A stretch of 64,000 bases of DNA from Candidatus Rifleibacteriota bacterium. GTDB lineage: Bacteria > Muiribacteriota > Ozemobacteria > Ozemobacterales > Ozemobacteraceae. The DNA is taken from contig JAAYNI010000018.1 of NCBI GenBank assembly GCA_012520995.1, positions 1-64,000 on the forward strand, read 5' to 3'. The notes beneath the pieces are model-generated. The model ran no database searches and was not told the origin of the DNA. It worked only from the letters and a program-made list of their open reading frames with translations. Each line of letters starts with the position of its first letter. The stretch's first letter is position 1. The position numbers were made by a program, and so were the translations under genes. Of the stretch, positions 1 to 64,000 are shown one piece after another.

Positions 1-147
1 ATTTCCTCATTGGTTTTATGCCATTCAACTGCTATTAGGATTTGTTTTTCATATCAGAGTTTCAACTGTTTATTAGCTACTTAGAACAATTATCAGTTTC
101 AGTATTGAGTTCTAAACGATTTCATCACCAAGTAAGCACTAGCAACT

Positions 148-1407
148 TTAGTAGTTTGTTTTCACTTCAGTTCCAGGATAGTAAAAATTCAAAATTTCTA
201 TTGTTGTTTTACCTTTTTTAGCTAATCCGTCGGCTCCATATAGACACATACCAACTCCATCTCCTTCTCCTTTGCCAGTGTATTGAAGGGTTCTGCTCAT
301 GACTTCTTCTTTAAATCTGGCACTTTTGAAAGACTTGGATCCAAAAAACTTCTGAAGCTTTTTCAGAAATTCAATTCCAGAAATGATTTTAGATGATTTT
401 CCACTTATTTTTACAGATGTTATGCGTTCTTCGTTGTTGATTTGCTCAGGTTTCCAAGAGGTGTATAAATAGCTGGCTCCTGAAGCATAAGATAGCGATA
501 AAAAAGTTTCCAGTTCGCTTTTATTAATTTCAATAAGCCACCTAAATGATGGACTGTGCATGCAATTTTCTGCTTCTCCATGTCTATATACATCCGCTTG
601 GGCTATATGATAGGGCTCTTTAATACCATAAACGCTTTCCGAAGAAGATATTTTACCGCCGCAAGTATGATGATATCGCGGCAATATAATTTGGTTTTTA
701 TAGGTTAAAACTTTATTGGCTGTATGTTTTACAAGTATTTCCGGCAAAGTCTTGTTTGAGCCGATTCCTTGGTATTTGACGCAATGCCTTTGATTACAAA
801 TATCCACGCCTTCTGCTTTATGGAGTGAATTTCTTTTAAAATAGAGCAGCTTGGTTCTTAATGCAATAATATGTGCTTTTACAGCTTGCGAGTTGTTTGA
901 AAAGGCTTCCTGAGAGGCGACTGCGGCGAGGAGGCGATTCAAAGGCAATTGATTGATCAGGCGAATGCTGAAATTGTCTGCATCCTTTGTAAAAGAAAGT
1001 TCACCTTCAAAAAGCATAGGAGCTGATGGAGGAAAAGTAACGCTAATTAGATCTCCTCCTTTGAAAATTATTCTTTTATATTCAAAAGGCGATTCAGGCA
1101 TATTGCCTGCTCTAAAAGCAAGTCCTTTCTGTGACAATGTTATAAGAACATCTTGAGTTTCACCGAGAGTCATGGAGACACTTCTTGACAACTCTTTATT
1201 TTGTTCTTTATCTCGCAGTTTCTCTACAGGGTCAGCTAGTATAACTGTCCAATTTCCGGAATAAGACTGAAGTCTTGCGAAGGTTTTAGGCTGTTCTAAA
1301 TTGACAAGCACCTTAAAAAGTTCATCATCGCAAGAAGCTGCAAAGAGAGGAGAAATTATGAGGGTAAATGTCAAGAGAAGGAGATAGTATGGGAGTTTGC
1401 TTTTCAT
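148..1407 (-). CDS. SpoIID/LytB domain protein (secreted)
   Basis: Signal-peptide-like N-terminus; SpoIID-like motifs 'AAVASQEAF...AVKAHIIALRTKLLYF', 'HTCGGKISSSESVYG' and C-terminal 'GEGDGVGMCLYGADGLAKKGKTTIEILNFYYPGTEV'. Confidence 0.85.
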   Translation of the reverse strand: MKSKLPYYLLLLTFTLIISPLFAASCDDELFKVLVNLEQPKTFARLQSYSGNWTVILADPVEKLRDKEQNKELSRSVSMTLGETQDVLITLSQKGLAFRAGNMPESPFEYKRIIFKGGDLISVTFPPSAPMLFEGELSFTKDADNFSIRLINQLPLNRLLAAVASQEAFSNNSQAVKAHIIALRTKLLYFKRNSLHKAEGVDICNQRHCVKYQGIGSNKTLPEILVKHTANKVLTYKNQIILPRYHHTCGGKISSSESVYGIKEPYHIAQADVYRHGEAENCMHSPSFRWLIEINKSELETFLSLSYASGASYLYTSWKPEQINNEERITSVKISGKSSKIISGIEFLKKLQKFFGSKSFKSARFKEEVMSRTLQYTGKGEGDGVGMCLYGADGLAKKGKTTIEILNFYYPGTEVKTNY

Positions 1408-1408
1408 T

Positions 1409-2758
1409 TTATCCTTTTTGAATATTAAATAAATTTAGAAGTTTTAAAAAGAGGGTGATCAAAAAATTGGAGAGAATTTTGAATCTTGCTGAATACTTCA
1501 TTGATGATACCAGTCTAGGACTAGTTCTCATATATAGGCGATTTATTGCAGTTCCTGCTGGCAGAGAAAAGAGAACGTCCCGCCTGAATGCTCTCAGAGC
1601 TGCAATTTTTTTAGGCTCATTTTGGCATGCAAAGGAAGCTACAAAACACAGATAGTTTCCATCTCTTTTTTCGTAGTCAGGCGTAAAGTTCTGATCTTTA
1701 TTGTAAATCATAGCCCTAATGCTTTCAGCCCGCTCATTTTCTCCTAAATATTTTAGAGTCATATGAAAATTATTCAGCACTTCAATGTCAGAATGATCTA
1801 TGGTGAAAGCCATTTCATAAGCTTTTAAGGCTTGCAATAGATGTTTTTTTCCGAAAGTTGAGCCTGCGGCTATGCCTTTTTGAAGATAAAAGGCTCCTGC
1901 TTCTATTAAGAGCGGGTATTTTATATCTTCAATTTTCTTGGCTGTCTCGATAATCTCTGGCTGATCCTCTCCGTGAAGCCGCTGAAGGTTGTTTATTAGG
2001 GTGTCAGAGTCGCCGAATCTCTTAACTTTTGCTAAAGAAATAGCTTTCATCAGTTCCATCGATAATGGCAAATTTTTAATTCTTTTGTCGCGGTTTTCAA
2101 ACAGTTCTAAAAGCAGACTGTAAGAGGCATTGCTCCAAGCATTTTCTACATCTTGTACGAAGCTGTTATATTCCTCTTCGGGTATGGGATAAACTTGGGT
2201 AATTGGTGCCAGTATTTGGCGCTTCTGTAGAAGTTTTTCTTTTTTGATTTCTTCAATTGTTTGGCGAAATTCAGCAGCGCCTTTTGGATCATTGATTTGA
2301 GTACGGCATTCAGCAAGACCTATTAACGGCAATGTCGAATCAGGGAAGAGATGAGCTGCCTTGGCGAAATGGCCCTCAGCTTCGTTGGAAAGTTGTCTTA
2401 TTCTCTTTGAGAAGGTGATGCTGTTAGCATTTTTTTCCAATATAACTTTATCTTCTTTAATTTTTTTTAGAAGACTGTTGCCTTTATAAAGAAGATTGTC
2501 AAAATAATGTTTTTTTGCCGTAGCAGCCAAGGAAAGGTATTTTCTATCCTCGCCATATAGCTCTTTTAAACGGTCAATAATAAAATGACTTTCTTCAAAC
2601 TTCCGTTCTTTTTCAAAATCATTGTAAAGTTCTTCCAAAACCGTGATATCTGGTTTGAAATTCTGCTTTATATAGTCGTTGATTATCTTGTTAATAGCGT
2701 TCGCATTTCCGTTAAGGACTGCGAACTTTATAGAAGACTTGAAATTTTGCGAATTCAT
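1409..2758 (-). CDS. TPR-like repeat protein, probably co-transcribed with the SpoIID-like gene
   Basis: 449-aa ORF; helical repeat-like segments (e.g. 'AEGHFAKAAHLFPDSTLPLIGLAECRTQINDPKGAAEF', 'ALKAYEMAFTIDHSDIEVLNNFHMTLKYLGENERAESI'); 1-bp gap to the next gene. Confidence 0.6.
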   Translation of the reverse strand: MNSQNFKSSIKFAVLNGNANAINKIINDYIKQNFKPDITVLEELYNDFEKERKFEESHFIIDRLKELYGEDRKYLSLAATAKKHYFDNLLYKGNSLLKKIKEDKVILEKNANSITFSKRIRQLSNEAEGHFAKAAHLFPDSTLPLIGLAECRTQINDPKGAAEFRQTIEEIKKEKLLQKRQILAPITQVYPIPEEEYNSFVQDVENAWSNASYSLLLELFENRDKRIKNLPLSMELMKAISLAKVKRFGDSDTLINNLQRLHGEDQPEIIETAKKIEDIKYPLLIEAGAFYLQKGIAAGSTFGKKHLLQALKAYEMAFTIDHSDIEVLNNFHMTLKYLGENERAESIRAMIYNKDQNFTPDYEKRDGNYLCFVASFACQNEPKKIAALRAFRRDVLFSLPAGTAINRLYMRTSPRLVSSMKYSARFKILSNFLITLFLKLLNLFNIQKG

Positions 2759-2848
2759 GTGAATCTTTCTACTGTTGCTTATTAAGGTGAAAATAAGCTA
2801 TCATTTTAATAGAGGTTTGAAAAGAAAAGGAGAGGCAGAAAAATAAAG

Positions 2849-3859
2849 ATGCTCCCTACTAACAGATATTTGCCATTTATACTGATTTTCGTCTTAGTGA
2901 CTCCTATGATTTTCTCTGCTGTTTTCAGGGAAATACCTGTGTACAATGAATGGTATTTGTCTGATTCCAACTATAGACCTTCAAGACCTTTTTTTATTAT
3001 AAACGATCTTGATTTCTTCATCAATGAATGGGAGAAAGCTGGCTTCAAAGAAGATTATCCACATATAGATTTTGCAAAGTTTTCGATATTTGTATGGACT
3101 CCAGGGGCGACTGTGAAAAATTATGATCAGGTGCGTATAGAAAAAATCATTCACTTGCAAGATGGATTTATAGTCTTGATGGATCCATCTAAAGCCAAAT
3201 CGGGACGTGGCTTTTCCAGGCCTGTTTTATTTACCCTGGTTCCGAAAATTCAAAAATCAGATGTCTTTATCTATGACATTATTTATGATAACCGTGGAAA
3301 CATTAAAGATTATGACTTGAAATACACTCTCTGGAACATGGATGGCCTGCGAACAACCCCTATGGTAGTGTTAAAGCTGGATCCTCCAGAGAAACCGACT
3401 GTTGCTTTAGCTTCTATGAGCAGGGAAGAAAAGGTTAAGGCGGGCATTATTGCTGCTCCTTCTGTTTCTTCTCAGCCAACTGCAGTGTCTGCTCAAACGC
3501 AATCATTCTCTGAGAACAGAACGAAGACTCCTGCAACACAAAGCATACAGGTCTCTGCCCCCACCGTCAGAACCTCTTCTTATAGGCCGCAAACGCAAAT
3601 GAACACTACAACGCCAAACACTGTTTATAGTCCTGGAGCTTCGACAACCACATACAGTTCAAGAACTTCTGCAACTTCACAGGTTTATTCGAGACCAGCA
3701 GGTTCTCAGCAGAATACTAGAACTTCTGCTTCTGTTGCTAAGCAAAAATCGCCTATGACCTTGGAAGAAATGAATACTTCTCAAAGCAATGAGCTTATAG
3801 CTCCTCCAGGAATGACTGATGACGGGCTTTTCGGTTCAAAGTTTGATATAGAGTTTTGA
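2849..3859 (+). CDS. Hypothetical secreted protein with Ser/Thr-rich low-complexity C-terminal half
   Basis: 336-aa ORF, hydrophobic N-terminus, upstream 'aaggagagg' RBS-like sequence, S/T/Q-rich tail. Confidence 0.6.
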   Translation: MLPTNRYLPFILIFVLVTPMIFSAVFREIPVYNEWYLSDSNYRPSRPFFIINDLDFFINEWEKAGFKEDYPHIDFAKFSIFVWTPGATVKNYDQVRIEKIIHLQDGFIVLMDPSKAKSGRGFSRPVLFTLVPKIQKSDVFIYDIIYDNRGNIKDYDLKYTLWNMDGLRTTPMVVLKLDPPEKPTVALASMSREEKVKAGIIAAPSVSSQPTAVSAQTQSFSENRTKTPATQSIQVSAPTVRTSSYRPQTQMNTTTPNTVYSPGASTTTYSSRTSATSQVYSRPAGSQQNTRTSASVAKQKSPMTLEEMNTSQSNELIAPPGMTDDGLFGSKFDIEF

Positions 3860-3905
3860 GCTGTTTCAGAGTTGATTAAATAAAGAGTTTTTTTCGGAGA
3901 GGGAT

Positions 3906-4430
3906 ATGATTCAAGTCTACAAAGGTGACGGAAAAGGAAAAACTACTGCTGCTATAGGCCTTATAATAAGAGCCTTTGGACATGGGCGTAAACCGGCTAT
4001 GGTTTTATTCGACAAAGGAAGCATTAACTATAAGCATAGTGAGCTGATTATTTTTGACAGACTAGGTATACATTACCATATAACCGGTTGTGAGCGCATG
4101 AAACCTGACGGCACATTCCGTTTCGGAGTGACAGAAGCTGATAAGCGTGAAGCCAAACTTGGGATTGAATATGCGAAAGACATCATCAAAAATAAGAAAT
4201 ATGATCTTATAGTATTGGATGAAATTCTTTCAGCTGAATCATACGGTCTTCTTTCAACCGAGGATATTCTGGGACTCCTGGAACTCTATGACGGCAAAAT
4301 AGAGCTTGTATTGACGGGCAGAACAGACAATCAAATGATTCTGGACAAAGCTGATCTTGTAACCACTATGAAAAAGACCAAACATTATTTTGACGAAGGA
4401 CAAGAAGCACGCCCAGGAATTGAATATTAG
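3906..4430 (+). CDS. cobO: Cob(I)alamin adenosyltransferase, CobO/BtuR family
   Basis: 'MIQVYKGDGKGKTTAAIGLIIRAFGHGRKPAMVLFDKGS' P-loop and 'YDLIVLDEILSAESYGLL', typical of CobO/BtuR. Confidence 0.85.
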   Translation: MIQVYKGDGKGKTTAAIGLIIRAFGHGRKPAMVLFDKGSINYKHSELIIFDRLGIHYHITGCERMKPDGTFRFGVTEADKREAKLGIEYAKDIIKNKKYDLIVLDEILSAESYGLLSTEDILGLLELYDGKIELVLTGRTDNQMILDKADLVTTMKKTKHYFDEGQEARPGIEY

Positions 4431-4465
4431 CGCTGTGTTTCAGCTAAGCCCTGATTCCTTGGAGT

Positions 4466-7198
4466 TTAGTGCTTTGGCGATGTGGGGGAAGAATCCATTA
4501 TTGGTCCGCCAGAAGAATATCTTTGTCCCAAAGTTTCCTTGAAGTTTTTCTTGTCATTTGCATGCCTATAGGCTTCATCGTAAGAAATTCTCCTTGCTAT
4601 GACAGCATTTTCTAAGCATTTGTCAAGAGTTATCATGCCATCTTCTGTGCCGGTTTGCATCAAAGAGGTGATTTGTTCAAGTTTGTTATCTCTTATACAT
4701 CTTCTTATGGGAAGAGTGCCTATAAGGACTTCATAAATCAATACTCGGCCATCGGCAAGGTATGCAGGTACCAGTCTTTGTGAGATAATAGCTCTAAGTG
4801 TTGTGGACAGCTGCATTCTGATCATTTCTTGAATGTTTCCTGGAAAGCTTCCTACAACGCGGTTTACAGATTCATAAGCGGAGTTGGTGTGAAGAGTAGA
4901 GAAAACAAGGTGGCCTGTTTCAGAGGCGGTTAAAGCGAGTTTCATGGTTTCAGGGTCACGCATTTCTCCTACCAAGATTACGTCAGGGTCTTCACGTAAC
5001 GCGCTTCTCAAAGCGTTTTCAAAAGAAAGCGTATTAGAGCCCAGTTCTCTTTGGTTAACCACACATCTTTTATGGGGGTGGATAAATTCTATTGGGTCTT
5101 CAATTGTCATTATATGTTGGTAGGCTGTTCTGTTGATATGGTCTATTAATGCGGCTAATGTTGTTGATTTACCTGAGCCTGTTGCGCCTGTAACCAAGAC
5201 CAGTCCTGACTTGTTAGAGCAGATTTGCTCGCTGATAGATTCGTCAAGACCTATTTCTTTGAATGTTGGCACAGAATTAGGAATCATCCTGAAAACTCCG
5301 GCCATACCATTCTTTTGCATAAAGACGTTAACTCTGAAGCGTGTTCCGTCTTCAATTTCGTGTGAAAAGTCAAGTTCCATCCTTTGTTCAAAAACGCGTT
5401 TTTGTTCTTCATTCATAATGGAATAAAGAAGGAAACGGCTTTTTTCAGGGGTGACTGTTTCCGCTTGAGTTCTTATAAGCTCGCCGCTGACTCTAATAGA
5501 AGGAGGCAAGCCTGATGTCAGATGAAGGTCTGAACCTTTTACTTCTCTTAGGTAGTTCAAAAGGTCTCGCATGCTGGAAAGAGCTCCAATTATAGCAGAA
5601 GGTCTTAAAACTTTCTTTTGAACCGTGACATCGGACATAATTTCATGGGTTATGCTTCCTTCCTTTAGAAGGGCGTCCAACTGTTCTGGCGAGTATTTTG
5701 ATACTGTATTTACAAACTTTTCTTGTTCTAACTCTGTAGAGGAGTCGTAAAGGTATAGAAACGATGAAATACCTGGATAATCGCGTCTTTTGAATATTTC
5801 TCTTGACCAGTAGGCAATGTCTTTGTCTCTGTCAAAGCAGGAAAGCACAAGATCTTTAAGAAATGCTTCACGCGGATGTTTAGATAAAGCTTCAACTATT
5901 GTGTATCTTATTGTAGTATCACGGTCGTTCAACTTTAAAAGCAGCATGTTAGCCATAAGATCAAAGTTTTGCAATTTTGCGAAAGCTTCTATGGCACAGA
6001 TTTTTATCAGAGCCACTTTGGAGTTGTCTATCATGTAGAGAAGAGGCCTCAGAGCATCGCTTGAGCCGATTTCTCCCAACACCTCGATTGCTTGAATTGT
6101 CAATTGAGGATTCTCATCATCAAGTATTCTTAATAGGTGTTCAAGTGATATTACACCTAAGCTTACCAAGACAGATTTTGCATAGTTTTGTATAAAGACT
6201 ATGTCGCTATTAAGATACTTAATTATTTCCGGCACTATTTCAGGTCTTCTGACTTCAGAATAGGCGGTTAGTATAAAATAGGCCGTATCCATGTCTGTAC
6301 GGTTGAAAGTGTTTTTCAAAAACTCTACGACTTTTATTCCCATGGTGATGCCCAGATAACGCATTATAATTAGTTTTGCATGTCTCGCTGATGAAGCGAA
6401 AACGGAGAGCAAGGGTTTGAGGGCCTGCTCTCTCCATTTGCATAGAGCTTTTAATGCTTCTTCCCTGAGTATATCTGAGTCGTCATTTATAAATTCAATT
6501 AAGTGTTTGATTGCGATTTCGCCGCACATTTCGCCAAAAGCGGCTGCAATATAGGGTTTAAGATAGCCTGTCGGGTCGCTCTCAAGCATTTTTTGAAATA
6601 AGGGGCCTGCTGAGTTTTTAACCACCAAAGGAATTAGCTTCATACACTCGTATTTTGCTATTGTGGAAGAGGTTTGGAAAAATTCTTGGATGATAGGGTA
6701 TATGCCTTCGCCTTTAGATATTAAAAGTTGCTTTACAGCATTTTTTACCAACCAGCTGGGGTCTGTTATTAGTGGCAGCAGGGCTTTTATTGCTTCAGGA
6801 GTATCGGACTTGCCTACTTTGTCAATGGCTGTGATTCTAATTTCATCACTTTCTTTGCTGTTCAGAAGCTGGTAAACCTCATTTTCTTCTAAAAAGCCAA
6901 GTTCTATTAGAGTAAAGTAAGCCCAAAATCTGACTTGCGGTTGATTGGAGAGTCTAAATGGCGATAGAACGCTCTTAAGAACTGTCGGATATGCTGAAAC
7001 AGTCTGAACTGTTTTTTTCTGGATACTTTCATGTTTGGAGGAAACAGCTACTGGAAAAACAGCAGCTATGATTCGTCTCTGATTCTGAGAGTTTTGAACC
7101 TGCAAGACTTCTTCCAGTTTGGAGATTGCCTGCTCATTTTCTAAAAAATCCGAGCTTTTCAGTTTATCCAGAATACTTAAGGTAATTTCTTCAATCAT
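4466..7198 (-). CDS. HEAT-repeat protein fused to a PilT-type (type IV pilus retraction-like) ATPase
   Basis: N-terminal ~540 aa of HEAT-like repeats, then a PilT core: 'LREVKGSDLHLTSG', Walker A 'GATGSGKST', 'TIEDPIEFIH', Walker B 'DPDVILVGEMRDPET', His box 'TGHLVFSTLHTNSA'. Confidence 0.9.
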   Translation of the reverse strand: MIEEITLSILDKLKSSDFLENEQAISKLEEVLQVQNSQNQRRIIAAVFPVAVSSKHESIQKKTVQTVSAYPTVLKSVLSPFRLSNQPQVRFWAYFTLIELGFLEENEVYQLLNSKESDEIRITAIDKVGKSDTPEAIKALLPLITDPSWLVKNAVKQLLISKGEGIYPIIQEFFQTSSTIAKYECMKLIPLVVKNSAGPLFQKMLESDPTGYLKPYIAAAFGEMCGEIAIKHLIEFINDDSDILREEALKALCKWREQALKPLLSVFASSARHAKLIIMRYLGITMGIKVVEFLKNTFNRTDMDTAYFILTAYSEVRRPEIVPEIIKYLNSDIVFIQNYAKSVLVSLGVISLEHLLRILDDENPQLTIQAIEVLGEIGSSDALRPLLYMIDNSKVALIKICAIEAFAKLQNFDLMANMLLLKLNDRDTTIRYTIVEALSKHPREAFLKDLVLSCFDRDKDIAYWSREIFKRRDYPGISSFLYLYDSSTELEQEKFVNTVSKYSPEQLDALLKEGSITHEIMSDVTVQKKVLRPSAIIGALSSMRDLLNYLREVKGSDLHLTSGLPPSIRVSGELIRTQAETVTPEKSRFLLYSIMNEEQKRVFEQRMELDFSHEIEDGTRFRVNVFMQKNGMAGVFRMIPNSVPTFKEIGLDESISEQICSNKSGLVLVTGATGSGKSTTLAALIDHINRTAYQHIMTIEDPIEFIHPHKRCVVNQRELGSNTLSFENALRSALREDPDVILVGEMRDPETMKLALTASETGHLVFSTLHTNSAYESVNRVVGSFPGNIQEMIRMQLSTTLRAIISQRLVPAYLADGRVLIYEVLIGTLPIRRCIRDNKLEQITSLMQTGTEDGMITLDKCLENAVIARRISYDEAYRHANDKKNFKETLGQRYSSGGPIMDSSPTSPKH

Positions 7199-7354
7199 GG
7201 CTCAGGTGCCTTTCAGACTGTAATTTCCACATGATGCAGTTTGGATTGTACAACACTTTGTGTAATATAGCAAAATTTAGTATAATTCGAAGTATCGTTG
7301 GAAGAATATAACAAATTTTCTTTTGATTTGTCATCTTGCAAGAGGGCAGATAAT

Positions 7355-9580
7355 TTGAAGATAACAAGTATAAATAAAGTAACTGGACGTAGAACTGGTA
7401 TGGCTATAATGTTAGCTTTGCTGGTTTTTATGGTTTTATCTATTCTTGTTATGCACTTTTTTACAGTCAGCCAACAATCAAAGTATTCTTCTTATAGATT
7501 TATGCAAGCGGAGATTGCCAGACAGCTTGCTTTCTCAGCTCAAGACGAAGCTTTTTCTATTCTTAAAAACTCATTTATTTTTAGAGACAGCCCAACTGAT
7601 TATTACCAAGCTGTTCTCACACAAGAAGCCAGAAACAAAGAAATAGAGATTAAAACTCCTCAGACGGAAAACAATCTTTTGCCTAAGAAAATGCTTCTGA
7701 AAACTACTTTCAGGATAGCAGATTTCAAAAACACTAATCATGAAGGCGTATCTTTTTCCAATAATCGAGAAGGCATAGGCACTTTGGAGATTAAGACTGT
7801 TGTTCAGCCTGAGAAGGAGGAGAAAGGCAAGCATTTAAGCGGTGGCTTAGCTACTGTCATCAGACACTACGATTATAAAGTAATTACAATGATGTCTGAC
7901 AAACAAGATCCTGCTTACAGAGATTCAGGACGTTATAATGGCAATCAATTGCTTGATTATGTTTTATTTGTAAGAAATGCATCTGACAATTTCAACAGCT
8001 TGCAAGGAGCTTCTCTTAACCCTGGAAATCCTGATGATTCCCGAGAATTCGGCGCTATGTCCTCTGCTCTGGACATAACCGTTGATACTGGTTCTTCCGA
8101 AAATTTTGGAAAAGTTGCTTTTGCTACCAGATGGACTCATGAGCAGAAGACAAGGATAGGAGAACTCTTATATTTCAACCTCCCCAAGGACAATCCCTTG
8201 GTTAATCTTGATGAATCGCCGGTAAAAATAGATGAATTGAATAAATCTAATATTGATGCCTTCTTCCCGGCTTTTTTAGATGCTGTAAGGCAAGCTGTTT
8301 CCGAAAAAGGCGGAAATTTTATAAGCGCATCTGGTTACAAAGCTCATGTTTATGAAGTAAAGCGGCCTTTAATGAAAGATTTCTTTACTGCAGAACCCCA
8401 GGCTAAGGATGGAAAGATTCCAAGCAATCTTCGCATTATAGCGGCTATGACTTCATACTATCTGCTCGCTAAAAATCAGTTTCCCTCTAATTCTCCAGAT
8501 CTCATGGCAATTTTTCCAGGCACTTATAACCCTCAGATGAGCTTTTTATTCGAAGGACAACCTGTTAAAGCTGATCGCTTAAGCCAAATTTTTACTTCTC
8601 CGGTAAGCAGAAACTACATGTATTATAGATACATTACTCTTGATATATCTCAAATGACAGTAACCTATTCTTATAAAGCAGGTCTAACCACAAAAACTGA
8701 GACTGTAAATATAGGCTCATTGGGAGAAGCGGCCAGCGCTGTGGAAAAATTGGCAAAGCAGCAAATAGCATCTATAGATAACAATGCTTTTTCAGTACAA
8801 GGTTTGGGTGGAGATATGAAGTTTGATGTATTAAGAGACCTTTGGAATAATAACGCAAAAGACAGATTCCTTAGACTCGCTATTGATGAAAAGTATCTTC
8901 CGGAAGATGGCACTTTCAATCAGGATTACTTTCGTGATTTAAATAATAAACCCTTGAATACTTCTTTTGGCGAGACAAATGAGTTATATAAGGTTCCTCC
9001 TCCTTTTGCGAACTTTCAACTTTACTCAAGGCGCGGCTTACGCCTCTCTGAGCTTGAAACAGCGGGGTTCTTGGAGCGAACATCAGACAAAAATATATTA
9101 AAACTTGATGGCTTTATTGAATTGTTGCCAGAAGAAGATAAAGATTTTTCCGCCTTTATAACAGACTTTGGCGAGAAAAAGCCGCTTGAAATAGTCGGAC
9201 AAGGCGGTATAATTGCAAACTACATACGCATAAACTCTTCTGTAACACGAGCTAATGACAATGCTCTTTGTGTCTTCATGTGCACTCCTTATACCCATCA
9301 AGGCATTATTTATGTTCAAACAGAAGAAGAAATAAATGCTGTTTTAGTGGCTATGTCAAAAAGACGAAGCTATAATGACACCTTGCTTGAAATAGAAAAA
9401 AACATGAAACTTCGTGGAGCTGTTCTTGTTGATAATATGCCTTATTGGGGAACAAATTCTAATAAGAGCGAAATTATTTATGATCAAAGGCTTAATTCTA
9501 AAAACTTAAATTTAGTACACCTTGCTCCAGTAATTACCTTTGAGAGAGTAGTTGAAAGAGCCGAAGATGAGGGTATATGA
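7355..9580 (+). CDS. Large GspK/PilX-like minor pseudopilin
   Basis: ORF track starts at TTG 7298 without an RBS; TTG 7355 is preceded by AGAGGG (7341-7346) and gives the leader 'MKITSINKVTGRRTG|MAIMLALLVFMVLSILVMHFFTVSQQ', prepilin-like and lacking Glu5 as in GspK-type proteins. Confidence 0.7.
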   Translation: MKITSINKVTGRRTGMAIMLALLVFMVLSILVMHFFTVSQQSKYSSYRFMQAEIARQLAFSAQDEAFSILKNSFIFRDSPTDYYQAVLTQEARNKEIEIKTPQTENNLLPKKMLLKTTFRIADFKNTNHEGVSFSNNREGIGTLEIKTVVQPEKEEKGKHLSGGLATVIRHYDYKVITMMSDKQDPAYRDSGRYNGNQLLDYVLFVRNASDNFNSLQGASLNPGNPDDSREFGAMSSALDITVDTGSSENFGKVAFATRWTHEQKTRIGELLYFNLPKDNPLVNLDESPVKIDELNKSNIDAFFPAFLDAVRQAVSEKGGNFISASGYKAHVYEVKRPLMKDFFTAEPQAKDGKIPSNLRIIAAMTSYYLLAKNQFPSNSPDLMAIFPGTYNPQMSFLFEGQPVKADRLSQIFTSPVSRNYMYYRYITLDISQMTVTYSYKAGLTTKTETVNIGSLGEAASAVEKLAKQQIASIDNNAFSVQGLGGDMKFDVLRDLWNNNAKDRFLRLAIDEKYLPEDGTFNQDYFRDLNNKPLNTSFGETNELYKVPPPFANFQLYSRRGLRLSELETAGFLERTSDKNILKLDGFIELLPEEDKDFSAFITDFGEKKPLEIVGQGGIIANYIRINSSVTRANDNALCVFMCTPYTHQGIIYVQTEEEINAVLVAMSKRRSYNDTLLEIEKNMKLRGAVLVDNMPYWGTNSNKSEIIYDQRLNSKNLNLVHLAPVITFERVVERAEDEGI

Positions 9581-10068
9581 ACTTGAGAAAAAATTCTAAA
9601 GCTTTCACTATGCCAGAAATTTTAATAGCATTGATCTTTCTTTCTTTGGCTAGCGTGGCTTACTTTTCTTTAAATCGAGCTAATACTCGCACATCTATGA
9701 ATGCCTACTATGAAATGATGGCATTCTCTTTAGCGCGCGAACCTATAGAAGTATACAGAACCTTGGGTTATGACGTTTTAGCTGAATTGGCTGAAAGAGA
9801 AGAAATAGGTATTGCGGAATATCCTATAGGTAAAGACATGCGAACTGCTGTAAAATGCAAACTGGGCGATCAGATGCAATATCCAATTGATGCGGAAAAC
9901 TTTGAACGGGAGATACTTTTGGAACATGATAAGGGCAAAAAAGATGAAAGAGTGCCTTTTGTTAAAATAACAGTCAACATTTACCCTGTGGAGAATAAAA
10001 AAATCTCAAAGTTTATAGTAAAGCCGTTACTTGAGCTTTCTGGAATTGTGGCGAGAAACATAAGGTGA
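9577..10068 (+). CDS. Type IV prepilin-like protein (GspI/PilV-like)
   Basis: 'MNLRKNSKAFTMPEILIALIFLSLASVAYFSL' class III leader with Glu5; ATGA overlap with upstream gene. Confidence 0.8.
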   Translation: MNLRKNSKAFTMPEILIALIFLSLASVAYFSLNRANTRTSMNAYYEMMAFSLAREPIEVYRTLGYDVLAELAEREEIGIAEYPIGKDMRTAVKCKLGDQMQYPIDAENFEREILLEHDKGKKDERVPFVKITVNIYPVENKKISKFIVKPLLELSGIVARNIR

Positions 10069-10826
10069 GACAGATAATAGAAAATAAAGGTGTGACTTTT
10101 ATTGAAATCATGCTTGTTGTTATGTTGCTTGCTATGATTACTGTACCTTTTTATAACATACTGAGAAGCGGAACTGACACTTCGCTTAAGGGTATGGCAA
10201 GGGTCGATGTGACTTTAAAAGCCCGTAATATAATGAAACAAGTTTATGCGGATTTGAAGGTTTCTGCTTATCAAATTAACTTTAATAGCCTTTATAATAT
10301 TACAGATACAATGTACGTATCGGCAGCTGCAAATCCGCCAGATGAATATGTTTTTTACACATATCCTTCACATGAAGCCTTGGATAAAATACTTTTAAAA
10401 GATGATGACAATTCAGAAAAATTGCACGAGACCAACTATACTTCAGTAGCTCAAATTGTGTACAGTTTAAAAAAGTCTTCCGACCCAAATGAGCCTTTTT
10501 ATACTCTCTCCAGAACAGAGACTTTTCAAGGTGAAAAAACAGAGAAAGTATTGAGTGAGCAAGTAAACTATTTTGAAATCAAGCCAGTTTCCTTGAATTT
10601 GCCTGGAACAGAAAGATATGTTCAAGGTTTTTTTGTGACTCTTCAACTGGTAGATGTTGTTAAGCATAATCCAAATGCAAAACTCACTATGGAAAAACTG
10701 ACTAAAAATCAAAAAGATATCGTTTTAGCAGACTTCTTTGATTTAGTTTGTCCAGATTATTTAAATACAAATTTTGCTGTGAAGGCTCCTAGCCTAAATT
10801 GGCACAGTTTGACTAAGGAAAATTAG
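10065..10826 (+). CDS. Type IV prepilin-like protein (GspJ/PilW-like)
   Basis: GTG start; 'MRQIIENKG|VTFIEIMLVVMLLAMITVPFYNILRSG'; GTGA overlap with upstream gene. Confidence 0.8.
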   Translation: MRQIIENKGVTFIEIMLVVMLLAMITVPFYNILRSGTDTSLKGMARVDVTLKARNIMKQVYADLKVSAYQINFNSLYNITDTMYVSAAANPPDEYVFYTYPSHEALDKILLKDDDNSEKLHETNYTSVAQIVYSLKKSSDPNEPFYTLSRTETFQGEKTEKVLSEQVNYFEIKPVSLNLPGTERYVQGFFVTLQLVDVVKHNPNAKLTMEKLTKNQKDIVLADFFDLVCPDYLNTNFAVKAPSLNWHSLTKEN

Positions 10827-10910
10827 AAGAAATAAAAAAAGCAAATATAGTGCAACGTTTCGGAAAAACTGTTCGTATTACTTAGTAGTGTAAATACAGG
10901 AGTAAATAAT

Positions 10911-11738
10911 ATGAAAAGAAAATTAAGGTCTATTAGTTTAGTTGTTCTTCTTCTCATGATGACTTTTACTTTGACTGGTTGTGCTCAAGTTATAGGTTTC
11001 ATCGAGAATATAGTAGGAGTAGTAGCCAATGTAGCTGGAAGGCTTGACGGTTTTTTGGGAAGGGTTATAGAGGCTGCTCCTCGCTTTATTTCCAATGCGG
11101 TCAATGTTGTTAATTCTGTCAGGGGTGTAGCTCAGTCTATAGCACAAAATCCGGATCTGCCAGGCGGAATTACTCGCGGGGCTGCCAGAGTTGATGACTT
11201 CTTAGATAATGTGGCTGGCAGAATTCCTGGCGGGGTTGCTAATGCTGTAGACATTGTTCAGTCAGCAAGAGGCGGTCTAAGAAATATTGCCAGCGATTTG
11301 AATGAATATGAAGCTGAATTGGCAGCTAAACGTCGAGAAGCAGAGCTCAGGGAAGCTCAGCGTGCAGAACCTGCGAGAACCGGCAATCGTACTGGCACCA
11401 ATGAAAGATTCCAGTTTGAAACTGGCGGAGCAACAGCGGACCCATTCAGTGATAGAGTGGTTCAGCCTAGGCGACAGAGCGATAGAAATGGAGCACAGTC
11501 ACGGCCAATAACTCAGGACAGAAGCCGTACTAACCGTTCCACAAATCGTACTAGCAACAGAAATAGTGGCAGAACACAAACCCAGAGACCTGAAGTGATA
11601 GTTGAAGAACCTGCACAGCCTACAGTTCGTGATCTTCGTCCTGACGAATTGACAGCGCCAAAAGATATGTCTATACAGAATACGCGAAGAGCTCCAGCAA
11701 TGGACGAAATCGACCGCTTCTATGAAATGGGAGATTAA
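10911..11738 (+). CDS. Putative lipoprotein, Arg/Thr-rich C-terminal region
   Basis: Lipobox 'LTGC' at the N-terminus; low-complexity 'RSRTNRSTNRTSNRNSGRTQTQRP'. Confidence 0.6.
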   Translation: MKRKLRSISLVVLLLMMTFTLTGCAQVIGFIENIVGVVANVAGRLDGFLGRVIEAAPRFISNAVNVVNSVRGVAQSIAQNPDLPGGITRGAARVDDFLDNVAGRIPGGVANAVDIVQSARGGLRNIASDLNEYEAELAAKRREAELREAQRAEPARTGNRTGTNERFQFETGGATADPFSDRVVQPRRQSDRNGAQSRPITQDRSRTNRSTNRTSNRNSGRTQTQRPEVIVEEPAQPTVRDLRPDELTAPKDMSIQNTRRAPAMDEIDRFYEMGD

Positions 11739-11832
11739 TATAACTAGAGAACAATACGCATAACGAGGCAATACAACAAATATAAGCTTCAAAAAGCTTT
11801 TAAGACCCCTGCAAAATAGGTCTTAGAATAGA

Positions 11833-11865
11833 AAAAAGCGGCTTGGGTAAAACCAGCCGCTTTTT
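11833..11865 (+). terminator. Intrinsic terminator after the lipoprotein gene (bidirectional-looking)
   Basis: AAAAAGCGGCT ... AGCCGCTTTTT inverted repeat. Confidence 0.8.
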
Positions 11866-12062
11866 CTTATTTCAGATTTATCAATAGAGTTTTTATATAA
11901 GTATATAAGAAGCTTTATTGATTGTTCCGCCAATGATTTCTATTGTTTATTTGATTTATATACATCAAAAAAACTTACGTTCTGAGAGTCTTTCTATTCC
12001 TCTAGACAAAGATAACCAGTGATATTTGCGATTTTTAGTATTGAAACTTGCTTGCTGGGATG

Positions 12063-12083
12063 CTAAGATCTAAGATCTAAGAT
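12063..12083. repeat. Perfect heptamer tandem repeat CTAAGAT x3
   Basis: ctaagat ctaagat ctaagat read directly. Confidence 0.95.
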
Positions 12084-12139
12084 TTCTCAAAACTAGTGAC
12101 TGAACCAGAGATATATTGATTAATAGAATTGGAGTTATT

Positions 12140-13450
12140 GTGAAAAAGATAATAGTTATTTTTCTCGTTTTTCTTCTGCTTTCATACTTTGCTTTTGATT
12201 ATTATAACAAGTCTTCTTCAGCTAAAAAAGGTCCCTCAGGTTCAAGAGGCGACAGGGGAGGCAGTGTGGCTACAGCTGTTGAAACAGAAATGGCTTCAAG
12301 ACGCGATATGAGAGACTTGGGCGAATTTTTCGGTTCAGCGGAGCCTTACAGCAAGTTTAATGTAGTTCCAAGGGTCTCGGGCAGAATTAAAAGTTTGAAT
12401 TATAAACTTGGCGACACAATTAAAAGCGGCGCTCTTGTGGCAGAACTTGAAGACGATGAATATCGCCTGGCTTTGGAGCAAGCTAATGCCTCTTTGGAAA
12501 TAGCTGAAGCCAACTATAAAGAGAGTGAGACTCTTTTGAAAACAGCAGAGAAAGACCTGCAAAGAATTCAAACGATGCACAAGCAAAAAATTGCTTCAGT
12601 GAGCAATTTGGAACAAGCGGAAGCAGCTTATGATAGCAGAAAAGCGAGAAATCTTGTAAATGCGGCTCAAGTTAAACAGGCCCAGACAGCCGTTAAACAA
12701 GCAGAATTAAGGCTTGCCTATACAAAGATAGACGCAGTTTGGACAGATGGCTCAGAAGAAAGACTGATAGCTGAAAAGTTTCTTTCAGAAGGAGGAATGG
12801 CCAATACAAACTCTCCTTTGGTTTCTATAATTGATATAGCGACTCTTATCATAGCGGTTGATGTCACAGAGTTAGACTATCATAAGCTAAAAAATGGCAT
12901 GGAGGTTTTTGTAACTTCATCCAGTTATCCTGATAAGCAATTTAAAGGCCGCATAGCAAGGCTTGCTCCTATGCTTGATGTTGCTTCAAGACAGGCTAGG
13001 GCAGAGATAGAACTTGAAAACCCTGATTATCTTCTTAAGCCAGGTATCTTTGTAAATGCTGTTGTAATCTATGATACACATGAAAATGTTCTGACCGTTC
13101 CTGCTATATCATTGGTTAACCGCAGAGGGGTTCAAGGAGTTTTTGAAATAACTCCGGACAGAAAAAATGCCAAGTTCGTTCCCGTAAAAACCGGTTACTC
13201 TACAGGCAAATATATAGAAATAACAGAGCCTGAGAATCTTGGCGAGATTGTAACTTTGGGTTATCACCTTCTTGAAGACGGTGCTGCTGTAAATATCGGC
13301 GGAATACAAGAAGCGGGTGCCAAGTCAGACGGAAAAAGAGGAAAACAAGGCGAAGGAAAAATGAAGACTTCAGATGGAGAGACTTCAAAAAAGACCTCTG
13401 AAGCAGAAGCTGGCAAGACTGGCCAAAAAAAGCAGGGAGTCTCCAAATGA
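12140..13450 (+). CDS. RND efflux periplasmic adaptor (HlyD/AcrA-type membrane fusion protein)
   Basis: GTG 12140 preceded by GGAG (ORF track starts upstream at TTG 12116); 'VVPRVSGRIKSLNYKLGDTIKSGALVAELEDDEYRLALEQANASLEIAEANY' lipoyl/hairpin region. Confidence 0.9.
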   Translation: MKKIIVIFLVFLLLSYFAFDYYNKSSSAKKGPSGSRGDRGGSVATAVETEMASRRDMRDLGEFFGSAEPYSKFNVVPRVSGRIKSLNYKLGDTIKSGALVAELEDDEYRLALEQANASLEIAEANYKESETLLKTAEKDLQRIQTMHKQKIASVSNLEQAEAAYDSRKARNLVNAAQVKQAQTAVKQAELRLAYTKIDAVWTDGSEERLIAEKFLSEGGMANTNSPLVSIIDIATLIIAVDVTELDYHKLKNGMEVFVTSSSYPDKQFKGRIARLAPMLDVASRQARAEIELENPDYLLKPGIFVNAVVIYDTHENVLTVPAISLVNRRGVQGVFEITPDRKNAKFVPVKTGYSTGKYIEITEPENLGEIVTLGYHLLEDGAAVNIGGIQEAGAKSDGKRGKQGEGKMKTSDGETSKKTSEAEAGKTGQKKQGVSK

Positions 13451-16400
13451 GTGCAGTCGAAACAGCTGTTAAACGCCCGATAGGCGTAACAATGATTTTA
13501 TCGATCTTTCTGCTTTTTGGCTTTATAGCATTCAGAAAGCTTCCAATAGATCTTATGCCGGATATTACCTATCCGATGCTTATAATTTCTACTTCCTACT
13601 CAAATGCCGGTCCTGAAGAAATTGAGACTCTCATAACAAGACCCATAGAGCAAGCGGTAGCAGCTATTTCTGGGGTAGAGGAAATCAATGCAGCTTCTTC
13701 TGAGGGCAGAAGCAATGTCAGACTTTCTTTTACTTGGGGTACAGATATAGATGAAGCTGCAAACGAGGTAAGAGACAAGATAGATCGAGTTATTGGACGG
13801 CTTCCTGATGATGTTGACCGTCCCATGATTCGTAAATTTGACTCAGATGCTTCTCCTGTCATAGTTCTAGGTGTTTACGGCGACCTTGATACAAGAGAGT
13901 TGCTGGAGTTGGTTGAGCAGCGAATTCAATACCGTTTTGAGCGTATTCCTGGAGTAGCAGCGGTTGAAGCTGCAGGCGGAGATGTCCGAGAAATTCATGT
14001 AGCTTTAGATATAGATAAAATGCGCGCAATGAAGATTGCTCCGGACAGCGTTATTTCCAGAATCAGATCAGAAAATATGGACGCTCCTGCAGGCAACGTA
14101 GAGCTTGGAATCTATGAGTTCAGATTGAGAACTTTAGGGGAATTCGACAACTTGGAAGAAATAGCTAATTTAGCTGTTGCCGAAAAGGGTTCGAATATAA
14201 TCAGGCTTAAAGATATAGCCACTGTCAAAGATACTTGGAGAAAAAGACAGCGCTTTTTGAGAATAGACGGAAAGCCTGGGATCACTATAATGATCAACAA
14301 GCAATCGGGAAGTAATACTGTCGCAGTTGCTGAGGCTGTAAAGAAAGAAATGGAGCAGATTAATCAGGAAATTCCTCAGCTTAATATTACAACAGTTGTT
14401 GATTCTTCCTTGTTTATTAAGCGCGCTATAGAAAACGTTACTTCTTCGGCTCTCATGGGAGGTCTTCTCGCCGTAATAATCTTGCAGGTTTTCTTGATGA
14501 ATTGGCGAATGACTTTGATTATTGCCATTTCAATTCCTGCTTCTGTTATTATTACCTTTGCTTTGATGTATTTCTATGGATTTACTCTAAATATAATGTC
14601 TCTGGGAGGTCTGGCTCTAGGCGTGGGCATGCTTGTCGACAACTCGATTGTTGTTCTGGAGAATATTTTTAGATATAGAGGAATGGGGCATGATAAAATA
14701 AATGCTTCGGTTAAAGGCGCAAACGAAGTTATAATGGCTCTGATAGCCAGTACTCTTACAACAGTTGTTGTGTTTTTGCCTTTGGTTTTTACAGAAGGCA
14801 TGACAGGAGTAATGTTTAAACAGTTGGCATGGGTTATTGGCTTTTCACTTCTTTGTTCGATGGTTATGGCTGTTTTTATTGTTCCTATGCTTTCTTCTTT
14901 ATTGCTTGCGACACAAGGAGATGAAAAGACTCGCGGCGAGAAATTTGCTGAAAAATTTCACGCTCTAATCACTGGCATTCAAGGAAAGATTTTCTCTTTA
15001 TTCTTTAATAACAAAGTCTTGGTTTTTGCTGTATTGGGTGTTCTAGCTGGATTCTCTATATTTGCAGGAATTACGGTAAATAAAGAATTGATGCCTACAG
15101 CAGACGAGGGCGAGGTCAATATTACCATTGAAGCAGAAGATGGAACAATTTTACCTGTATTGGAAAAAATGGCATATCAAGCAGAGGCAATAGCCAGAGA
15201 GTCTGTTCCTGAAGCAGAAATAATATTTGCGGATGGCGGTAAAGGTAGACGTATGACCAACGCGAGTATAAGAATTCCTCTTGTAGAAGAAAAAGAAAGA
15301 AGCCGCAGCAGTGATGAAATAGCCAACGATTTGCGCAGGAAGCTGCAAAACATTCCTGGAGCTACTATTCGCACTAGGGGAGCCAGAGGTATGTTTCGTG
15401 TTAGAGGCTCTTCTGGTGGTGACAACTTGGAGCTGGTTGTCAGAGGCTATGATATAGAGACAGCCAATGCGCTCGCAGAAGAAGTAAAAAATCTGCTTGA
15501 AACTATAGATGGAATTACAGATGCTCGCCTTTCCAGAGATAAGGGAGTCAGGGAACGTTCCATTATAATAGATAGAGACAAGGCAGCGGATCAAAGATTG
15601 ACTGTTTCAAGAATCTCCAGTTTTTTGGAAACCTTGATAGGTGGCAGAACAGCTGGTTATTTGAGAGAAGATGGCAACGAGTATGCTATTATCCTTAAGG
15701 CAGAGAATGCAGAAAGCTTAAGCTTAGAAAATATTTTGAACATGCTTGTTATGGGTTCAGGCGGCAATCCGGTAGTTCTTAAAAATGCAGCCTATATCAA
15801 AGAAACACTAGGGCCTACTTCTATTCAAAGACGTGACCAAGAACGAATTATAACTGTAACAGCTAATATAGCTGAACGTGCTGTCGGAGATGTTATTAAA
15901 GATGTTCAAGAAAGACTTCACGATCTTCCATTGCCGCCTAATTTCAGCGTGATCATTTCGGGCGATTATGAAGAACAGCAAAAATCATACAGGGACTTAG
16001 CCATAAGCTTCCTTCTAGCTGTTTTTCTAGTCTTTATGGTTATGGCTGTTCAATATGAATCATTGATAGATCCGCTGATAGTTATGACCACTGTTCCTCT
16101 TTCTCTGATAGGAGGAATCCTGTTTATGTATCTCACTAAGACAAGTTTTAACGTTCAAGCCTTTATCGGTTTCATTATGCTTGCGGGGATAGTTGTCAAT
16201 AACTCTATTGTCCTTGTAGACCATATAAATGACCTTAGGCGAGAAAATAAAGATGGAAAACGAAATCTTTCCGAGATAGTTCAGGAAGCATCCAAAAATA
16301 GAACAAGACCTATACTTATGACAACTCTAACCACTATTTTGGGTTTGGTGCCCTTAGCTATAAGCAGCGGCGAAGGCGGTGAAATGCAGGCTGCAATGGC

Positions 16401-16521
16401 TGTAGTTGTTATAGGCGGCCTAAGCTTTGCTACTTTAATTTCTTTGTTTGTAATACCCATTATTTACCATGAACTCTACAAAAATAGACCCTACAAAGCA
16501 GGAGAACTTGAAAATGCTTGA
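13447..16521 (+). CDS. RND efflux inner-membrane transporter (AcrB/HAE1-like)
   Basis: 1024 aa; 'AVKRPIGVTMILSIFLLFGFIAFRKLPIDLMPDITYP', 'LALGVGMLVDNSIVVLENIFR', 'GFIMLAGIVVNNSIVLVDHIN'; ATGA overlap. Confidence 0.95.
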   Translation: MSAVETAVKRPIGVTMILSIFLLFGFIAFRKLPIDLMPDITYPMLIISTSYSNAGPEEIETLITRPIEQAVAAISGVEEINAASSEGRSNVRLSFTWGTDIDEAANEVRDKIDRVIGRLPDDVDRPMIRKFDSDASPVIVLGVYGDLDTRELLELVEQRIQYRFERIPGVAAVEAAGGDVREIHVALDIDKMRAMKIAPDSVISRIRSENMDAPAGNVELGIYEFRLRTLGEFDNLEEIANLAVAEKGSNIIRLKDIATVKDTWRKRQRFLRIDGKPGITIMINKQSGSNTVAVAEAVKKEMEQINQEIPQLNITTVVDSSLFIKRAIENVTSSALMGGLLAVIILQVFLMNWRMTLIIAISIPASVIITFALMYFYGFTLNIMSLGGLALGVGMLVDNSIVVLENIFRYRGMGHDKINASVKGANEVIMALIASTLTTVVVFLPLVFTEGMTGVMFKQLAWVIGFSLLCSMVMAVFIVPMLSSLLLATQGDEKTRGEKFAEKFHALITGIQGKIFSLFFNNKVLVFAVLGVLAGFSIFAGITVNKELMPTADEGEVNITIEAEDGTILPVLEKMAYQAEAIARESVPEAEIIFADGGKGRRMTNASIRIPLVEEKERSRSSDEIANDLRRKLQNIPGATIRTRGARGMFRVRGSSGGDNLELVVRGYDIETANALAEEVKNLLETIDGITDARLSRDKGVRERSIIIDRDKAADQRLTVSRISSFLETLIGGRTAGYLREDGNEYAIILKAENAESLSLENILNMLVMGSGGNPVVLKNAAYIKETLGPTSIQRRDQERIITVTANIAERAVGDVIKDVQERLHDLPLPPNFSVIISGDYEEQQKSYRDLAISFLLAVFLVFMVMAVQYESLIDPLIVMTTVPLSLIGGILFMYLTKTSFNVQAFIGFIMLAGIVVNNSIVLVDHINDLRRENKDGKRNLSEIVQEASKNRTRPILMTTLTTILGLVPLAISSGEGGEMQAAMAVVVIGGLSFATLISLFVIPIIYHELYKNRPYKAGELENA

Positions 16522-18112
16522 AAAGATGAATTGTTGCAGAAACTCTATAACATACGTAAGACTCAGACTTGCTCTCTTTATCTTTTTGTTTTTCTTCATC
16601 TCCCTTATTAAAGGTTTTGCCCAAGAGTTTTGCGACAGAAAAGGCGAAAAATGTCTGTTCGCAGAAGAGAAACAATTTAACTGGCTTTTTAAGAAAGAGA
16701 TCATCAATGAGAAAACCTATCAGGGAGATGACCTTTCTCTGAGTTCTGCTATTTCAATTGCGTTGGAGAATAATGAGTCTCTAAAAATAGAAAAAATTTC
16801 ACCAATTGTTGCTAAAACAAGAATAGAAACTGAAAAAGCAGCTTTTGCTCCTTCCTTTTCTGCATCAGTTTCTGCTTCTAGCAGAAATACAGAGACTCTC
16901 CAAGACACAACTTTCAGAAAAAACTCATCAAACTCTAATTCAGCTTCAGCTGAAGTTGTCAAAAAGAATGCTTCAGGGTTGAAAACAACCATTGGATACA
17001 GTGCTAGAAGAGATAGGGGAGTTCAACCTTCAGTGCACTCTCATTCTCTAAATCTTAATTTAACTCAACCCTTAAAAAAAGGCGGTTCTAAAGAAGTAAA
17101 CTTGGTTTCTCTCAGAAGAGCTGAACTAGATTATCAAATTTCAGAACATGAGTTTAATGCTTATCTTTCTTCTTTTGTTTCAAATGTTGAAAGACAATAT
17201 TGGAACTACTACTTGAGCGTCAAACAACTGGATATAGTGGAAGAGTCAAAGAAGCTGGCAGCAACTCAAGTAATGGAGCTTAGAAAGCGTATTAAAGCAG
17301 GAGATAAACCAGAGTCTGATTTGGCGGCTTCAGAAGCTGAATTGGCTATAAGAGAAGAAGACCTGATTGATGCTCAATCAGGAGTTGCTCTTCAAGCCGT
17401 ATCTTTGAATAGATTATTGGGAATCAGCAAGCTCAACGCTAGCCTGACTTTTCCTCAGATAATAGATTTTCCTCAAGCTCCAGAACTTCCCTTTACAATA
17501 CAAGAAGCTTTAGAGAGAGCTCTGAAGAATCGTCCTGAGTTAAAAGAAATGGAAGCCCAATTAGAGAAAAATGAATTAGAAGTAGTAGCAACCAAAAATG
17601 GTATGCTGCCACGCTTGGACTTTTTTATAAACTTGGGTAAAACAGGTTATTCAAGATCTTTCGGTTCAGCACATCCTTCCTTTTCTTCAGTTGATCCTTA
17701 TGAAGCTTCTGCGGGGTTTATTTATGAACGTCCATTAAACAGACGCTCTGAAAGAGCTTCTTTAAAAAGAGCCGAACTCTCTTTGGAAAAGCAAAAGCTG
17801 GCTTCTGAGAATTTGAAAAACATGATTATTGAAGATGTTGCCAAGGCTTATATAGAGTATTTTAAAAGCAAAGAACAGATATCGGCTACTAATGCCTCAT
17901 TGTCAAAACAAGCTGAAAAACTCAGAGTTGAAGAAGTTTATTTCAATGTCGGAAAAACAACTGCTTTCCAAGTAATGCAGGCTCAAAGAGACTTAACTGC
18001 TGCCAAACATGCGAAACTTAAAGCGGAAGTTGATGCAAAACTAGCTTATTCTAAACTTCTTCACTCAATTGGAATATTGCTTGAATCAGCTAATATCCAA
18101 CTGCAAAATTAG
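16514..18112 (+). CDS. TolC-family outer-membrane efflux protein
   Basis: TolC-like repeats ('LKIEKISPIVAKTRIETEKAAFAPSFSASVSAS', 'RPELKEMEAQLEKNELEVVATKNGMLPRLDFF'); ATG 16514 has an AGGAGA RBS (ORF track starts at 16469). Confidence 0.88.
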   Translation: MLEKMNCCRNSITYVRLRLALFIFLFFFISLIKGFAQEFCDRKGEKCLFAEEKQFNWLFKKEIINEKTYQGDDLSLSSAISIALENNESLKIEKISPIVAKTRIETEKAAFAPSFSASVSASSRNTETLQDTTFRKNSSNSNSASAEVVKKNASGLKTTIGYSARRDRGVQPSVHSHSLNLNLTQPLKKGGSKEVNLVSLRRAELDYQISEHEFNAYLSSFVSNVERQYWNYYLSVKQLDIVEESKKLAATQVMELRKRIKAGDKPESDLAASEAELAIREEDLIDAQSGVALQAVSLNRLLGISKLNASLTFPQIIDFPQAPELPFTIQEALERALKNRPELKEMEAQLEKNELEVVATKNGMLPRLDFFINLGKTGYSRSFGSAHPSFSSVDPYEASAGFIYERPLNRRSERASLKRAELSLEKQKLASENLKNMIIEDVAKAYIEYFKSKEQISATNASLSKQAEKLRVEEVYFNVGKTTAFQVMQAQRDLTAAKHAKLKAEVDAKLAYSKLLHSIGILLESANIQLQN

Positions 18113-18147
18113 GGGACAGAGGGTAGGGCGTAGGGTGTCGCCTAAAC

Positions 18148-18231
18148 CAGTGATGAGTGGCGAGTTGAATTGTTAGAATTCAATCTCTCAAACAAACAAC
18201 TGCTTTAAGCTCTTAATAAATAACTGTTCTT
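18148..18231 (+). repeat. Dispersed intergenic repeat 'GAGTGGCG' family, copy 1
   Basis: cagtgatgagtggcgagttgaattgttagaattcaatctctcaaacaaacaactgctttaagctcttaataaataactgttctt; aligns by eye with 35217-35325 and 62384-62480. Confidence 0.75.
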
Positions 18232-18314
18232 TATCTTTCTGCAGTTTGGCATATCTTTCTGCCTTTGTTATGTTAGCTTGCAAATAAAAATAGAATATAA
18301 CTTTTTACACTGTA

Positions 18315-18343
18315 TTGACGATGTGTTGATAATTATCTAAAAT
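18315..18343 (+). promoter_or_regulatory. Sigma70-like promoter of the toxin-antitoxin operon
   Basis: TTGACG (18315-18320) - 17 nt - TAAAAT (18338-18343); RBS AGGAGG at 18349-18354 before ATG 18361. Confidence 0.6.
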
Positions 18344-18360
18344 AAAATAGGAGGCCTTGT

Positions 18361-18633
18361 ATGTCATCTACAAATTTAAATATTCGTATAGACAGTTTAG
18401 TAAAAAAGCAGGCTGAAAAAATTTATGCAGATTTGGGTATCAACATGACGACAGCTGTAAATATTTTTTTGCGAGCCTGTATCCGCAATAATGGCATCCC
18501 TTTTAATCTTAGCTTGGGTTGCCCTAATGAAACAACTCTAGCTGCAATAGAGGAGGGCAGGCACATAGCCAAAGACCCGAGTGCCAAGGGCTATCGATCT
18601 ATGGAAGAACTTAAATCGGCTCTTGATGTATGA
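18361..18633 (+). CDS. RelB/DinJ-family antitoxin
   Basis: 'LNIRIDSLVKKQAEKIYADLGINMTTAVNIFLRACIRNNGIPFNLS' RHH DinJ-like; followed by toxin with ATGA overlap. Confidence 0.9.
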   Translation: MSSTNLNIRIDSLVKKQAEKIYADLGINMTTAVNIFLRACIRNNGIPFNLSLGCPNETTLAAIEEGRHIAKDPSAKGYRSMEELKSALDV

Positions 18634-18905
18634 AATATGAAGTTAGGTTTACAACTAGGTTTAAGAAAGATCTGAAATTAACGCAAAAACAAGGGAAGAA
18701 CCTAGACCTTTTATTTGAAATAATCGAAAAGTTAGCATCAGGCGAAGAGCTTTCCAAAAAGTATAGAGACCATTTTCTAACCGGTAACTTTAAAGGAGCA
18801 AGAGAATGTCATTTGGAAAGCGACTGGCTACTGATATATGAAATTATTGATGATAAATTGCTTCTTATTCTTTTGAGAATTGGCTCGCATTCCGAGTTAT
18901 TTTGA
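18630..18905 (+). CDS. YafQ-family (RelE superfamily) toxin
   Basis: 'FTTRFKKDLKL', 'ARECHLESDWLLIYEI', C-terminal 'RIGSHSELF' retaining the YafQ-type catalytic His. Confidence 0.9.
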   Translation: MKYEVRFTTRFKKDLKLTQKQGKNLDLLFEIIEKLASGEELSKKYRDHFLTGNFKGARECHLESDWLLIYEIIDDKLLLILLRIGSHSELF

Positions 18906-18955
18906 ACCATTTTGACACATTTATGTAAATCTGTGTTCTGTGGTTTAAAAAAGGT

Positions 18956-19873
18956 TTATCTAAAGGATAGCGTCTTAGAGCAAACCTCAACGAGATAACA
19001 TTGTCTGCATAAGGCTTCGTTTTTACCGTCTGTGCACTTGCCTGATATGCCTAAATGGCAGAGTGCAAAATCATATTTAACAGGATCTTCGGGAGAAAGA
19101 AGCGCCAAGTTGGCTGTGATTTCTTGTGCTGTTGCAAGATCGTTTGCAGTTCGGTTAGTGAGACCTATATTTCTGGAAATTCTGCTAATGTGCACGTCAA
19201 GGGGTATGATAAGTTTGGAAGGCGAGACTTTTTTCCAAAGACCCATATCGACACCGTCATCTGGTCTGCACATCCAACGTAAAAACATCATCCAGCGTTT
19301 AAGGCAACTCTTTTTAGCAGGATCTGAAAGCAAATGCTTTAATCCCAGGGTTAAACTTTCTTTGTCGTGCAGTTTTAAGAGCTCTGATATAAGAGCAGCA
19401 TAAACTGAAGAGATACCATCTAATAATTCTTTGTTGTCTTCAAAACCTTTTAAGAATAGGTTTTCTAGAGTTCCATTTTTTTTGAAAATATTGCCTAGAG
19501 CTATAGCGAAGAATTTTAAATCATTTGAAGTGCTGAATCTGTAGTTTGGCCAATCAAATTTTTCAGCTTTATTAGCAGATGTAATAAGTCCGAAAAAATT
19601 ATTGTCACATTTTTTGAGAATCTCTGCGACTTTAGCGGTAAATTGCTTTGCGGAACCATAGGAGAGCATAGCTGTAAAAAAAGCTATAGCTTCAATTTCA
19701 GCCTGAGGTTTCTTTTGTTCATAAAAACTGCGAGGGAACTGAATAGGATCTGTTGGAATCCTTTCCCTCGCAGAAAAATTTTTCAGAACCTTTTCAAGCA
19801 TGGGTCTCAAATTCAGAATGTTCTTTTCTTTAGCATTCATCTTGAGTGGCGCCATTGCTTTTACGGTTATCAA
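18956..19873 (-). CDS. TIGR02757/DUF2400 family protein
   Basis: 'SKLIIPLDVHISRISRNIGLTNRTANDLATAQEITANLALLSPEDPVKYDFALCHLGISGKC' characteristic of the family. Confidence 0.8.
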   Translation of the reverse strand: MITVKAMAPLKMNAKEKNILNLRPMLEKVLKNFSARERIPTDPIQFPRSFYEQKKPQAEIEAIAFFTAMLSYGSAKQFTAKVAEILKKCDNNFFGLITSANKAEKFDWPNYRFSTSNDLKFFAIALGNIFKKNGTLENLFLKGFEDNKELLDGISSVYAALISELLKLHDKESLTLGLKHLLSDPAKKSCLKRWMMFLRWMCRPDDGVDMGLWKKVSPSKLIIPLDVHISRISRNIGLTNRTANDLATAQEITANLALLSPEDPVKYDFALCHLGISGKCTDGKNEALCRQCYLVEVCSKTLSFR

Positions 19874-19893
19874 GACAAGCTTTCAATGAAAAC

Positions 19894-21612
19894 TTAATAC
19901 TTGAAGGAACTGCCTCCAATAAACTCTCTCAAAATAGAGGTCGGGGGGACTTCTTTAGGATCGAGAGGAGAGAAGAAGGAGAGTAAGCGAAGAACGTGTC
20001 TTGCTAAGTAGTAGTTGGGGCTTTCAGGAGATATCTCGCAGAAAAGGGGCTCTGCCATTTGGCGAAGAACAGCCCACTCATAAGGCACAGCTGAGTTGAA
20101 GACTGTATCTGCACATTCCTGGAAGGGGAATATATTGGATTCTTCTCCTCTGCGAACTGATGTCCAGCGGCTGATTGTCTCATCTGCTGAATAGCCTCGA
20201 TATTTTCTGTCGCGTACGGTTCTGCGAATCAGTCTGGTTTCAGTTGTACCTATTCTGTTGTAATCGTCGATAACCAGCTGTGTAAGAGCACTGATGTATA
20301 TTTTATACTTAAGCTCTGCCGGAACACTTCTGGTCAGCTCATCATTAAGTCCGTGAATACCTTCGATTATAATAATCTGGTCGTCATTGATTCTCATTGG
20401 ATCAACTTCTGGTTTTCTGTGTCCTGTGTAGAAGTCGAATTCAGGTATTTCTGCAACTTTGCCGGCCAAGAGAAGATTGAGTTGTTCGTTGAAAAGATCT
20501 AAATCCAGAGCATAGATTGATTCAAAGTCATAGTCGCCTGATTCATCTCTGGGAGTGTGCTTGCGGTCAAGGAAGTAGTTATCCAGAGAGAGTGTGACAG
20601 GGCGTAAACCATTGACTTTAAGGCTTGTGCCAAGGCGTTTGCTAAAAGTGGTTTTTCCAGAGCTGGAAGGACCTGCGATCAAAACGATTCTTACTGTCTT
20701 TTTGGCACAAATTTCATCAGCTATCTGTTGGATTTTCTTTTGGTGCAGAGCTTCTGCAGTTTTTATGAAGTCTGATATGCTTCCGTCTTTTATGATTTCG
20801 TTGAGTCTGCCGACATTATTGACTTCGAGGATTTTACCCCAGTTTTTGCTCTCGCGGTATGCTTCAAATATTTTAGGCTGTCTTCTAGGTTCAGAAGGAA
20901 CTCCTGGATTTTTGGGATCGGGGAAAAGAAGAAGGAAACCAGAAGCATATTGCTTAAGGTCAAAAACTTTAAGGTAGCCGGTAGAAGGCACCATAACTCC
21001 GAAATCCAGATCTATGTATTTCCAGCAGGAAATTATACCTATGTGGTCGTTGTTAATGTTTTTAAGAAGTCTGGCTTTTTCCGGATAGCCTTCTTTTTTG
21101 AAGATGTTGATAGCTTCAGAGCGTGAAACAACTTTCTTGCCGAATGGCTCGTCTTTATCTATGATCTCATTCATTTTTCTGGTTATGTAATCCAGAGTTT
21201 GTTCTGAGACAGGGACATCCGTAAACAAATCATAGTAATAGCCGTTGCCTATGGAGTGGTCTATCGACAAGCGAGCATTTCTGTAGAGCTCTATAATTGC
21301 TCTGGCAAGCACAAAAGTAATACTTCTCTTGTAGCAGTCTTTTCCTTGTTGCGACTCATAGGTGAGAAATTCAACGTTACAATCAAATGTGGGGATGTAG
21401 TCAAGCGAACAAATGTCGTTGTTAACTTTTGCACAGAGATAGGGCAAGTTCTCTTCTGTGGGAAGCGATTTCGCAAGAGTTAAGAGAGTTGAACCCTCGG
21501 GGAGTTGATGTTTGGTGCCATCTTTAAGAGTGATTGTGTGAGTTGTTTGTGTTTCTTTCACTTCAGTATGTTGTTCCATACCAGTCATTCCAGTTTCCAT
21601 TTGTAACCTCAA
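19894..21612 (-). CDS. TGS-domain uridine kinase/phosphoribulokinase-like nucleoside kinase
   Basis: N-terminal TGS/ThrRS-like region ('LKDGTKHQLPEGSTLLTLAKSLP', 'DHSIGNGYYYDLFTD'), then P-loop kinase 'VRIVLIAGPSSSGKTTFSKRLGTSLKVNGLRPVTLSLDNYFLDR'. Confidence 0.85.
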   Translation of the reverse strand: MRLQMETGMTGMEQHTEVKETQTTHTITLKDGTKHQLPEGSTLLTLAKSLPTEENLPYLCAKVNNDICSLDYIPTFDCNVEFLTYESQQGKDCYKRSITFVLARAIIELYRNARLSIDHSIGNGYYYDLFTDVPVSEQTLDYITRKMNEIIDKDEPFGKKVVSRSEAINIFKKEGYPEKARLLKNINNDHIGIISCWKYIDLDFGVMVPSTGYLKVFDLKQYASGFLLLFPDPKNPGVPSEPRRQPKIFEAYRESKNWGKILEVNNVGRLNEIIKDGSISDFIKTAEALHQKKIQQIADEICAKKTVRIVLIAGPSSSGKTTFSKRLGTSLKVNGLRPVTLSLDNYFLDRKHTPRDESGDYDFESIYALDLDLFNEQLNLLLAGKVAEIPEFDFYTGHRKPEVDPMRINDDQIIIIEGIHGLNDELTRSVPAELKYKIYISALTQLVIDDYNRIGTTETRLIRRTVRDRKYRGYSADETISRWTSVRRGEESNIFPFQECADTVFNSAVPYEWAVLRQMAEPLFCEISPESPNYYLARHVLRLLSFFSPLDPKEVPPTSILREFIGGSSFKY

Positions 21613-21811
21613 AATAATAATCCGCCTTTTAATAAAACTAAAAAAGCGCAGAGGGCTAGCTTAGCACATTAGAGTTGCTAAGTCAAACAGAAGGCTTCTG
21701 AAACAAGTTCCAGTTTTAATGAAGTAAACCGTATGGTGTTTCTATAAAATAAGAAATTGTAATGTGTAATTTGAAAATTAAAATTAAACTCGGCAACAGA
21801 GTGCTACAATG

Positions 21812-23803
21812 TTATTCGCTTATTCTGTCGCCCCCGGTTTTTTGAAGGTTATAAAGATTTTTTTTGGCTGCTTCAAGAAATGCTGTGAGTTCCATTGATT
21901 TGTCGTAAAGCTCGGTTTCAATAGAAACAGTGATGTCGTAGGTTTTGCCATTATGTTCAATCAAAGATTGCTTAATCTTGGCAAAAATCTTTTTGGCAGC
22001 TGCTTGAGCACCCTCTTTGAGCGTGTCAGGCATGATTACGGCAATTCTGTTGCCTTGGAGTCTGCAAGGAATATCGTTAAATCTTACAATTCGTTTGATT
22101 TTTGAAGCTATGCTTTTAATTATTTCATCATTTAAAGCTTCATTGTTTTTGGCAATTTCATCAAGGTTGTCTACAGCTATAAGAAGGAGGGAAAGACTGG
22201 TATTTGTTCTTCTGATACGATAAATCTCTTGTTCAAGCCTAGAATAAAAATAAGCATCTGAATATAAGGCAGTAAGGCTGTCAACCATTCCGTGTCTGGT
22301 TGTGTCGGCATTCTTCATTAGTACACTGAGTTGAGATATCAGCATTTTTGCAAAGTTAAAATCTTCTTCAGTGAAGTGGTGATTGTCTTGCCTATCAGTG
22401 AGACTCATTATAGCTGTAACTTCATTGTCTAGTATAATAGGAAGAATCATGAAAGATTTTGATGAGTAGCTGTTTGCTCTGGTGAACTCAAATCTTTCCT
22501 CTTCGTCTATGTTTTTTACCAGTAATGGTCTTTTGGTTTCTATGACATATTTTGAAACAGGTGAATCCCATAGGTTAAGAGTTACTGGTAGGTTGGGACG
22601 ATCAGATTTGGAGAAAATATACTTTTTCTCTGTAGGGTCTAAGAAGGCAAAGGAAAACTTTGTTGCGGCAAACATATCTGTGAATAGATTTTTGAGAGTT
22701 ACAGGAATCTTTTCTAATGCCGGATCTGCCGATATTAGTTGAGTAGTTGAGCTAAGAGCGTTTAACTCTTTGTTTGTGCGTTCTAAACAGGTGTTGGAAA
22801 TCTTCAGCTGCTCCATTATTTGGTAAGTATGTATAGCTGAAGCAATGTTTCGAGCCATTATTATTAGGAAATCCTCGTCGTAATCGCTTTCGTCCGAAAC
22901 ATCGAGTTTATTGCCAATAAGAAGAACTCCGTGAAGAGTGTTGTCTATTTTGAGCAGATAGCTTCTTTTCAGTTCCTCAGGGGCATATTTTTCTGCAAAC
23001 TGAGGGAAGGTTTTAGTCAGCTCATTTGTAACATTGACACTTTCAGAAGCTAGTAAAGCGTCCAACTCTGTTTTATCGTTAATTTTGATTTTGGGAAGTT
23101 TGTCAGCAGATTTGAACTTAATATCAATGTAAGCGTTCAATTCTTGTGCTTTGCTGTCATAGAGATATATAGCTCCTCGGCTTATCCCCAAGGTTCCTAA
23201 AAGAATTCTGAGCATGGATCTTAGACCTTTTTGCAGAGTTTGGCTTCTGCACAGGAAAGAACTAAGGTCTATGATACTGCCTAAAATGTATTGGAGTCTC
23301 TCAACACGGCGTTTTTCGACCAGGAGCTCTGTTTGATCCAAGGTCATGTTCTGGGGAACCTTCTTGACTAGGGTGATGAGTGTTCCTTGTGGAGGCATAG
23401 AATTTATTTTAACGCCGTCCATCAGGTTAGTCATGAGCATTAGTCCCCAACCACGCTTGTAAGATGAATTCATTTTTTTTGCAAGAGTGGGGTTAGGGTC
23501 AACTTTGTTAGGGTCAAAGCCTTTGCCATAGTCGCGAATCTTAATGGTAAGATCTTCGCCGTCAAATTCGAGTCCTATATCGACATCGTCTTTTATCGCG
23601 CCTTCGGAATCTTGAGAGGTGTCTTTTATGGAGTGTTCTTTCGCGTTGACAATAGCCTCTATAAAGGCCATTTTCATTTCATCTATTTCGTCTTTGGCAA
23701 AACCGCATTTAGATGCAAAATTCTCTAGATATTCACAAGCTTCCAGCTCCGAATCTCTGTCGTTAGTTAATTTAAAAAAAACTTGCTTTACATACGGAGA
23801 CAA
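21812..23803 (-). CDS. RsbW-like HATPase + GAF + degenerate GGDEF protein
   Basis: 'MAFIEAIVNAKEHSIKD' and 'IKIRDYGKGFDP...RGWGLMLMTNLMD' ATPase boxes; GAF-like middle; GGDEF-like C-terminus with 'QGNRIAV' at the signature position. TTG 23803 has GGGAGG 6 nt upstream; the ORF track extends to 23848. Confidence 0.75.
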   Translation of the reverse strand: MSPYVKQVFFKLTNDRDSELEACEYLENFASKCGFAKDEIDEMKMAFIEAIVNAKEHSIKDTSQDSEGAIKDDVDIGLEFDGEDLTIKIRDYGKGFDPNKVDPNPTLAKKMNSSYKRGWGLMLMTNLMDGVKINSMPPQGTLITLVKKVPQNMTLDQTELLVEKRRVERLQYILGSIIDLSSFLCRSQTLQKGLRSMLRILLGTLGISRGAIYLYDSKAQELNAYIDIKFKSADKLPKIKINDKTELDALLASESVNVTNELTKTFPQFAEKYAPEELKRSYLLKIDNTLHGVLLIGNKLDVSDESDYDEDFLIIMARNIASAIHTYQIMEQLKISNTCLERTNKELNALSSTTQLISADPALEKIPVTLKNLFTDMFAATKFSFAFLDPTEKKYIFSKSDRPNLPVTLNLWDSPVSKYVIETKRPLLVKNIDEEERFEFTRANSYSSKSFMILPIILDNEVTAIMSLTDRQDNHHFTEEDFNFAKMLISQLSVLMKNADTTRHGMVDSLTALYSDAYFYSRLEQEIYRIRRTNTSLSLLLIAVDNLDEIAKNNEALNDEIIKSIASKIKRIVRFNDIPCRLQGNRIAVIMPDTLKEGAQAAAKKIFAKIKQSLIEHNGKTYDITVSIETELYDKSMELTAFLEAAKKNLYNLQKTGGDRISE

Positions 23804-23986
23804 GAGAGACCTCCCAAGGATATTATACTTAAAATTTAACTTGAACACATTTTATTGTCAAGAAACTATAGGCTTGCTCGGAAAAGATAAAACAATGTAT
23901 TGCTGATATAAATTTATTGAATAGAGATTTGTTAAGTGATAGATTGTTTTTGTTCTAAAAAAATATATATATATGGGGTGATTTTA

Positions 23987-25333
23987 ATGGCGACTCTTAG
24001 TTTTGACGAGTTTATGAAACGTGTAGTTGAACGCAATCCTGGTGAAAAAGAATTTCAAGATGCGGTAAAAGAAGTAATGAGCACCACATGGGAAACCTTC
24101 AAGGCAAACAAAAGATTTGTTGATGCCAACATTATGGAACGCATAGTGGAGCCTGAAAGAATAATAATTTTTAGAGTGCCTTGGACTGATGACCAAGGCA
24201 AAATTCAAGTTAACCGCGGTTACAGAGTGCAATTCAACAGTGCTATTGGACCATACAAAGGCGGTTTGAGATTCCATCCTGCTGTAAATCTTTCGGTAAT
24301 GAAATCTCTGGCATTCGAACAGACTTTCAAAAACGCTCTTACCACTCTTCCTATGGGCGGCGGCAAAGGCGGAGCTGACTTCGATCCCAAAGGAAAGTCA
24401 GACGCTGAAGTTATGAGATTCTGCCAATCTTATATGGACGAGCTTTACAGACACATAGGCCCTGACACAGACGTGCCTGCTGGAGACGTTGGAGTAGGCA
24501 AACGCGAAGTCGGCTATATGTACGGTCAGTATAGAAGACTCACCAACACTTTCACCTCTACATTTACAGGCAAAGGCCTTGCTTGGGGCGGAAGCCTTGT
24601 CAGACCGGAAGCCACAGGTTTTGGTGCTGTTTATTTTGGAGAAGAAGTTCTCAAACGCAATAATGAAACCTTCAAAGGAAAAAAAGTTGTTGTCTCAGGT
24701 TTTGGACAAGTAGCTTGGGGAGTAGCCAAGAAGCTTGTTGAGCTTGGCGCCAAAGTTATTACTATAAGCGGCCCCGACGGCTATGTACATATTCCCGACG
24801 GTATGACTGAAGAACAAGTTGAATACATGCTCGAAATGCGTGCGTCTTGCAGAGACAGAGCCGAAGATTTCTCAGATAAATTCAAAAACGCTACTTTCCA
24901 CAAAGGTGTGAAACCTTGGGTCGTTCCTTGTGATGTAGCTATGACATGTGCTATTCAGAACGAATGCAACCTTGATGATGTTAAAACCCTTATGAAAAAC
25001 GGCTGCAAAATGATTCTGGAAGTTTCAAATATGGGCTGCACTCTTGAAGCGGCAGAATATCTCAGAGAGCAAGATATAGAGTTTGCTCCTGGAAAAGCTG
25101 TTAATGCCGGCGGTGTTGCTACTTCCGGTCTTGAAATGAGCCAAAACAGCATCAGAATGTCTTGGGACGCTGCGGAAGTAGACAAAAAACTCAGAGGCAT
25201 TATGAAGGGCATCCATGATGTTTGCTACCAATACGGTAAGCAGGATAATGGCAAGGTAGATTATGTTAAAGGCGCCAACATCGGCGGCTTCATGAAAGTT
25301 GCCGAAGCCATGGCAGATCAGGGAGCAATCTGA
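23987..25333 (+). CDS. gdhA: NADP-specific-type glutamate dehydrogenase
   Basis: 'FRVPWTDDQGKIQVNRGYRVQFNSAIGPYKGGLRFHPAVNLSVMKSLAFEQTFKNALTTLPMGGGKGGADFDPKGKSDAEVMRFCQSYMDELYRHIGPDTDVPAGDVGVG'; ATG 23987 preceded by a G-rich RBS. Confidence 0.96.
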   Translation: MATLSFDEFMKRVVERNPGEKEFQDAVKEVMSTTWETFKANKRFVDANIMERIVEPERIIIFRVPWTDDQGKIQVNRGYRVQFNSAIGPYKGGLRFHPAVNLSVMKSLAFEQTFKNALTTLPMGGGKGGADFDPKGKSDAEVMRFCQSYMDELYRHIGPDTDVPAGDVGVGKREVGYMYGQYRRLTNTFTSTFTGKGLAWGGSLVRPEATGFGAVYFGEEVLKRNNETFKGKKVVVSGFGQVAWGVAKKLVELGAKVITISGPDGYVHIPDGMTEEQVEYMLEMRASCRDRAEDFSDKFKNATFHKGVKPWVVPCDVAMTCAIQNECNLDDVKTLMKNGCKMILEVSNMGCTLEAAEYLREQDIEFAPGKAVNAGGVATSGLEMSQNSIRMSWDAAEVDKKLRGIMKGIHDVCYQYGKQDNGKVDYVKGANIGGFMKVAEAMADQGAI

Positions 25334-25335
25334 TC

Positions 25336-25363
25336 TAGGGAGTAGGGCGTAGGGGGTAGGGAG
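25336..25363 (+). repeat. TAGGGNG heptamer tandem repeat x4, also a canonical G-quadruplex motif
   Basis: TAGGGAG TAGGGCG TAGGGGG TAGGGAG starting 3 nt after the gdhA stop. Confidence 0.9.
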
Positions 25364-25423
25364 TAGTGAAACCCCAGATACCTGAAAAACCTGATAAAAA
25401 GATTTAACAAATAAATTCAGCTT

Positions 25424-25468
25424 AAAAGAGGGTTTCTTTTCAATCGAAGAGAAGCTCTCTTTTTTTTA
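25424..25468 (+). terminator. Terminator-like hairpin downstream of gdhA
   Basis: AAAAGAG..TTTCTTTTC aatc GAAGAGAA..TCTCTTTTTTTT imperfect stem with T tract. Confidence 0.6.
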
Positions 25469-25520
25469 AAATAACGTAGTTTCGGCTGTTTATAGTCGCT
25501 TAGAAGATATTCGTTTTAAC

Positions 25521-25552
25521 AAAATTGGTGAAAAGAATTTTTCACCAATTTT
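25521..25552. terminator. Perfect 14-bp hairpin between convergent gdhA and the HAD gene
   Basis: AAAATTGGTGAAAA-GAAT-TTTTCACCAATTTT. Confidence 0.7.
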
Positions 25553-25589
25553 GCCCTCATCTGTGTTCATCTGTGGATAAAACAGCTCT

Positions 25590-26210
25590 CTATGCCTTTA
25601 TAAAAATGTTTTCAGCAATAGAAGTCTTACTGGGAAGCAGGCAGGGGCGGGTTGCCATTGCAAGCATTTCTCTGTCGCCCCGGGAATCGCCGTAAACATG
25701 AATTTCAGAAAAATCGCTGAAATTGAGAATTTCAGAAAGTCTGCGGACTTTTTCAGGACCAAAACAGTTTGGAGAAGCAAAGTTGCCTGTTAAATACCCG
25801 TTTTTTGTTTCCAGCTTTGTTGCCAAAAGTTCTATCTCATGTTCTTTGGTCCAATGTTTAAGGTAAAGCTCGGGAGAGGCGGAAACTAGGATAACTCGGT
25901 ATCCGTTGGCTTTGTAGTCGCATAAAATATTGAGCATTTCCGGCTTAACAAGAGAGTTTAAAGGAGCCTGTGCGAAATCTTTGGCAAGCTGTTCTGCTAT
26001 AGATTCAGGCATGTTTTTAAAAAACTCTTTGACTGTTTTTTCTTTCAGCATGGAGTTGTCTATAAGTTTTAGATAGAAAGCTAAAAAGTGATGTGCATAA
26101 TAAATAACTTTTTTTGCAGTTTGTATGTCTCCAAATGAAAAGCGGAGAAACTCAGCAAAACTGTCTTTTCTGGTTATAGTGCCGTCAAAATCAAAAAGAG
26201 CTAATTTCAT
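25590..26210 (-). CDS. HAD-IB family phosphatase (SerB-like)
   Basis: 'ALFDFDGTITRKDSFAEFLRF', 'VILVSASPELYLKHW', 'HVYGDSRGDREMLAMA'. Confidence 0.88.
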   Translation of the reverse strand: MKLALFDFDGTITRKDSFAEFLRFSFGDIQTAKKVIYYAHHFLAFYLKLIDNSMLKEKTVKEFFKNMPESIAEQLAKDFAQAPLNSLVKPEMLNILCDYKANGYRVILVSASPELYLKHWTKEHEIELLATKLETKNGYLTGNFASPNCFGPEKVRRLSEILNFSDFSEIHVYGDSRGDREMLAMATRPCLLPSKTSIAENIFIKA

Positions 26211-26213
26211 AAT

Positions 26214-27035
26214 TTAATTCCTGGCTGCTTCTAAGAAATAAAAAGCGTCTTCAGGGGTAAATGTGCTTCTGCGATAAAGGCTTTTGAGATTGGACGAGCC
26301 GATAATAGCAGTTACTTCGGCGGGATGTCCGCCCAAATAGAGAAGCTCAGCTGTTTTTCCGTCTTTAGAGATTCCAGTAACTACAAAATTAGAGCCTTGC
26401 GGGATTTTTATGTCTTGAAATTTTATAAACTTGGAAGTGATTTTATGTTGTTTTAGTCTTGTTTCTATTGATTTGAAAAGACTTTGAACTTTTTGTAAAA
26501 AATCGGGAGATTGGTGAAAGGAATTTTGTCTGTAATATTCTATGATTTCATTATAGTAGGAGAGGGCAAGAACATTGTATAGCTTCATAGCGTTTTTGAA
26601 AACCACGTCGCTTCTCAAGTCTTTTCCTAGATGGTTCATTGATTCATAAATTTGATATTTGGCAGCATAGGCCTTGATTAAAAGTTTTGCTTCAGGAGTA
26701 AGAACAGACTCTTTTGTTCGCAAAAATGCTGCTACATTATTGAATTGGGTTCTTATGTTAGGCATTTCACCCAATATTCCAAAGTTGTTGTGGTTATGAA
26801 TATGGCGTTCAAAGTCATCTAAAAAAGCGAATTCCTTCAGAATTTGTTCGGTAAAGCTTGATGTCTGTGTTCTGGAAACTCCAGGCAAGTCTAGCTTGGG
26901 TTGAGCGACACCGCAAATACCGCAAAAATTTGCTGTATCAGGAATTTGCATTCCGCAAGCAATGCAAGATTTGGCATAAGAAACGCTTGTTAAGGTGATA
27001 AAAATAAATAAGACCAATAGTATTTTTTTATTCAT
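26214..27035 (-). CDS. Secreted/anchored zinc-ribbon protein
   Basis: Signal-like N-terminus followed by 'SCIACGMQIPDTANFCGICG'. Confidence 0.6.
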   Translation of the reverse strand: MNKKILLVLFIFITLTSVSYAKSCIACGMQIPDTANFCGICGVAQPKLDLPGVSRTQTSSFTEQILKEFAFLDDFERHIHNHNNFGILGEMPNIRTQFNNVAAFLRTKESVLTPEAKLLIKAYAAKYQIYESMNHLGKDLRSDVVFKNAMKLYNVLALSYYNEIIEYYRQNSFHQSPDFLQKVQSLFKSIETRLKQHKITSKFIKFQDIKIPQGSNFVVTGISKDGKTAELLYLGGHPAEVTAIIGSSNLKSLYRRSTFTPEDAFYFLEAARN

Positions 27036-27066
27036 AATTCTGTCCTAAATTTTATATCCGCAAATG

Positions 27067-27095
27067 AACACAGATTAACACAGATTAACACAGAT
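27067..27095. repeat. AACACAGATT tandem repeat (about 2.9 copies of 10 bp)
   Basis: aacacagatt aacacagatt aacacagat; related words elsewhere in intergenic DNA. Confidence 0.9.
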
Positions 27096-27097
27096 GG

Positions 27098-27120
27098 GAT
27101 TTTAAGCATAGCTTAAAATC
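27098..27120. repeat. Perfect 10-bp hairpin
   Basis: GATTTTAAGC-ATA-GCTTAAAATC. Confidence 0.85.
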
Positions 27121-27647
27121 AGGGAGCAGTGATTAGGGAGTAGGGTGTAACAGAAAACCAAGAGAAAGACAAAGGACAAAACTGCAGTAAAAATCAAAGC
27201 ATTTATTTCTAATTTGTTCAGCTAGGCATAATCACAATTTTTGCTTGGTCACAGATTAAAGACAGATGATACTTGGCAAACAGTGGTTGTGGATAGTGGT
27301 AGAAATGGCAACGAACAGCCAGTGAGTGAGGGAAGTGAAGTGCTAGAGTTTTAATAGTGCAAAGTGTAAAAAGCTGACAAAATCAGAAAATAAAAAAATA
27401 TCAGTTCTTTTTCCGTGTATTCTGTGTGTTCTGTGGTTTATATAAGCTTTTAGAGTTTTCGCGTGTTTCGTGGTTCCAAGTGTTCTGCTTGATGCAATAA
27501 GAAAATTCAATTTGCCATAGAGCTTTAAATGTATTATCCTGTGCGAATACATCAAAAAAACTATCACGGCTGATTAGAGAGGGTTGAAGTATAATAAATG
27601 CCCTTGCTTGCCGTTGGTATTCATTTGGAAGGAGTTAAACGGAGTTG

Positions 27648-29546
27648 ATGCGTAAAGGCTTCTGTACGTTTCTTTTCATGTTCTTTTTCTCCATTTGTTG
27701 GAGTAATATGCCTGCAAATGCTCTGGTGCCGACAGGTCCAGATCTTACAAAACCATTAGACTTGGATTCAGTGCCGGATGAGTTCAAAGAAGAAATAGCT
27801 TCTTTGGACTGGCAAACAAATTTGAATATACGCAATTTCGGAAGTCCCGAAGCAAAAAAAGGCGGCACATTAGTTTGTGTTCAGTCTTCCAGACCTCCGA
27901 CTTTACGTACTACAGGCAGAAACAGCAATACGGTTTTCAATAGTACCCTTGAGGGATTTTGCTATGAAACCATGCTTGCTTTAGATCCTATTACATACGA
28001 TTATTCTCCAAACTTGGCTAAACGCTGGGCTGTGGGCGATGACAAAAAAACTTTCTATTTTGAATTGGATGAAAATGCCAAGTGGTCAGATGGCAACCCT
28101 GTTGTTGCCAACGACATTGTACAGACATGGGTTCTTTACACAGATAAAGGTCTCCAAGACCCGTTTTCAGCAGATTTTTACTCAAAGTATGAAAAACCTA
28201 TTCCAATTACTGACCGTATAGTAAAAGTTTCTTCAAGAGATCTTAACTGGAGAGCTTTTATGTCTATCGGCTTTATGACTATTTTGCCAGGTCATATTTT
28301 GGAAAATCTGACAGCTGAAGATTATTTAAAAGAATATGAACATAAGCTTTTACCGGGAACAGGTCCTTACACTTATTTGTCATCGCCTAATGAGGTAGTT
28401 TCAAACGAGATCTCATTGGCTCGCCGACATGACTGGTGGCAAAAGGATTATAAGCGTAATCAGGGATATTATAACTTCAACATCTTGCGATTTCTCTTCA
28501 TAGCCGACGAGAACCTTATAAAAGAAAAATTTAAAAAGGGAGAAATTGACTGGATGCAGGTAGGTGTTGCTCGCGAATGGCACCAAGAGTTTATTCCTCT
28601 AAAAATGCCTGCTATTTCTAAAGGCTGGATACAACGAAAAAAGGTTTACACCCATCAGCCTGTTGGAACTATGGGTCTTGCATTTAACATCCGTAAGCCT
28701 CCCTTTGATGATATTCGTGTCAGAAAAGCTATAGCTCATCTTTATAACAGAGAGCTTCTTATAGACAGACTTTTCTTTAATGAATATGAACTTTTGGATT
28801 CTTTTTATCCGAATTCTCCTTATGAAAGTCCCAACACTCCTAAAATGCGATATGATCCTGAAAAAGCTGTGCAGCTTTTGGAAGAGGCAGGTTGGCTTCA
28901 AAAAGATCGTGATGCTCAGGGCTGGCTTGTTAAAGACGGGCAGCGATTTGTTCTCGAGTTGAATCTTACAGGCAGCTCAGACCGTATATATACTATTGTT
29001 CAGGAAGACTTCAAAGAAGTCGGTATAGATCTTCAGCTTAAAAAGGTAACTTGGGCGACAGACTTAAGAGAGCTTGGCAACAGAAATTTTAATATTTCCT
29101 TGCGCGCTTATACAGGTCTCACATTCCCGAATCCTGAAAGCTCTATGCACTCCAAGTTCGCAGACTTGCCTAATAACAATAATATCTGGGGATTCAAAAA
29201 TGCCAGAGTTGACGAAATTTGCGATCAATATAATCTGATGTTTGATCCGGCAGAAAGAATTAAGGCGGTTCAGGAAATCGACCAAATAGCCTGTGAAAAT
29301 CATTTATATGCTTTTGGTTGGTATGCTCCTCATACAAGGGTTGTTTACTGGAATAAATTCGGAATGCCCGATTGTGTTTTTTCCAAATCAGGAGACGAAG
29401 CTTCAATACTATCCTTGTGGTGGTATGATGATAAAAAAATGGAAAAACTTCGTGATGCCCGTATTAATAACAAACGCCTGCCGAGAGAAAAAGAGATTGT
29501 CAAATGGTGGGATGAACATTATCCAAGGGAAGGAGCTGCGAACTAA
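27648..29546 (+). CDS. ABC transporter substrate-binding protein, family 5 (oligopeptide/YejA-like)
   Basis: Signal peptide; 'FGSPEAKKGGTLVCV', 'LAKRWAVGDDKKTFYFELDENAKWSDGNPVVANDIVQTW', 'IRVRKAIAHLYNRELLIDRLF'; ATG 27648 (track begins at adjacent TTG). Confidence 0.92.
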   Translation: MRKGFCTFLFMFFFSICWSNMPANALVPTGPDLTKPLDLDSVPDEFKEEIASLDWQTNLNIRNFGSPEAKKGGTLVCVQSSRPPTLRTTGRNSNTVFNSTLEGFCYETMLALDPITYDYSPNLAKRWAVGDDKKTFYFELDENAKWSDGNPVVANDIVQTWVLYTDKGLQDPFSADFYSKYEKPIPITDRIVKVSSRDLNWRAFMSIGFMTILPGHILENLTAEDYLKEYEHKLLPGTGPYTYLSSPNEVVSNEISLARRHDWWQKDYKRNQGYYNFNILRFLFIADENLIKEKFKKGEIDWMQVGVAREWHQEFIPLKMPAISKGWIQRKKVYTHQPVGTMGLAFNIRKPPFDDIRVRKAIAHLYNRELLIDRLFFNEYELLDSFYPNSPYESPNTPKMRYDPEKAVQLLEEAGWLQKDRDAQGWLVKDGQRFVLELNLTGSSDRIYTIVQEDFKEVGIDLQLKKVTWATDLRELGNRNFNISLRAYTGLTFPNPESSMHSKFADLPNNNNIWGFKNARVDEICDQYNLMFDPAERIKAVQEIDQIACENHLYAFGWYAPHTRVVYWNKFGMPDCVFSKSGDEASILSLWWYDDKKMEKLRDARINNKRLPREKEIVKWWDEHYPREGAAN

Positions 29547-30851
29547 ATGGCTGATTATTTTATTCGACGCTTATTGCTGATTATTCCTACATTTATAGGA
29601 ATTACATTTTTATCCTTTACAGTTACCAGATATGTTCCTGGTGGTCCTGTTGAACAGGCTATTTTACAATATCAGCAGGCTCAGGGCGGAGGCCAAACAG
29701 GTGAAGGCGGTGCAGGCGGTTCTAGCGGTCTTGACAGCAAGGGAGAAATCTCTCAAGACTTGGTTGATGAGCTCAAAAAAATCTACGGTTTCGACAAACC
29801 ATTATGGATTGCTTATCCTGTATGGCTTAAAAATGTTTTGCTGGGTGACTTGGGCAACTCTTTTACAACTGGCCGTCCAGTATTGCTGGAGATAAGAGAA
29901 AGAATAGGTATTTCTTTGCAATTCGGTATTTCAGGATTTATCATCTCATATCTTGTTTGCATTCCTCTTGGAATATGGAAAGCTGTCAAGCATAACTCCA
30001 CCTTTGATACGGTCACCTCTGTAATGGTTTTTGTGGCTTATTCGATCCCTGGATGGGTTGCCGGTGTTATGCTTCTTATGTTGCTTGGCGGCGGTTCTTT
30101 CGGTAAGGCGATTGTCCCCTTGGGCGGGTCTGAATCGGGTATTATAGAGCCTGGATCTTTCCTGTATAGATTTACTGTCCCTAATGTAAGAGTTTTAAAA
30201 AACGCTACCCCTGAATTCCTTGAAGCTTATCCAGAATATATGAGATTGTATGAACTTGACAAAGAAACTGTTCTGGAAAAACCAGGCGAATTGCCAAAAG
30301 ATGCTACTTCGGAGCAAAAGGAAGCCAGAAGAAAAGCTTTGGAAGCTTATGAGGCTTTTGGACAGATGTGTCCTTTGGTAGTTTCAACAGCTCCTTCCCA
30401 TAATGATTTGAATTTTATCGGGCGTTGCTTAGATATCTTATGGCATATGATTTTACCTGTTTTTTGTTATGTGCTTGGTTCTTTTGCGGGCAAAACTGTC
30501 TTGATGAAAAACTCTCTTATGGAAAATCTTGGGCAAGACTATGTCAGAACAGCCTTTGCTAAAGGTCTCAGCGAGAAGGTAGTTATATTCAAACATGCTT
30601 TCAGAAACTCACTGATTCCTTTGGCCACAGGTTTGGGACATGCTCTTTCAATTGTTTTGGCTGGTTCTTATTTGATTGAGAAAGTCTTTAATATCAACGG
30701 TTTCGGTCTATTGGGCTATGAATCGCTTATTGGCAGAGACTATCCTGTGACATTGGGCATTTTGGTTATATCGTCAATTTTAGCCTTGATTGGAAATATA
30801 ATTTCCGACTTTCTCTATTGTTTAATTGACCCGAGGATTGAATTTTCATGA
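29547..30851 (+). CDS. ABC permease (OppB/YejB-like) with internal insertion
   Basis: 'ADYFIRRLLLIIPTFIGITFLSFTVTRYVPGGPVEQ', 'ENLGQDYVRTAFAKGLSEKVVIFKHAFRNSLIPLATGLG'. Confidence 0.93.
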   Translation: MADYFIRRLLLIIPTFIGITFLSFTVTRYVPGGPVEQAILQYQQAQGGGQTGEGGAGGSSGLDSKGEISQDLVDELKKIYGFDKPLWIAYPVWLKNVLLGDLGNSFTTGRPVLLEIRERIGISLQFGISGFIISYLVCIPLGIWKAVKHNSTFDTVTSVMVFVAYSIPGWVAGVMLLMLLGGGSFGKAIVPLGGSESGIIEPGSFLYRFTVPNVRVLKNATPEFLEAYPEYMRLYELDKETVLEKPGELPKDATSEQKEARRKALEAYEAFGQMCPLVVSTAPSHNDLNFIGRCLDILWHMILPVFCYVLGSFAGKTVLMKNSLMENLGQDYVRTAFAKGLSEKVVIFKHAFRNSLIPLATGLGHALSIVLAGSYLIEKVFNINGFGLLGYESLIGRDYPVTLGILVISSILALIGNIISDFLYCLIDPRIEFS

Positions 30852-32623
30852 GCAGCGCACAAGATAATAAAAGCCATGGAATGGCTTATCGCCTTTTACT
30901 GAATATTTTACGTTTCGTGCTTTTTGTAGCTATTTTCACAGTAACTTTTATCTTTATAGATAAAATATCTGCCACTATGTCGAGAGGCATGATACGCTTC
31001 TTGAGAATAGCTGCACTCATTGTAGGCGGGGTTGCATCTTTCTATGTTGCCCCTATAATTGTAAGCGTTTTTGATGCTTTTAAGCTTTTTTTCACAACCC
31101 CAATTTTCAAACGCAGATGGAGAAAGTTTACAACCCTTAAAAGAGGCTACTGGTCTTTTATAATTATACTGACTCTTTTTGTGATTTCTTGGTTTGCTGG
31201 GGTTCTTATAAATGATAAAGCTTTGTTCGTTTCTTACAAGGGAAAATACTATTTTCCGGTGTTTGCTTCTCATTACAATGGCAGAGAGTTTGGTCTTGAT
31301 TCCTATAGTTCTCCTAACTATAGGGTTCTCAAGCAAATATTTAATGCCAGAAATGCAGAAAATAAAGCGGCCTTGGAAAAAATGTTCCCTTCCAAGAGCG
31401 ATATTCCTAAAGATCTGTCCTCTTTGCCGAAAGAATTGGCAGATTATATAAAACATGGTCCCGATAAGGTTATTTTACCAATTTATCCTTTTGGAACTAC
31501 AGCCAACCTTATGGAAGAGCTGCCATCCAGACCTCCTCATCCTCCTCTCAGGGGAGAAGCCAGTCTGAAATCTTCTGCTTGGATAGATATTTTCCTCACG
31601 GAAGACCAATATGAATTTGCTGAAGGCAGAGATGCTTATTTGGATAAACTTTCCGATGAGCTTTTGGCAAAGGGTAAAGACCCCGACGTTGAGATGCTTA
31701 AAGTCGTACGTAAAGAGATCAGATCTGGCAATATCAAGCTAAAACCTGCTGTTAAATATCCTTGGGCTGGTCTTTATATGAAGTATGATTTGTTTGTATT
31801 GCCGGAAACCAGGCCTACTGACCAAGAATTAATAGAAGTTTTCAAAAAACCTGAATGGGTAGGTTACAGTAATTATCAGCTTTATAAAAAAATGGCTGAA
31901 AACGGTATGCTGGAACTTAAGCCGGGAGTTGAGCCAATAAACTATCCTCACTTCTTAGGAACAGATGACCGGGGCAGAGATGTTTTTGCCAGAATGGTAT
32001 ACGGTTTCAGAATTTCTATTTCCTTCTCGCTTTTGGTCACAACCCTATGCTATGCGATAGGTATCTGTATTGGAGCTTTCTTAGGCTATTATGGCGGATG
32101 GTTTGACATAATTATGCAGCGTATAGTCGAAATATGGTCAGCAACACCATTCCTTTATACTGTAATGATTCTGGCGACTTTTATAACACCTAACTTTTTC
32201 TTGTTGGCCATAATTCTAGTGTTCTTCAACTGGATAAGTATGACTTACTATATAAGAGCTGAATTTCTGCGTGAAAAGTCAAAAGATTACGTGGCAGCAG
32301 CAAAAGCAATAGGCTGTACAGATTTTGAAATTATCTTCAAACACATATTGCCTAACGCTTTGACTCCCGTTATTTCCTTTGCGCCTTTTGCCATAGTCGG
32401 CAATATTGGCTCCTTGGTGTCTCTTGACTTCCTTGGCTTTGGTCTTCCTGCTCCGACCCCATCTTGGGGTGAACTCTTAGGGCAGGGCTTAGCGAATCTT
32501 TCTAAGCCTTGGTTGATTTTGTCTCCGACTTTGGCGATGTTTTTCACTCTGCTTTTAGTTTCCTTTATTGGCGAAGCAATTAGAGAAGCATTCGATCCCA
32601 AGCAGTATTCGCGTCTCAGATAA
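30848..32623 (+). CDS. ABC permease (OppC/YejE-like) with large N-terminal insertion
   Basis: 'HFLGTDDRGRDVFARMVYGFRISISFSL', 'DYVAAAKAIGCTDFEIIFKHILPNALTPVISF', 'LLVSFIGEAIREAFDP'. Confidence 0.93.
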   Translation: MSSAQDNKSHGMAYRLLLNILRFVLFVAIFTVTFIFIDKISATMSRGMIRFLRIAALIVGGVASFYVAPIIVSVFDAFKLFFTTPIFKRRWRKFTTLKRGYWSFIIILTLFVISWFAGVLINDKALFVSYKGKYYFPVFASHYNGREFGLDSYSSPNYRVLKQIFNARNAENKAALEKMFPSKSDIPKDLSSLPKELADYIKHGPDKVILPIYPFGTTANLMEELPSRPPHPPLRGEASLKSSAWIDIFLTEDQYEFAEGRDAYLDKLSDELLAKGKDPDVEMLKVVRKEIRSGNIKLKPAVKYPWAGLYMKYDLFVLPETRPTDQELIEVFKKPEWVGYSNYQLYKKMAENGMLELKPGVEPINYPHFLGTDDRGRDVFARMVYGFRISISFSLLVTTLCYAIGICIGAFLGYYGGWFDIIMQRIVEIWSATPFLYTVMILATFITPNFFLLAIILVFFNWISMTYYIRAEFLREKSKDYVAAAKAIGCTDFEIIFKHILPNALTPVISFAPFAIVGNIGSLVSLDFLGFGLPAPTPSWGELLGQGLANLSKPWLILSPTLAMFFTLLLVSFIGEAIREAFDPKQYSRLR

Positions 32624-32634
32624 GGAGCAATATA

Positions 32635-33642
32635 ATGACAGACAATAATCAACTCTTAGTTGTAAAAGATTTGTGCACATACTTCAAGACTGAAGCGGGA
32701 ATAGCCAAGGCTGTTGATGGAGTAAGCTTTGATATAAAACGCAATGAAGTATTAGGAATAGTAGGCGAGTCCGGTTCAGGCAAATCTGTAACCTCCTTGT
32801 CGATAATGCAGCTGATTCCCAATCCTCCAGGTAAAATAGTTTCAGGCAGTATAGAGTTTAATGGAGTAGATCTTCTTAAGCCTTATTATGAAGGTGATTA
32901 CGAACACATTCGCAAGATAAGAGGCAATAAGATATCCATGATCTTCCAAGAGCCTATGACAAGCTTGAATCCGCTGTTTACTGTTGGCGATCAGATTGCA
33001 GAAAGCTTTATTCTTCACCAAGGAATGAATCGGGATGAAGCTTTGGACGCTGCAGCTGAAATGCTGGATCTGGTTGGGATACCTTCATCTAAAAAACGTA
33101 TATATGACTATCCGCATCAGTTTTCAGGCGGCATGAGGCAGCGTGTTATGATTGCCATGGCTTTGGCTTGCAATCCTGAGCTGCTGATAGCAGACGAGCC
33201 CACAACTGCTCTTGACGTCACAATTCAAGCTCAGATCCTTGAACTGATGATGGAAGTCAAACAAAAAACTAAGGGCGCCGCAGTTCTCTTGATTACGCAT
33301 GACATGGCAGTAATAGCTGAAACTTGTCAAAGAGTTATTGTTATGTATTGCGGAAAAATTCAAGAAATAGCTGACGTAAAAACCATATTCAACTCTCCGA
33401 TACATCCTTATACTCGCGGCCTTCTTGCCTCTCTGCCTAAGCCTGGGCAAAGAGTCAGAAGACTGCACACTATCGAAGGAATGGTTCCTTCACTCTTTGC
33501 TTTGCCAAAGGGCTGTTCTTTCCAAGACAGGTGCAGTGATGTGACAGAAATATGCAGACGGAAAATGCCTGAAATGACAGAGATATCGCAAGGGCATTTA
33601 GTCAGGTGTCACAATGCCGTAAAAGCTAAGCAGGAGAAATAA
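32635..33642 (+). CDS. oppD: Oligopeptide ABC transporter ATP-binding protein
   Basis: Walker A 'GESGSGKSV', signature '[15 protein letters not shown]', '[20 protein letters not shown]', C-terminal Cys cluster. Confidence 0.93.
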
Positions 33643-33644
33643 TT

Positions 33645-34694
33645 ATGACGGATAAAGCAAAAGACAGAAGAGTTCTTCTGGATGTCAATAATTTAAAGAT
33701 GTATTTCCCGGTACTGGGTGGTATTTTCAAATCTAAAATAGGCGATGTTAAGGCTGTAGACGGTGTTTCTTTCAAGCTTTATGAAGGTGAAACCCTTGGC
33801 TTGGTCGGTGAATCAGGATGCGGCAAATCTACAACCGGCAAATGTCTGATAAATCTTAATAAACCAACTTCAGGCAGCATAAGACTTAGCTATTTTGACG
33901 GACAATTTGAAAATGAAGAAGTAGAGCTGGTAGGTCTTACTGATAATCAAATGAGACCTCATAGAGCCTACACGCAAATGATATTCCAAGACCCTTATTC
34001 TTCTTTGAATCCCAGAATGACAGTCGAAGATATCATAATGGAGCCCCTGACTATACACCGTCCTAGAATGACTTTGCTTGAAAAAAGAGCGGAAGTGGCT
34101 AGTCTTATGAAAAAGGTTGGCCTGTCAGAAGAACAAGCCAGCAGGTATCCTCATGAATTTTCGGGCGGTCAACGTCAGAGAGTTGGTATTGCAAGAGCTT
34201 TGGCAACAAAGCCTAAGCTTGTTATTGCTGACGAACCTGTTTCAGCTCTTGACGTCTCAATACAAGCTCAAGTCATCAACCTCATGCAAGACTTGCAGGA
34301 AGAATATAATCTTACATATATTTTTATAGCTCATGATTTGGCTGTTGTTGAGCATATATCGGACAGAATTGCTGTTATGTATCTGGGAAATATAGTAGAA
34401 ATAGCTGATACAGAAGAAATTTTTTCGAATCCTCAGCATCCATACACAAGGGCGTTGCTTTCTGCAATACCTCATCCAGATCCTAACCGTGAGAAAACTC
34501 AACGCATACTTCTGGAGGGCGATGTGCCTTCTCCGCTGCATAAACCTGCTGGTTGTCCGTTTAATCCACGCTGTTCCTATGCGGACTCAATATGCAGAAA
34601 AGAAGTTCCAAAATTAGACCCTATTCGCTCGCTAAATGGCGGCGAGCATAAAGTAGCTTGTTTCTTGATGAATGAGCTCAATTATAGAAAGTAA
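33645..34694 (+). CDS. oppF: Oligopeptide ABC transporter ATP-binding protein
   Basis: 'GESGCGKSTTGK', 'FSGGQRQRVGIARALA', 'DEPVSALDVSIQAQVINLM', 'GCPFNPRC'. Confidence 0.93.
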   Translation: MTDKAKDRRVLLDVNNLKMYFPVLGGIFKSKIGDVKAVDGVSFKLYEGETLGLVGESGCGKSTTGKCLINLNKPTSGSIRLSYFDGQFENEEVELVGLTDNQMRPHRAYTQMIFQDPYSSLNPRMTVEDIIMEPLTIHRPRMTLLEKRAEVASLMKKVGLSEEQASRYPHEFSGGQRQRVGIARALATKPKLVIADEPVSALDVSIQAQVINLMQDLQEEYNLTYIFIAHDLAVVEHISDRIAVMYLGNIVEIADTEEIFSNPQHPYTRALLSAIPHPDPNREKTQRILLEGDVPSPLHKPAGCPFNPRCSYADSICRKEVPKLDPIRSLNGGEHKVACFLMNELNYRK

Positions 34695-34719
34695 TAAAAG
34701 ATAATAAAAGGAAAACACA

Positions 34720-35142
34720 ATGTCTGATTCAACATCCGCTAAGGTTGCTAATGTTTTAAAACTCAAAGATATTTTTCGCGAGAAATTCGGGATGAAAAAA
34801 AATCCTGACAGCAGAGATCCTCTGACCTATTGCGGAGTTACTAATTCAGACATAGTTGCTAAAATAGCAGTAGAAGTTGAAAAGTATTTTGGAGAAGCAA
34901 CTAAGCCTGCAGGGCAAGGCTGTTTCTTTAAAAATCTTTTCAACCCTGTCTACAAACAAGTTGGCGCTTTAAAGAAAGATCAAACTTTTTACATGATAGA
35001 GCTGGAAAAAGACATCTATTTGTATTGCGCCTTTTGGCCTTGGGGCTCTGATCCTGTGAAAACTTCAGTCAGATTGGGGATTTTATCGCCTGACGATAAG
35101 AAATCTGAAGCTTTGCTTAAAGAATACTCAGGCAAGTTCTGA
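34720..35142 (+). CDS. Hypothetical protein
   Basis: 140-aa ORF, RBS-like 'aaaagga', same strand and close to oppF. Confidence 0.55.
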   Translation: MSDSTSAKVANVLKLKDIFREKFGMKKNPDSRDPLTYCGVTNSDIVAKIAVEVEKYFGEATKPAGQGCFFKNLFNPVYKQVGALKKDQTFYMIELEKDIYLYCAFWPWGSDPVKTSVRLGILSPDDKKSEALLKEYSGKF

Positions 35143-35216
35143 CTAGTGCTTTGTTTTACCTAAAACTTACTTTTAAAAGACAATCCAGCTACAGAACAAA
35201 TCATTGTTGGCAGCTG

Positions 35217-35325
35217 CTAAGATCGCGCTGTGATAAGTGCTGAGTGGCGGGTGGCGAGTTGGTTGTTTAAAACTCAATATTTGAAACCAACAACTGCTGT
35301 GAGATGTTAATAAATACTGTTGTTT
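35217..35325 (+). repeat. Dispersed intergenic repeat 'GAGTGGCG' family, copy 2
   Basis: ctaagatcgcgctgtgataagtgctgagtggcgggtggcgagttggttgtttaaaactcaat... Confidence 0.85.
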
Positions 35326-35388
35326 TTAGTCCTCTCTGTGGAAAGAATGTACCCAATAATAAACTTTTAAATCTTATGGAGCTTCGGG

Positions 35389-35955
35389 ATGAATTTGAAC
35401 TTTACTCCTAAAACTATACCTGCTGAATCACAACCTTGGGCTGAAAACTTGAAAAAGTTGCTTGAGAAATGTAAATTTTCTGTGCCTTTTCAAGTTTCAA
35501 TAGAAGCTGTTTATCATTCTCATGATAAATTAGATTGGGTAATAGAGGGCTTTGTAGACCCTGACGATAATCTCTTGATGAGTTTTTATGATATAAAGTT
35601 TGAAGATTCATCTGATAAATACCAAGAAGGCCAGTCTTTACCTTTCAGAATAGGAGGGGCTGGTTGTGAACTGGAGCTAATTTCAGAAGCTTCTGAAGAT
35701 GAAGAAGATCTCTTCATGATGATTTCGGAAGGTCCTGCTTTTGCTTCTTACCGTTTTACAGGGATAATAAGAAAAATAGTTCGCATGGCGGACACAAGTC
35801 TTATGATTACTTTAGCTGTGGCTAAAGATGAAGATCAAGAAGATGTCCTTTTTCCTGTGTATGTGAACAAAGACTTTGTTCCTGAAGAATGCAACTTCAA
35901 AAAGGGTGCTACTGTTTCTCTTTTAGCAGTGCTCGGCGGCTTTATGAGCATCTGA
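35389..35955 (+). CDS. Hypothetical acidic protein
   Basis: 188-aa ORF. Confidence 0.55.
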   Translation: MNLNFTPKTIPAESQPWAENLKKLLEKCKFSVPFQVSIEAVYHSHDKLDWVIEGFVDPDDNLLMSFYDIKFEDSSDKYQEGQSLPFRIGGAGCELELISEASEDEEDLFMMISEGPAFASYRFTGIIRKIVRMADTSLMITLAVAKDEDQEDVLFPVYVNKDFVPEECNFKKGATVSLLAVLGGFMSI

Positions 35956-36059
35956 AAAACAGTGGGTTGTGGGTAGTGGACAGAAAGAACACCGAACCAT
36001 AGAAAGATAAACAACGTATATTTATTGGCATCTCAAAGTAGTTTTCAGTTTCATCAATA

Positions 36060-38999
36060 TCAAAGTTTTCTAATGACTATCATGGTAACGTCGTCATCAA
36101 ATGGCTGACCTTCTTGATATTTGTTCAACTCTTTCATCATATCTTGAATATAATCAGCGGCGGACATATTTTCAGTCATGCGTTCTTTAAAATGCTTTTG
36201 CAGTCTTGAATAACCGTAAAGATCGCCGCTAGGACTCACTGATTCAACAACTCCGTCAGTATAGAATATCAAGGCATCTCCAGATTCCATTTTTACAGAC
36301 ATATCTTGGAATGAAGAGCGGCGCTTTTTCATGGCTCCCAAAGGCATTGAAGGCATTTTTATTTCTCTGACTTCTTGGTGGTCGCGGTCAAAAAAGATAG
36401 GGAAAGATTGCCCCGCATTATCAAAAGAAACGACATTTTTACCCAAATCCAACTTGGCACATATAAGAGTCATATATTTGTTTTTAGGTTTTAATTCTTT
36501 ATTGAATAGGGAGTTGAGTAGATCTAAAACCTTTTCGGGAAACATGTTTGCAACCTTGTTGGTATAGTCTACCGTGCCTTTTGCCATAGCCATAGCTATA
36601 GATGCTGAAACTCCGTGCCCTGTAACGTCGCCAAGTATGAAAGCAATATTGCCGGAATCTAAGTGTACAACGTCATGATAGTCACCGCCTAAGTCAGTTG
36701 CCGAAACGGTAAAGCATGCTATATCATAACCTTCCGGAGATTTTACTTCTCTAGGTAAAAGAGTGGTCTGTACAAATTTCCCATAAGAGAGATCTTCAAA
36801 CTCTGATATTACCTTATTAAAAGCTGTTGCAATAGTGCCAAATTCGTCTTTGTTTCTGACAGGTATCACAAAATCATTGTTTTTAGCTCTTATAGCTTCT
36901 ATTCCCTCGCCAAGGTCTGTGAGAGGCAAAATGAATCTGTTGTTTATAAAAATGGCGCCTAAGACAGATATCAAAAGAGCAAAAACTCCGATAAAGAAGA
37001 CTTGTCTTTTTACAGGAGCCAGAGCCTTAAGACGGTCTTTTCTGGAGACAAAGTGCATGAGAATATAATCGTTGGTGTTGGCGGGCTTTAGAGTTGCCCA
37101 ATAGGGTTTTCCGTCTATATCAATTTCTCTTGTCATAAGCTTCTTGCGTGTAAAAGCCACTTCAGACAGATCTAAAATTTTATTTATAGGCAGAAAAGAA
37201 TTTATTCTGCTAGGGAAAAGTGAGTTGGAAGTCAATCTTTCAGTTTTCCTAATAAATGCCCCAAAATCTTTTTTTGAATTAGTTACTTCTTCAAGAAAAT
37301 GATTCATTTGCCTTACTTGAGTATGTCTCAAAGGAACTGCGCACAATATAATCGCAGGACCTGTTGCAAGCTCACTGTAACAGTCCCAATACCAGCCAGT
37401 GTAACCTGTAAAAGTTATAGGAATCATCTGTTTTCTGTTTCTTAAGAGATTGGCTGCACCCAACTCATCTGTTGACAAGAAGGACTCTGCCAAGTCTTGA
37501 GCCATATCCAGCGAGAGATCGAACTGTCTCATTCTTGTGTGCGGCATATAAGCTTTTAGAGCTATTTTGCTGAATATATAGAAAAGTCTTAGTGTGGCAA
37601 AAATTTGATAATCAGCTCTGCTATATAAAATATTAAAGCTTTCGTCCCTTACTTCAATTCGGTTGAGATGAGGCTCGACATTATGTTCATCACTCTTTTG
37701 TTCGATAAGTTCGGCTGTCAGAGGTTGAGTTACTGCTATTTCACGCAGTTCATTGGCGAAGTTTTCGCTAGAACGTACTGCGAAAGCTTCATAGTCTTCC
37801 AAGCGTTCTATTGCTTTTATACTGTCTGCTGTAACTCTATTCAGTATATCTTCTTCTTTGCCTTTAATATAAGAAAAACCTGTAATAGTAGTTAACAGAG
37901 CGGGTATAAGAGAACTCATTGCAAAAATGAGAACAATTTTTTTTCTTAAAGACATGTTGTTTAACCATCTTAAGATGGCAGAAGAAAAGCTTAATCCAAA
38001 GAAGGAAGATATCAAAACTGTCGTTGTTATAAGCAGAAGTAATAAGAGAAGAGGAACAGCTTTGTGGAGCCAGTTTTTTTGTTCGTAAGGTGTTTGCTCA
38101 ATTGGAATAGTTCTGAAAACTTGCTTGCTGTCTTTTAGTTGGGCAAAAACCCAAAGATGATCGAACATATTAACTGTGTTTGTTTTGGTTGCTTGAGTCT
38201 TGAGGTATGCGGCATGAACTTGTTCGGGAGTGAACTCTGAAGATAGCGACAGGGTGCCTGATAAGTTATCAAAAACTCCATAATTACCCATGTTTTTTTG
38301 TTGGGCAACTATTTTCAACCTTTCCAAGTAGTCTGGTGTTTCTGTTGTGTAGGCAATATATCTGGGACCCTTATCAAAAGCTTGAAAAGAAATAAATTGT
38401 GTTGCTCCGCCAAAGACAAATGTTGAACCTGAGTCTATGATAAAGGTTTCTAGCATTAAATAGCCCTGATAGAAAATTTCCAAGAACTCCTTGATTGTAG
38501 CTTTATTCAGTTGTTGGAGTTTTTCACCTTTGGTATTGGCGTTGTCCATCAGGTTTTCAAAAAAGGCTTTATGGTTTTCATCAGGATTATAGCAAATTTT
38601 AAGTTTTATACGTTCTTGGCGGGAATTGTCATTTGTTTCAGCATCTTTTAATCTCTCTTCGGGAGAATCATAAAGATATACTCTCATTCTCAGCTTGTAT
38701 TTATTTTCTATATCAGACATAGCTTTATCAAATGCTTCTTGACTATCATTGGCGGTATTAAAAGCTGAAATTGTTTCATTGAAGGCGTTCTGATAAAATC
38801 TCATGGTGCTGAAGTTAGCCAAAAGCTCATCTGTTGAAGCGTCAAAATTATTATTGAATTGTCTTATCGTGTTTCTTTGAAGTTTATTCGCAGCGCTTAT
38901 TAAAGCGAGTATCAGAGACAACAGAATAATGGCTGTAAAGAGGATTGTCAGATGTCCAAATGAAAGGCGAGATGTGTTTTCTTTTTTTTCGGCTTTCAT
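36060..38999 (-). CDS. Membrane sensor SpoIIE/PP2C-type phosphatase with HAMP (catalytically intact)
   Basis: Extracellular sensor region, HAMP-like segment, 'LGGDYHDVV', 'GDVTGHGVSASIAMA', 'IFYTDGVVE', 'DDDVTMIVI'. Confidence 0.88.
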   Translation of the reverse strand: MKAEKKENTSRLSFGHLTILFTAIILLSLILALISAANKLQRNTIRQFNNNFDASTDELLANFSTMRFYQNAFNETISAFNTANDSQEAFDKAMSDIENKYKLRMRVYLYDSPEERLKDAETNDNSRQERIKLKICYNPDENHKAFFENLMDNANTKGEKLQQLNKATIKEFLEIFYQGYLMLETFIIDSGSTFVFGGATQFISFQAFDKGPRYIAYTTETPDYLERLKIVAQQKNMGNYGVFDNLSGTLSLSSEFTPEQVHAAYLKTQATKTNTVNMFDHLWVFAQLKDSKQVFRTIPIEQTPYEQKNWLHKAVPLLLLLLLITTTVLISSFFGLSFSSAILRWLNNMSLRKKIVLIFAMSSLIPALLTTITGFSYIKGKEEDILNRVTADSIKAIERLEDYEAFAVRSSENFANELREIAVTQPLTAELIEQKSDEHNVEPHLNRIEVRDESFNILYSRADYQIFATLRLFYIFSKIALKAYMPHTRMRQFDLSLDMAQDLAESFLSTDELGAANLLRNRKQMIPITFTGYTGWYWDCYSELATGPAIILCAVPLRHTQVRQMNHFLEEVTNSKKDFGAFIRKTERLTSNSLFPSRINSFLPINKILDLSEVAFTRKKLMTREIDIDGKPYWATLKPANTNDYILMHFVSRKDRLKALAPVKRQVFFIGVFALLISVLGAIFINNRFILPLTDLGEGIEAIRAKNNDFVIPVRNKDEFGTIATAFNKVISEFEDLSYGKFVQTTLLPREVKSPEGYDIACFTVSATDLGGDYHDVVHLDSGNIAFILGDVTGHGVSASIAMAMAKGTVDYTNKVANMFPEKVLDLLNSLFNKELKPKNKYMTLICAKLDLGKNVVSFDNAGQSFPIFFDRDHQEVREIKMPSMPLGAMKKRRSSFQDMSVKMESGDALIFYTDGVVESVSPSGDLYGYSRLQKHFKERMTENMSAADYIQDMMKELNKYQEGQPFDDDVTMIVIRKL

Positions 39000-41863
39000 G
39001 TTGTTTCCTCACCTAAGATATAGTTTAAAGCAAAAATAGTATAGTCACGGTCTTCGGTAACAGGGTTATTGATCTGATGAACAGCAGTTTTAGGCTTTTC
39101 TAATACAAAAAGACTTTTGAATTTTTCGACTGCTTGTTTAGCGTTTTCAGGAATTGAAGCTTCTTTGACAATATGCTCTATTTTTTCGTAAGCATCCGCA
39201 TATCCCTTCAATGTAAGTTCATTCATTAAACCAACTGTAAAACAGAACATTTTATCGCCAGGTTCTAGTTGCAGTTTTATTGGTTCAACCATTTTTTGGA
39301 GAGGAGAACCTAGTGGAAGGGAAGGGGATTTTAGCCATTGAATTTCTCTGTTTTGTTTTAAAATCATTGGTGGAATATGGCCTTGTACCACAATTGACAG
39401 TTCGCCTGTGATGGAGTTGAGTATACCTGCGACGGCTCCCATGTAAATTTTTTGCTCTTGATATTTACGAAGCATTTTGTCAATTTCTGTTAAAAGATCT
39501 TTTATTTTAGGGTTTTCAGTTTCACTCCAATGGAAGGTCAAGGCTCTGACAAAAGCAATCATAAGAGCTGAGGCTATTCCATAAGAAGAGAGGTTTCCAA
39601 TCAGGAAGAAAATATGTTCGCTGTCAATCATAAAAGAATCTAAACAGTTGCCGCCAACTTGATAAGAAGAGATTGTTTCGCCAAAGACTGAAAAACGTGG
39701 TGTTTGCGGAAAGTCATGTGTTATTAGGCCTTCCTGGACGTTTTTTGCGACCATGAGATCTTGATTTTCTTCCATTACAGTATTGAATTGTGTAAACAGA
39801 GTCGCTAACTCGTCTTTTCCAGAGTGATGGGGTAAACGGAATTCATAACGATGTTCTCCCATGGCCTCTATGCCCTTCTCTAAAGACTCCATAGGCAATA
39901 TGAGTTTCTGATAGACAAATATTCCGAATAAGACGAATAAAATACTCCCCGTTAAGAAGAGAGCAAAGCTTCTTTTCTTGCTTTTCTGATAGGTAGAAGC
40001 TATATCTTCAAAAGAAGAAATCGATACAAAGCAGGATTGATCCAGCTTTCCTGGTATTACCGCACTCAAAAGTTTGTTAGCAGCAGTATCCAAGTAATTG
40101 ATATCTGAGTTTGTAGCAGCTGCGGTTACAGCCATTTTCCTCATTTGGCTTTCTTGTGCGAGGGGAGGAGGAACAAACCATCTATAACGCTTAAGATCAA
40201 ATACGTAAATTGAGACGGTTTTGCCCAGATCTGTAGTAAAGTCTACGCCAGCGCTTTCCAGATAATGTTTCAGCAGATTTTGCATTGGCAGTTTTATAAA
40301 AACAACAGCAGAACTTCTGTTTTTTTCCTGTTTAAAGAGATTGTAATAGTGTCCGAAGAAGACATCACTTACTTCATATAGCTGCAGGGTACCTGGGTAA
40401 TCCAAAATTTGAGCAAAGCCAAGATCGCCCGATCTTACTAAGTAATCTGTCAAGGGATTGGCACGATATTCAGCTTCATCTGCTCTTTCAGGCATATCTC
40501 TCTCAATACCGACTCTTCCTAGAGCTTGGAAGACGCTTTTCTCTCCGATGGAAAAGGGCAGGTCTGAAAAATACATGGGGTCTCCTGCCGCATCTAATAC
40601 AGATATTTTGGCATCAGGATATATTTTTTTTATTTCATTAATTGCAGCTCTTGTACGCCAATCTTGTTTTTGATCCTGTAAGCGGCCAGCGAGTTCAGTA
40701 AGCTTTAGCGACATGTCCTTCAAGTAAATATCAAAGTTAAATACAACGTTTTGAAGAGTTTCGTGTTGATTTGATAAAAGCTCGTTGAGAGAGGTTGCTT
40801 TGAAAACTTCTGTGGAGTCGTCGTTTACTTGGAGAAGTGTTATTGTAGGAACCAAGGCTGAGGCCACAAGAATAGTCAAAATAGATTGCTTTAAAGTGAA
40901 CTTGGACAAAAAATCTTTGTATTTGATTAGCCAAAGAAATAAGATGACCAGAACTATCGCCAGAACATTGGTGAATATCCTTGCGTAGTAAAAAAAGGAA
41001 GGGGAAGTTTTAAAAGACATAAAATAATTTAAGCCTTTATTGGAAGCTCCGAATATGTAAAAGGCCTTATTATAGTAGCCTGAGTTTTTGCCCTGTTTTT
41101 TTAAGTTTTTGCTAATTTCGCTTATTTCTGATGTTGAGGCAGGAGTTATATTCTCATTTTCAGAAACCTGTCCGCAATCTAGAATTATAGAATTCTGCTG
41201 AATGTTTTTTTTGTAAATAGTCATCAGCAGTGAGGGTTCGGGCAAGGAATTGCACCTGACTATGACACCTCCTTCTTTTCTAGAAAGCCATGAGAAAAAA
41301 CCAAAAGACTGTTCTTCCGATGCAGAGCTCATGGGGGCTGTGTATATAATAAGTCCCTCATCATTTCTTATTGAATTATAATCTTTACCATAACCTAGAA
41401 CCTGTTTTAAAAGAGCATTGAGGCGGTTATTGTTTTCACTGTTAAAGTTATTAAAGTTATTTTGATTTAAAAAGGCATAAAGCTTATTTATGACATAGAT
41501 ATTAGGTGGGTTTGCAGGATAATTTTTAATAAGATTTGCATCAGAGTCATAAATGAAGAGATTTATATCCATTCCATATTTAGTCTGAAAATGATTATGT
41601 ATAGTGGCAAGATCTAAGTGAGGTTTTTCGTATAGTATTTTTAGTAAAGGTACAAAGGCTTTTGTGAGAAAAAGGTCTCTGTCGCATGCTGTAATAAAAG
41701 CTTGAAATTCGCGCTGAGCAGTTTCTTCAAAGTCTTGAGCTATTGAGGCTTCTTTGGATCTGAAATAGGAGTTCAGAGAGCCGTGAAAAACAAAAAGCAA
41801 AGCAAGTAGAACAGTTGCTGCTGCTATATGCTCCAAGAGTCCTATGATCTTTTTTATTTTCAT
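38996..41863 (-). CDS. SpoIIE-like membrane phosphatase homolog with degenerate active site (putative pseudophosphatase)
   Basis: Same architecture, but 'VGGNCLDSF', 'IGNLSSYGIASALMIA', 'CFTVGLMNE', 'EDRDYTIFAL' at the metal-site positions; ATG 41863 with AGAGG RBS preferred over 41896, which lies in a hairpin. Confidence 0.78.
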   Translation of the reverse strand: MKIKKIIGLLEHIAAATVLLALLFVFHGSLNSYFRSKEASIAQDFEETAQREFQAFITACDRDLFLTKAFVPLLKILYEKPHLDLATIHNHFQTKYGMDINLFIYDSDANLIKNYPANPPNIYVINKLYAFLNQNNFNNFNSENNNRLNALLKQVLGYGKDYNSIRNDEGLIIYTAPMSSASEEQSFGFFSWLSRKEGGVIVRCNSLPEPSLLMTIYKKNIQQNSIILDCGQVSENENITPASTSEISEISKNLKKQGKNSGYYNKAFYIFGASNKGLNYFMSFKTSPSFFYYARIFTNVLAIVLVILFLWLIKYKDFLSKFTLKQSILTILVASALVPTITLLQVNDDSTEVFKATSLNELLSNQHETLQNVVFNFDIYLKDMSLKLTELAGRLQDQKQDWRTRAAINEIKKIYPDAKISVLDAAGDPMYFSDLPFSIGEKSVFQALGRVGIERDMPERADEAEYRANPLTDYLVRSGDLGFAQILDYPGTLQLYEVSDVFFGHYYNLFKQEKNRSSAVVFIKLPMQNLLKHYLESAGVDFTTDLGKTVSIYVFDLKRYRWFVPPPLAQESQMRKMAVTAAATNSDINYLDTAANKLLSAVIPGKLDQSCFVSISSFEDIASTYQKSKKRSFALFLTGSILFVLFGIFVYQKLILPMESLEKGIEAMGEHRYEFRLPHHSGKDELATLFTQFNTVMEENQDLMVAKNVQEGLITHDFPQTPRFSVFGETISSYQVGGNCLDSFMIDSEHIFFLIGNLSSYGIASALMIAFVRALTFHWSETENPKIKDLLTEIDKMLRKYQEQKIYMGAVAGILNSITGELSIVVQGHIPPMILKQNREIQWLKSPSLPLGSPLQKMVEPIKLQLEPGDKMFCFTVGLMNELTLKGYADAYEKIEHIVKEASIPENAKQAVEKFKSLFVLEKPKTAVHQINNPVTEDRDYTIFALNYILGEETT

Positions 41864-41882
41864 ATAAAAAGCCTCTTTTAAA

Positions 41883-41909
41883 ACAAGCTTGAACAAAGTT
41901 CAAGCTTGT
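41883..41909 (-). terminator. Perfect 12-bp terminator-like hairpin after the fumarase gene
   Basis: ACAAGCTTGAAC-AAA-GTTCAAGCTTGT; on the minus strand followed by TTTTAAAAGAGGCTTTTT. Confidence 0.7.
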
Positions 41910-41927
41910 ACAGAGTGTTAGAGTTTA

Positions 41928-43481
41928 TCAGTAAAGACGGTTTCCTTTATCATCGTAGATAATGAAAGCAGGCATGTCTTTAACTGTGATCTTGTGTACA
42001 GCTTCCATACCAAACTCGGGAAAATCTATAACTTCTGAGCTTGTAATATGCTCTCTGGCTATCAGAGCGGCTGCTCCGCCTATTGTCCCTAAATAGAAAC
42101 CGCCATGCTTTTTGCAGGCTGCAACTACTTCTTCCGAGCGGTTACCTTTTGCTAGCGATACCATCGAGGCTCCTCTTTGCATAAAGTAGTCTATGTAGCT
42201 GTCCATTCTTTGTGCTGTAGTAGGACCAAAACTGCCAATAGGGTAGCCTTTTGGTGTCTTGGCAGGTCCCGCATAATAAACAGGGTGTTTTGTGAAATAT
42301 TCAGGCAGCGGTTTGCCTGAATCAGAAATTTCTTTTAATCGGGCATGGGCTAAGTCTCTGGCTACGATCATAGTTCCATTCAAAAAGACCAAGTCTCCGG
42401 GTTTTCGTTTGGAAAACTGTTTCAGAATTTCTTCCATAGGAACGTCTAAATTGATTGTGGCCGCACTTCTTTGGTTTGCGGCAAGTTTATTGGCAAATCT
42501 GGCGGGATTTTTATCTAGCTCTTCAATAAATGCGCCTTCTGCAGTGATCTTGGCGAAGAGATTCCTGTGAGCTGAGCAGGAAACACCAATGGACACAGGG
42601 CATGAACCACCGTGGCGAGCCATTCTTATAACTCTTGCATCCATCGCCATGTGTTTGCCTCCGAATTGGGCACCCCAGCCAGTATCCTGGGCAATTTGCA
42701 TTATGATTTTTTCCCATTCTTTGGATCTTATTGGTTCCCCTAGTGTTGCAGGGACTTCAGGAAAATCATCGCAATAGCCTGTCATGGCCAGTTTAAGCAT
42801 GCGGAGATTAGCTTCGGGTGAAGTTCCGCCTATAACAGCTGTTATTAAATATGGAGGACAGGCAGCCACTCCAAGAGCTTGAATTTGTTTTTTTAGAAAC
42901 TCTTTTAGGCTTTTTTCATTTAGCATCGCTTTGCTGCCCATATGAAGAACTGTTTTATTGGTAGACCCGCCGCCTTTTGCTAGCAACATAAATCGGTATT
43001 CTTTGCCTTTGTCGGCTTGTATATCTATTTGAGCGGGTAAGTTGTTTTTTGTGTTTTTCTCGTCAAACATGCTTAAAGGAGCATTTTGAGAAAAACGAAG
43101 GTTTTTTTCTTGCCAAATTTCTTCAACTGCATTTGTAATTACGGCTCTATCATCGCCGCCAGTTAAAACCTGTTCTCCCTTCCAGCCAAAAATAGTTGCT
43201 GTGCCTGTATCTTGGCATAGAGGAAAGTCTCCTTCCGCTGATATTATGGCGTTTTCCAGCAGAGTGCTGCAAACAAATTTGTCATTTTCGGTAGCTTCTG
43301 GATCATTTATTATATTCACCCAGCCTTCAAGATGGTGTTCTCTAAGGTAAAACTCCATGTCGTAAAAAGCCTCTTTAATAAGGAGTTTTAAAGTTGAGGG
43401 CTCAACTGTGAGGAAACTTCTGTTTCCTATGGTTTCAACTTTTATGCCGTCTTGTGTGATTTTGCGATATTTGTAGGTCAT
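41928..43481 (-). CDS. Class I (Fe-S) fumarate hydratase
   Basis: 'AEGDFPLCQDTGTATIFGWKG', 'LAKGGGSTNKTVLHMG', 'PVSIGVSCSAHRNLFAKITAEGAF', 'IGSFGPTTAQRMDSYID'. Confidence 0.92.
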   Translation of the reverse strand: MTYKYRKITQDGIKVETIGNRSFLTVEPSTLKLLIKEAFYDMEFYLREHHLEGWVNIINDPEATENDKFVCSTLLENAIISAEGDFPLCQDTGTATIFGWKGEQVLTGGDDRAVITNAVEEIWQEKNLRFSQNAPLSMFDEKNTKNNLPAQIDIQADKGKEYRFMLLAKGGGSTNKTVLHMGSKAMLNEKSLKEFLKKQIQALGVAACPPYLITAVIGGTSPEANLRMLKLAMTGYCDDFPEVPATLGEPIRSKEWEKIIMQIAQDTGWGAQFGGKHMAMDARVIRMARHGGSCPVSIGVSCSAHRNLFAKITAEGAFIEELDKNPARFANKLAANQRSAATINLDVPMEEILKQFSKRKPGDLVFLNGTMIVARDLAHARLKEISDSGKPLPEYFTKHPVYYAGPAKTPKGYPIGSFGPTTAQRMDSYIDYFMQRGASMVSLAKGNRSEEVVAACKKHGGFYLGTIGGAAALIAREHITSSEVIDFPEFGMEAVHKITVKDMPAFIIYDDKGNRLY

Positions 43482-43645
43482 TCCAATTCCTTTCTTGCTC
43501 TAAGAAATTTTAAATAACAACTCGACAAAGTCTATCATAAATAGCTTCTCTATTACAATTTAGATCAGCAATCTTGCTTTTTCTTTGAGTTTCATTTAAC
43601 CTGTACTGAATTCTATTCAATAACTGACAGTTGGAGTTTCTGCAA

Positions 43646-45040
43646 GTGGCTAACTCAGGATTTTCGGAAATCTCAAAAAATCTTTTAGTGTTTCTTAAGG
43701 GGCAACTTCTTTCATTGGCTGAACAGCCAGATGCACAAAATTTAGCTAAAAATCTCAATAGAATAATCGCAACTCTAGAAAATTCTATTGCCAAGATGGA
43801 ACAAATGGGCCTTGAACATGCTGCAAATATAGAAAATATAACGGCTCTTCAAGCAGAGAACGAATCTCTCAGAGAAGTAAACAGACAGTTGGAACAATCT
43901 CTCTTTGCAGAAATAGCTAAATCTAGACCTTTGGCAGATGATGCTGAAAAAATAAAGAAGCTTCAAGAGACTATTCAGCATCTTGAACAAAAATCCTTTG
44001 AAGAATCTTCTGCAATAAAACGCCAAGCAAAAGCTCTTACAGACGATTTGCGTAAAAAACTTTATGATGTGGAGAAAAGTAAGAATATTCTGCTTCAAAA
44101 GAATCAAGATCTCTCTGAACTGCTTAAAGCCAAAGAGCGTGATTTAACAAGAGCTAAGGATGCTCTCATGGATGCTATGCAGATCGACAAGAGCGAGATT
44201 TCAGATATGAAGAGACGACTTGCACTGCTCGATTCACTAGAAGAGGAAAACGATGCGCTGAAAAAAGCTCTGAAGAAAGCAAAGGAAGAAGAAATAACAG
44301 ACAAAACTGTGGAGATTCTCAAAAGCAACCTATTACAGTCAGAGGCTAAAATAGATTATCTTGAGACGGCTTTGGAGAACCTTGAAAAAGACCTTAAACA
44401 AAAGGAAAAATCTTTGTCAGCTGCCAGACAAATTTCTGAAGTGTCAGAAGAGACTGCGGAGCAAGCTGTTATTACTTCTGAATTCTTGAAGCAGCCCAAA
44501 GACCAAAAAAGGGTTGTTTTCACCTATAAAACAACCGCAGATGTTTTTGAAGCTCTTTCGGCTGTCTATAGACGTCTTCAATTTAGCAAAGCGGATTCAG
44601 ACCTTTATCAAATGGCAAAAGACGCTTTGATATCACTTGAAAAAAACGGAGCTGTTGTAAAAACCGAAACTATTGGTAAAATTTTTAATCCGGAGTTGCA
44701 TAGAGCTTCAAAGGCATATCGCAGCGACTTTTTTCCTGATGGTTTCATTTTTAAAGAAGAAACTCCTGGTTTTTCTATTTCCGGCAAGGTTGTACAGAAA
44801 GCTTTGGTGTGTGTTACAAAGAATCATTTCGACTGTCCGGAATGTGCTCATTCAGCTAGAAACCATGAACTTTTCTGTACTAAGTGCGGTCATGAATTAA
44901 TCGCTCCTGATGGCACCTCTAAACGCAACTTGAAAGTTTATCCGAAAGACAAGGCTTTTAACTCTGAGATTTTAAAAAACTTGGAGCAACTCTCAGAAGA
45001 TACTTATGTGACAGCTTTGAAAAAATATTTGGCTTCTTGA
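43646..45040 (+). CDS. Coiled-coil protein with C-terminal zinc ribbon
   Basis: Long heptad-rich region; 'FDCPECAHSARNHELFCTKCGHEL'. GTG 43646 has GGAG 9 nt upstream (track starts at TTG 43631). Confidence 0.65.
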   Translation: MANSGFSEISKNLLVFLKGQLLSLAEQPDAQNLAKNLNRIIATLENSIAKMEQMGLEHAANIENITALQAENESLREVNRQLEQSLFAEIAKSRPLADDAEKIKKLQETIQHLEQKSFEESSAIKRQAKALTDDLRKKLYDVEKSKNILLQKNQDLSELLKAKERDLTRAKDALMDAMQIDKSEISDMKRRLALLDSLEEENDALKKALKKAKEEEITDKTVEILKSNLLQSEAKIDYLETALENLEKDLKQKEKSLSAARQISEVSEETAEQAVITSEFLKQPKDQKRVVFTYKTTADVFEALSAVYRRLQFSKADSDLYQMAKDALISLEKNGAVVKTETIGKIFNPELHRASKAYRSDFFPDGFIFKEETPGFSISGKVVQKALVCVTKNHFDCPECAHSARNHELFCTKCGHELIAPDGTSKRNLKVYPKDKAFNSEILKNLEQLSEDTYVTALKKYLAS

Positions 45041-45166
45041 GATAAATCGCATAAAAAAAACTTTCTTAAAATAATTCACTGTCCAACCTATGCTAAGCAT
45101 TGTTTATTATGCTTTTAGCAGAGTACCCTCTAAGGCTGCTCCGTGCATAATTTTACCTTTTGGCTA

Positions 45167-45195
45167 TTGTCTAAGGATATAAAAATCAGTATAAT
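45167..45195 (+). promoter_or_regulatory. Sigma70-like promoter of the GH13 gene
   Basis: TTGTCT - 17 nt - TATAAT. Confidence 0.55.
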
Positions 45196-45225
45196 AACTG
45201 AGATAAGGAAATAATGGAGGCAATA

Positions 45226-47514
45226 ATGAGACGAAAACTATATAAGTTGTGCCTATCTGCTGTTTTTGCAATGCTTATCTCCGTGCCGCTTATGGCAACT
45301 AATTTAAGCGACGCTTTTTTAAATCATGTCAACAACATAGCCAGAGAAAAGTCTGTTTCTGAAACCACTCTTACTGACTCTGGCCTTGAATCAGCTGTTT
45401 ATGCTCATGAGCTGCAATCACTAAATGAACTGAGCAGATTCACAGCTAAACATATCAATACCCCTGAAGATGTTCAGGAAGCGTTACGGACTCTGAGTAA
45501 TTTTGGATACAGAGTTAGAACCGAAGCTGACAAATTTGCTTTTTTCGCCGCTCTTTCATCTATTGAAGAGAAATCCAAGTTTATCGGAGTTCAGTCAGGC
45601 TCGCCAGAGACAGTAGCCAACCTCGAAGCTGTTATATCTCTTATCAGAGACGACTTTAATTCTTCGCTGTCTCACATAAAGAGCCCATCTCTAAGTGCTC
45701 GTGAAGCTTTTGCTACAATAAAGAGCAGACCTGCGCAAGAAACTGTTTCTTCTACTGTTTCCCGCTCCTCTGCTGCTCCTATGCCTGGAGCCCATGTTAA
45801 AAACGGCAAAACAACTTTTACCGTTTATGCTCCAGCTGCTACAAAACTTGAACTCCATCTTTTTGCAAAACCTGCAGATAAAAAAGGAACTGTTATTCCG
45901 ATGAAGAAAAACTCTGCGGGCTACTGGAGCGTGACTTTGCCTAAAGTCCTCTACGGGGTTTATTACGGCTACAAAGCTGATGGACCAAAAGGCAATGGAC
46001 ACCTCTTTGATCCTGACAGACTTCTTTCTGATCCATACGCTTTTGCCAACTATAACCATGATGGTAAGAGCATAGTAGTAGATCGCTCTTATAACTGGAA
46101 AGTCAAAAACTTTAAAGCTCCTTTGCCGAAAGATGCTATTATCTATGAAATGCACATAAAAGACTTTACCGCACACTCTTCTTCGGGCGTTAAAGGACCA
46201 GACAAGGGCAAATATCTTGGACTTCTTCACGGAAAAGGCACCGATAAAGTTCTTGGTCACCTTAAAGACTTAGGTGTTAATACAATAGAACTTATGCCTG
46301 TACATGAGTTTGATAATAATTTCGCCGGTGTCACTAATCACTGGGGTTACATGACTTCACATTTCTTTGCGCCAGAATCCTCTTATGCATCTGGCAAAGA
46401 AGGGCAGGGTGTTAAAGAGCTCAAAGCTTTGATAGATGGTCTCCATCAGGAAGGCTTCGCAGTAATTCTTGATGTAGTGTACAATCATACTGCAGAAGGA
46501 AATCATGAAGGTTTGCCCTTGAACTTCAAAGGTCTCAATAATCCTGGCTACTATAGGCTGATGCCCGATAATCCCAAGTTCTATTGGAATGGCACAGGTT
46601 GCGGCAATGAAATGAAAACCGAAGATCCTGTGACTTCCCAAATGATTATTGACAGCCTTAAGTATTGGATGAACGAATACAAAGTTGACGGTTTCCGCTT
46701 TGACTTGGGCACTATTATTGATAAAAAGACAATGTCCAGAATTATTAACGAATTGCCTAAGAACACTATTCTGACAGCTGAACCTTGGGCTGCTGATTGG
46801 AACCGTAACCAGTGGGCTAAATCTGACTTCAGAAATACCAATCTCTCCAAATGGAACGATGATTTCAGAGAAAAAATAAGAGCTATGGCAAACGGAAATA
46901 CAAGCCGCAATGATGTAATGACCGTTTTAGCGGGTTCATGTTTCTGGTGGGCTGCAAAACCTGACGAAAGCTTGAACTATGTTGAAGCTCACGACGGCTA
47001 TACACTTTTCGATCTTTACAAGGGTGATCAGCGCAAAACCAGATTTGCTGCAATAGCTCTGCTTACAGCTCAGGGGATTCCTATGATCCATGCTGGACAA
47101 GAGTTTGACAGAACCAAAAAAGGCAATCACAACTCTTATGACCAGGACAATGAAACCAACTATATAAACTGGAATGAAAAGAATAAAAACAGAGAAACCT
47201 TTGAGCTTTATAAAGGTCTAATAGCTCTTCGCAAGAAATATCCGAATTTCCGCTATGCTAGAGCTCTGAATAAAAACGATCTTGATTGGATTCTTCCTCA
47301 AAATAACAATGGAATCGGCATGATCTTGAAAGGCCAGACAACCTTTGTGGTTCTCTTTAATGGCGATCAGAAAGAACACATCAAGTTTGACTTGCCCTTG
47401 CCTGGTAAATGGAAAGTAGTTTCTGACGGCCTTAGAATACAAGAGTCGGGACTTTACACTGCTGAAGGCAACTATGTTGTGCCTCCAGTCAGAGCGGTAA
47501 TCTTGGCTAAGTAA
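45226..47514 (+). CDS. Secreted GH13 isoamylase/pullulanase-like debranching enzyme with CBM48-like domain
   Basis: Signal peptide; 'GAHVKNGKTTFTVYAPAATKLELHLF', 'VILDVVYNHTAEGNHEGLPLNFKGLNNPGYYRLMPDNP', 'VDGFRFDLGTI', 'ILTAEPWAADW', 'VEAHDGYTLFDLY'; ATG 45226 with GGAGG RBS. Confidence 0.88.
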   Translation: MRRKLYKLCLSAVFAMLISVPLMATNLSDAFLNHVNNIAREKSVSETTLTDSGLESAVYAHELQSLNELSRFTAKHINTPEDVQEALRTLSNFGYRVRTEADKFAFFAALSSIEEKSKFIGVQSGSPETVANLEAVISLIRDDFNSSLSHIKSPSLSAREAFATIKSRPAQETVSSTVSRSSAAPMPGAHVKNGKTTFTVYAPAATKLELHLFAKPADKKGTVIPMKKNSAGYWSVTLPKVLYGVYYGYKADGPKGNGHLFDPDRLLSDPYAFANYNHDGKSIVVDRSYNWKVKNFKAPLPKDAIIYEMHIKDFTAHSSSGVKGPDKGKYLGLLHGKGTDKVLGHLKDLGVNTIELMPVHEFDNNFAGVTNHWGYMTSHFFAPESSYASGKEGQGVKELKALIDGLHQEGFAVILDVVYNHTAEGNHEGLPLNFKGLNNPGYYRLMPDNPKFYWNGTGCGNEMKTEDPVTSQMIIDSLKYWMNEYKVDGFRFDLGTIIDKKTMSRIINELPKNTILTAEPWAADWNRNQWAKSDFRNTNLSKWNDDFREKIRAMANGNTSRNDVMTVLAGSCFWWAAKPDESLNYVEAHDGYTLFDLYKGDQRKTRFAAIALLTAQGIPMIHAGQEFDRTKKGNHNSYDQDNETNYINWNEKNKNRETFELYKGLIALRKKYPNFRYARALNKNDLDWILPQNNNGIGMILKGQTTFVVLFNGDQKEHIKFDLPLPGKWKVVSDGLRIQESGLYTAEGNYVVPPVRAVILAK

Positions 47515-47550
47515 ATTTATATCTTCTGAAGGAAATGTAATTCTCTAAAA

Positions 47551-47588
47551 AAAAGCGGTTTGAAGCAGATAAGCTTCAAGCCGCTTTT
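47551..47588 (+). terminator. Intrinsic terminator
   Basis: AAAAGCGGTTTGAAGC agataa GCTTCAAGCCGCTTTTTTT. Confidence 0.85.
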
Positions 47589-47795
47589 TTTATGCTATTT
47601 ATAAATAGAATTTTAATACGGGTCATCTATAGATAAAAACTTTTTTACTATATTTGTTTACCCCGCATTGTTGCATTATTTTTAGATACTTTGTGTTAAA
47701 ATCCTTTTTTGCCTTACTTTCGCTTTACTTTTTGACGAAAGATAGTTAAACTTAAAATGCTATTTTAAGCTTTTAAAATTTAAGGAGATATAGTA

Positions 47796-47966
47796 ATGGC
47801 TGTAAAAGTTGATAAAGATACTTGCATCGGCTGCGGTGCTTGCGTTGAAACTTGTCCGGTTGAAGTTCTTGAAATGAAAGACGATAAAGTTGCATATAAA
47901 GGCGACGGCTGCATAGAGTGCGGCGCTTGCGTTTCAACTTGCCCTGTAGAAGCTCTTAGCATCTAA
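47796..47966 (+). CDS. 2[4Fe-4S] ferredoxin, 56 aa (absent from the supplied ORF track)
   Basis: MAVKVDKDTCIGCGACVETCPVEVLEMKDDKVAYKGDGCIECGACVSTCPVEALSI; two CxxCxxCxxxCP motifs; AAGGAG RBS. Confidence 0.95.
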   Translation: MAVKVDKDTCIGCGACVETCPVEVLEMKDDKVAYKGDGCIECGACVSTCPVEALSI

Positions 47967-47990
47967 TATAACCTATACTTTTGTATCAAA

Positions 47991-48027
47991 GCCGAGCAGC
48001 GAGATTCACTCGTTGGCTCGGTTTTTT
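47991..48027 (+). terminator. Intrinsic terminator after ferredoxin
   Basis: GCCGAGC..CGAG attca CTCG..GCTCGG TTTTTT. Confidence 0.8.
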
Positions 48028-48090
48028 CAGATAAGATGGATATATTCAGATAACTCTTGACAACGGCCTTTGAAAAGCTAAAATATCTTT

Positions 48091-48594
48091 ATGTCAGATC
48101 AAAAACATTCATTACATAGACTTTCAGAACCGCGTTTTTACATTGTTTTGATTTGGCCTGATATTCCGCAAAACACGGGAAACATTGCCAGATTGGCTTA
48201 TGCAACTGGCTGTTCTTTGGTTTTAGTAAGACCTTTTGGTTTCAGACTAACAGATAAATCTCTTGAAAGAGCTGGTATGGATTACTGGAAAAAGCTTTCA
48301 CCGATTATCTTGGATGATCTTGATGATTTTTTTTCTTGGATCTCTAATAAAAAATGCTATTTTTTCTCTGCACATTCTAACAACCTTTATACTGAGGTTA
48401 ACTTTAAATTAGGAGATGTTATGGTTTTTGGTTCTGAGTCTTCAGGTTTGCCGCCTGAAGTGATAGAATACGCAAAGAACTCAAACTTAGATTTGACTTT
48501 GCCGATGATCAAAGAAGCTCGCTGTATAAATTTATCTTCAGCAGCAGCTGTGGCAGTATATGAGGGTGTAAGACAACTGTCTCTATCATTCTGA
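48091..48594 (+). CDS. trmL: tRNA (cytidine(34)-2'-O)-methyltransferase, SpoU family
   Basis: 'LIWPDIPQNTGNIARLAYATGCSLVLVRPFGFRLTDKSLERAGMDYW', 'VFGSESSGLPPEVI', 'RCINLSSAAAVAVYE'. Confidence 0.9.
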   Translation: MSDQKHSLHRLSEPRFYIVLIWPDIPQNTGNIARLAYATGCSLVLVRPFGFRLTDKSLERAGMDYWKKLSPIILDDLDDFFSWISNKKCYFFSAHSNNLYTEVNFKLGDVMVFGSESSGLPPEVIEYAKNSNLDLTLPMIKEARCINLSSAAAVAVYEGVRQLSLSF

Positions 48595-48624
48595 AAAGCT
48601 TTTTAATAAACATCTAGGATTAGT

Positions 48625-51600
48625 TTGGTGACAAAAAACATTTATCAAAATCTGCATTCGGATGAAAGCAACCTTTGGCAAAAAGCCTTAGCTGATATTG
48701 AGAAAAATCCCCAACCTGAAGATATTCCATTTTTGTTGAAAGAATTAGCTTCGCCTGTATGGAGAAAACGCGAGGCTTCAGCTCATTTGTTGCTTAAAAG
48801 ATTAGAAGAGAGCAAGAAACCTTTAAGACAAGCACTTGCTACGAAAAATCTTGATCTTATATATTGGAGTTTGTGGGTTTTAGGTTCTTCTGAAGATCCT
48901 GATGACTTGAATCATGTAATATCATTTCTAAATAATCCGGATCCGCTTCTAAGAAGCTACGCTCTCAGAGCTTTGGCTAAAGTAAAAACTTCCGAGCGAG
49001 CCGTATATCTCATAAAAATGCTTCTTGATCCAGATTGGACAGTGAGGCGCTTAGCATTTGAACTTTTAACTTCTTTTGGTGAATCCATATTACCTGAACT
49101 AAAAGTTCTCATCACTTCTGAACGACATGAAATACCCTATTATTTATCTATCCCTCTCTATGTTTCAATTGGCCGTGATTCCGTATTGAACGACTTAGCG
49201 GCTTTATATGCAAAAAAAGAATTTTCTTTTAGATATGCTTTGATTAAGTCCCTTGGAGAGCTTGGTACACCTTCAGCAATAAATTTCCTGCTTTCAAGTT
49301 TAAAAGATTGGTCTTGGGCTGTGCAGAACTTGGCAAAAGAACAACTTATGAAACTTGGCCCCAACTCTCTGGAATACATAATAAATTATTACGGAAGAAC
49401 AGCTACTAGCCTAGAAAAAAAACATATTTTAGATATTTTGGTCGGAAAGATGGGGGAACGTTCTTTGCCCATAATTTCTAGACTAGTCGCTGTCAAAGAC
49501 CCGGAATATAAGCTTATGGCAGTCGACTTTTTAGGAAAGCTTAAAAGTGATGCTGCTACAACCCTGCTCCTTCAAGTTTTAAAAGATGAGGATAGAACAG
49601 TTTCTGATTATGCCGCTGATGCTTTAATAAGAAAACAGGTATTGAATGCAGAGCTTTTAATATCTAATCTGAATACAGATGATACTCGTTTCAGATTTCA
49701 AATAATCAAAGTTTTGAGCTCACTGGGCGGCATTTCTTTAGATTATATTCTCAACCTTATAGATAAGGTAAATAAGCAAGAAAAGCTCTTTATACTGGGC
49801 GTTTTAAAAAATGTCGAACCGACACCGCCTCTTCTTGAAAAACTTTTCTCTCTGACTGATAACGAAAGCTGGGTTATCAGACGCGGTGCCGCAGAATGCT
49901 TGATGGAGTTGGGCGACAAAGCTATTTTATATATTATCTCGCATTTTTCCTCAGATTCCGAAAACACATTATACTGGCTTGGTGAAGTTCTTAGAAATAA
50001 TGAAGAACAGACACTTTCGGTTTTAACAAAGGCTTTGCATACTCCGACTTTTTTAGATGTAGTGCCTAATATTGTTGCTGCTTTAGCATCTCTGGGCTCT
50101 TCTGCAGCTATAAGCGTAATATCACGCTTCTTCTCAACAGCAGATGACTTTAAACTCAGCAATATTATAGAGAGTTTCCCTCCAATAGTCTCGTCAAATA
50201 CTGTTACAGCGATTCTTGAAAATCTTTCTGATGCTGATGAACGTTCAGCAACTTGGCTGGCTCAATTGCTTTCAAAAGTTAAAGGAGAAAGGCCAAGGAT
50301 GACAGCAATGTTGGGATTATCTCATCAGAATCCAAAGATCAGAGGGGCTGTCATCAAGGCGGTAGGAAGCTGGTCCAGTTTTGGTTCTGCAGAAAGTCGT
50401 TCTCTTCTCAATCAGCTTTTAGCTGAGACCTCAGTTCAAAACAAGGTTCTTGTCTTTTCCATTTTAGCTCGCAGTGATGATAAAGAAATATTTGAGCTGG
50501 CAAAAGCTTTTTTTGAAAGATGTGAGACAAAACTGCAATTACAATTGCTTTCAGAAGCTTCAGCAAGAGCTTCCGATAAATTTAAAAATCTATTCTCTGC
50601 ATTTTTGAGTGAGAATGCAGGAAAGGCTGATGAATCCACTAAAGAAGTTATTTCTAAAATTTTTGCAAATCTCAATAGCACTGATTTTACGCCTCTTCTA
50701 TCTTCTTTAGAGAGCGATAATATTAATTATAAATTAGCTTCTTTAAGTGCATTGACCAATTTTTATGATAAAAAGATTGCCTATGCGGTTATGGAAAGTA
50801 TTTATACAGATGAAGATAATACTGTTCTCAGATCTGCTGTGACTGTTTTGTTGCCATATCTCTTTGATACAGACTTCAGACTTAAAGGAGTTGTAACTGA
50901 ATTTATTTTAAGTCTCTCTGAAAAAGCGGTAACCGAACCAGCAATTGAGTATATGAAAACCTTGGAAAACCCCATTGACAGAAAGGTTTTAGTCGATATT
51001 GTTCAGGGGTTGGGAGGCATAGTTCCTCAAAACATAATTGACGGCAACTTTGATGAACCGGTTATCCTATCTGACAACCATCTGGATGAAGTGCTTGAAA
51101 AACGCAGACAAGCTTTGAAAGAGCTTGAAAAATATGAACAGATGATTCAGAGCAGTCATACAATGACTTTAACCATCATGTTTACAGATGTCAAAGGCTT
51201 TACAGAATTCAGCGCAAAGTCTTCCTTGAGCGAAGTTATGAGTATGTTGAAGCAACACGATGATCTTTTAAAGCCGATTTTCCAGCAGCATGAGGGTGAG
51301 GTTTTGAAAAAAATAGGCGATGCCTTGATGGTTGTTTTTAAAGATCCTAATAAATCAGTTCTTGCTGCTATAAAAGCTCAAAAAGCTCTTAAAGAATATA
51401 ATAGCGGAGTTGACGACTCGCGTAAACTAGCGGTTCGTATTTCTTTGAATACTGGTTCAGTAATCAGACAAGAAAATGACGTTATGGGCGATCCTGTGAA
51501 TCTTGCGTCCAGAATTCAAAATATAACTGATGCTTCTGAAATAGTTATCACTGATAATACTTATGAAGTCATTGATCCAAGTGTTTTCAATTTCGAGAAT

Positions 51601-51663
51601 CTTGGAAAACACAGCTTCAAAGGAATCAATCGAGAAGTAAATTGCTACAAGGTTATTTGGTAA
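48625..51663 (+). CDS. HEAT-repeat protein fused to class III adenylate/guanylate cyclase
   Basis: About 830 aa of HEAT-like repeats, then 'LTIMFTDVKGFTEFSAKSS', 'GEVLKKIGDALMVVFKD', 'DPVNLASRIQNIT'. Confidence 0.88.
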   Translation: MVTKNIYQNLHSDESNLWQKALADIEKNPQPEDIPFLLKELASPVWRKREASAHLLLKRLEESKKPLRQALATKNLDLIYWSLWVLGSSEDPDDLNHVISFLNNPDPLLRSYALRALAKVKTSERAVYLIKMLLDPDWTVRRLAFELLTSFGESILPELKVLITSERHEIPYYLSIPLYVSIGRDSVLNDLAALYAKKEFSFRYALIKSLGELGTPSAINFLLSSLKDWSWAVQNLAKEQLMKLGPNSLEYIINYYGRTATSLEKKHILDILVGKMGERSLPIISRLVAVKDPEYKLMAVDFLGKLKSDAATTLLLQVLKDEDRTVSDYAADALIRKQVLNAELLISNLNTDDTRFRFQIIKVLSSLGGISLDYILNLIDKVNKQEKLFILGVLKNVEPTPPLLEKLFSLTDNESWVIRRGAAECLMELGDKAILYIISHFSSDSENTLYWLGEVLRNNEEQTLSVLTKALHTPTFLDVVPNIVAALASLGSSAAISVISRFFSTADDFKLSNIIESFPPIVSSNTVTAILENLSDADERSATWLAQLLSKVKGERPRMTAMLGLSHQNPKIRGAVIKAVGSWSSFGSAESRSLLNQLLAETSVQNKVLVFSILARSDDKEIFELAKAFFERCETKLQLQLLSEASARASDKFKNLFSAFLSENAGKADESTKEVISKIFANLNSTDFTPLLSSLESDNINYKLASLSALTNFYDKKIAYAVMESIYTDEDNTVLRSAVTVLLPYLFDTDFRLKGVVTEFILSLSEKAVTEPAIEYMKTLENPIDRKVLVDIVQGLGGIVPQNIIDGNFDEPVILSDNHLDEVLEKRRQALKELEKYEQMIQSSHTMTLTIMFTDVKGFTEFSAKSSLSEVMSMLKQHDDLLKPIFQQHEGEVLKKIGDALMVVFKDPNKSVLAAIKAQKALKEYNSGVDDSRKLAVRISLNTGSVIRQENDVMGDPVNLASRIQNITDASEIVITDNTYEVIDPSVFNFENLGKHSFKGINREVNCYKVIW

Positions 51664-53129
51664 CGGCTTGCAAGCAACTCCAGAGCCTCTTTCTTGGTTG
51701 AAATTTTACCTAGATATTGAGCTTCTTCTGCTTCAGCAAGGTATTCTTTAATCTTAGGGCCAGGTTTTATCTTGAAAAGCTTGATTATGTCGTTGCCTGA
51801 TAAAAGAGGCTTTTGTTTAAAGCTTCCTAATTGATCATAAAAATTGGCGATCAATTTAAAAATAGAGGCGGTGAATTCTTCCAGATCATTGTCAGAGAGA
51901 TCGCCTCTTGCTGCCATTCTGTCAGCAAGTGAAAGCAAAGATATAAAAACTCCGTCTCTGCCACATTCTTTGTAGAATCTATACATAATGCGGTCAGTCA
52001 TTCCCTGCTGTATTATGACACCAGGTCTCATGTGATTTTTGATAACATTTTTTAAAAAGTTGTTTTCTCTTGTAGAGAATTTGAGACGTTTGGCAATATT
52101 TTCAGCCATGGCTCTTCCTTGGATTTCATGACCATGGAAAGTAATGTTGCCAGTGTCTTCTGCTATAGCTCTGCAATTTGGCTTTGCAATATCATGAAGT
52201 AAAATCGAAAGCTTCAAAAGTTGCAGATAGGTTGTGTCACCGGAGATGTATTCGTTCAGGTGTTTTCTTAAAAGTTTGTCATATGAAAAGTTGAATGGTT
52301 TTAATAAAATGTCTTCCAAGTTTTCCAATGCAAAAAGTGTATGGTCGTACACGTCCAGATGATGCCACTGATTTTGAGTTATACCTGTACAGCTTGCCAA
52401 TTCTGGAAGTATTTCCGCTGTAATTCCCAGTTCGCCCATCATCTTGATATATGTGTGCGAGTCAGGCTCTCTGAGAGTTTTCATAAGCTCATCTCGTATG
52501 CGCTCAGGAGAAACTGAACTTAGTTTTGGCAAATGTTCTCTTATCTGGTTTATTAAGTCATTGTCAGGTTGAGCTTTTAGTGAAGCTGAAAACCTGATGG
52601 CTCTCATAATTCTTAGAGGGTCATCCAAAATGGAGTCTTTAGAGCAGGGGATAAGAATTTTTTTGTGAAGCGCTTGTGCGCCATTTAAAGGATCGTATAA
52701 TCGTAAGCGATTTGAAGCCAGTTCAGCTCGGTTAGCTATTAAATCTGCGCTCATAGCATTCAGAGTAAAATCTCTGTTTTGCAGATCAGTGTCTATATTT
52801 TCGCCTTTGAATTTTGCTATGTCGAGAGTGAAAGAAACGCCATTACGTTCAGGAAGAATTATACGAACTATGCCTCTTTTGTCATCGAGAACAACTAAAC
52901 CTGCTCTTTGGGAGGCAGCAAATCGTTTTGCCGCTGCTATAGGGTCATTTTTTGTAGCTATATCTATGTCGGTAAAGTCGCCTTTTTTTGTAAAAAGGTC
53001 TCGGATAGAACCTCCTACTAACCAAGCGGAGTTTCCGAGACCTTCTTCAAAAAATGGGAGCAGCTCCCTGAGCAAAGAAGATTTGTCTTCAGGGAGGCTC
53101 ACATATTTATGTTCGTAAGCTGAAATCAT
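51645..53129 (-). CDS. cca: CCA tRNA nucleotidyltransferase with HD domain
   Basis: 'AWLVGGSIRDLFTKKGDFTDIDIATK', 'RDFTLNAMSAD', 'DDPLRIMRAIRFSASL', 'LLHDIAKP', 'FHGHEIQG'. Confidence 0.92.
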   Translation of the reverse strand: MISAYEHKYVSLPEDKSSLLRELLPFFEEGLGNSAWLVGGSIRDLFTKKGDFTDIDIATKNDPIAAAKRFAASQRAGLVVLDDKRGIVRIILPERNGVSFTLDIAKFKGENIDTDLQNRDFTLNAMSADLIANRAELASNRLRLYDPLNGAQALHKKILIPCSKDSILDDPLRIMRAIRFSASLKAQPDNDLINQIREHLPKLSSVSPERIRDELMKTLREPDSHTYIKMMGELGITAEILPELASCTGITQNQWHHLDVYDHTLFALENLEDILLKPFNFSYDKLLRKHLNEYISGDTTYLQLLKLSILLHDIAKPNCRAIAEDTGNITFHGHEIQGRAMAENIAKRLKFSTRENNFLKNVIKNHMRPGVIIQQGMTDRIMYRFYKECGRDGVFISLLSLADRMAARGDLSDNDLEEFTASIFKLIANFYDQLGSFKQKPLLSGNDIIKLFKIKPGPKIKEYLAEAEEAQYLGKISTKKEALELLASRYQITL

Positions 53130-54580
53130 TCAGGGCGTTTATACCAGTTGATATCAGGCTTTCTTGCTGCAGTTGTCTCATCAAGTCGCCTTACGGGAGT
53201 GTTGTGAGGAGCTTCTTTGAGCAAGTCAGGATTTGTCTTGGCTTCTTCAGCTATTTTTATCATAGCTTCGATGAATGAATCCAAGGTTCCTCTTGTTTCA
53301 GTTTCAGTGGGCTCGATCATCATAGCTTCAGGAACTATCAAGGGGAAATAAACGGTTGGAGCATGGAAACCATAGTCAAGGAGGCGTTTTGCCACATCAA
53401 GCGTTTTTACTCCATAGTCTGCGAGATTTTCCGATGTTATGACAAATTCGTGCTTGCATAGGCGGTCATAAGGAAGATGATAGTAAGCTTTGAGCTTTTC
53501 CATCATGTAGTTTGCGTTCAAAACGGCACATGCAGAGGAATGTTTCAAGCCGTCTCCGCCGTTTTGTACTATGTAAGCTAAAGCTTTCAGCAGAACTAAG
53601 AAGTTGCCGTTTGAGGCGACTACAGAGCCTAGAGAGAGTTTATCCGAAGAAGAAAAGGCGAGCTTGCCGTTTTCCTCCTTTATTCTCGGTACAGGCAAGA
53701 ATTCTGCCAAGTGAGCTTTAACACCTACCGGACCAGCACCAGGGCCGCCGCCGCCGTGAGGAGTTGAAAGGGTTTTGTGTACGTTCAGGTGCACTATATC
53801 AAAACCCATGTCTCCAGGCCGTGCCCACCCCATAATTGCGTTGAAGTTTGCTCCGTCATAGTATAGAAGCGCGTCAACTGAGTGCAGTGTTTCAGAAAGT
53901 TCTTTTGCGTGCTTTTCGAAAAGACCTAGGGTATTCGGGTTCGTCAGCATTATACCTGCTACTTCGGGTCCAATTACCTTTTTCAGCTTTTCCATGTCTA
54001 CGCAGCCATCTTCGTCCGACTCTACATTGAGCACTTCAAAACCTGCCATACTAACTGAAGCGGGGTTAGTTCCGTGTCCGCTGTCAGGTATTATGATCTT
54101 GTTTTTATGTGTGTTGCCTTTTTTCTTGTGGTAAGCCGCCATTACCAGGAGACCTGTAAGCTCTCCTTGAGCTCCGGCTGCGGGCTGAAGGGTCATAGCG
54201 TCCATGGCTGTCAGTTCAGCGAGAGAGTCAGAAAGAAGCTTATGGACTTCCATAATTCCTTGGATGGTTGCTGCCGGCTGCTTAGGGTGAACTCTTGCGA
54301 ATCCTGGCAATCTGGCGATATCTTCATTGATCTTAGGATTGTATTTCATGGTGCAAGAGCCAAGAGGATAAAAACCGGAGTCTACGCTATAGTTGAGCCT
54401 TGAGAGGCGTGTAAAGTGCATGACTGTATCTCTTTCAGAAAGAACCGGCATATTCAGTTCTTTTCTCAAGTAGGCACTGTCAATTACTTCTTCGGGGGCT
54501 ATAGCCGGAACGTCCAGAGCAGGTATCTGATAACTAATTCTTTCATCATTTGAAAGTTCAAATATCAAGGGTTCTGTCAT
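53126..54580 (-). CDS. gcvPB: Glycine dehydrogenase (decarboxylating) subunit 2
   Basis: '[30 protein letters not shown]', '[28 protein letters not shown]'-like PLP site (here '[28 protein letters not shown]'). Confidence 0.95.
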   Translation of the reverse strand: [484 protein letters not shown]

Positions 54581-55920
54581 TTCAGAATGCCTCCAAGTGT
54601 TTTCACGTAGAGATCCAGTTCTTCTTTTGTGCGTTTTTCAGTTACAGCAATAAGAACGTGATCTTTGAGAGCAGGGTTGAACTCTTCAAGGAGAACGCCT
54701 GCAAAGAAGCCTTTCTCAAGCATTTGTTCCATAACTTTTGCAGCGTTTGGTATTACAGCTACAAATTCATGGAAGAAAGCTTGAGAGCAGGGCAGGGTGA
54801 CTTTGCCTTGTTTTTTGAGTTCATTGTAGAGATAGTGAGCTTTTTGGAAGCATTGATTGGCTACTTCTTTAAGACCATGCTTGCCCATCAGAGTCATATA
54901 AATGGTTGCGTTGAGAGCCATTAAAGCTTGATTGCTGCATATGTTGCTGCCAGCTCTCTCGCGTCTGATGTGCTGTTCGCGAGCCTGTAATGTCAGAACA
55001 TAACCTGTTTTTCCGTCAACATCAACAGTTTTGCCTGCTATTCTTCCAGGCATCTGTCTAAGAAGATGCTTGGTTGCAGCTATGTAGCCTAGGTAAGGAC
55101 CGCCAAAGCTGAGATTAATACCCAAAGGTTGTCCTTCGCCTACTACTATGTCTGCGCCCATATGGCCCGGAGCTTCGAGCATAGCAAGAGCTATGGGGTT
55201 TGCGGAAATAATTGTCAGAGTGCCTGCTTCTTTGGCTTTGTCAGCAAAATCTTTGATTTTTTCGACTTGTCCGTAGAAGTTCGGATATTGCAGAACTACA
55301 GCTGCAACTGTGCTGTCAAGAGAGGGAACAAAGTCTTCAAGTGAAGCTTTGCCGGATTTGGTTTTGACAGCGACAATTTCCAGACCGCTTGTTTCACAAA
55401 TTGAACGGACGACTCTCAAGTAATCAGGGTTCACTGTATCAGCTACAAGAATCTTTTTGCGTCGTGTTTTTCTGGATGCCATCAGACAGGCTTCAACAAT
55501 AGCCGAACCGCCTTCATATAGAGAAGCGTTGGCTTGATCTAAGCCTGCGAGGGAAGAAATCAGACTTTGAAATTCGTATATAGCCTGCAAAGTTCCTTGA
55601 GAGACTTCTGCTTGGTAGGGGGTATAAGCTGTGAAGAAGTCACCTCTTAAAAGGAGGTGATCTATAGCTGCCGGTATTATGTGGTCATAGGCTCCTGCTC
55701 CTAAAAAGCAGATGCAATCATCAACAGTTTTGTTTTTGGCTGCAAGTTTTTTAAAGAAATTGAGAGTCTCAATTTCAGTTATACCTTTCTCAAGCTTAAG
55801 CGGTCTTTTGAGACGGCAAGATTCCGGGATGTCGCTGTAGAGGTCTTCCAAGGAAACCATACCCAGAACTTGCAGCATTTCCCTGATTTCATCAGGGGTG
55901 TGCGGTACATAATGAGCCAT
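54577..55920 (-). CDS. gcvPA: Glycine dehydrogenase (decarboxylating) subunit 1
   Basis: 'HYVPHTPDEIREMLQVLGMVSLEDLYSDIPE', 'FTAYTPYQAEVSQGTLQAIYEFQSLISSLAGLDQANASLYEG'. Confidence 0.95.
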   Translation of the reverse strand: MAHYVPHTPDEIREMLQVLGMVSLEDLYSDIPESCRLKRPLKLEKGITEIETLNFFKKLAAKNKTVDDCICFLGAGAYDHIIPAAIDHLLLRGDFFTAYTPYQAEVSQGTLQAIYEFQSLISSLAGLDQANASLYEGGSAIVEACLMASRKTRRKKILVADTVNPDYLRVVRSICETSGLEIVAVKTKSGKASLEDFVPSLDSTVAAVVLQYPNFYGQVEKIKDFADKAKEAGTLTIISANPIALAMLEAPGHMGADIVVGEGQPLGINLSFGGPYLGYIAATKHLLRQMPGRIAGKTVDVDGKTGYVLTLQAREQHIRRERAGSNICSNQALMALNATIYMTLMGKHGLKEVANQCFQKAHYLYNELKKQGKVTLPCSQAFFHEFVAVIPNAAKVMEQMLEKGFFAGVLLEEFNPALKDHVLIAVTEKRTKEELDLYVKTLGGILK

Positions 55921-55926
55921 ATGTCT

Positions 55927-56292
55927 TTACTCCTGGGTTGATTTGTCGTATGCAGCTTTGTCCATGAGTTTGTCGTAATCTGCGGGATTTGTCGGTTTTA
56001 CTTTGCAAAGCCATCCAGCGCCTTCAGCGTCTTCATTAACAAGACCAGGATTGTCTTCTATTTCTTCGTTGACTTCTACTATTTCGCCGCCTACAGGGAG
56101 ATGGAGAGAAGAAACAGTTTTTACGGATTCAATTGTGCCAAAGGTTTCGGTTTGTTCAAACTTGTCGCCTACTTCCGGGAGTTCTACATAAGTAACATCT
56201 CCAAGTTCACTTGCGGCAAATTCTGTAACGCCTACAACAAAAAGATTGCCTTCTTTTTTAGCCCATTCGTGAGTTTCTGCGTATTTCATCAT
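55927..56292 (-). CDS. gcvH: Glycine cleavage system H protein
   Basis: 'TFGTIESVKTVSSLHLPVGGEIVEVNEEI' lipoyl-lysine motif. Confidence 0.95.
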   Translation of the reverse strand: MMKYAETHEWAKKEGNLFVVGVTEFAASELGDVTYVELPEVGDKFEQTETFGTIESVKTVSSLHLPVGGEIVEVNEEIEDNPGLVNEDAEGAGWLCKVKPTNPADYDKLMDKAAYDKSTQE

Positions 56293-56315
56293 TTTTCTCC
56301 AATTATTCTTTTAAA

Positions 56316-57551
56316 TTATTTATAAAAAGGGAACTTGTCGCAAATTTGACTGACTTCGTTCCGAACTGCCTTAAGATTTGATTCATTTTCAGGATCTGAC
56401 AATACTTTATCGATCAAAGCTGCGATTTCCTTCATGGTTTCAGTATTCATTCCTCTGGTTGTAACAGCGGGAGTGCCCAAGCGCAAACCGGAAGTTACAA
56501 AAGGCGATGCCGGATCGTTAGGAATAGTGTTCTTGTTTACAGTGATACCTGCAAGGTCAAGAGCTTTTTCTGCTGCTTTGCCGGTAATATTTTTATTTCT
56601 TACGTCAACCAGCATAAGATGGTTGTCTGTTCCGCCGGAAACAAGCTTAAAGCCTTTTTCCATCAAGCCTTCAGCAAGAGCTTTGGCATTTTTCAAAACA
56701 CGTTCTTGATAACCTTTGAATTCTGGTTCAAGAGCTTCTTTGAATGCAACTGCTTTTGCGGCTATAACATGCATAAGCGGACCGCCCTGCAAACCGGGGA
56801 ATACAGCTTTGTTCAGGTCTTTAGCCCATTTTTCCTTGCAAAGCACCATTCCGCCTCTGGGACCTCTGAGAGTTTTATGAGTAGTAGTGGTTACGAAGTC
56901 AGCATAGGGGACAGGTGAAGGATGCAGGCCGACAGCTACAAGACCGGCTATATGAGCCATGTCTACTGCCATAACAGCACCAACTTCATCGCAAATTTCT
57001 TTGATTTTTTTGAAGTCAATTATGCGCGGATAGGCGGATGCGCCTGACATTATGAGTTTGGGTTTGTGTTCCAATGCTAAAGCTCGCATCTGGTCATAGT
57101 CGATCATTTCAGTGTCATCTTTTACGCCATAAGCTATAACATTGTAGTTAAGACCGCTGAAGTTGACAGGGCTGCCGTGGGTCAAGTGTCCGCCGTTCTG
57201 GAGGTTCATGCCTATATAGGTGTCGCCAGGCTTCATTACAGTCTGATATACAGCCATGTTGGCTTGGCTGCCGGAGTGTGGCTGAACGTTTGCGTGTTCT
57301 GCTCCGAAGAGCTTTTTTGCCCTTTCTATGGCTAAATTTTCTGCTTTGTCTACGACTTCGCAACCGCCATAATATCTCTTTGCAGGATAGCCTTCGGCAT
57401 ATTTATTGGTCAGAACAGAACCCATTGCTTCCATAACTGCTTCTGTGACGAAGTTTTCTGAAGCTATGAGCTCGATCTGGCTCATTTGTCGTTTTTTCTC
57501 TTCTTTGATTATTTGGGCTATTTCAGGATCAAATTGCGCCAATGTCTTCAT
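56316..57551 (-). CDS. glyA: Serine hydroxymethyltransferase
   Basis: '[43 protein letters not shown]', '[22 protein letters not shown]'. Confidence 0.97.
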
Positions 57552-57564
57552 TTTTATCTCCTTT

Positions 57565-58644
57565 TTATCTTTTATAGAAAGGTGTTTCTATTATTTCTGC
57601 GTCATAGTCTTTGTCACGAATGACAACCTGGATTTTTGTGCCTATTTCGGAATATTTAGGCGGCACATAGGTAAGACCAATGTTTTTGCCCAAAGTGGGG
57701 GATTTTAGGCCTGAAGTTACGTGACCTACTTCTTTTCCGTCAGCTTTAACAATATATCCATGTCTGGGAGCCGGACCTTTTGGCATTTCAAAACCCACTA
57801 AGGTCTTAGAAGTGCCATTGTCTTTTTGTTCTTTGAGAACTTTGGAACCTATGAAGGGGCCTTTGGCGAATTTAACTGTCCAGCCGAGGTTGGCTTCCAT
57901 AGGTGTTATGGTATCGTCAATGTCGTTGCCGTAAAGCAGAAGTCTGGCTTCAAGTCTCAGAGAGTCTCTTGCACCGAGACCGGCAGGTTTAATTCCTGCG
58001 TCTTTTCCGGCTTCCATGAGAAGTTCCCAGATTTTTTCGGTGTTTTCTATGTCGCAATAAATTTCGAAGCCGTCTTCGCCTGTGTAACCAGTTCTGCTTA
58101 TAACACATTCGCAGTCAGCTATTCTGGCTAATGTGAACCAGTAGAATTTTATCGCTTTAAGTCTTTGATTGGTAATTTTCTGTAAAACTTCCTCAGCTTT
58201 AGGACCTTGGATAGCTATAAGACCTGTTCTGTCTGAACTGTCGGAAAGTTCAACTATGCCTTCAAGGTTGCTTTTTATCCAGTCATAGTCTTTTTGAGTA
58301 TTGGAAGCATTGACTACCAGCATAAAAGTGGATGTGTCCCATCTGTAGACAAGTATGTCATCTACAATGGTTCCGTCAGGTTTGCACATAGGAGAATAAG
58401 CAATTTGCCTGTCGGAAAGCTTTTCGATATCCTGTGTACAAATGCACTGCAAGTTTACCATGGCATCTGGGCCGTTCAACCAGAACTCACCCATGTGAGA
58501 CAAGTCAAATATACCGCAGGCATTTCTCACTGCATTATGTTCCGCTATAATGGAATCATATTGCACTGGCATGTTCCAGCCAGCAAAATCAACCATTTTG
58601 GCTCCGAGTTTTTCGTGAACTGCACGTAAAGGCGTTTGTTTCAT
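57565..58644 (-). CDS. gcvT: Glycine cleavage system T protein (aminomethyltransferase)
   Basis: '[39 protein letters not shown]', '[14 protein letters not shown]', '[12 protein letters not shown]'. Confidence 0.96.
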
Positions 58645-58726
58645 AAGTCCTCCAATTTATCCTTTAAGGCACAAGTGCCAATTTTTTTGTTTTATTAGCT
58701 TCAGCAAGAACAAGGCTGAAGTTTGA

Positions 58727-59605
58727 TTATCTTTTTTTCTTTTCTATTGATTTGAAAGCTTTTAAAGTGTTGTTCAAAAGCATTGTGACAGTCATAGGTC
58801 CTACGCCGCCGGGAACAGGCGTTATATATGAAGCACGTTTTTTAGCTTCTTCAAACTCAACGTCTCCGAATAGCTTGTAAAGGGAAGAGCTTTCAGGGTC
58901 GGGAACATAGGTTATACCCACATCTATAACTACAGCTCCTTCTTTTATCCAAGAACCTTTTATGAAAGCGGGTTGCCCTATGGCAGCAACTAATATGTCA
59001 GCTTGCCCGACCAGTTCCTGGATATTTTGGGTTTTTGAATGGGCTATGGTAACCGTTGCGTTTTCCCTTAAAAGAAGCCTTGCCACAGGTTTGCCTACAA
59101 GGCAGGAGCGGCCGATTACAAGAGCCCTTTTGCCTGCTATTGGTATTTCATAATGCCTGAGAATCTCCATTATACCTTCCGGAGTGCAGGGATAGAGACC
59201 TTCGATTCCCACAGAAAGTTTACCGACATTTATCGGATGGAATCCGTCAACGTCTTTGCAAGGTTTAATTGCATATATTGCCTTAAATGAGTCTAGATGC
59301 TTAGGTATAGGCATCTGAAGCAAAATTCCGTGAATGTCGGGATCTAAGTTTAAAGAAGTTATGGCGTGATCTAATTCTTCTTGAGAAGTGTCTGCAGGGA
59401 GATTGACTGCCTTAGAATAAAAACCGGCCTCCAAGCAAGCTCTATGTTTTGAAGCAACATACTTTGCTGATGGTGGGTCATTGCCAACTAGAATGGTGGC
59501 TAAGCCGGGAGTTTTTCCAGTTTCTGCTCTTAATGCTATAGTCTGTTCTTTTATTTTAGTTCTGATTTGCTTGGAAAGTTCTTTACCGTTAAGCAGTATA
59601 GACAA
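58727..59605 (-). CDS. folD: Bifunctional methylene-THF dehydrogenase/methenyl-THF cyclohydrolase
   Basis: 'LATILVGNDPPSAKYVASKHRACLEAGF', 'GILLQMPIPKHLD', 'CTPEGIMEIL', 'VIGRSCLVGKPVARLLL', 'TPVPGGVGPMTVTMLLNNT'. Confidence 0.97.
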   Translation of the reverse strand: MSILLNGKELSKQIRTKIKEQTIALRAETGKTPGLATILVGNDPPSAKYVASKHRACLEAGFYSKAVNLPADTSQEELDHAITSLNLDPDIHGILLQMPIPKHLDSFKAIYAIKPCKDVDGFHPINVGKLSVGIEGLYPCTPEGIMEILRHYEIPIAGKRALVIGRSCLVGKPVARLLLRENATVTIAHSKTQNIQELVGQADILVAAIGQPAFIKGSWIKEGAVVIDVGITYVPDPESSSLYKLFGDVEFEEAKKRASYITPVPGGVGPMTVTMLLNNTLKAFKSIEKKKR

Positions 59606-59904
59606 GTGTTATCTCCATTTTGAAAATGATATGGAAAGTATACGATCAAAGAAATTTATAATCAAGCTTTCAGTGGCTTGTGTACATAAAAAAGAGGTAT
59701 TAGTAAATTTATAAAAAGCATCATATGTAATCCAAAGTGTATAATGTAAAATATTAAAATATAGGAAAAACTATAAAAATTTTGTTCTAAAAAAGCTATC
59801 TACCAAGGCCTTATCTTTGCTTTTCAAGCATTTTTTTTAAAGCCTTTCTAGGTAAGTAAAATTCAATATGAGTTTTTAATATGAGGAGCAGTAGATAGAA
59901 AAAC

Positions 59905-60906
59905 ATGAAAAATACTATGAAAATTATATCTGTAGGGCTGATAATTACAGTCTTTCTTTTTTGGAGGTATCGAAGTAAAGGAGCTGATATTTTGCTCGGG
60001 ATAAAAGGAACCGATGGAATTGGAAATAAGGGTACTCCAAACAGCACCCAACTGATTGGATTCAGATATTCTCTCAATGAAAGTCCGCGAGGCAATAGTT
60101 ACACCTATGAGATAAAAGATAAAAAGTTCACCTATACGACACTAGCTCATAGCGAATATGCAGAAAGAAGTATTCCTGTAGATAATATGCTGCTTGAAAA
60201 ATTAAAGAAAGTATATGTTGAAGCTGAATGCTATAAATGGGATGGTTACTCTAAATACGATACAAGAGTATTAGATGGATATAACTTTTCTTTGTTATTC
60301 CAGTTTGAAGATGGAAAAAGTTGTTTTGCCAGTGGAAGTAATCGTTCTCCTGAAAACTACAAACAGTTTGTAAAGGGAATGCAAGAATTGCTGGAGCCCC
60401 TAGCTGACAAGATAGTTGAACATGGAAAGCAAAAGAAGATTGCTGAAGGTTTTCCTGGAAAAGTTAAGAAAATAGTCATGAGCTTTGTGCAGCAAGGCAA
60501 TTCTGGAGAGGACAAATATTCTTTCAATATTTATTCTGCAGACTCTAACGATGAAAACAATCTTGATATTTCTATTCGCAGTGTGAGTGAAGAATTTCTT
60601 CCTAAGGGTGATTACAAATACTTTGGGCATCTTGATAAGCAATATGTTGATTTTACTGAGCTAGATAACCTGATAGACAAGTATCAGCTTATAAATTGGT
60701 ATGATTACTATGTTATTGCTCCAGATTCTAACAATATGGAACGATTTAATATATCAATCAAATTTAATGATGGTAAACATCTGTACGCCGATGGAACTGA
60801 AAAACCTGAAAACTATGATGCTTTCAGACAAGAATTCTTGTCTTACATGATCCGGTTTATTGACAGCATCAAAGATGTTTACAAGCCGTATTCGCACAAC
60901 AAATAA
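59905..60906 (+). CDS. Hypothetical secreted/anchored protein with internal domain duplication
   Basis: N-terminal hydrophobic segment; two similar segments ('FSLLFQFEDGKSCFASGSNRSPENYKQFVKGM' and 'FNISIKFNDGKHLYADGTEKPENYDAFRQEF'). Confidence 0.6.
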   Translation: MKNTMKIISVGLIITVFLFWRYRSKGADILLGIKGTDGIGNKGTPNSTQLIGFRYSLNESPRGNSYTYEIKDKKFTYTTLAHSEYAERSIPVDNMLLEKLKKVYVEAECYKWDGYSKYDTRVLDGYNFSLLFQFEDGKSCFASGSNRSPENYKQFVKGMQELLEPLADKIVEHGKQKKIAEGFPGKVKKIVMSFVQQGNSGEDKYSFNIYSADSNDENNLDISIRSVSEEFLPKGDYKYFGHLDKQYVDFTELDNLIDKYQLINWYDYYVIAPDSNNMERFNISIKFNDGKHLYADGTEKPENYDAFRQEFLSYMIRFIDSIKDVYKPYSHNK

Positions 60907-60969
60907 TATTTAAATGTCATCTTTGGGCGTTATATTCGCAGATGGTCACTTAGTGCAGAAGCTAGGTTT

Positions 60970-60985
60970 TAGGGGTAGGGAGTAG
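60970..60985 (+). repeat. TAGGGNG heptamer-family copy
   Basis: TAGGGG TAGGGAG TAG. Confidence 0.6.
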
Positions 60986-61000
60986 CGAAATAGACCACTA

Positions 61001-61621
61001 TTAGATGTCGTGCTGTTCTGATTGCTGTTCCTTTTGCTGCATAAGGATAATCAGCAGGCCTTTTTCTTTTTCGGAGAATTCCAAGGAGCTATGGCAACAA
61101 GATTCAAAGTAGGCTATTATTTCTTCAGAGCCAATTAAATCATCCATCCAGCCTTCTTCAATCAATATCTCTCTTAGAGAGTCTATTTCGGCTATTAAAG
61201 CTTCTTTTGAGACTTTTTCGCCTGTCAGTAGGCTATTAGCCATTTGAAAAATTTCCAGTGTTTTTTTGTATGAGCTTGGGTAATCTTCTGCACTTTCATT
61301 TTCAAGAGTTGTTTGTATTTCAGTTTCAATGGAAGATTGTGTTGGGCTATGTTTCTCCAGATGAGTTTTTTCAGAATTAATATCTGTTGTGTTTTTCTCT
61401 ATTGTTACAATTTTAGCTATTAAGTATATTAGCATTCCTATTAAAATGGGGTGCAAGAAGAACATTATGGCTGCTCCTCCATCATCGTATTTATCAGCAG
61501 CCAAGCACATAGCTATTGTCCATTGAATTAAAAATACTGTGGTTAGTGTTTCAGACCCTATTTCTATTGGTCCTATATACGACAATAGTCTTCCGACAAA
61601 AAAAAGCGAAGCGAATATCAA
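61001..61621 (-). CDS. Hypothetical membrane protein
   Basis: 206-aa ORF with hydrophobic N-terminal segments and acidic cytosolic-like tail. Confidence 0.5.
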   Translation of the reverse strand: MIFASLFFVGRLLSYIGPIEIGSETLTTVFLIQWTIAMCLAADKYDDGGAAIMFFLHPILIGMLIYLIAKIVTIEKNTTDINSEKTHLEKHSPTQSSIETEIQTTLENESAEDYPSSYKKTLEIFQMANSLLTGEKVSKEALIAEIDSLREILIEEGWMDDLIGSEEIIAYFESCCHSSLEFSEKEKGLLIILMQQKEQQSEQHDI

Positions 61622-62015
61622 TAGAGATACTAGATATCCTGTGATAAAACCAAAATAACTGAAGGAGTACAGAGAAAATACTATGACAAATATAGCTTAT
61701 ATGCCGAAAAGAGTGTTTGCTATATGGCTTTTTAGTTTAACTTTATTGCTGTCAGATTGCATAAAACCACCTGTCGTTAATTATTCTTAAGGATTTTCTC
61801 CGCCTCCAATAATATTTGATGTGAAAGCAGATCTCAAGCTTCTTGACTAAAATTCAAGTGTTTGCTTGATTGTCTGAGTTCATCATCTTCTATCATTGGT
61901 TTCAAGAGTTTTTTTGTGCCTTTCGTGGTTTAGTTTTTTCTGTTTCTGACTCTTGAAATTCAAAAAAAGTTTTTTATATTATCTGATCCAGCTTACTTTT
62001 AAGGAGAACTTCATT

Positions 62016-62387
62016 ATGAAATTCAATTTTTTACACAACAACATCAACGTGCTTGATTTAGACAAAAGCATGAAATTTTATGAAGAAGCTCTGGGACTTA
62101 AAGAAGTAAGACGCATAGAGCCTGAAGATGGCAGCTTTATCATAGTATATTTAGGTGACGGCGAAAGCAGGCACTTGCTTGAGCTTACATGGCTGAGAGA
62201 TAGGAAAGAGCCTTACAATCTCGGAGACAACGAGTTCCACTTGGCTTTTGAAACAGATGACTATGAAGGAGCTCTCAAAAAGCACAAAGACATGGAATGT
62301 GTAGTCTTTGAAAATGACGCAATGGGAATATATTTCATAGCAGATCCTGACAATTACTGGATAGAAATACTGCCTGTTGACTACTAA
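62016..62387 (+). CDS. VOC-family / glyoxalase I-like protein
   Basis: 'NFLHNNINVLDLDKSMKFYEEALGLKEVRRIEPEDGSFIIVYLGDG', 'YFIADPDNYWIEILP'; ATG 62016 with AAGGAG RBS (track starts at 61953). Confidence 0.88.
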   Translation: MKFNFLHNNINVLDLDKSMKFYEEALGLKEVRRIEPEDGSFIIVYLGDGESRHLLELTWLRDRKEPYNLGDNEFHLAFETDDYEGALKKHKDMECVVFENDAMGIYFIADPDNYWIEILPVDY

Positions 62388-62480
62388 GATCGCACCGTGA
62401 CGAGTGGTGAGTGGCGGGTAGCGAGTTGATTGTTTAGGGCTCAATTGCTGAAGCTGATAACTGCTTTGCCATTATTTCTG
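62384..62480 (+). repeat. Dispersed intergenic repeat 'GAGTGGCG' family, copy 3
   Basis: ctaagatcgcaccgtgacgagtggtgagtggcgggtagcgagttgattgtttagggctcaattgctgaagctgataactgctttg; starts at the VOC gene stop codon. Confidence 0.85.
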
Positions 62481-62637
62481 TAGCTTTTAAGGCAAACATC
62501 GGTATAAAATAAATTCTTCAAAGAAAATTTATTTATGCTAAGTCGCAGACTAAGAACAGAGATTTGCAAGTTTACTTGTGAAATCTCTGGATTAAGCTGA
62601 GACAGAGCAAAAGCATATGCCTTTTGAAAGATTTTTG

Positions 62638-62692
62638 TCATCTGTGTAAATCTGCGTAATCTGCGGATTAAAGAATAGGGAGTCGGGGGTAG
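62638..62692. repeat. CTGTGT/CTGCG word repeat plus TAGGGAG-TCGGGGG heptamer copy
   Basis: tcatctgtgtaaatctgcgtaatctgcggattaaagaatagggagtcgggggtag. Confidence 0.7.
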
Positions 62693-62765
62693 CTAGAACA
62701 AATCTGTTCACGGCCCACAGAGTACTACTCACTGTTTGTTAAGTGTATTTCGTGTGGTCTGTGGT

Positions 62766-63788
62766 TTAAAAAAATGTTCTGGAGTTTTTCTGTTGTAAGA
62801 AGGCATCAATACGGGTTTGAACATTCTTTTCCAGATTTCTGTAGAAGAACTGATAATCATAGAGGTGATAAACTCCATCTTGGAAAATACTCAAAACAGG
62901 AGGGTACTCCTTGGAGTTTACGTCTATCACTTTCAGAGCGCCGCGCTCGGGATGAATATAGGCGCCAGTCAGGGCAGGTATCTCGTTTGTGATATCCCCG
63001 TCATAGTTTGTGAAGCAAGCACCCAAATTAAAGGAATTATCAGCTATAATTCCGTCTGTCACCCAGTTCAAAGGGTTTATGGCAAGTGTTTTTGTTCCTT
63101 TTGGTATCATTAGAGAATCATCAATATGTTCGGCTTCGCTGTTAAATGAAATAATTACGCCCGTATCAGTTTCGCCCTCTGCAAATTTAAGGCCCGGATA
63201 TGCCCTCAAATCATTTTCTGCGATGTGCCAGCCAATGGCGTAGCAGGCAACAAGGTTTTTGGTGAAGTCAGCATTGCCTGCATACTCCTTCATCAGACGA
63301 AGGCACAGATCTGCTCCCTGCGAAAAGCCGGCAAGAATAAACGGGCGGTCATTGTTGCAATTATTCAAATAGTATGAAAAGGCATCTTTTATATCAAAAT
63401 AGGCTATTGCAAGATATTTCTCTCTTTCCTGAGGAGGCATCATATAGACATTCAGCCCTACTTGTCGATAATAGGGAGCAAAGAAACGTGCATTGTCATC
63501 GTAAATGCCTTTTTCCATATTTGTCGCTCCGAGAAAGTTTGCCCGTGTTTCTTTGTCATCCATGGCCATATTAAACGATGTTTCAGTTCCGCCGAAAACA
63601 GTAGGGCAGATGAAGAATACATCGGCGGATTTTTCAGACTGTTTGTTTTCAAAATAAGCCCAATTGTTCGCATCCTGCCAATTGATTGTGTTGGTATTTG
63701 AGCTTTTGCTATGGTTTTTGCATGCAGTCAGGGAGAAAATTAAAAATACGGATAAAATTATAGATATGACTTTATTTGTCTGTTTCAT
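62766..63788 (-). CDS. DUF3089-like lipoprotein (alpha/beta-hydrolase-like)
   Basis: Lipobox 'LTAC'; 'DVFFICPTVF', 'RPFILAGFSQGADLCLRLMKEY' nucleophile elbow; 'CYAIGWHI'. Confidence 0.8.
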   Translation of the reverse strand: MKQTNKVISIILSVFLIFSLTACKNHSKSSNTNTINWQDANNWAYFENKQSEKSADVFFICPTVFGGTETSFNMAMDDKETRANFLGATNMEKGIYDDNARFFAPYYRQVGLNVYMMPPQEREKYLAIAYFDIKDAFSYYLNNCNNDRPFILAGFSQGADLCLRLMKEYAGNADFTKNLVACYAIGWHIAENDLRAYPGLKFAEGETDTGVIISFNSEAEHIDDSLMIPKGTKTLAINPLNWVTDGIIADNSFNLGACFTNYDGDITNEIPALTGAYIHPERGALKVIDVNSKEYPPVLSIFQDGVYHLYDYQFFYRNLEKNVQTRIDAFLQQKNSRTFF

Positions 63789-64000
63789 ACATTACCTTCA
63801 AGCGTTATTTTTATTTAAAAATTGCCTTATAATTGTCTAAGTACACAAGATAGTATTTATTACACACATCTGTTCTCGCATAGTATCAGTGAATAGTAGA
63901 GAGTAAAATGTTAGGAACTTAATATTACAACCGATGGTTGCTTTTAGCAAATTAAGGAAGTTAAAGTGAGAGGTTGAATTTGCCTTCGGGAGATGTTCAA

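Follow-up and report, generated by a model that had tools for sequence, protein, structure and literature searches.

A PilT-type ATPase with an N-terminal HEAT-repeat arm in Riflebacteria, a candidate accessory motor of type IV pili

The extension ATPases of type IV pili are set apart from the retraction ATPases by an N-terminal domain, N1D, which likely contacts the PilM stator and is able to receive second-messenger signals (PMC11656802). Among the retraction-side ATPases, PilT conserves the AIRNLIRE motif, which PilU lacks (PMC6762196). In P. aeruginosa these two proteins also bear on cAMP levels, which are raised by loss of PilU and lowered by loss of PilT (PMC12607626). PilT-type motors are distinguished by the absence of an N-terminal docking domain; here we describe a natural PilT with a large arm that is predicted to be folded. 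In the open-access literature, with subscription journals mostly outside the search, nothing on point was found on such a fusion or on the pili of Riflebacteria.

The protein, referred to below as HEAT-PilT, is encoded in a stretch of 64,000 nucleotides (the window) that represents contig C74 of a Candidatus Rifleibacteriota genome of 2.84 Mb in 101 contigs. Its gene (4466..7198, minus strand) is an unbroken frame of 910 codons running from an ATG at 7198 to a stop at 4466. AAAGG is found about 10 nt upstream of the ATG, and 99 bp separate the gene from a divergent neighbour at 7298. That a single 910-aa protein is encoded is indicated by the one open frame, by the Pfam and NCBIfam matches and by full-length orthologues. 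About 540 residues lie ahead of the PilT core, approximately 512 of them in an alpha-solenoid and the following 30 or so in a linker.

Residues 543-888 (4535..5572, minus strand) make up a PilT-type ATPase core with the N2D and CTD domains. Pfam assigns T2SSE to the 910-aa protein at 169.5 bits, and residues 543-884 match NCBIfam TIGR01420 (PilT/PilU family type 4a pilus ATPase) at 457.6 bits, where the cut-off is 319.1. By sequence, the nearest experimental structures are those of P. aeruginosa PilT (3jvu, E=7e-104) and Geobacter PilT4, and the closest fold to the core is again PilT4 (6ojx, E=1e-19). All four boxes could be aligned on the minus strand: Walker A, GATGSGKSTT, at residues 671-680 (5159..5188); the Asp box, IMTIEDPIEF, at residues 696-705 (5084..5113); Walker B, REDPDVILVGEMRD, at residues 735-748 (4955..4996); and the His box, TASETGHLVFSTLHT, at residues 757-771 (4886..4930). 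The latter two are PilT-like, with Walker B set in the REDPD context of PilT and not in the RQAPD context of PilU. Catalytic positions of the four boxes, including the catalytic Glu of Walker B, are invariant in 17 orthologues. On the basis of the score and the intact boxes, the protein is assigned to the PilT/PilU family. Membership of the PilB/MshE-type extension ATPases was not supported, since TIGR02538 gave 129.4 bits against a cut-off of 675.65 and no N1D of the GSPII or MshEN type was detected above cut-off.

Within this family, a maximum-likelihood tree built from 73 PilT cores places the window protein and 13 orthologues in one clade (100/99). The sister of this clade is formed by the divergent HEAT-PilT of two other genomes, G006 and G011 (100/97), and the gammaproteobacterial PilU sequences stand apart at 100/100, with the window clade on the PilT side. 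By this measure the HEAT-PilT core groups with PilT and not with PilU. At the position of AIRNLIRE, the window protein has PIRRCIRD (residues 830-837; 4688..4711, minus strand), and the motif is altered across the whole orthologous clade, reading [PSA][VI][RK]RC[IV][KR][ED] in 14 of the 14 members on the tree. Divergent HEAT-PilTs outside the clade retain, for example, AVKNLIKE or AVQNLIRE, and the sister copies of G006 and G011 have AVKNLIKE and AVRNLMKE. HEAT-PilT does not qualify as a canonical PilT retraction ATPase: the AIRNLIRE motif is not kept, and the protein is not one of 350-400 aa free of an N-terminal domain. The orthologous group is predicted to keep the engine while carrying a distinct form of a retraction-associated motif.

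The arm (residues 1 to about 512; 5663..7198, minus strand) matches the Pfam HEAT_2 profile at 85 bits (cut-off 27.7) and HEAT at 38.5 bits, also above its cut-off. An AlphaFold model of the N-terminal 530 residues, built with 21 sequences, contains about 30 helices, or some 15 HEAT-type helix pairs, with a mean pLDDT of 91.5 and a pTM of 0.75. Its nearest PDB folds according to Foldseek are alphaRep, CAND1, PP2A PR65 and karyopherin-beta2, all of which are HEAT or HEAT-like solenoids. Both the profile matches and the stacked fold of the model identify the N-terminus as a predicted HEAT-repeat alpha-solenoid. In a model of the full-length protein, the solenoid is nearly as confident as when modelled alone; the ATPase domain and linker are poor there, the alignment being shallow. 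The linker (residues 513-542; 5573..5662, minus strand) is of low model confidence, with pLDDT below 50 at residues 530-536. At the end of the solenoid, residues 503-541 (5578-5692, minus strand) bear some likeness to the c-di-GMP-binding motif related to MshE. A domain of the MshEN/c-di-GMP type was rejected for the linker, because the score of 18.9 bits is below the cut-off of 38 and the motif glycine is lost in orthologues. The preliminary description of this locus, which was made from the DNA alone, had proposed a PilT-type ATPase with intact Walker A, Walker B, Asp and His boxes behind about 540 residues of HEAT repeats. The alignments and the TIGR01420 score confirm the core, and the model leaves no place for an N-terminus without a solenoid; only the length of the solenoid had been slightly overstated.

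The fusion is not peculiar to one assembly. Among 23 other genomes of the same family, HEAT-PilT is present end to end as one open reading frame in 16, and five further genomes have pieces cut at contig ends (one, G007, with an in-frame TGA). One orthologous group is found in 22 of the 24 family genomes, or in 23 if the divergent sister copy of G006 is counted, and its members occur in records named Candidatus Riflebacteria bacterium, Ozemobacter sibiricus and Rifleibacterium amylolyticum. The 17 full-length sequences, that of the window included, align from the first Met to the end of the ATPase, and the others are 53-57% identical to the window protein (47-52% in the HEAT part and 65-72% in the PilT part). 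Invariant positions number 178 in the PilT part and 129 of 510 in the arm, the latter figure indicating that the arm too is under clear constraint. The N-terminal start, MIEE[IL], and the linker between the domains are likewise conserved. A misassembly that joined two genes, or a fusion arisen by chance in a single genome, is ruled out by the same single-ORF architecture in 16 separately assembled genomes, and with the conserved start and linker such an origin is left with a negligible probability. The early reading of the locus as a single gene is therefore upheld.

The wider distribution was determined with a profile that reached from the HEAT part through the linker into the beginning of the PilT core and was run over 382 genomes with up to 4 candidates scored per genome. 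Matches covering both the HEAT and PilT parts were found only within the phylum (Riflebacteria), in five of its eight families: f1, to which the window belongs, f3, f5, f7 and f8. Pfam confirmed the architecture for representatives of all five. No fusion was found in the 342 genomes sampled outside the phylum, at up to 4 scored candidates each, and HEAT-PilT is a variant so far seen only in Riflebacteria. The proteins of the other families (L156, L157, L160, L188 and L085 in f7; L158 and L159 in f8; L198, L203, L204 and L211 in f3; L152-L155 in f5) occur in several copies per genome, and some have very divergent ATPase cores, for example that of L203 with a T2SSE score of only 49 bits. On the tree of 73 cores, at least three changes of the divergent HEAT-PilT label are required by well-supported branches; several fusions, or one old fusion combined with losses, might therefore account for the pattern. 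Two candidates were rejected as HEAT fusions: an open frame of 999 on contig C90 of G067, in which the protein begins at a 373-aa PilT, and a 736-aa ORF from another phylum (L151:610-2820, minus strand), which looks like a head-to-tail fusion of two PilT units.

The genes immediately next to HEAT-PilT in the window were not found beside it in 11 relatives. Divergent from it lies a pseudopilin-like operon (7298-10826, plus strand), whose genes specify a 760-aa product weakly resembling GspK, a second that is PilV-like and a third that is prepilin-like. A functional link with these genes was considered and dropped, as they were not found beside HEAT-PilT in the same 11 relatives. Elsewhere in the window, a gene at 1409-2758 (minus strand), adjoining a SpoIID-like gene, specifies a protein whose C-terminal domain is of the CFI-box type (35.1 bits, slightly short of the cut-off of 40). 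A 678-aa protein at 21812-23848 (minus strand) combines an anti-sigma-type ATPase domain with GAF domains and GGDEF, and two consecutive large proteins of 979 and 966 aa at 36060-41896 (minus strand) have HAMP and SpoIIE phosphatase domains.

In relatives, HEAT-PilT is flanked on one side by an HTH gene that adjoins the rpsB-tsf operon, and on the other by a gene for a HEAT-repeat adenylate cyclase (HEAT-AC) of 1008-1018 residues. The common block consists of the rpsB-tsf operon, the HTH gene, HEAT-PilT, HEAT-AC, a Zn-ribbon gene and SpoU. The window encodes a HEAT-AC of 1012 aa (48625..51663, plus strand; HEAT_2 145 bits, Guanylate_cyc, PF00211, 81.7 bits) at a distance of 41 kb from HEAT-PilT, the two genes being divergent; it is still beside the SpoU methylase gene, as in relatives. 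Its class III cyclase catalytic domain (residues 843-1009; 51151..51651, plus strand) has the adenylate-cyclase residue set, and D855, K895, D899, D952, N959 and R963 are invariant in 13 orthologues. The spacing of the metal-binding Asp residues, the Lys/Asp pair for adenine and the Asn/Arg pair for the transition state is the textbook spacing of class III cyclases. With the domain and the complete residue set present, HEAT-AC is a predicted class III adenylate cyclase.

HEAT-AC is found in 23 of the 24 family genomes, exactly those with a HEAT-PilT (which in G006 is the divergent copy only); in the other families of the phylum it was not found. HEAT-PilT and HEAT-AC adjoin each other in 14 of the 23 genomes carrying both, with gaps of less than about 240 bp, and G006 provides a 15th close pair at 2.5 kb. 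In seven other genomes they are found on separate contigs, of which several are long. Adjacent pairs are mostly convergent, with 3 of the 14 co-directional; in L010 the spacer is about 34 bp, and the linkage extends across six genera. The adjacency counts as moderate, not strong, evidence for a functional link, because it partly reflects common ancestry of the gene block. No cyclase adjoins HEAT-PilT in f3, f5, f7 or f8, where one HAMP cyclase was seen about 2.4 kb away (L202). A shared origin specific to the HEAT repeats of the two proteins is not supported, as a HEAT-AC query gives a better score with a different HEAT protein from the genome.

The source genome contains further pilus machinery. 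An ordinary PilT of 353 aa adjoins a PilB-like ATPase of 667 aa on contig C92, while contig C56 has another PilB-like ATPase next to a PilT of 506 aa whose N-terminus is rich in proline. In all, there are about 17 matches to T2SSE-type ATPases, along with several PilC-type platform proteins and PilM. The presence of these PilT/PilB-like pairs, platform proteins and PilM would make HEAT-PilT an accessory motor in a cell with pilus machinery. Family relatives also encode fusions of about 600 aa with the order cNMP_binding-MshEN-PilT (L164:1042-2853 and L169:758-2566, both plus strand), of which that of L164 retains the Glu and Arg of the cNMP binding cassette (GEMA...RTAS). This fusion was not found in the source genome itself.

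Taken together, we consider it rather likely that HEAT-PilT is an accessory type IV pilus motor of the PilT branch, whose N-terminal HEAT arms dock the hexamer to a partner. The PilT core would assemble as a hexamer beneath a type IV pilus, at its cytoplasmic base, and six arms would project from its N-termini, where PilB extension ATPases carry N1D. Given a solenoid at the N1D position, docking of this six-armed hexamer to a specific partner is the simplest interpretation. By binding a partner at the pilus base or at another site in the cell, the arms could set where and when the motor engages. In the family of the window, that partner or its signal may further involve HEAT-AC, so that engagement would be tied to cAMP. 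Such a link to cAMP signalling is plausible because of the HEAT-AC linkage, the precedent of PilT and PilU in P. aeruginosa and the cNMP-binding PilT paralogues in the same family. Weighing against it are the 41 kb that part the two genes in the window, the seven genomes with the pair on separate contigs and the lack of an adjoining cyclase in the other families. Alteration of the AIRNLIRE residues suggests an output that differs from the plain retraction of canonical PilT, and it makes retraction by HEAT-PilT uncertain. The preliminary description had envisaged a motor coupled to a protein-docking scaffold, and this proposal gains support from the solenoid joined to an intact core, the family-wide conservation and the invariant positions of the arm. 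It had also pointed to a comparison of architecture and neighbours, which revealed the fusion in five families and HEAT-AC adjoining it in 14 of 23 family genomes. Its further idea of a non-canonical retraction or secretion regulator is still a hypothesis: the altered AIRNLIRE, the canonical PilT elsewhere in the genome and HEAT-AC beside the gene in relatives are in keeping with non-canonical regulation, and nothing specific to secretion was found.

HEAT-PilT might instead be a plain extra retraction motor, with the HEAT arm acting as an adaptor that targets it to one pilus machine or to a cell pole, and with no link to cAMP. A need for such targeting exists in a genome with about 17 T2SSE-type matches and several platform proteins. 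An intact catalytic core and the HEAT-PilTs of f3, f5, f7 and f8, which have no adjoining HEAT cyclase, would also fit this explanation. However, AIRNLIRE is altered throughout the clade, and the linkage to HEAT-AC across six genera would be left unexplained; we regard a plain retraction motor as unlikely, although it deserves serious consideration. HEAT-PilT might also be a regulatory ATPase that no longer depolymerises pilin, its hexamer serving as an ATP-dependent hub or switch on which the HEAT arms gather signalling proteins. Fixation of the RRC variant in the clade and the canonical PilT at hand for retraction are consistent with this. On the other hand, the catalytic boxes are all invariant, the core (65-72% identity) evolves more slowly than the arm, as would be expected of a working motor, and the sister copies of G006 and G011 keep AVKNLIKE and AVRNLMKE, so that a purely regulatory role appears improbable.

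The accessory-motor reading can also be extended. The six HEAT arms might physically hold HEAT-AC at the pilus base, so that the state of the motor would set cAMP directly, and in several genera the cNMP-binding PilT paralogue would read the signal. We put this forward as a speculation that is more probably wrong than right by a wide measure; if true, it would amount to a loop from motor to second messenger that dispenses with the Pil-Chp chemosensory relay. For the docked accessory motor in general, partner choice and coupling of the motor to cAMP may reside in separable domains, and the system bears on the competition of motor ATPases for access to the pilus base and on their contribution to surface sensing.

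Among described systems, PilT (P. aeruginosa 3jvu/3jvv, Geobacter PilT4 6ojx; TIGR01420) has the same N2D and CTD core and all four boxes. HEAT-PilT differs from it by some 510 additional N-terminal HEAT residues and by the change of AIRNLIRE to [PSA][VI][RK]RC[IV][KR][ED]. PilU is similar in belonging to the TIGR01420 family and in being an accessory paralogue alongside a canonical PilT, whereas HEAT-PilT groups with PilT on the tree and has PilT-like Walker B and His boxes. The cNMP_binding-MshEN-PilT proteins of L164 and L169 are PilT-type ATPases from the same family that also have an N-terminal regulatory region, but their N-terminal domains are different and they form a separate branch of the tree. 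HEAT-AC has an N-terminal HEAT solenoid, the same family distribution and frequent adjacency in common with HEAT-PilT, and carries a class III cyclase domain in place of the ATPase. With the extension ATPases PilB, MshE and GspE, which have N1D, the common idea is that of an N-terminal domain that would dock the motor to the pilus base and take signals. In HEAT-PilT, this domain is a predicted HEAT solenoid and not GSPII or MshEN, on a core that reaches 129 bits against a cut-off of 676 for PilB and 146 bits against one of 630 for GspE.
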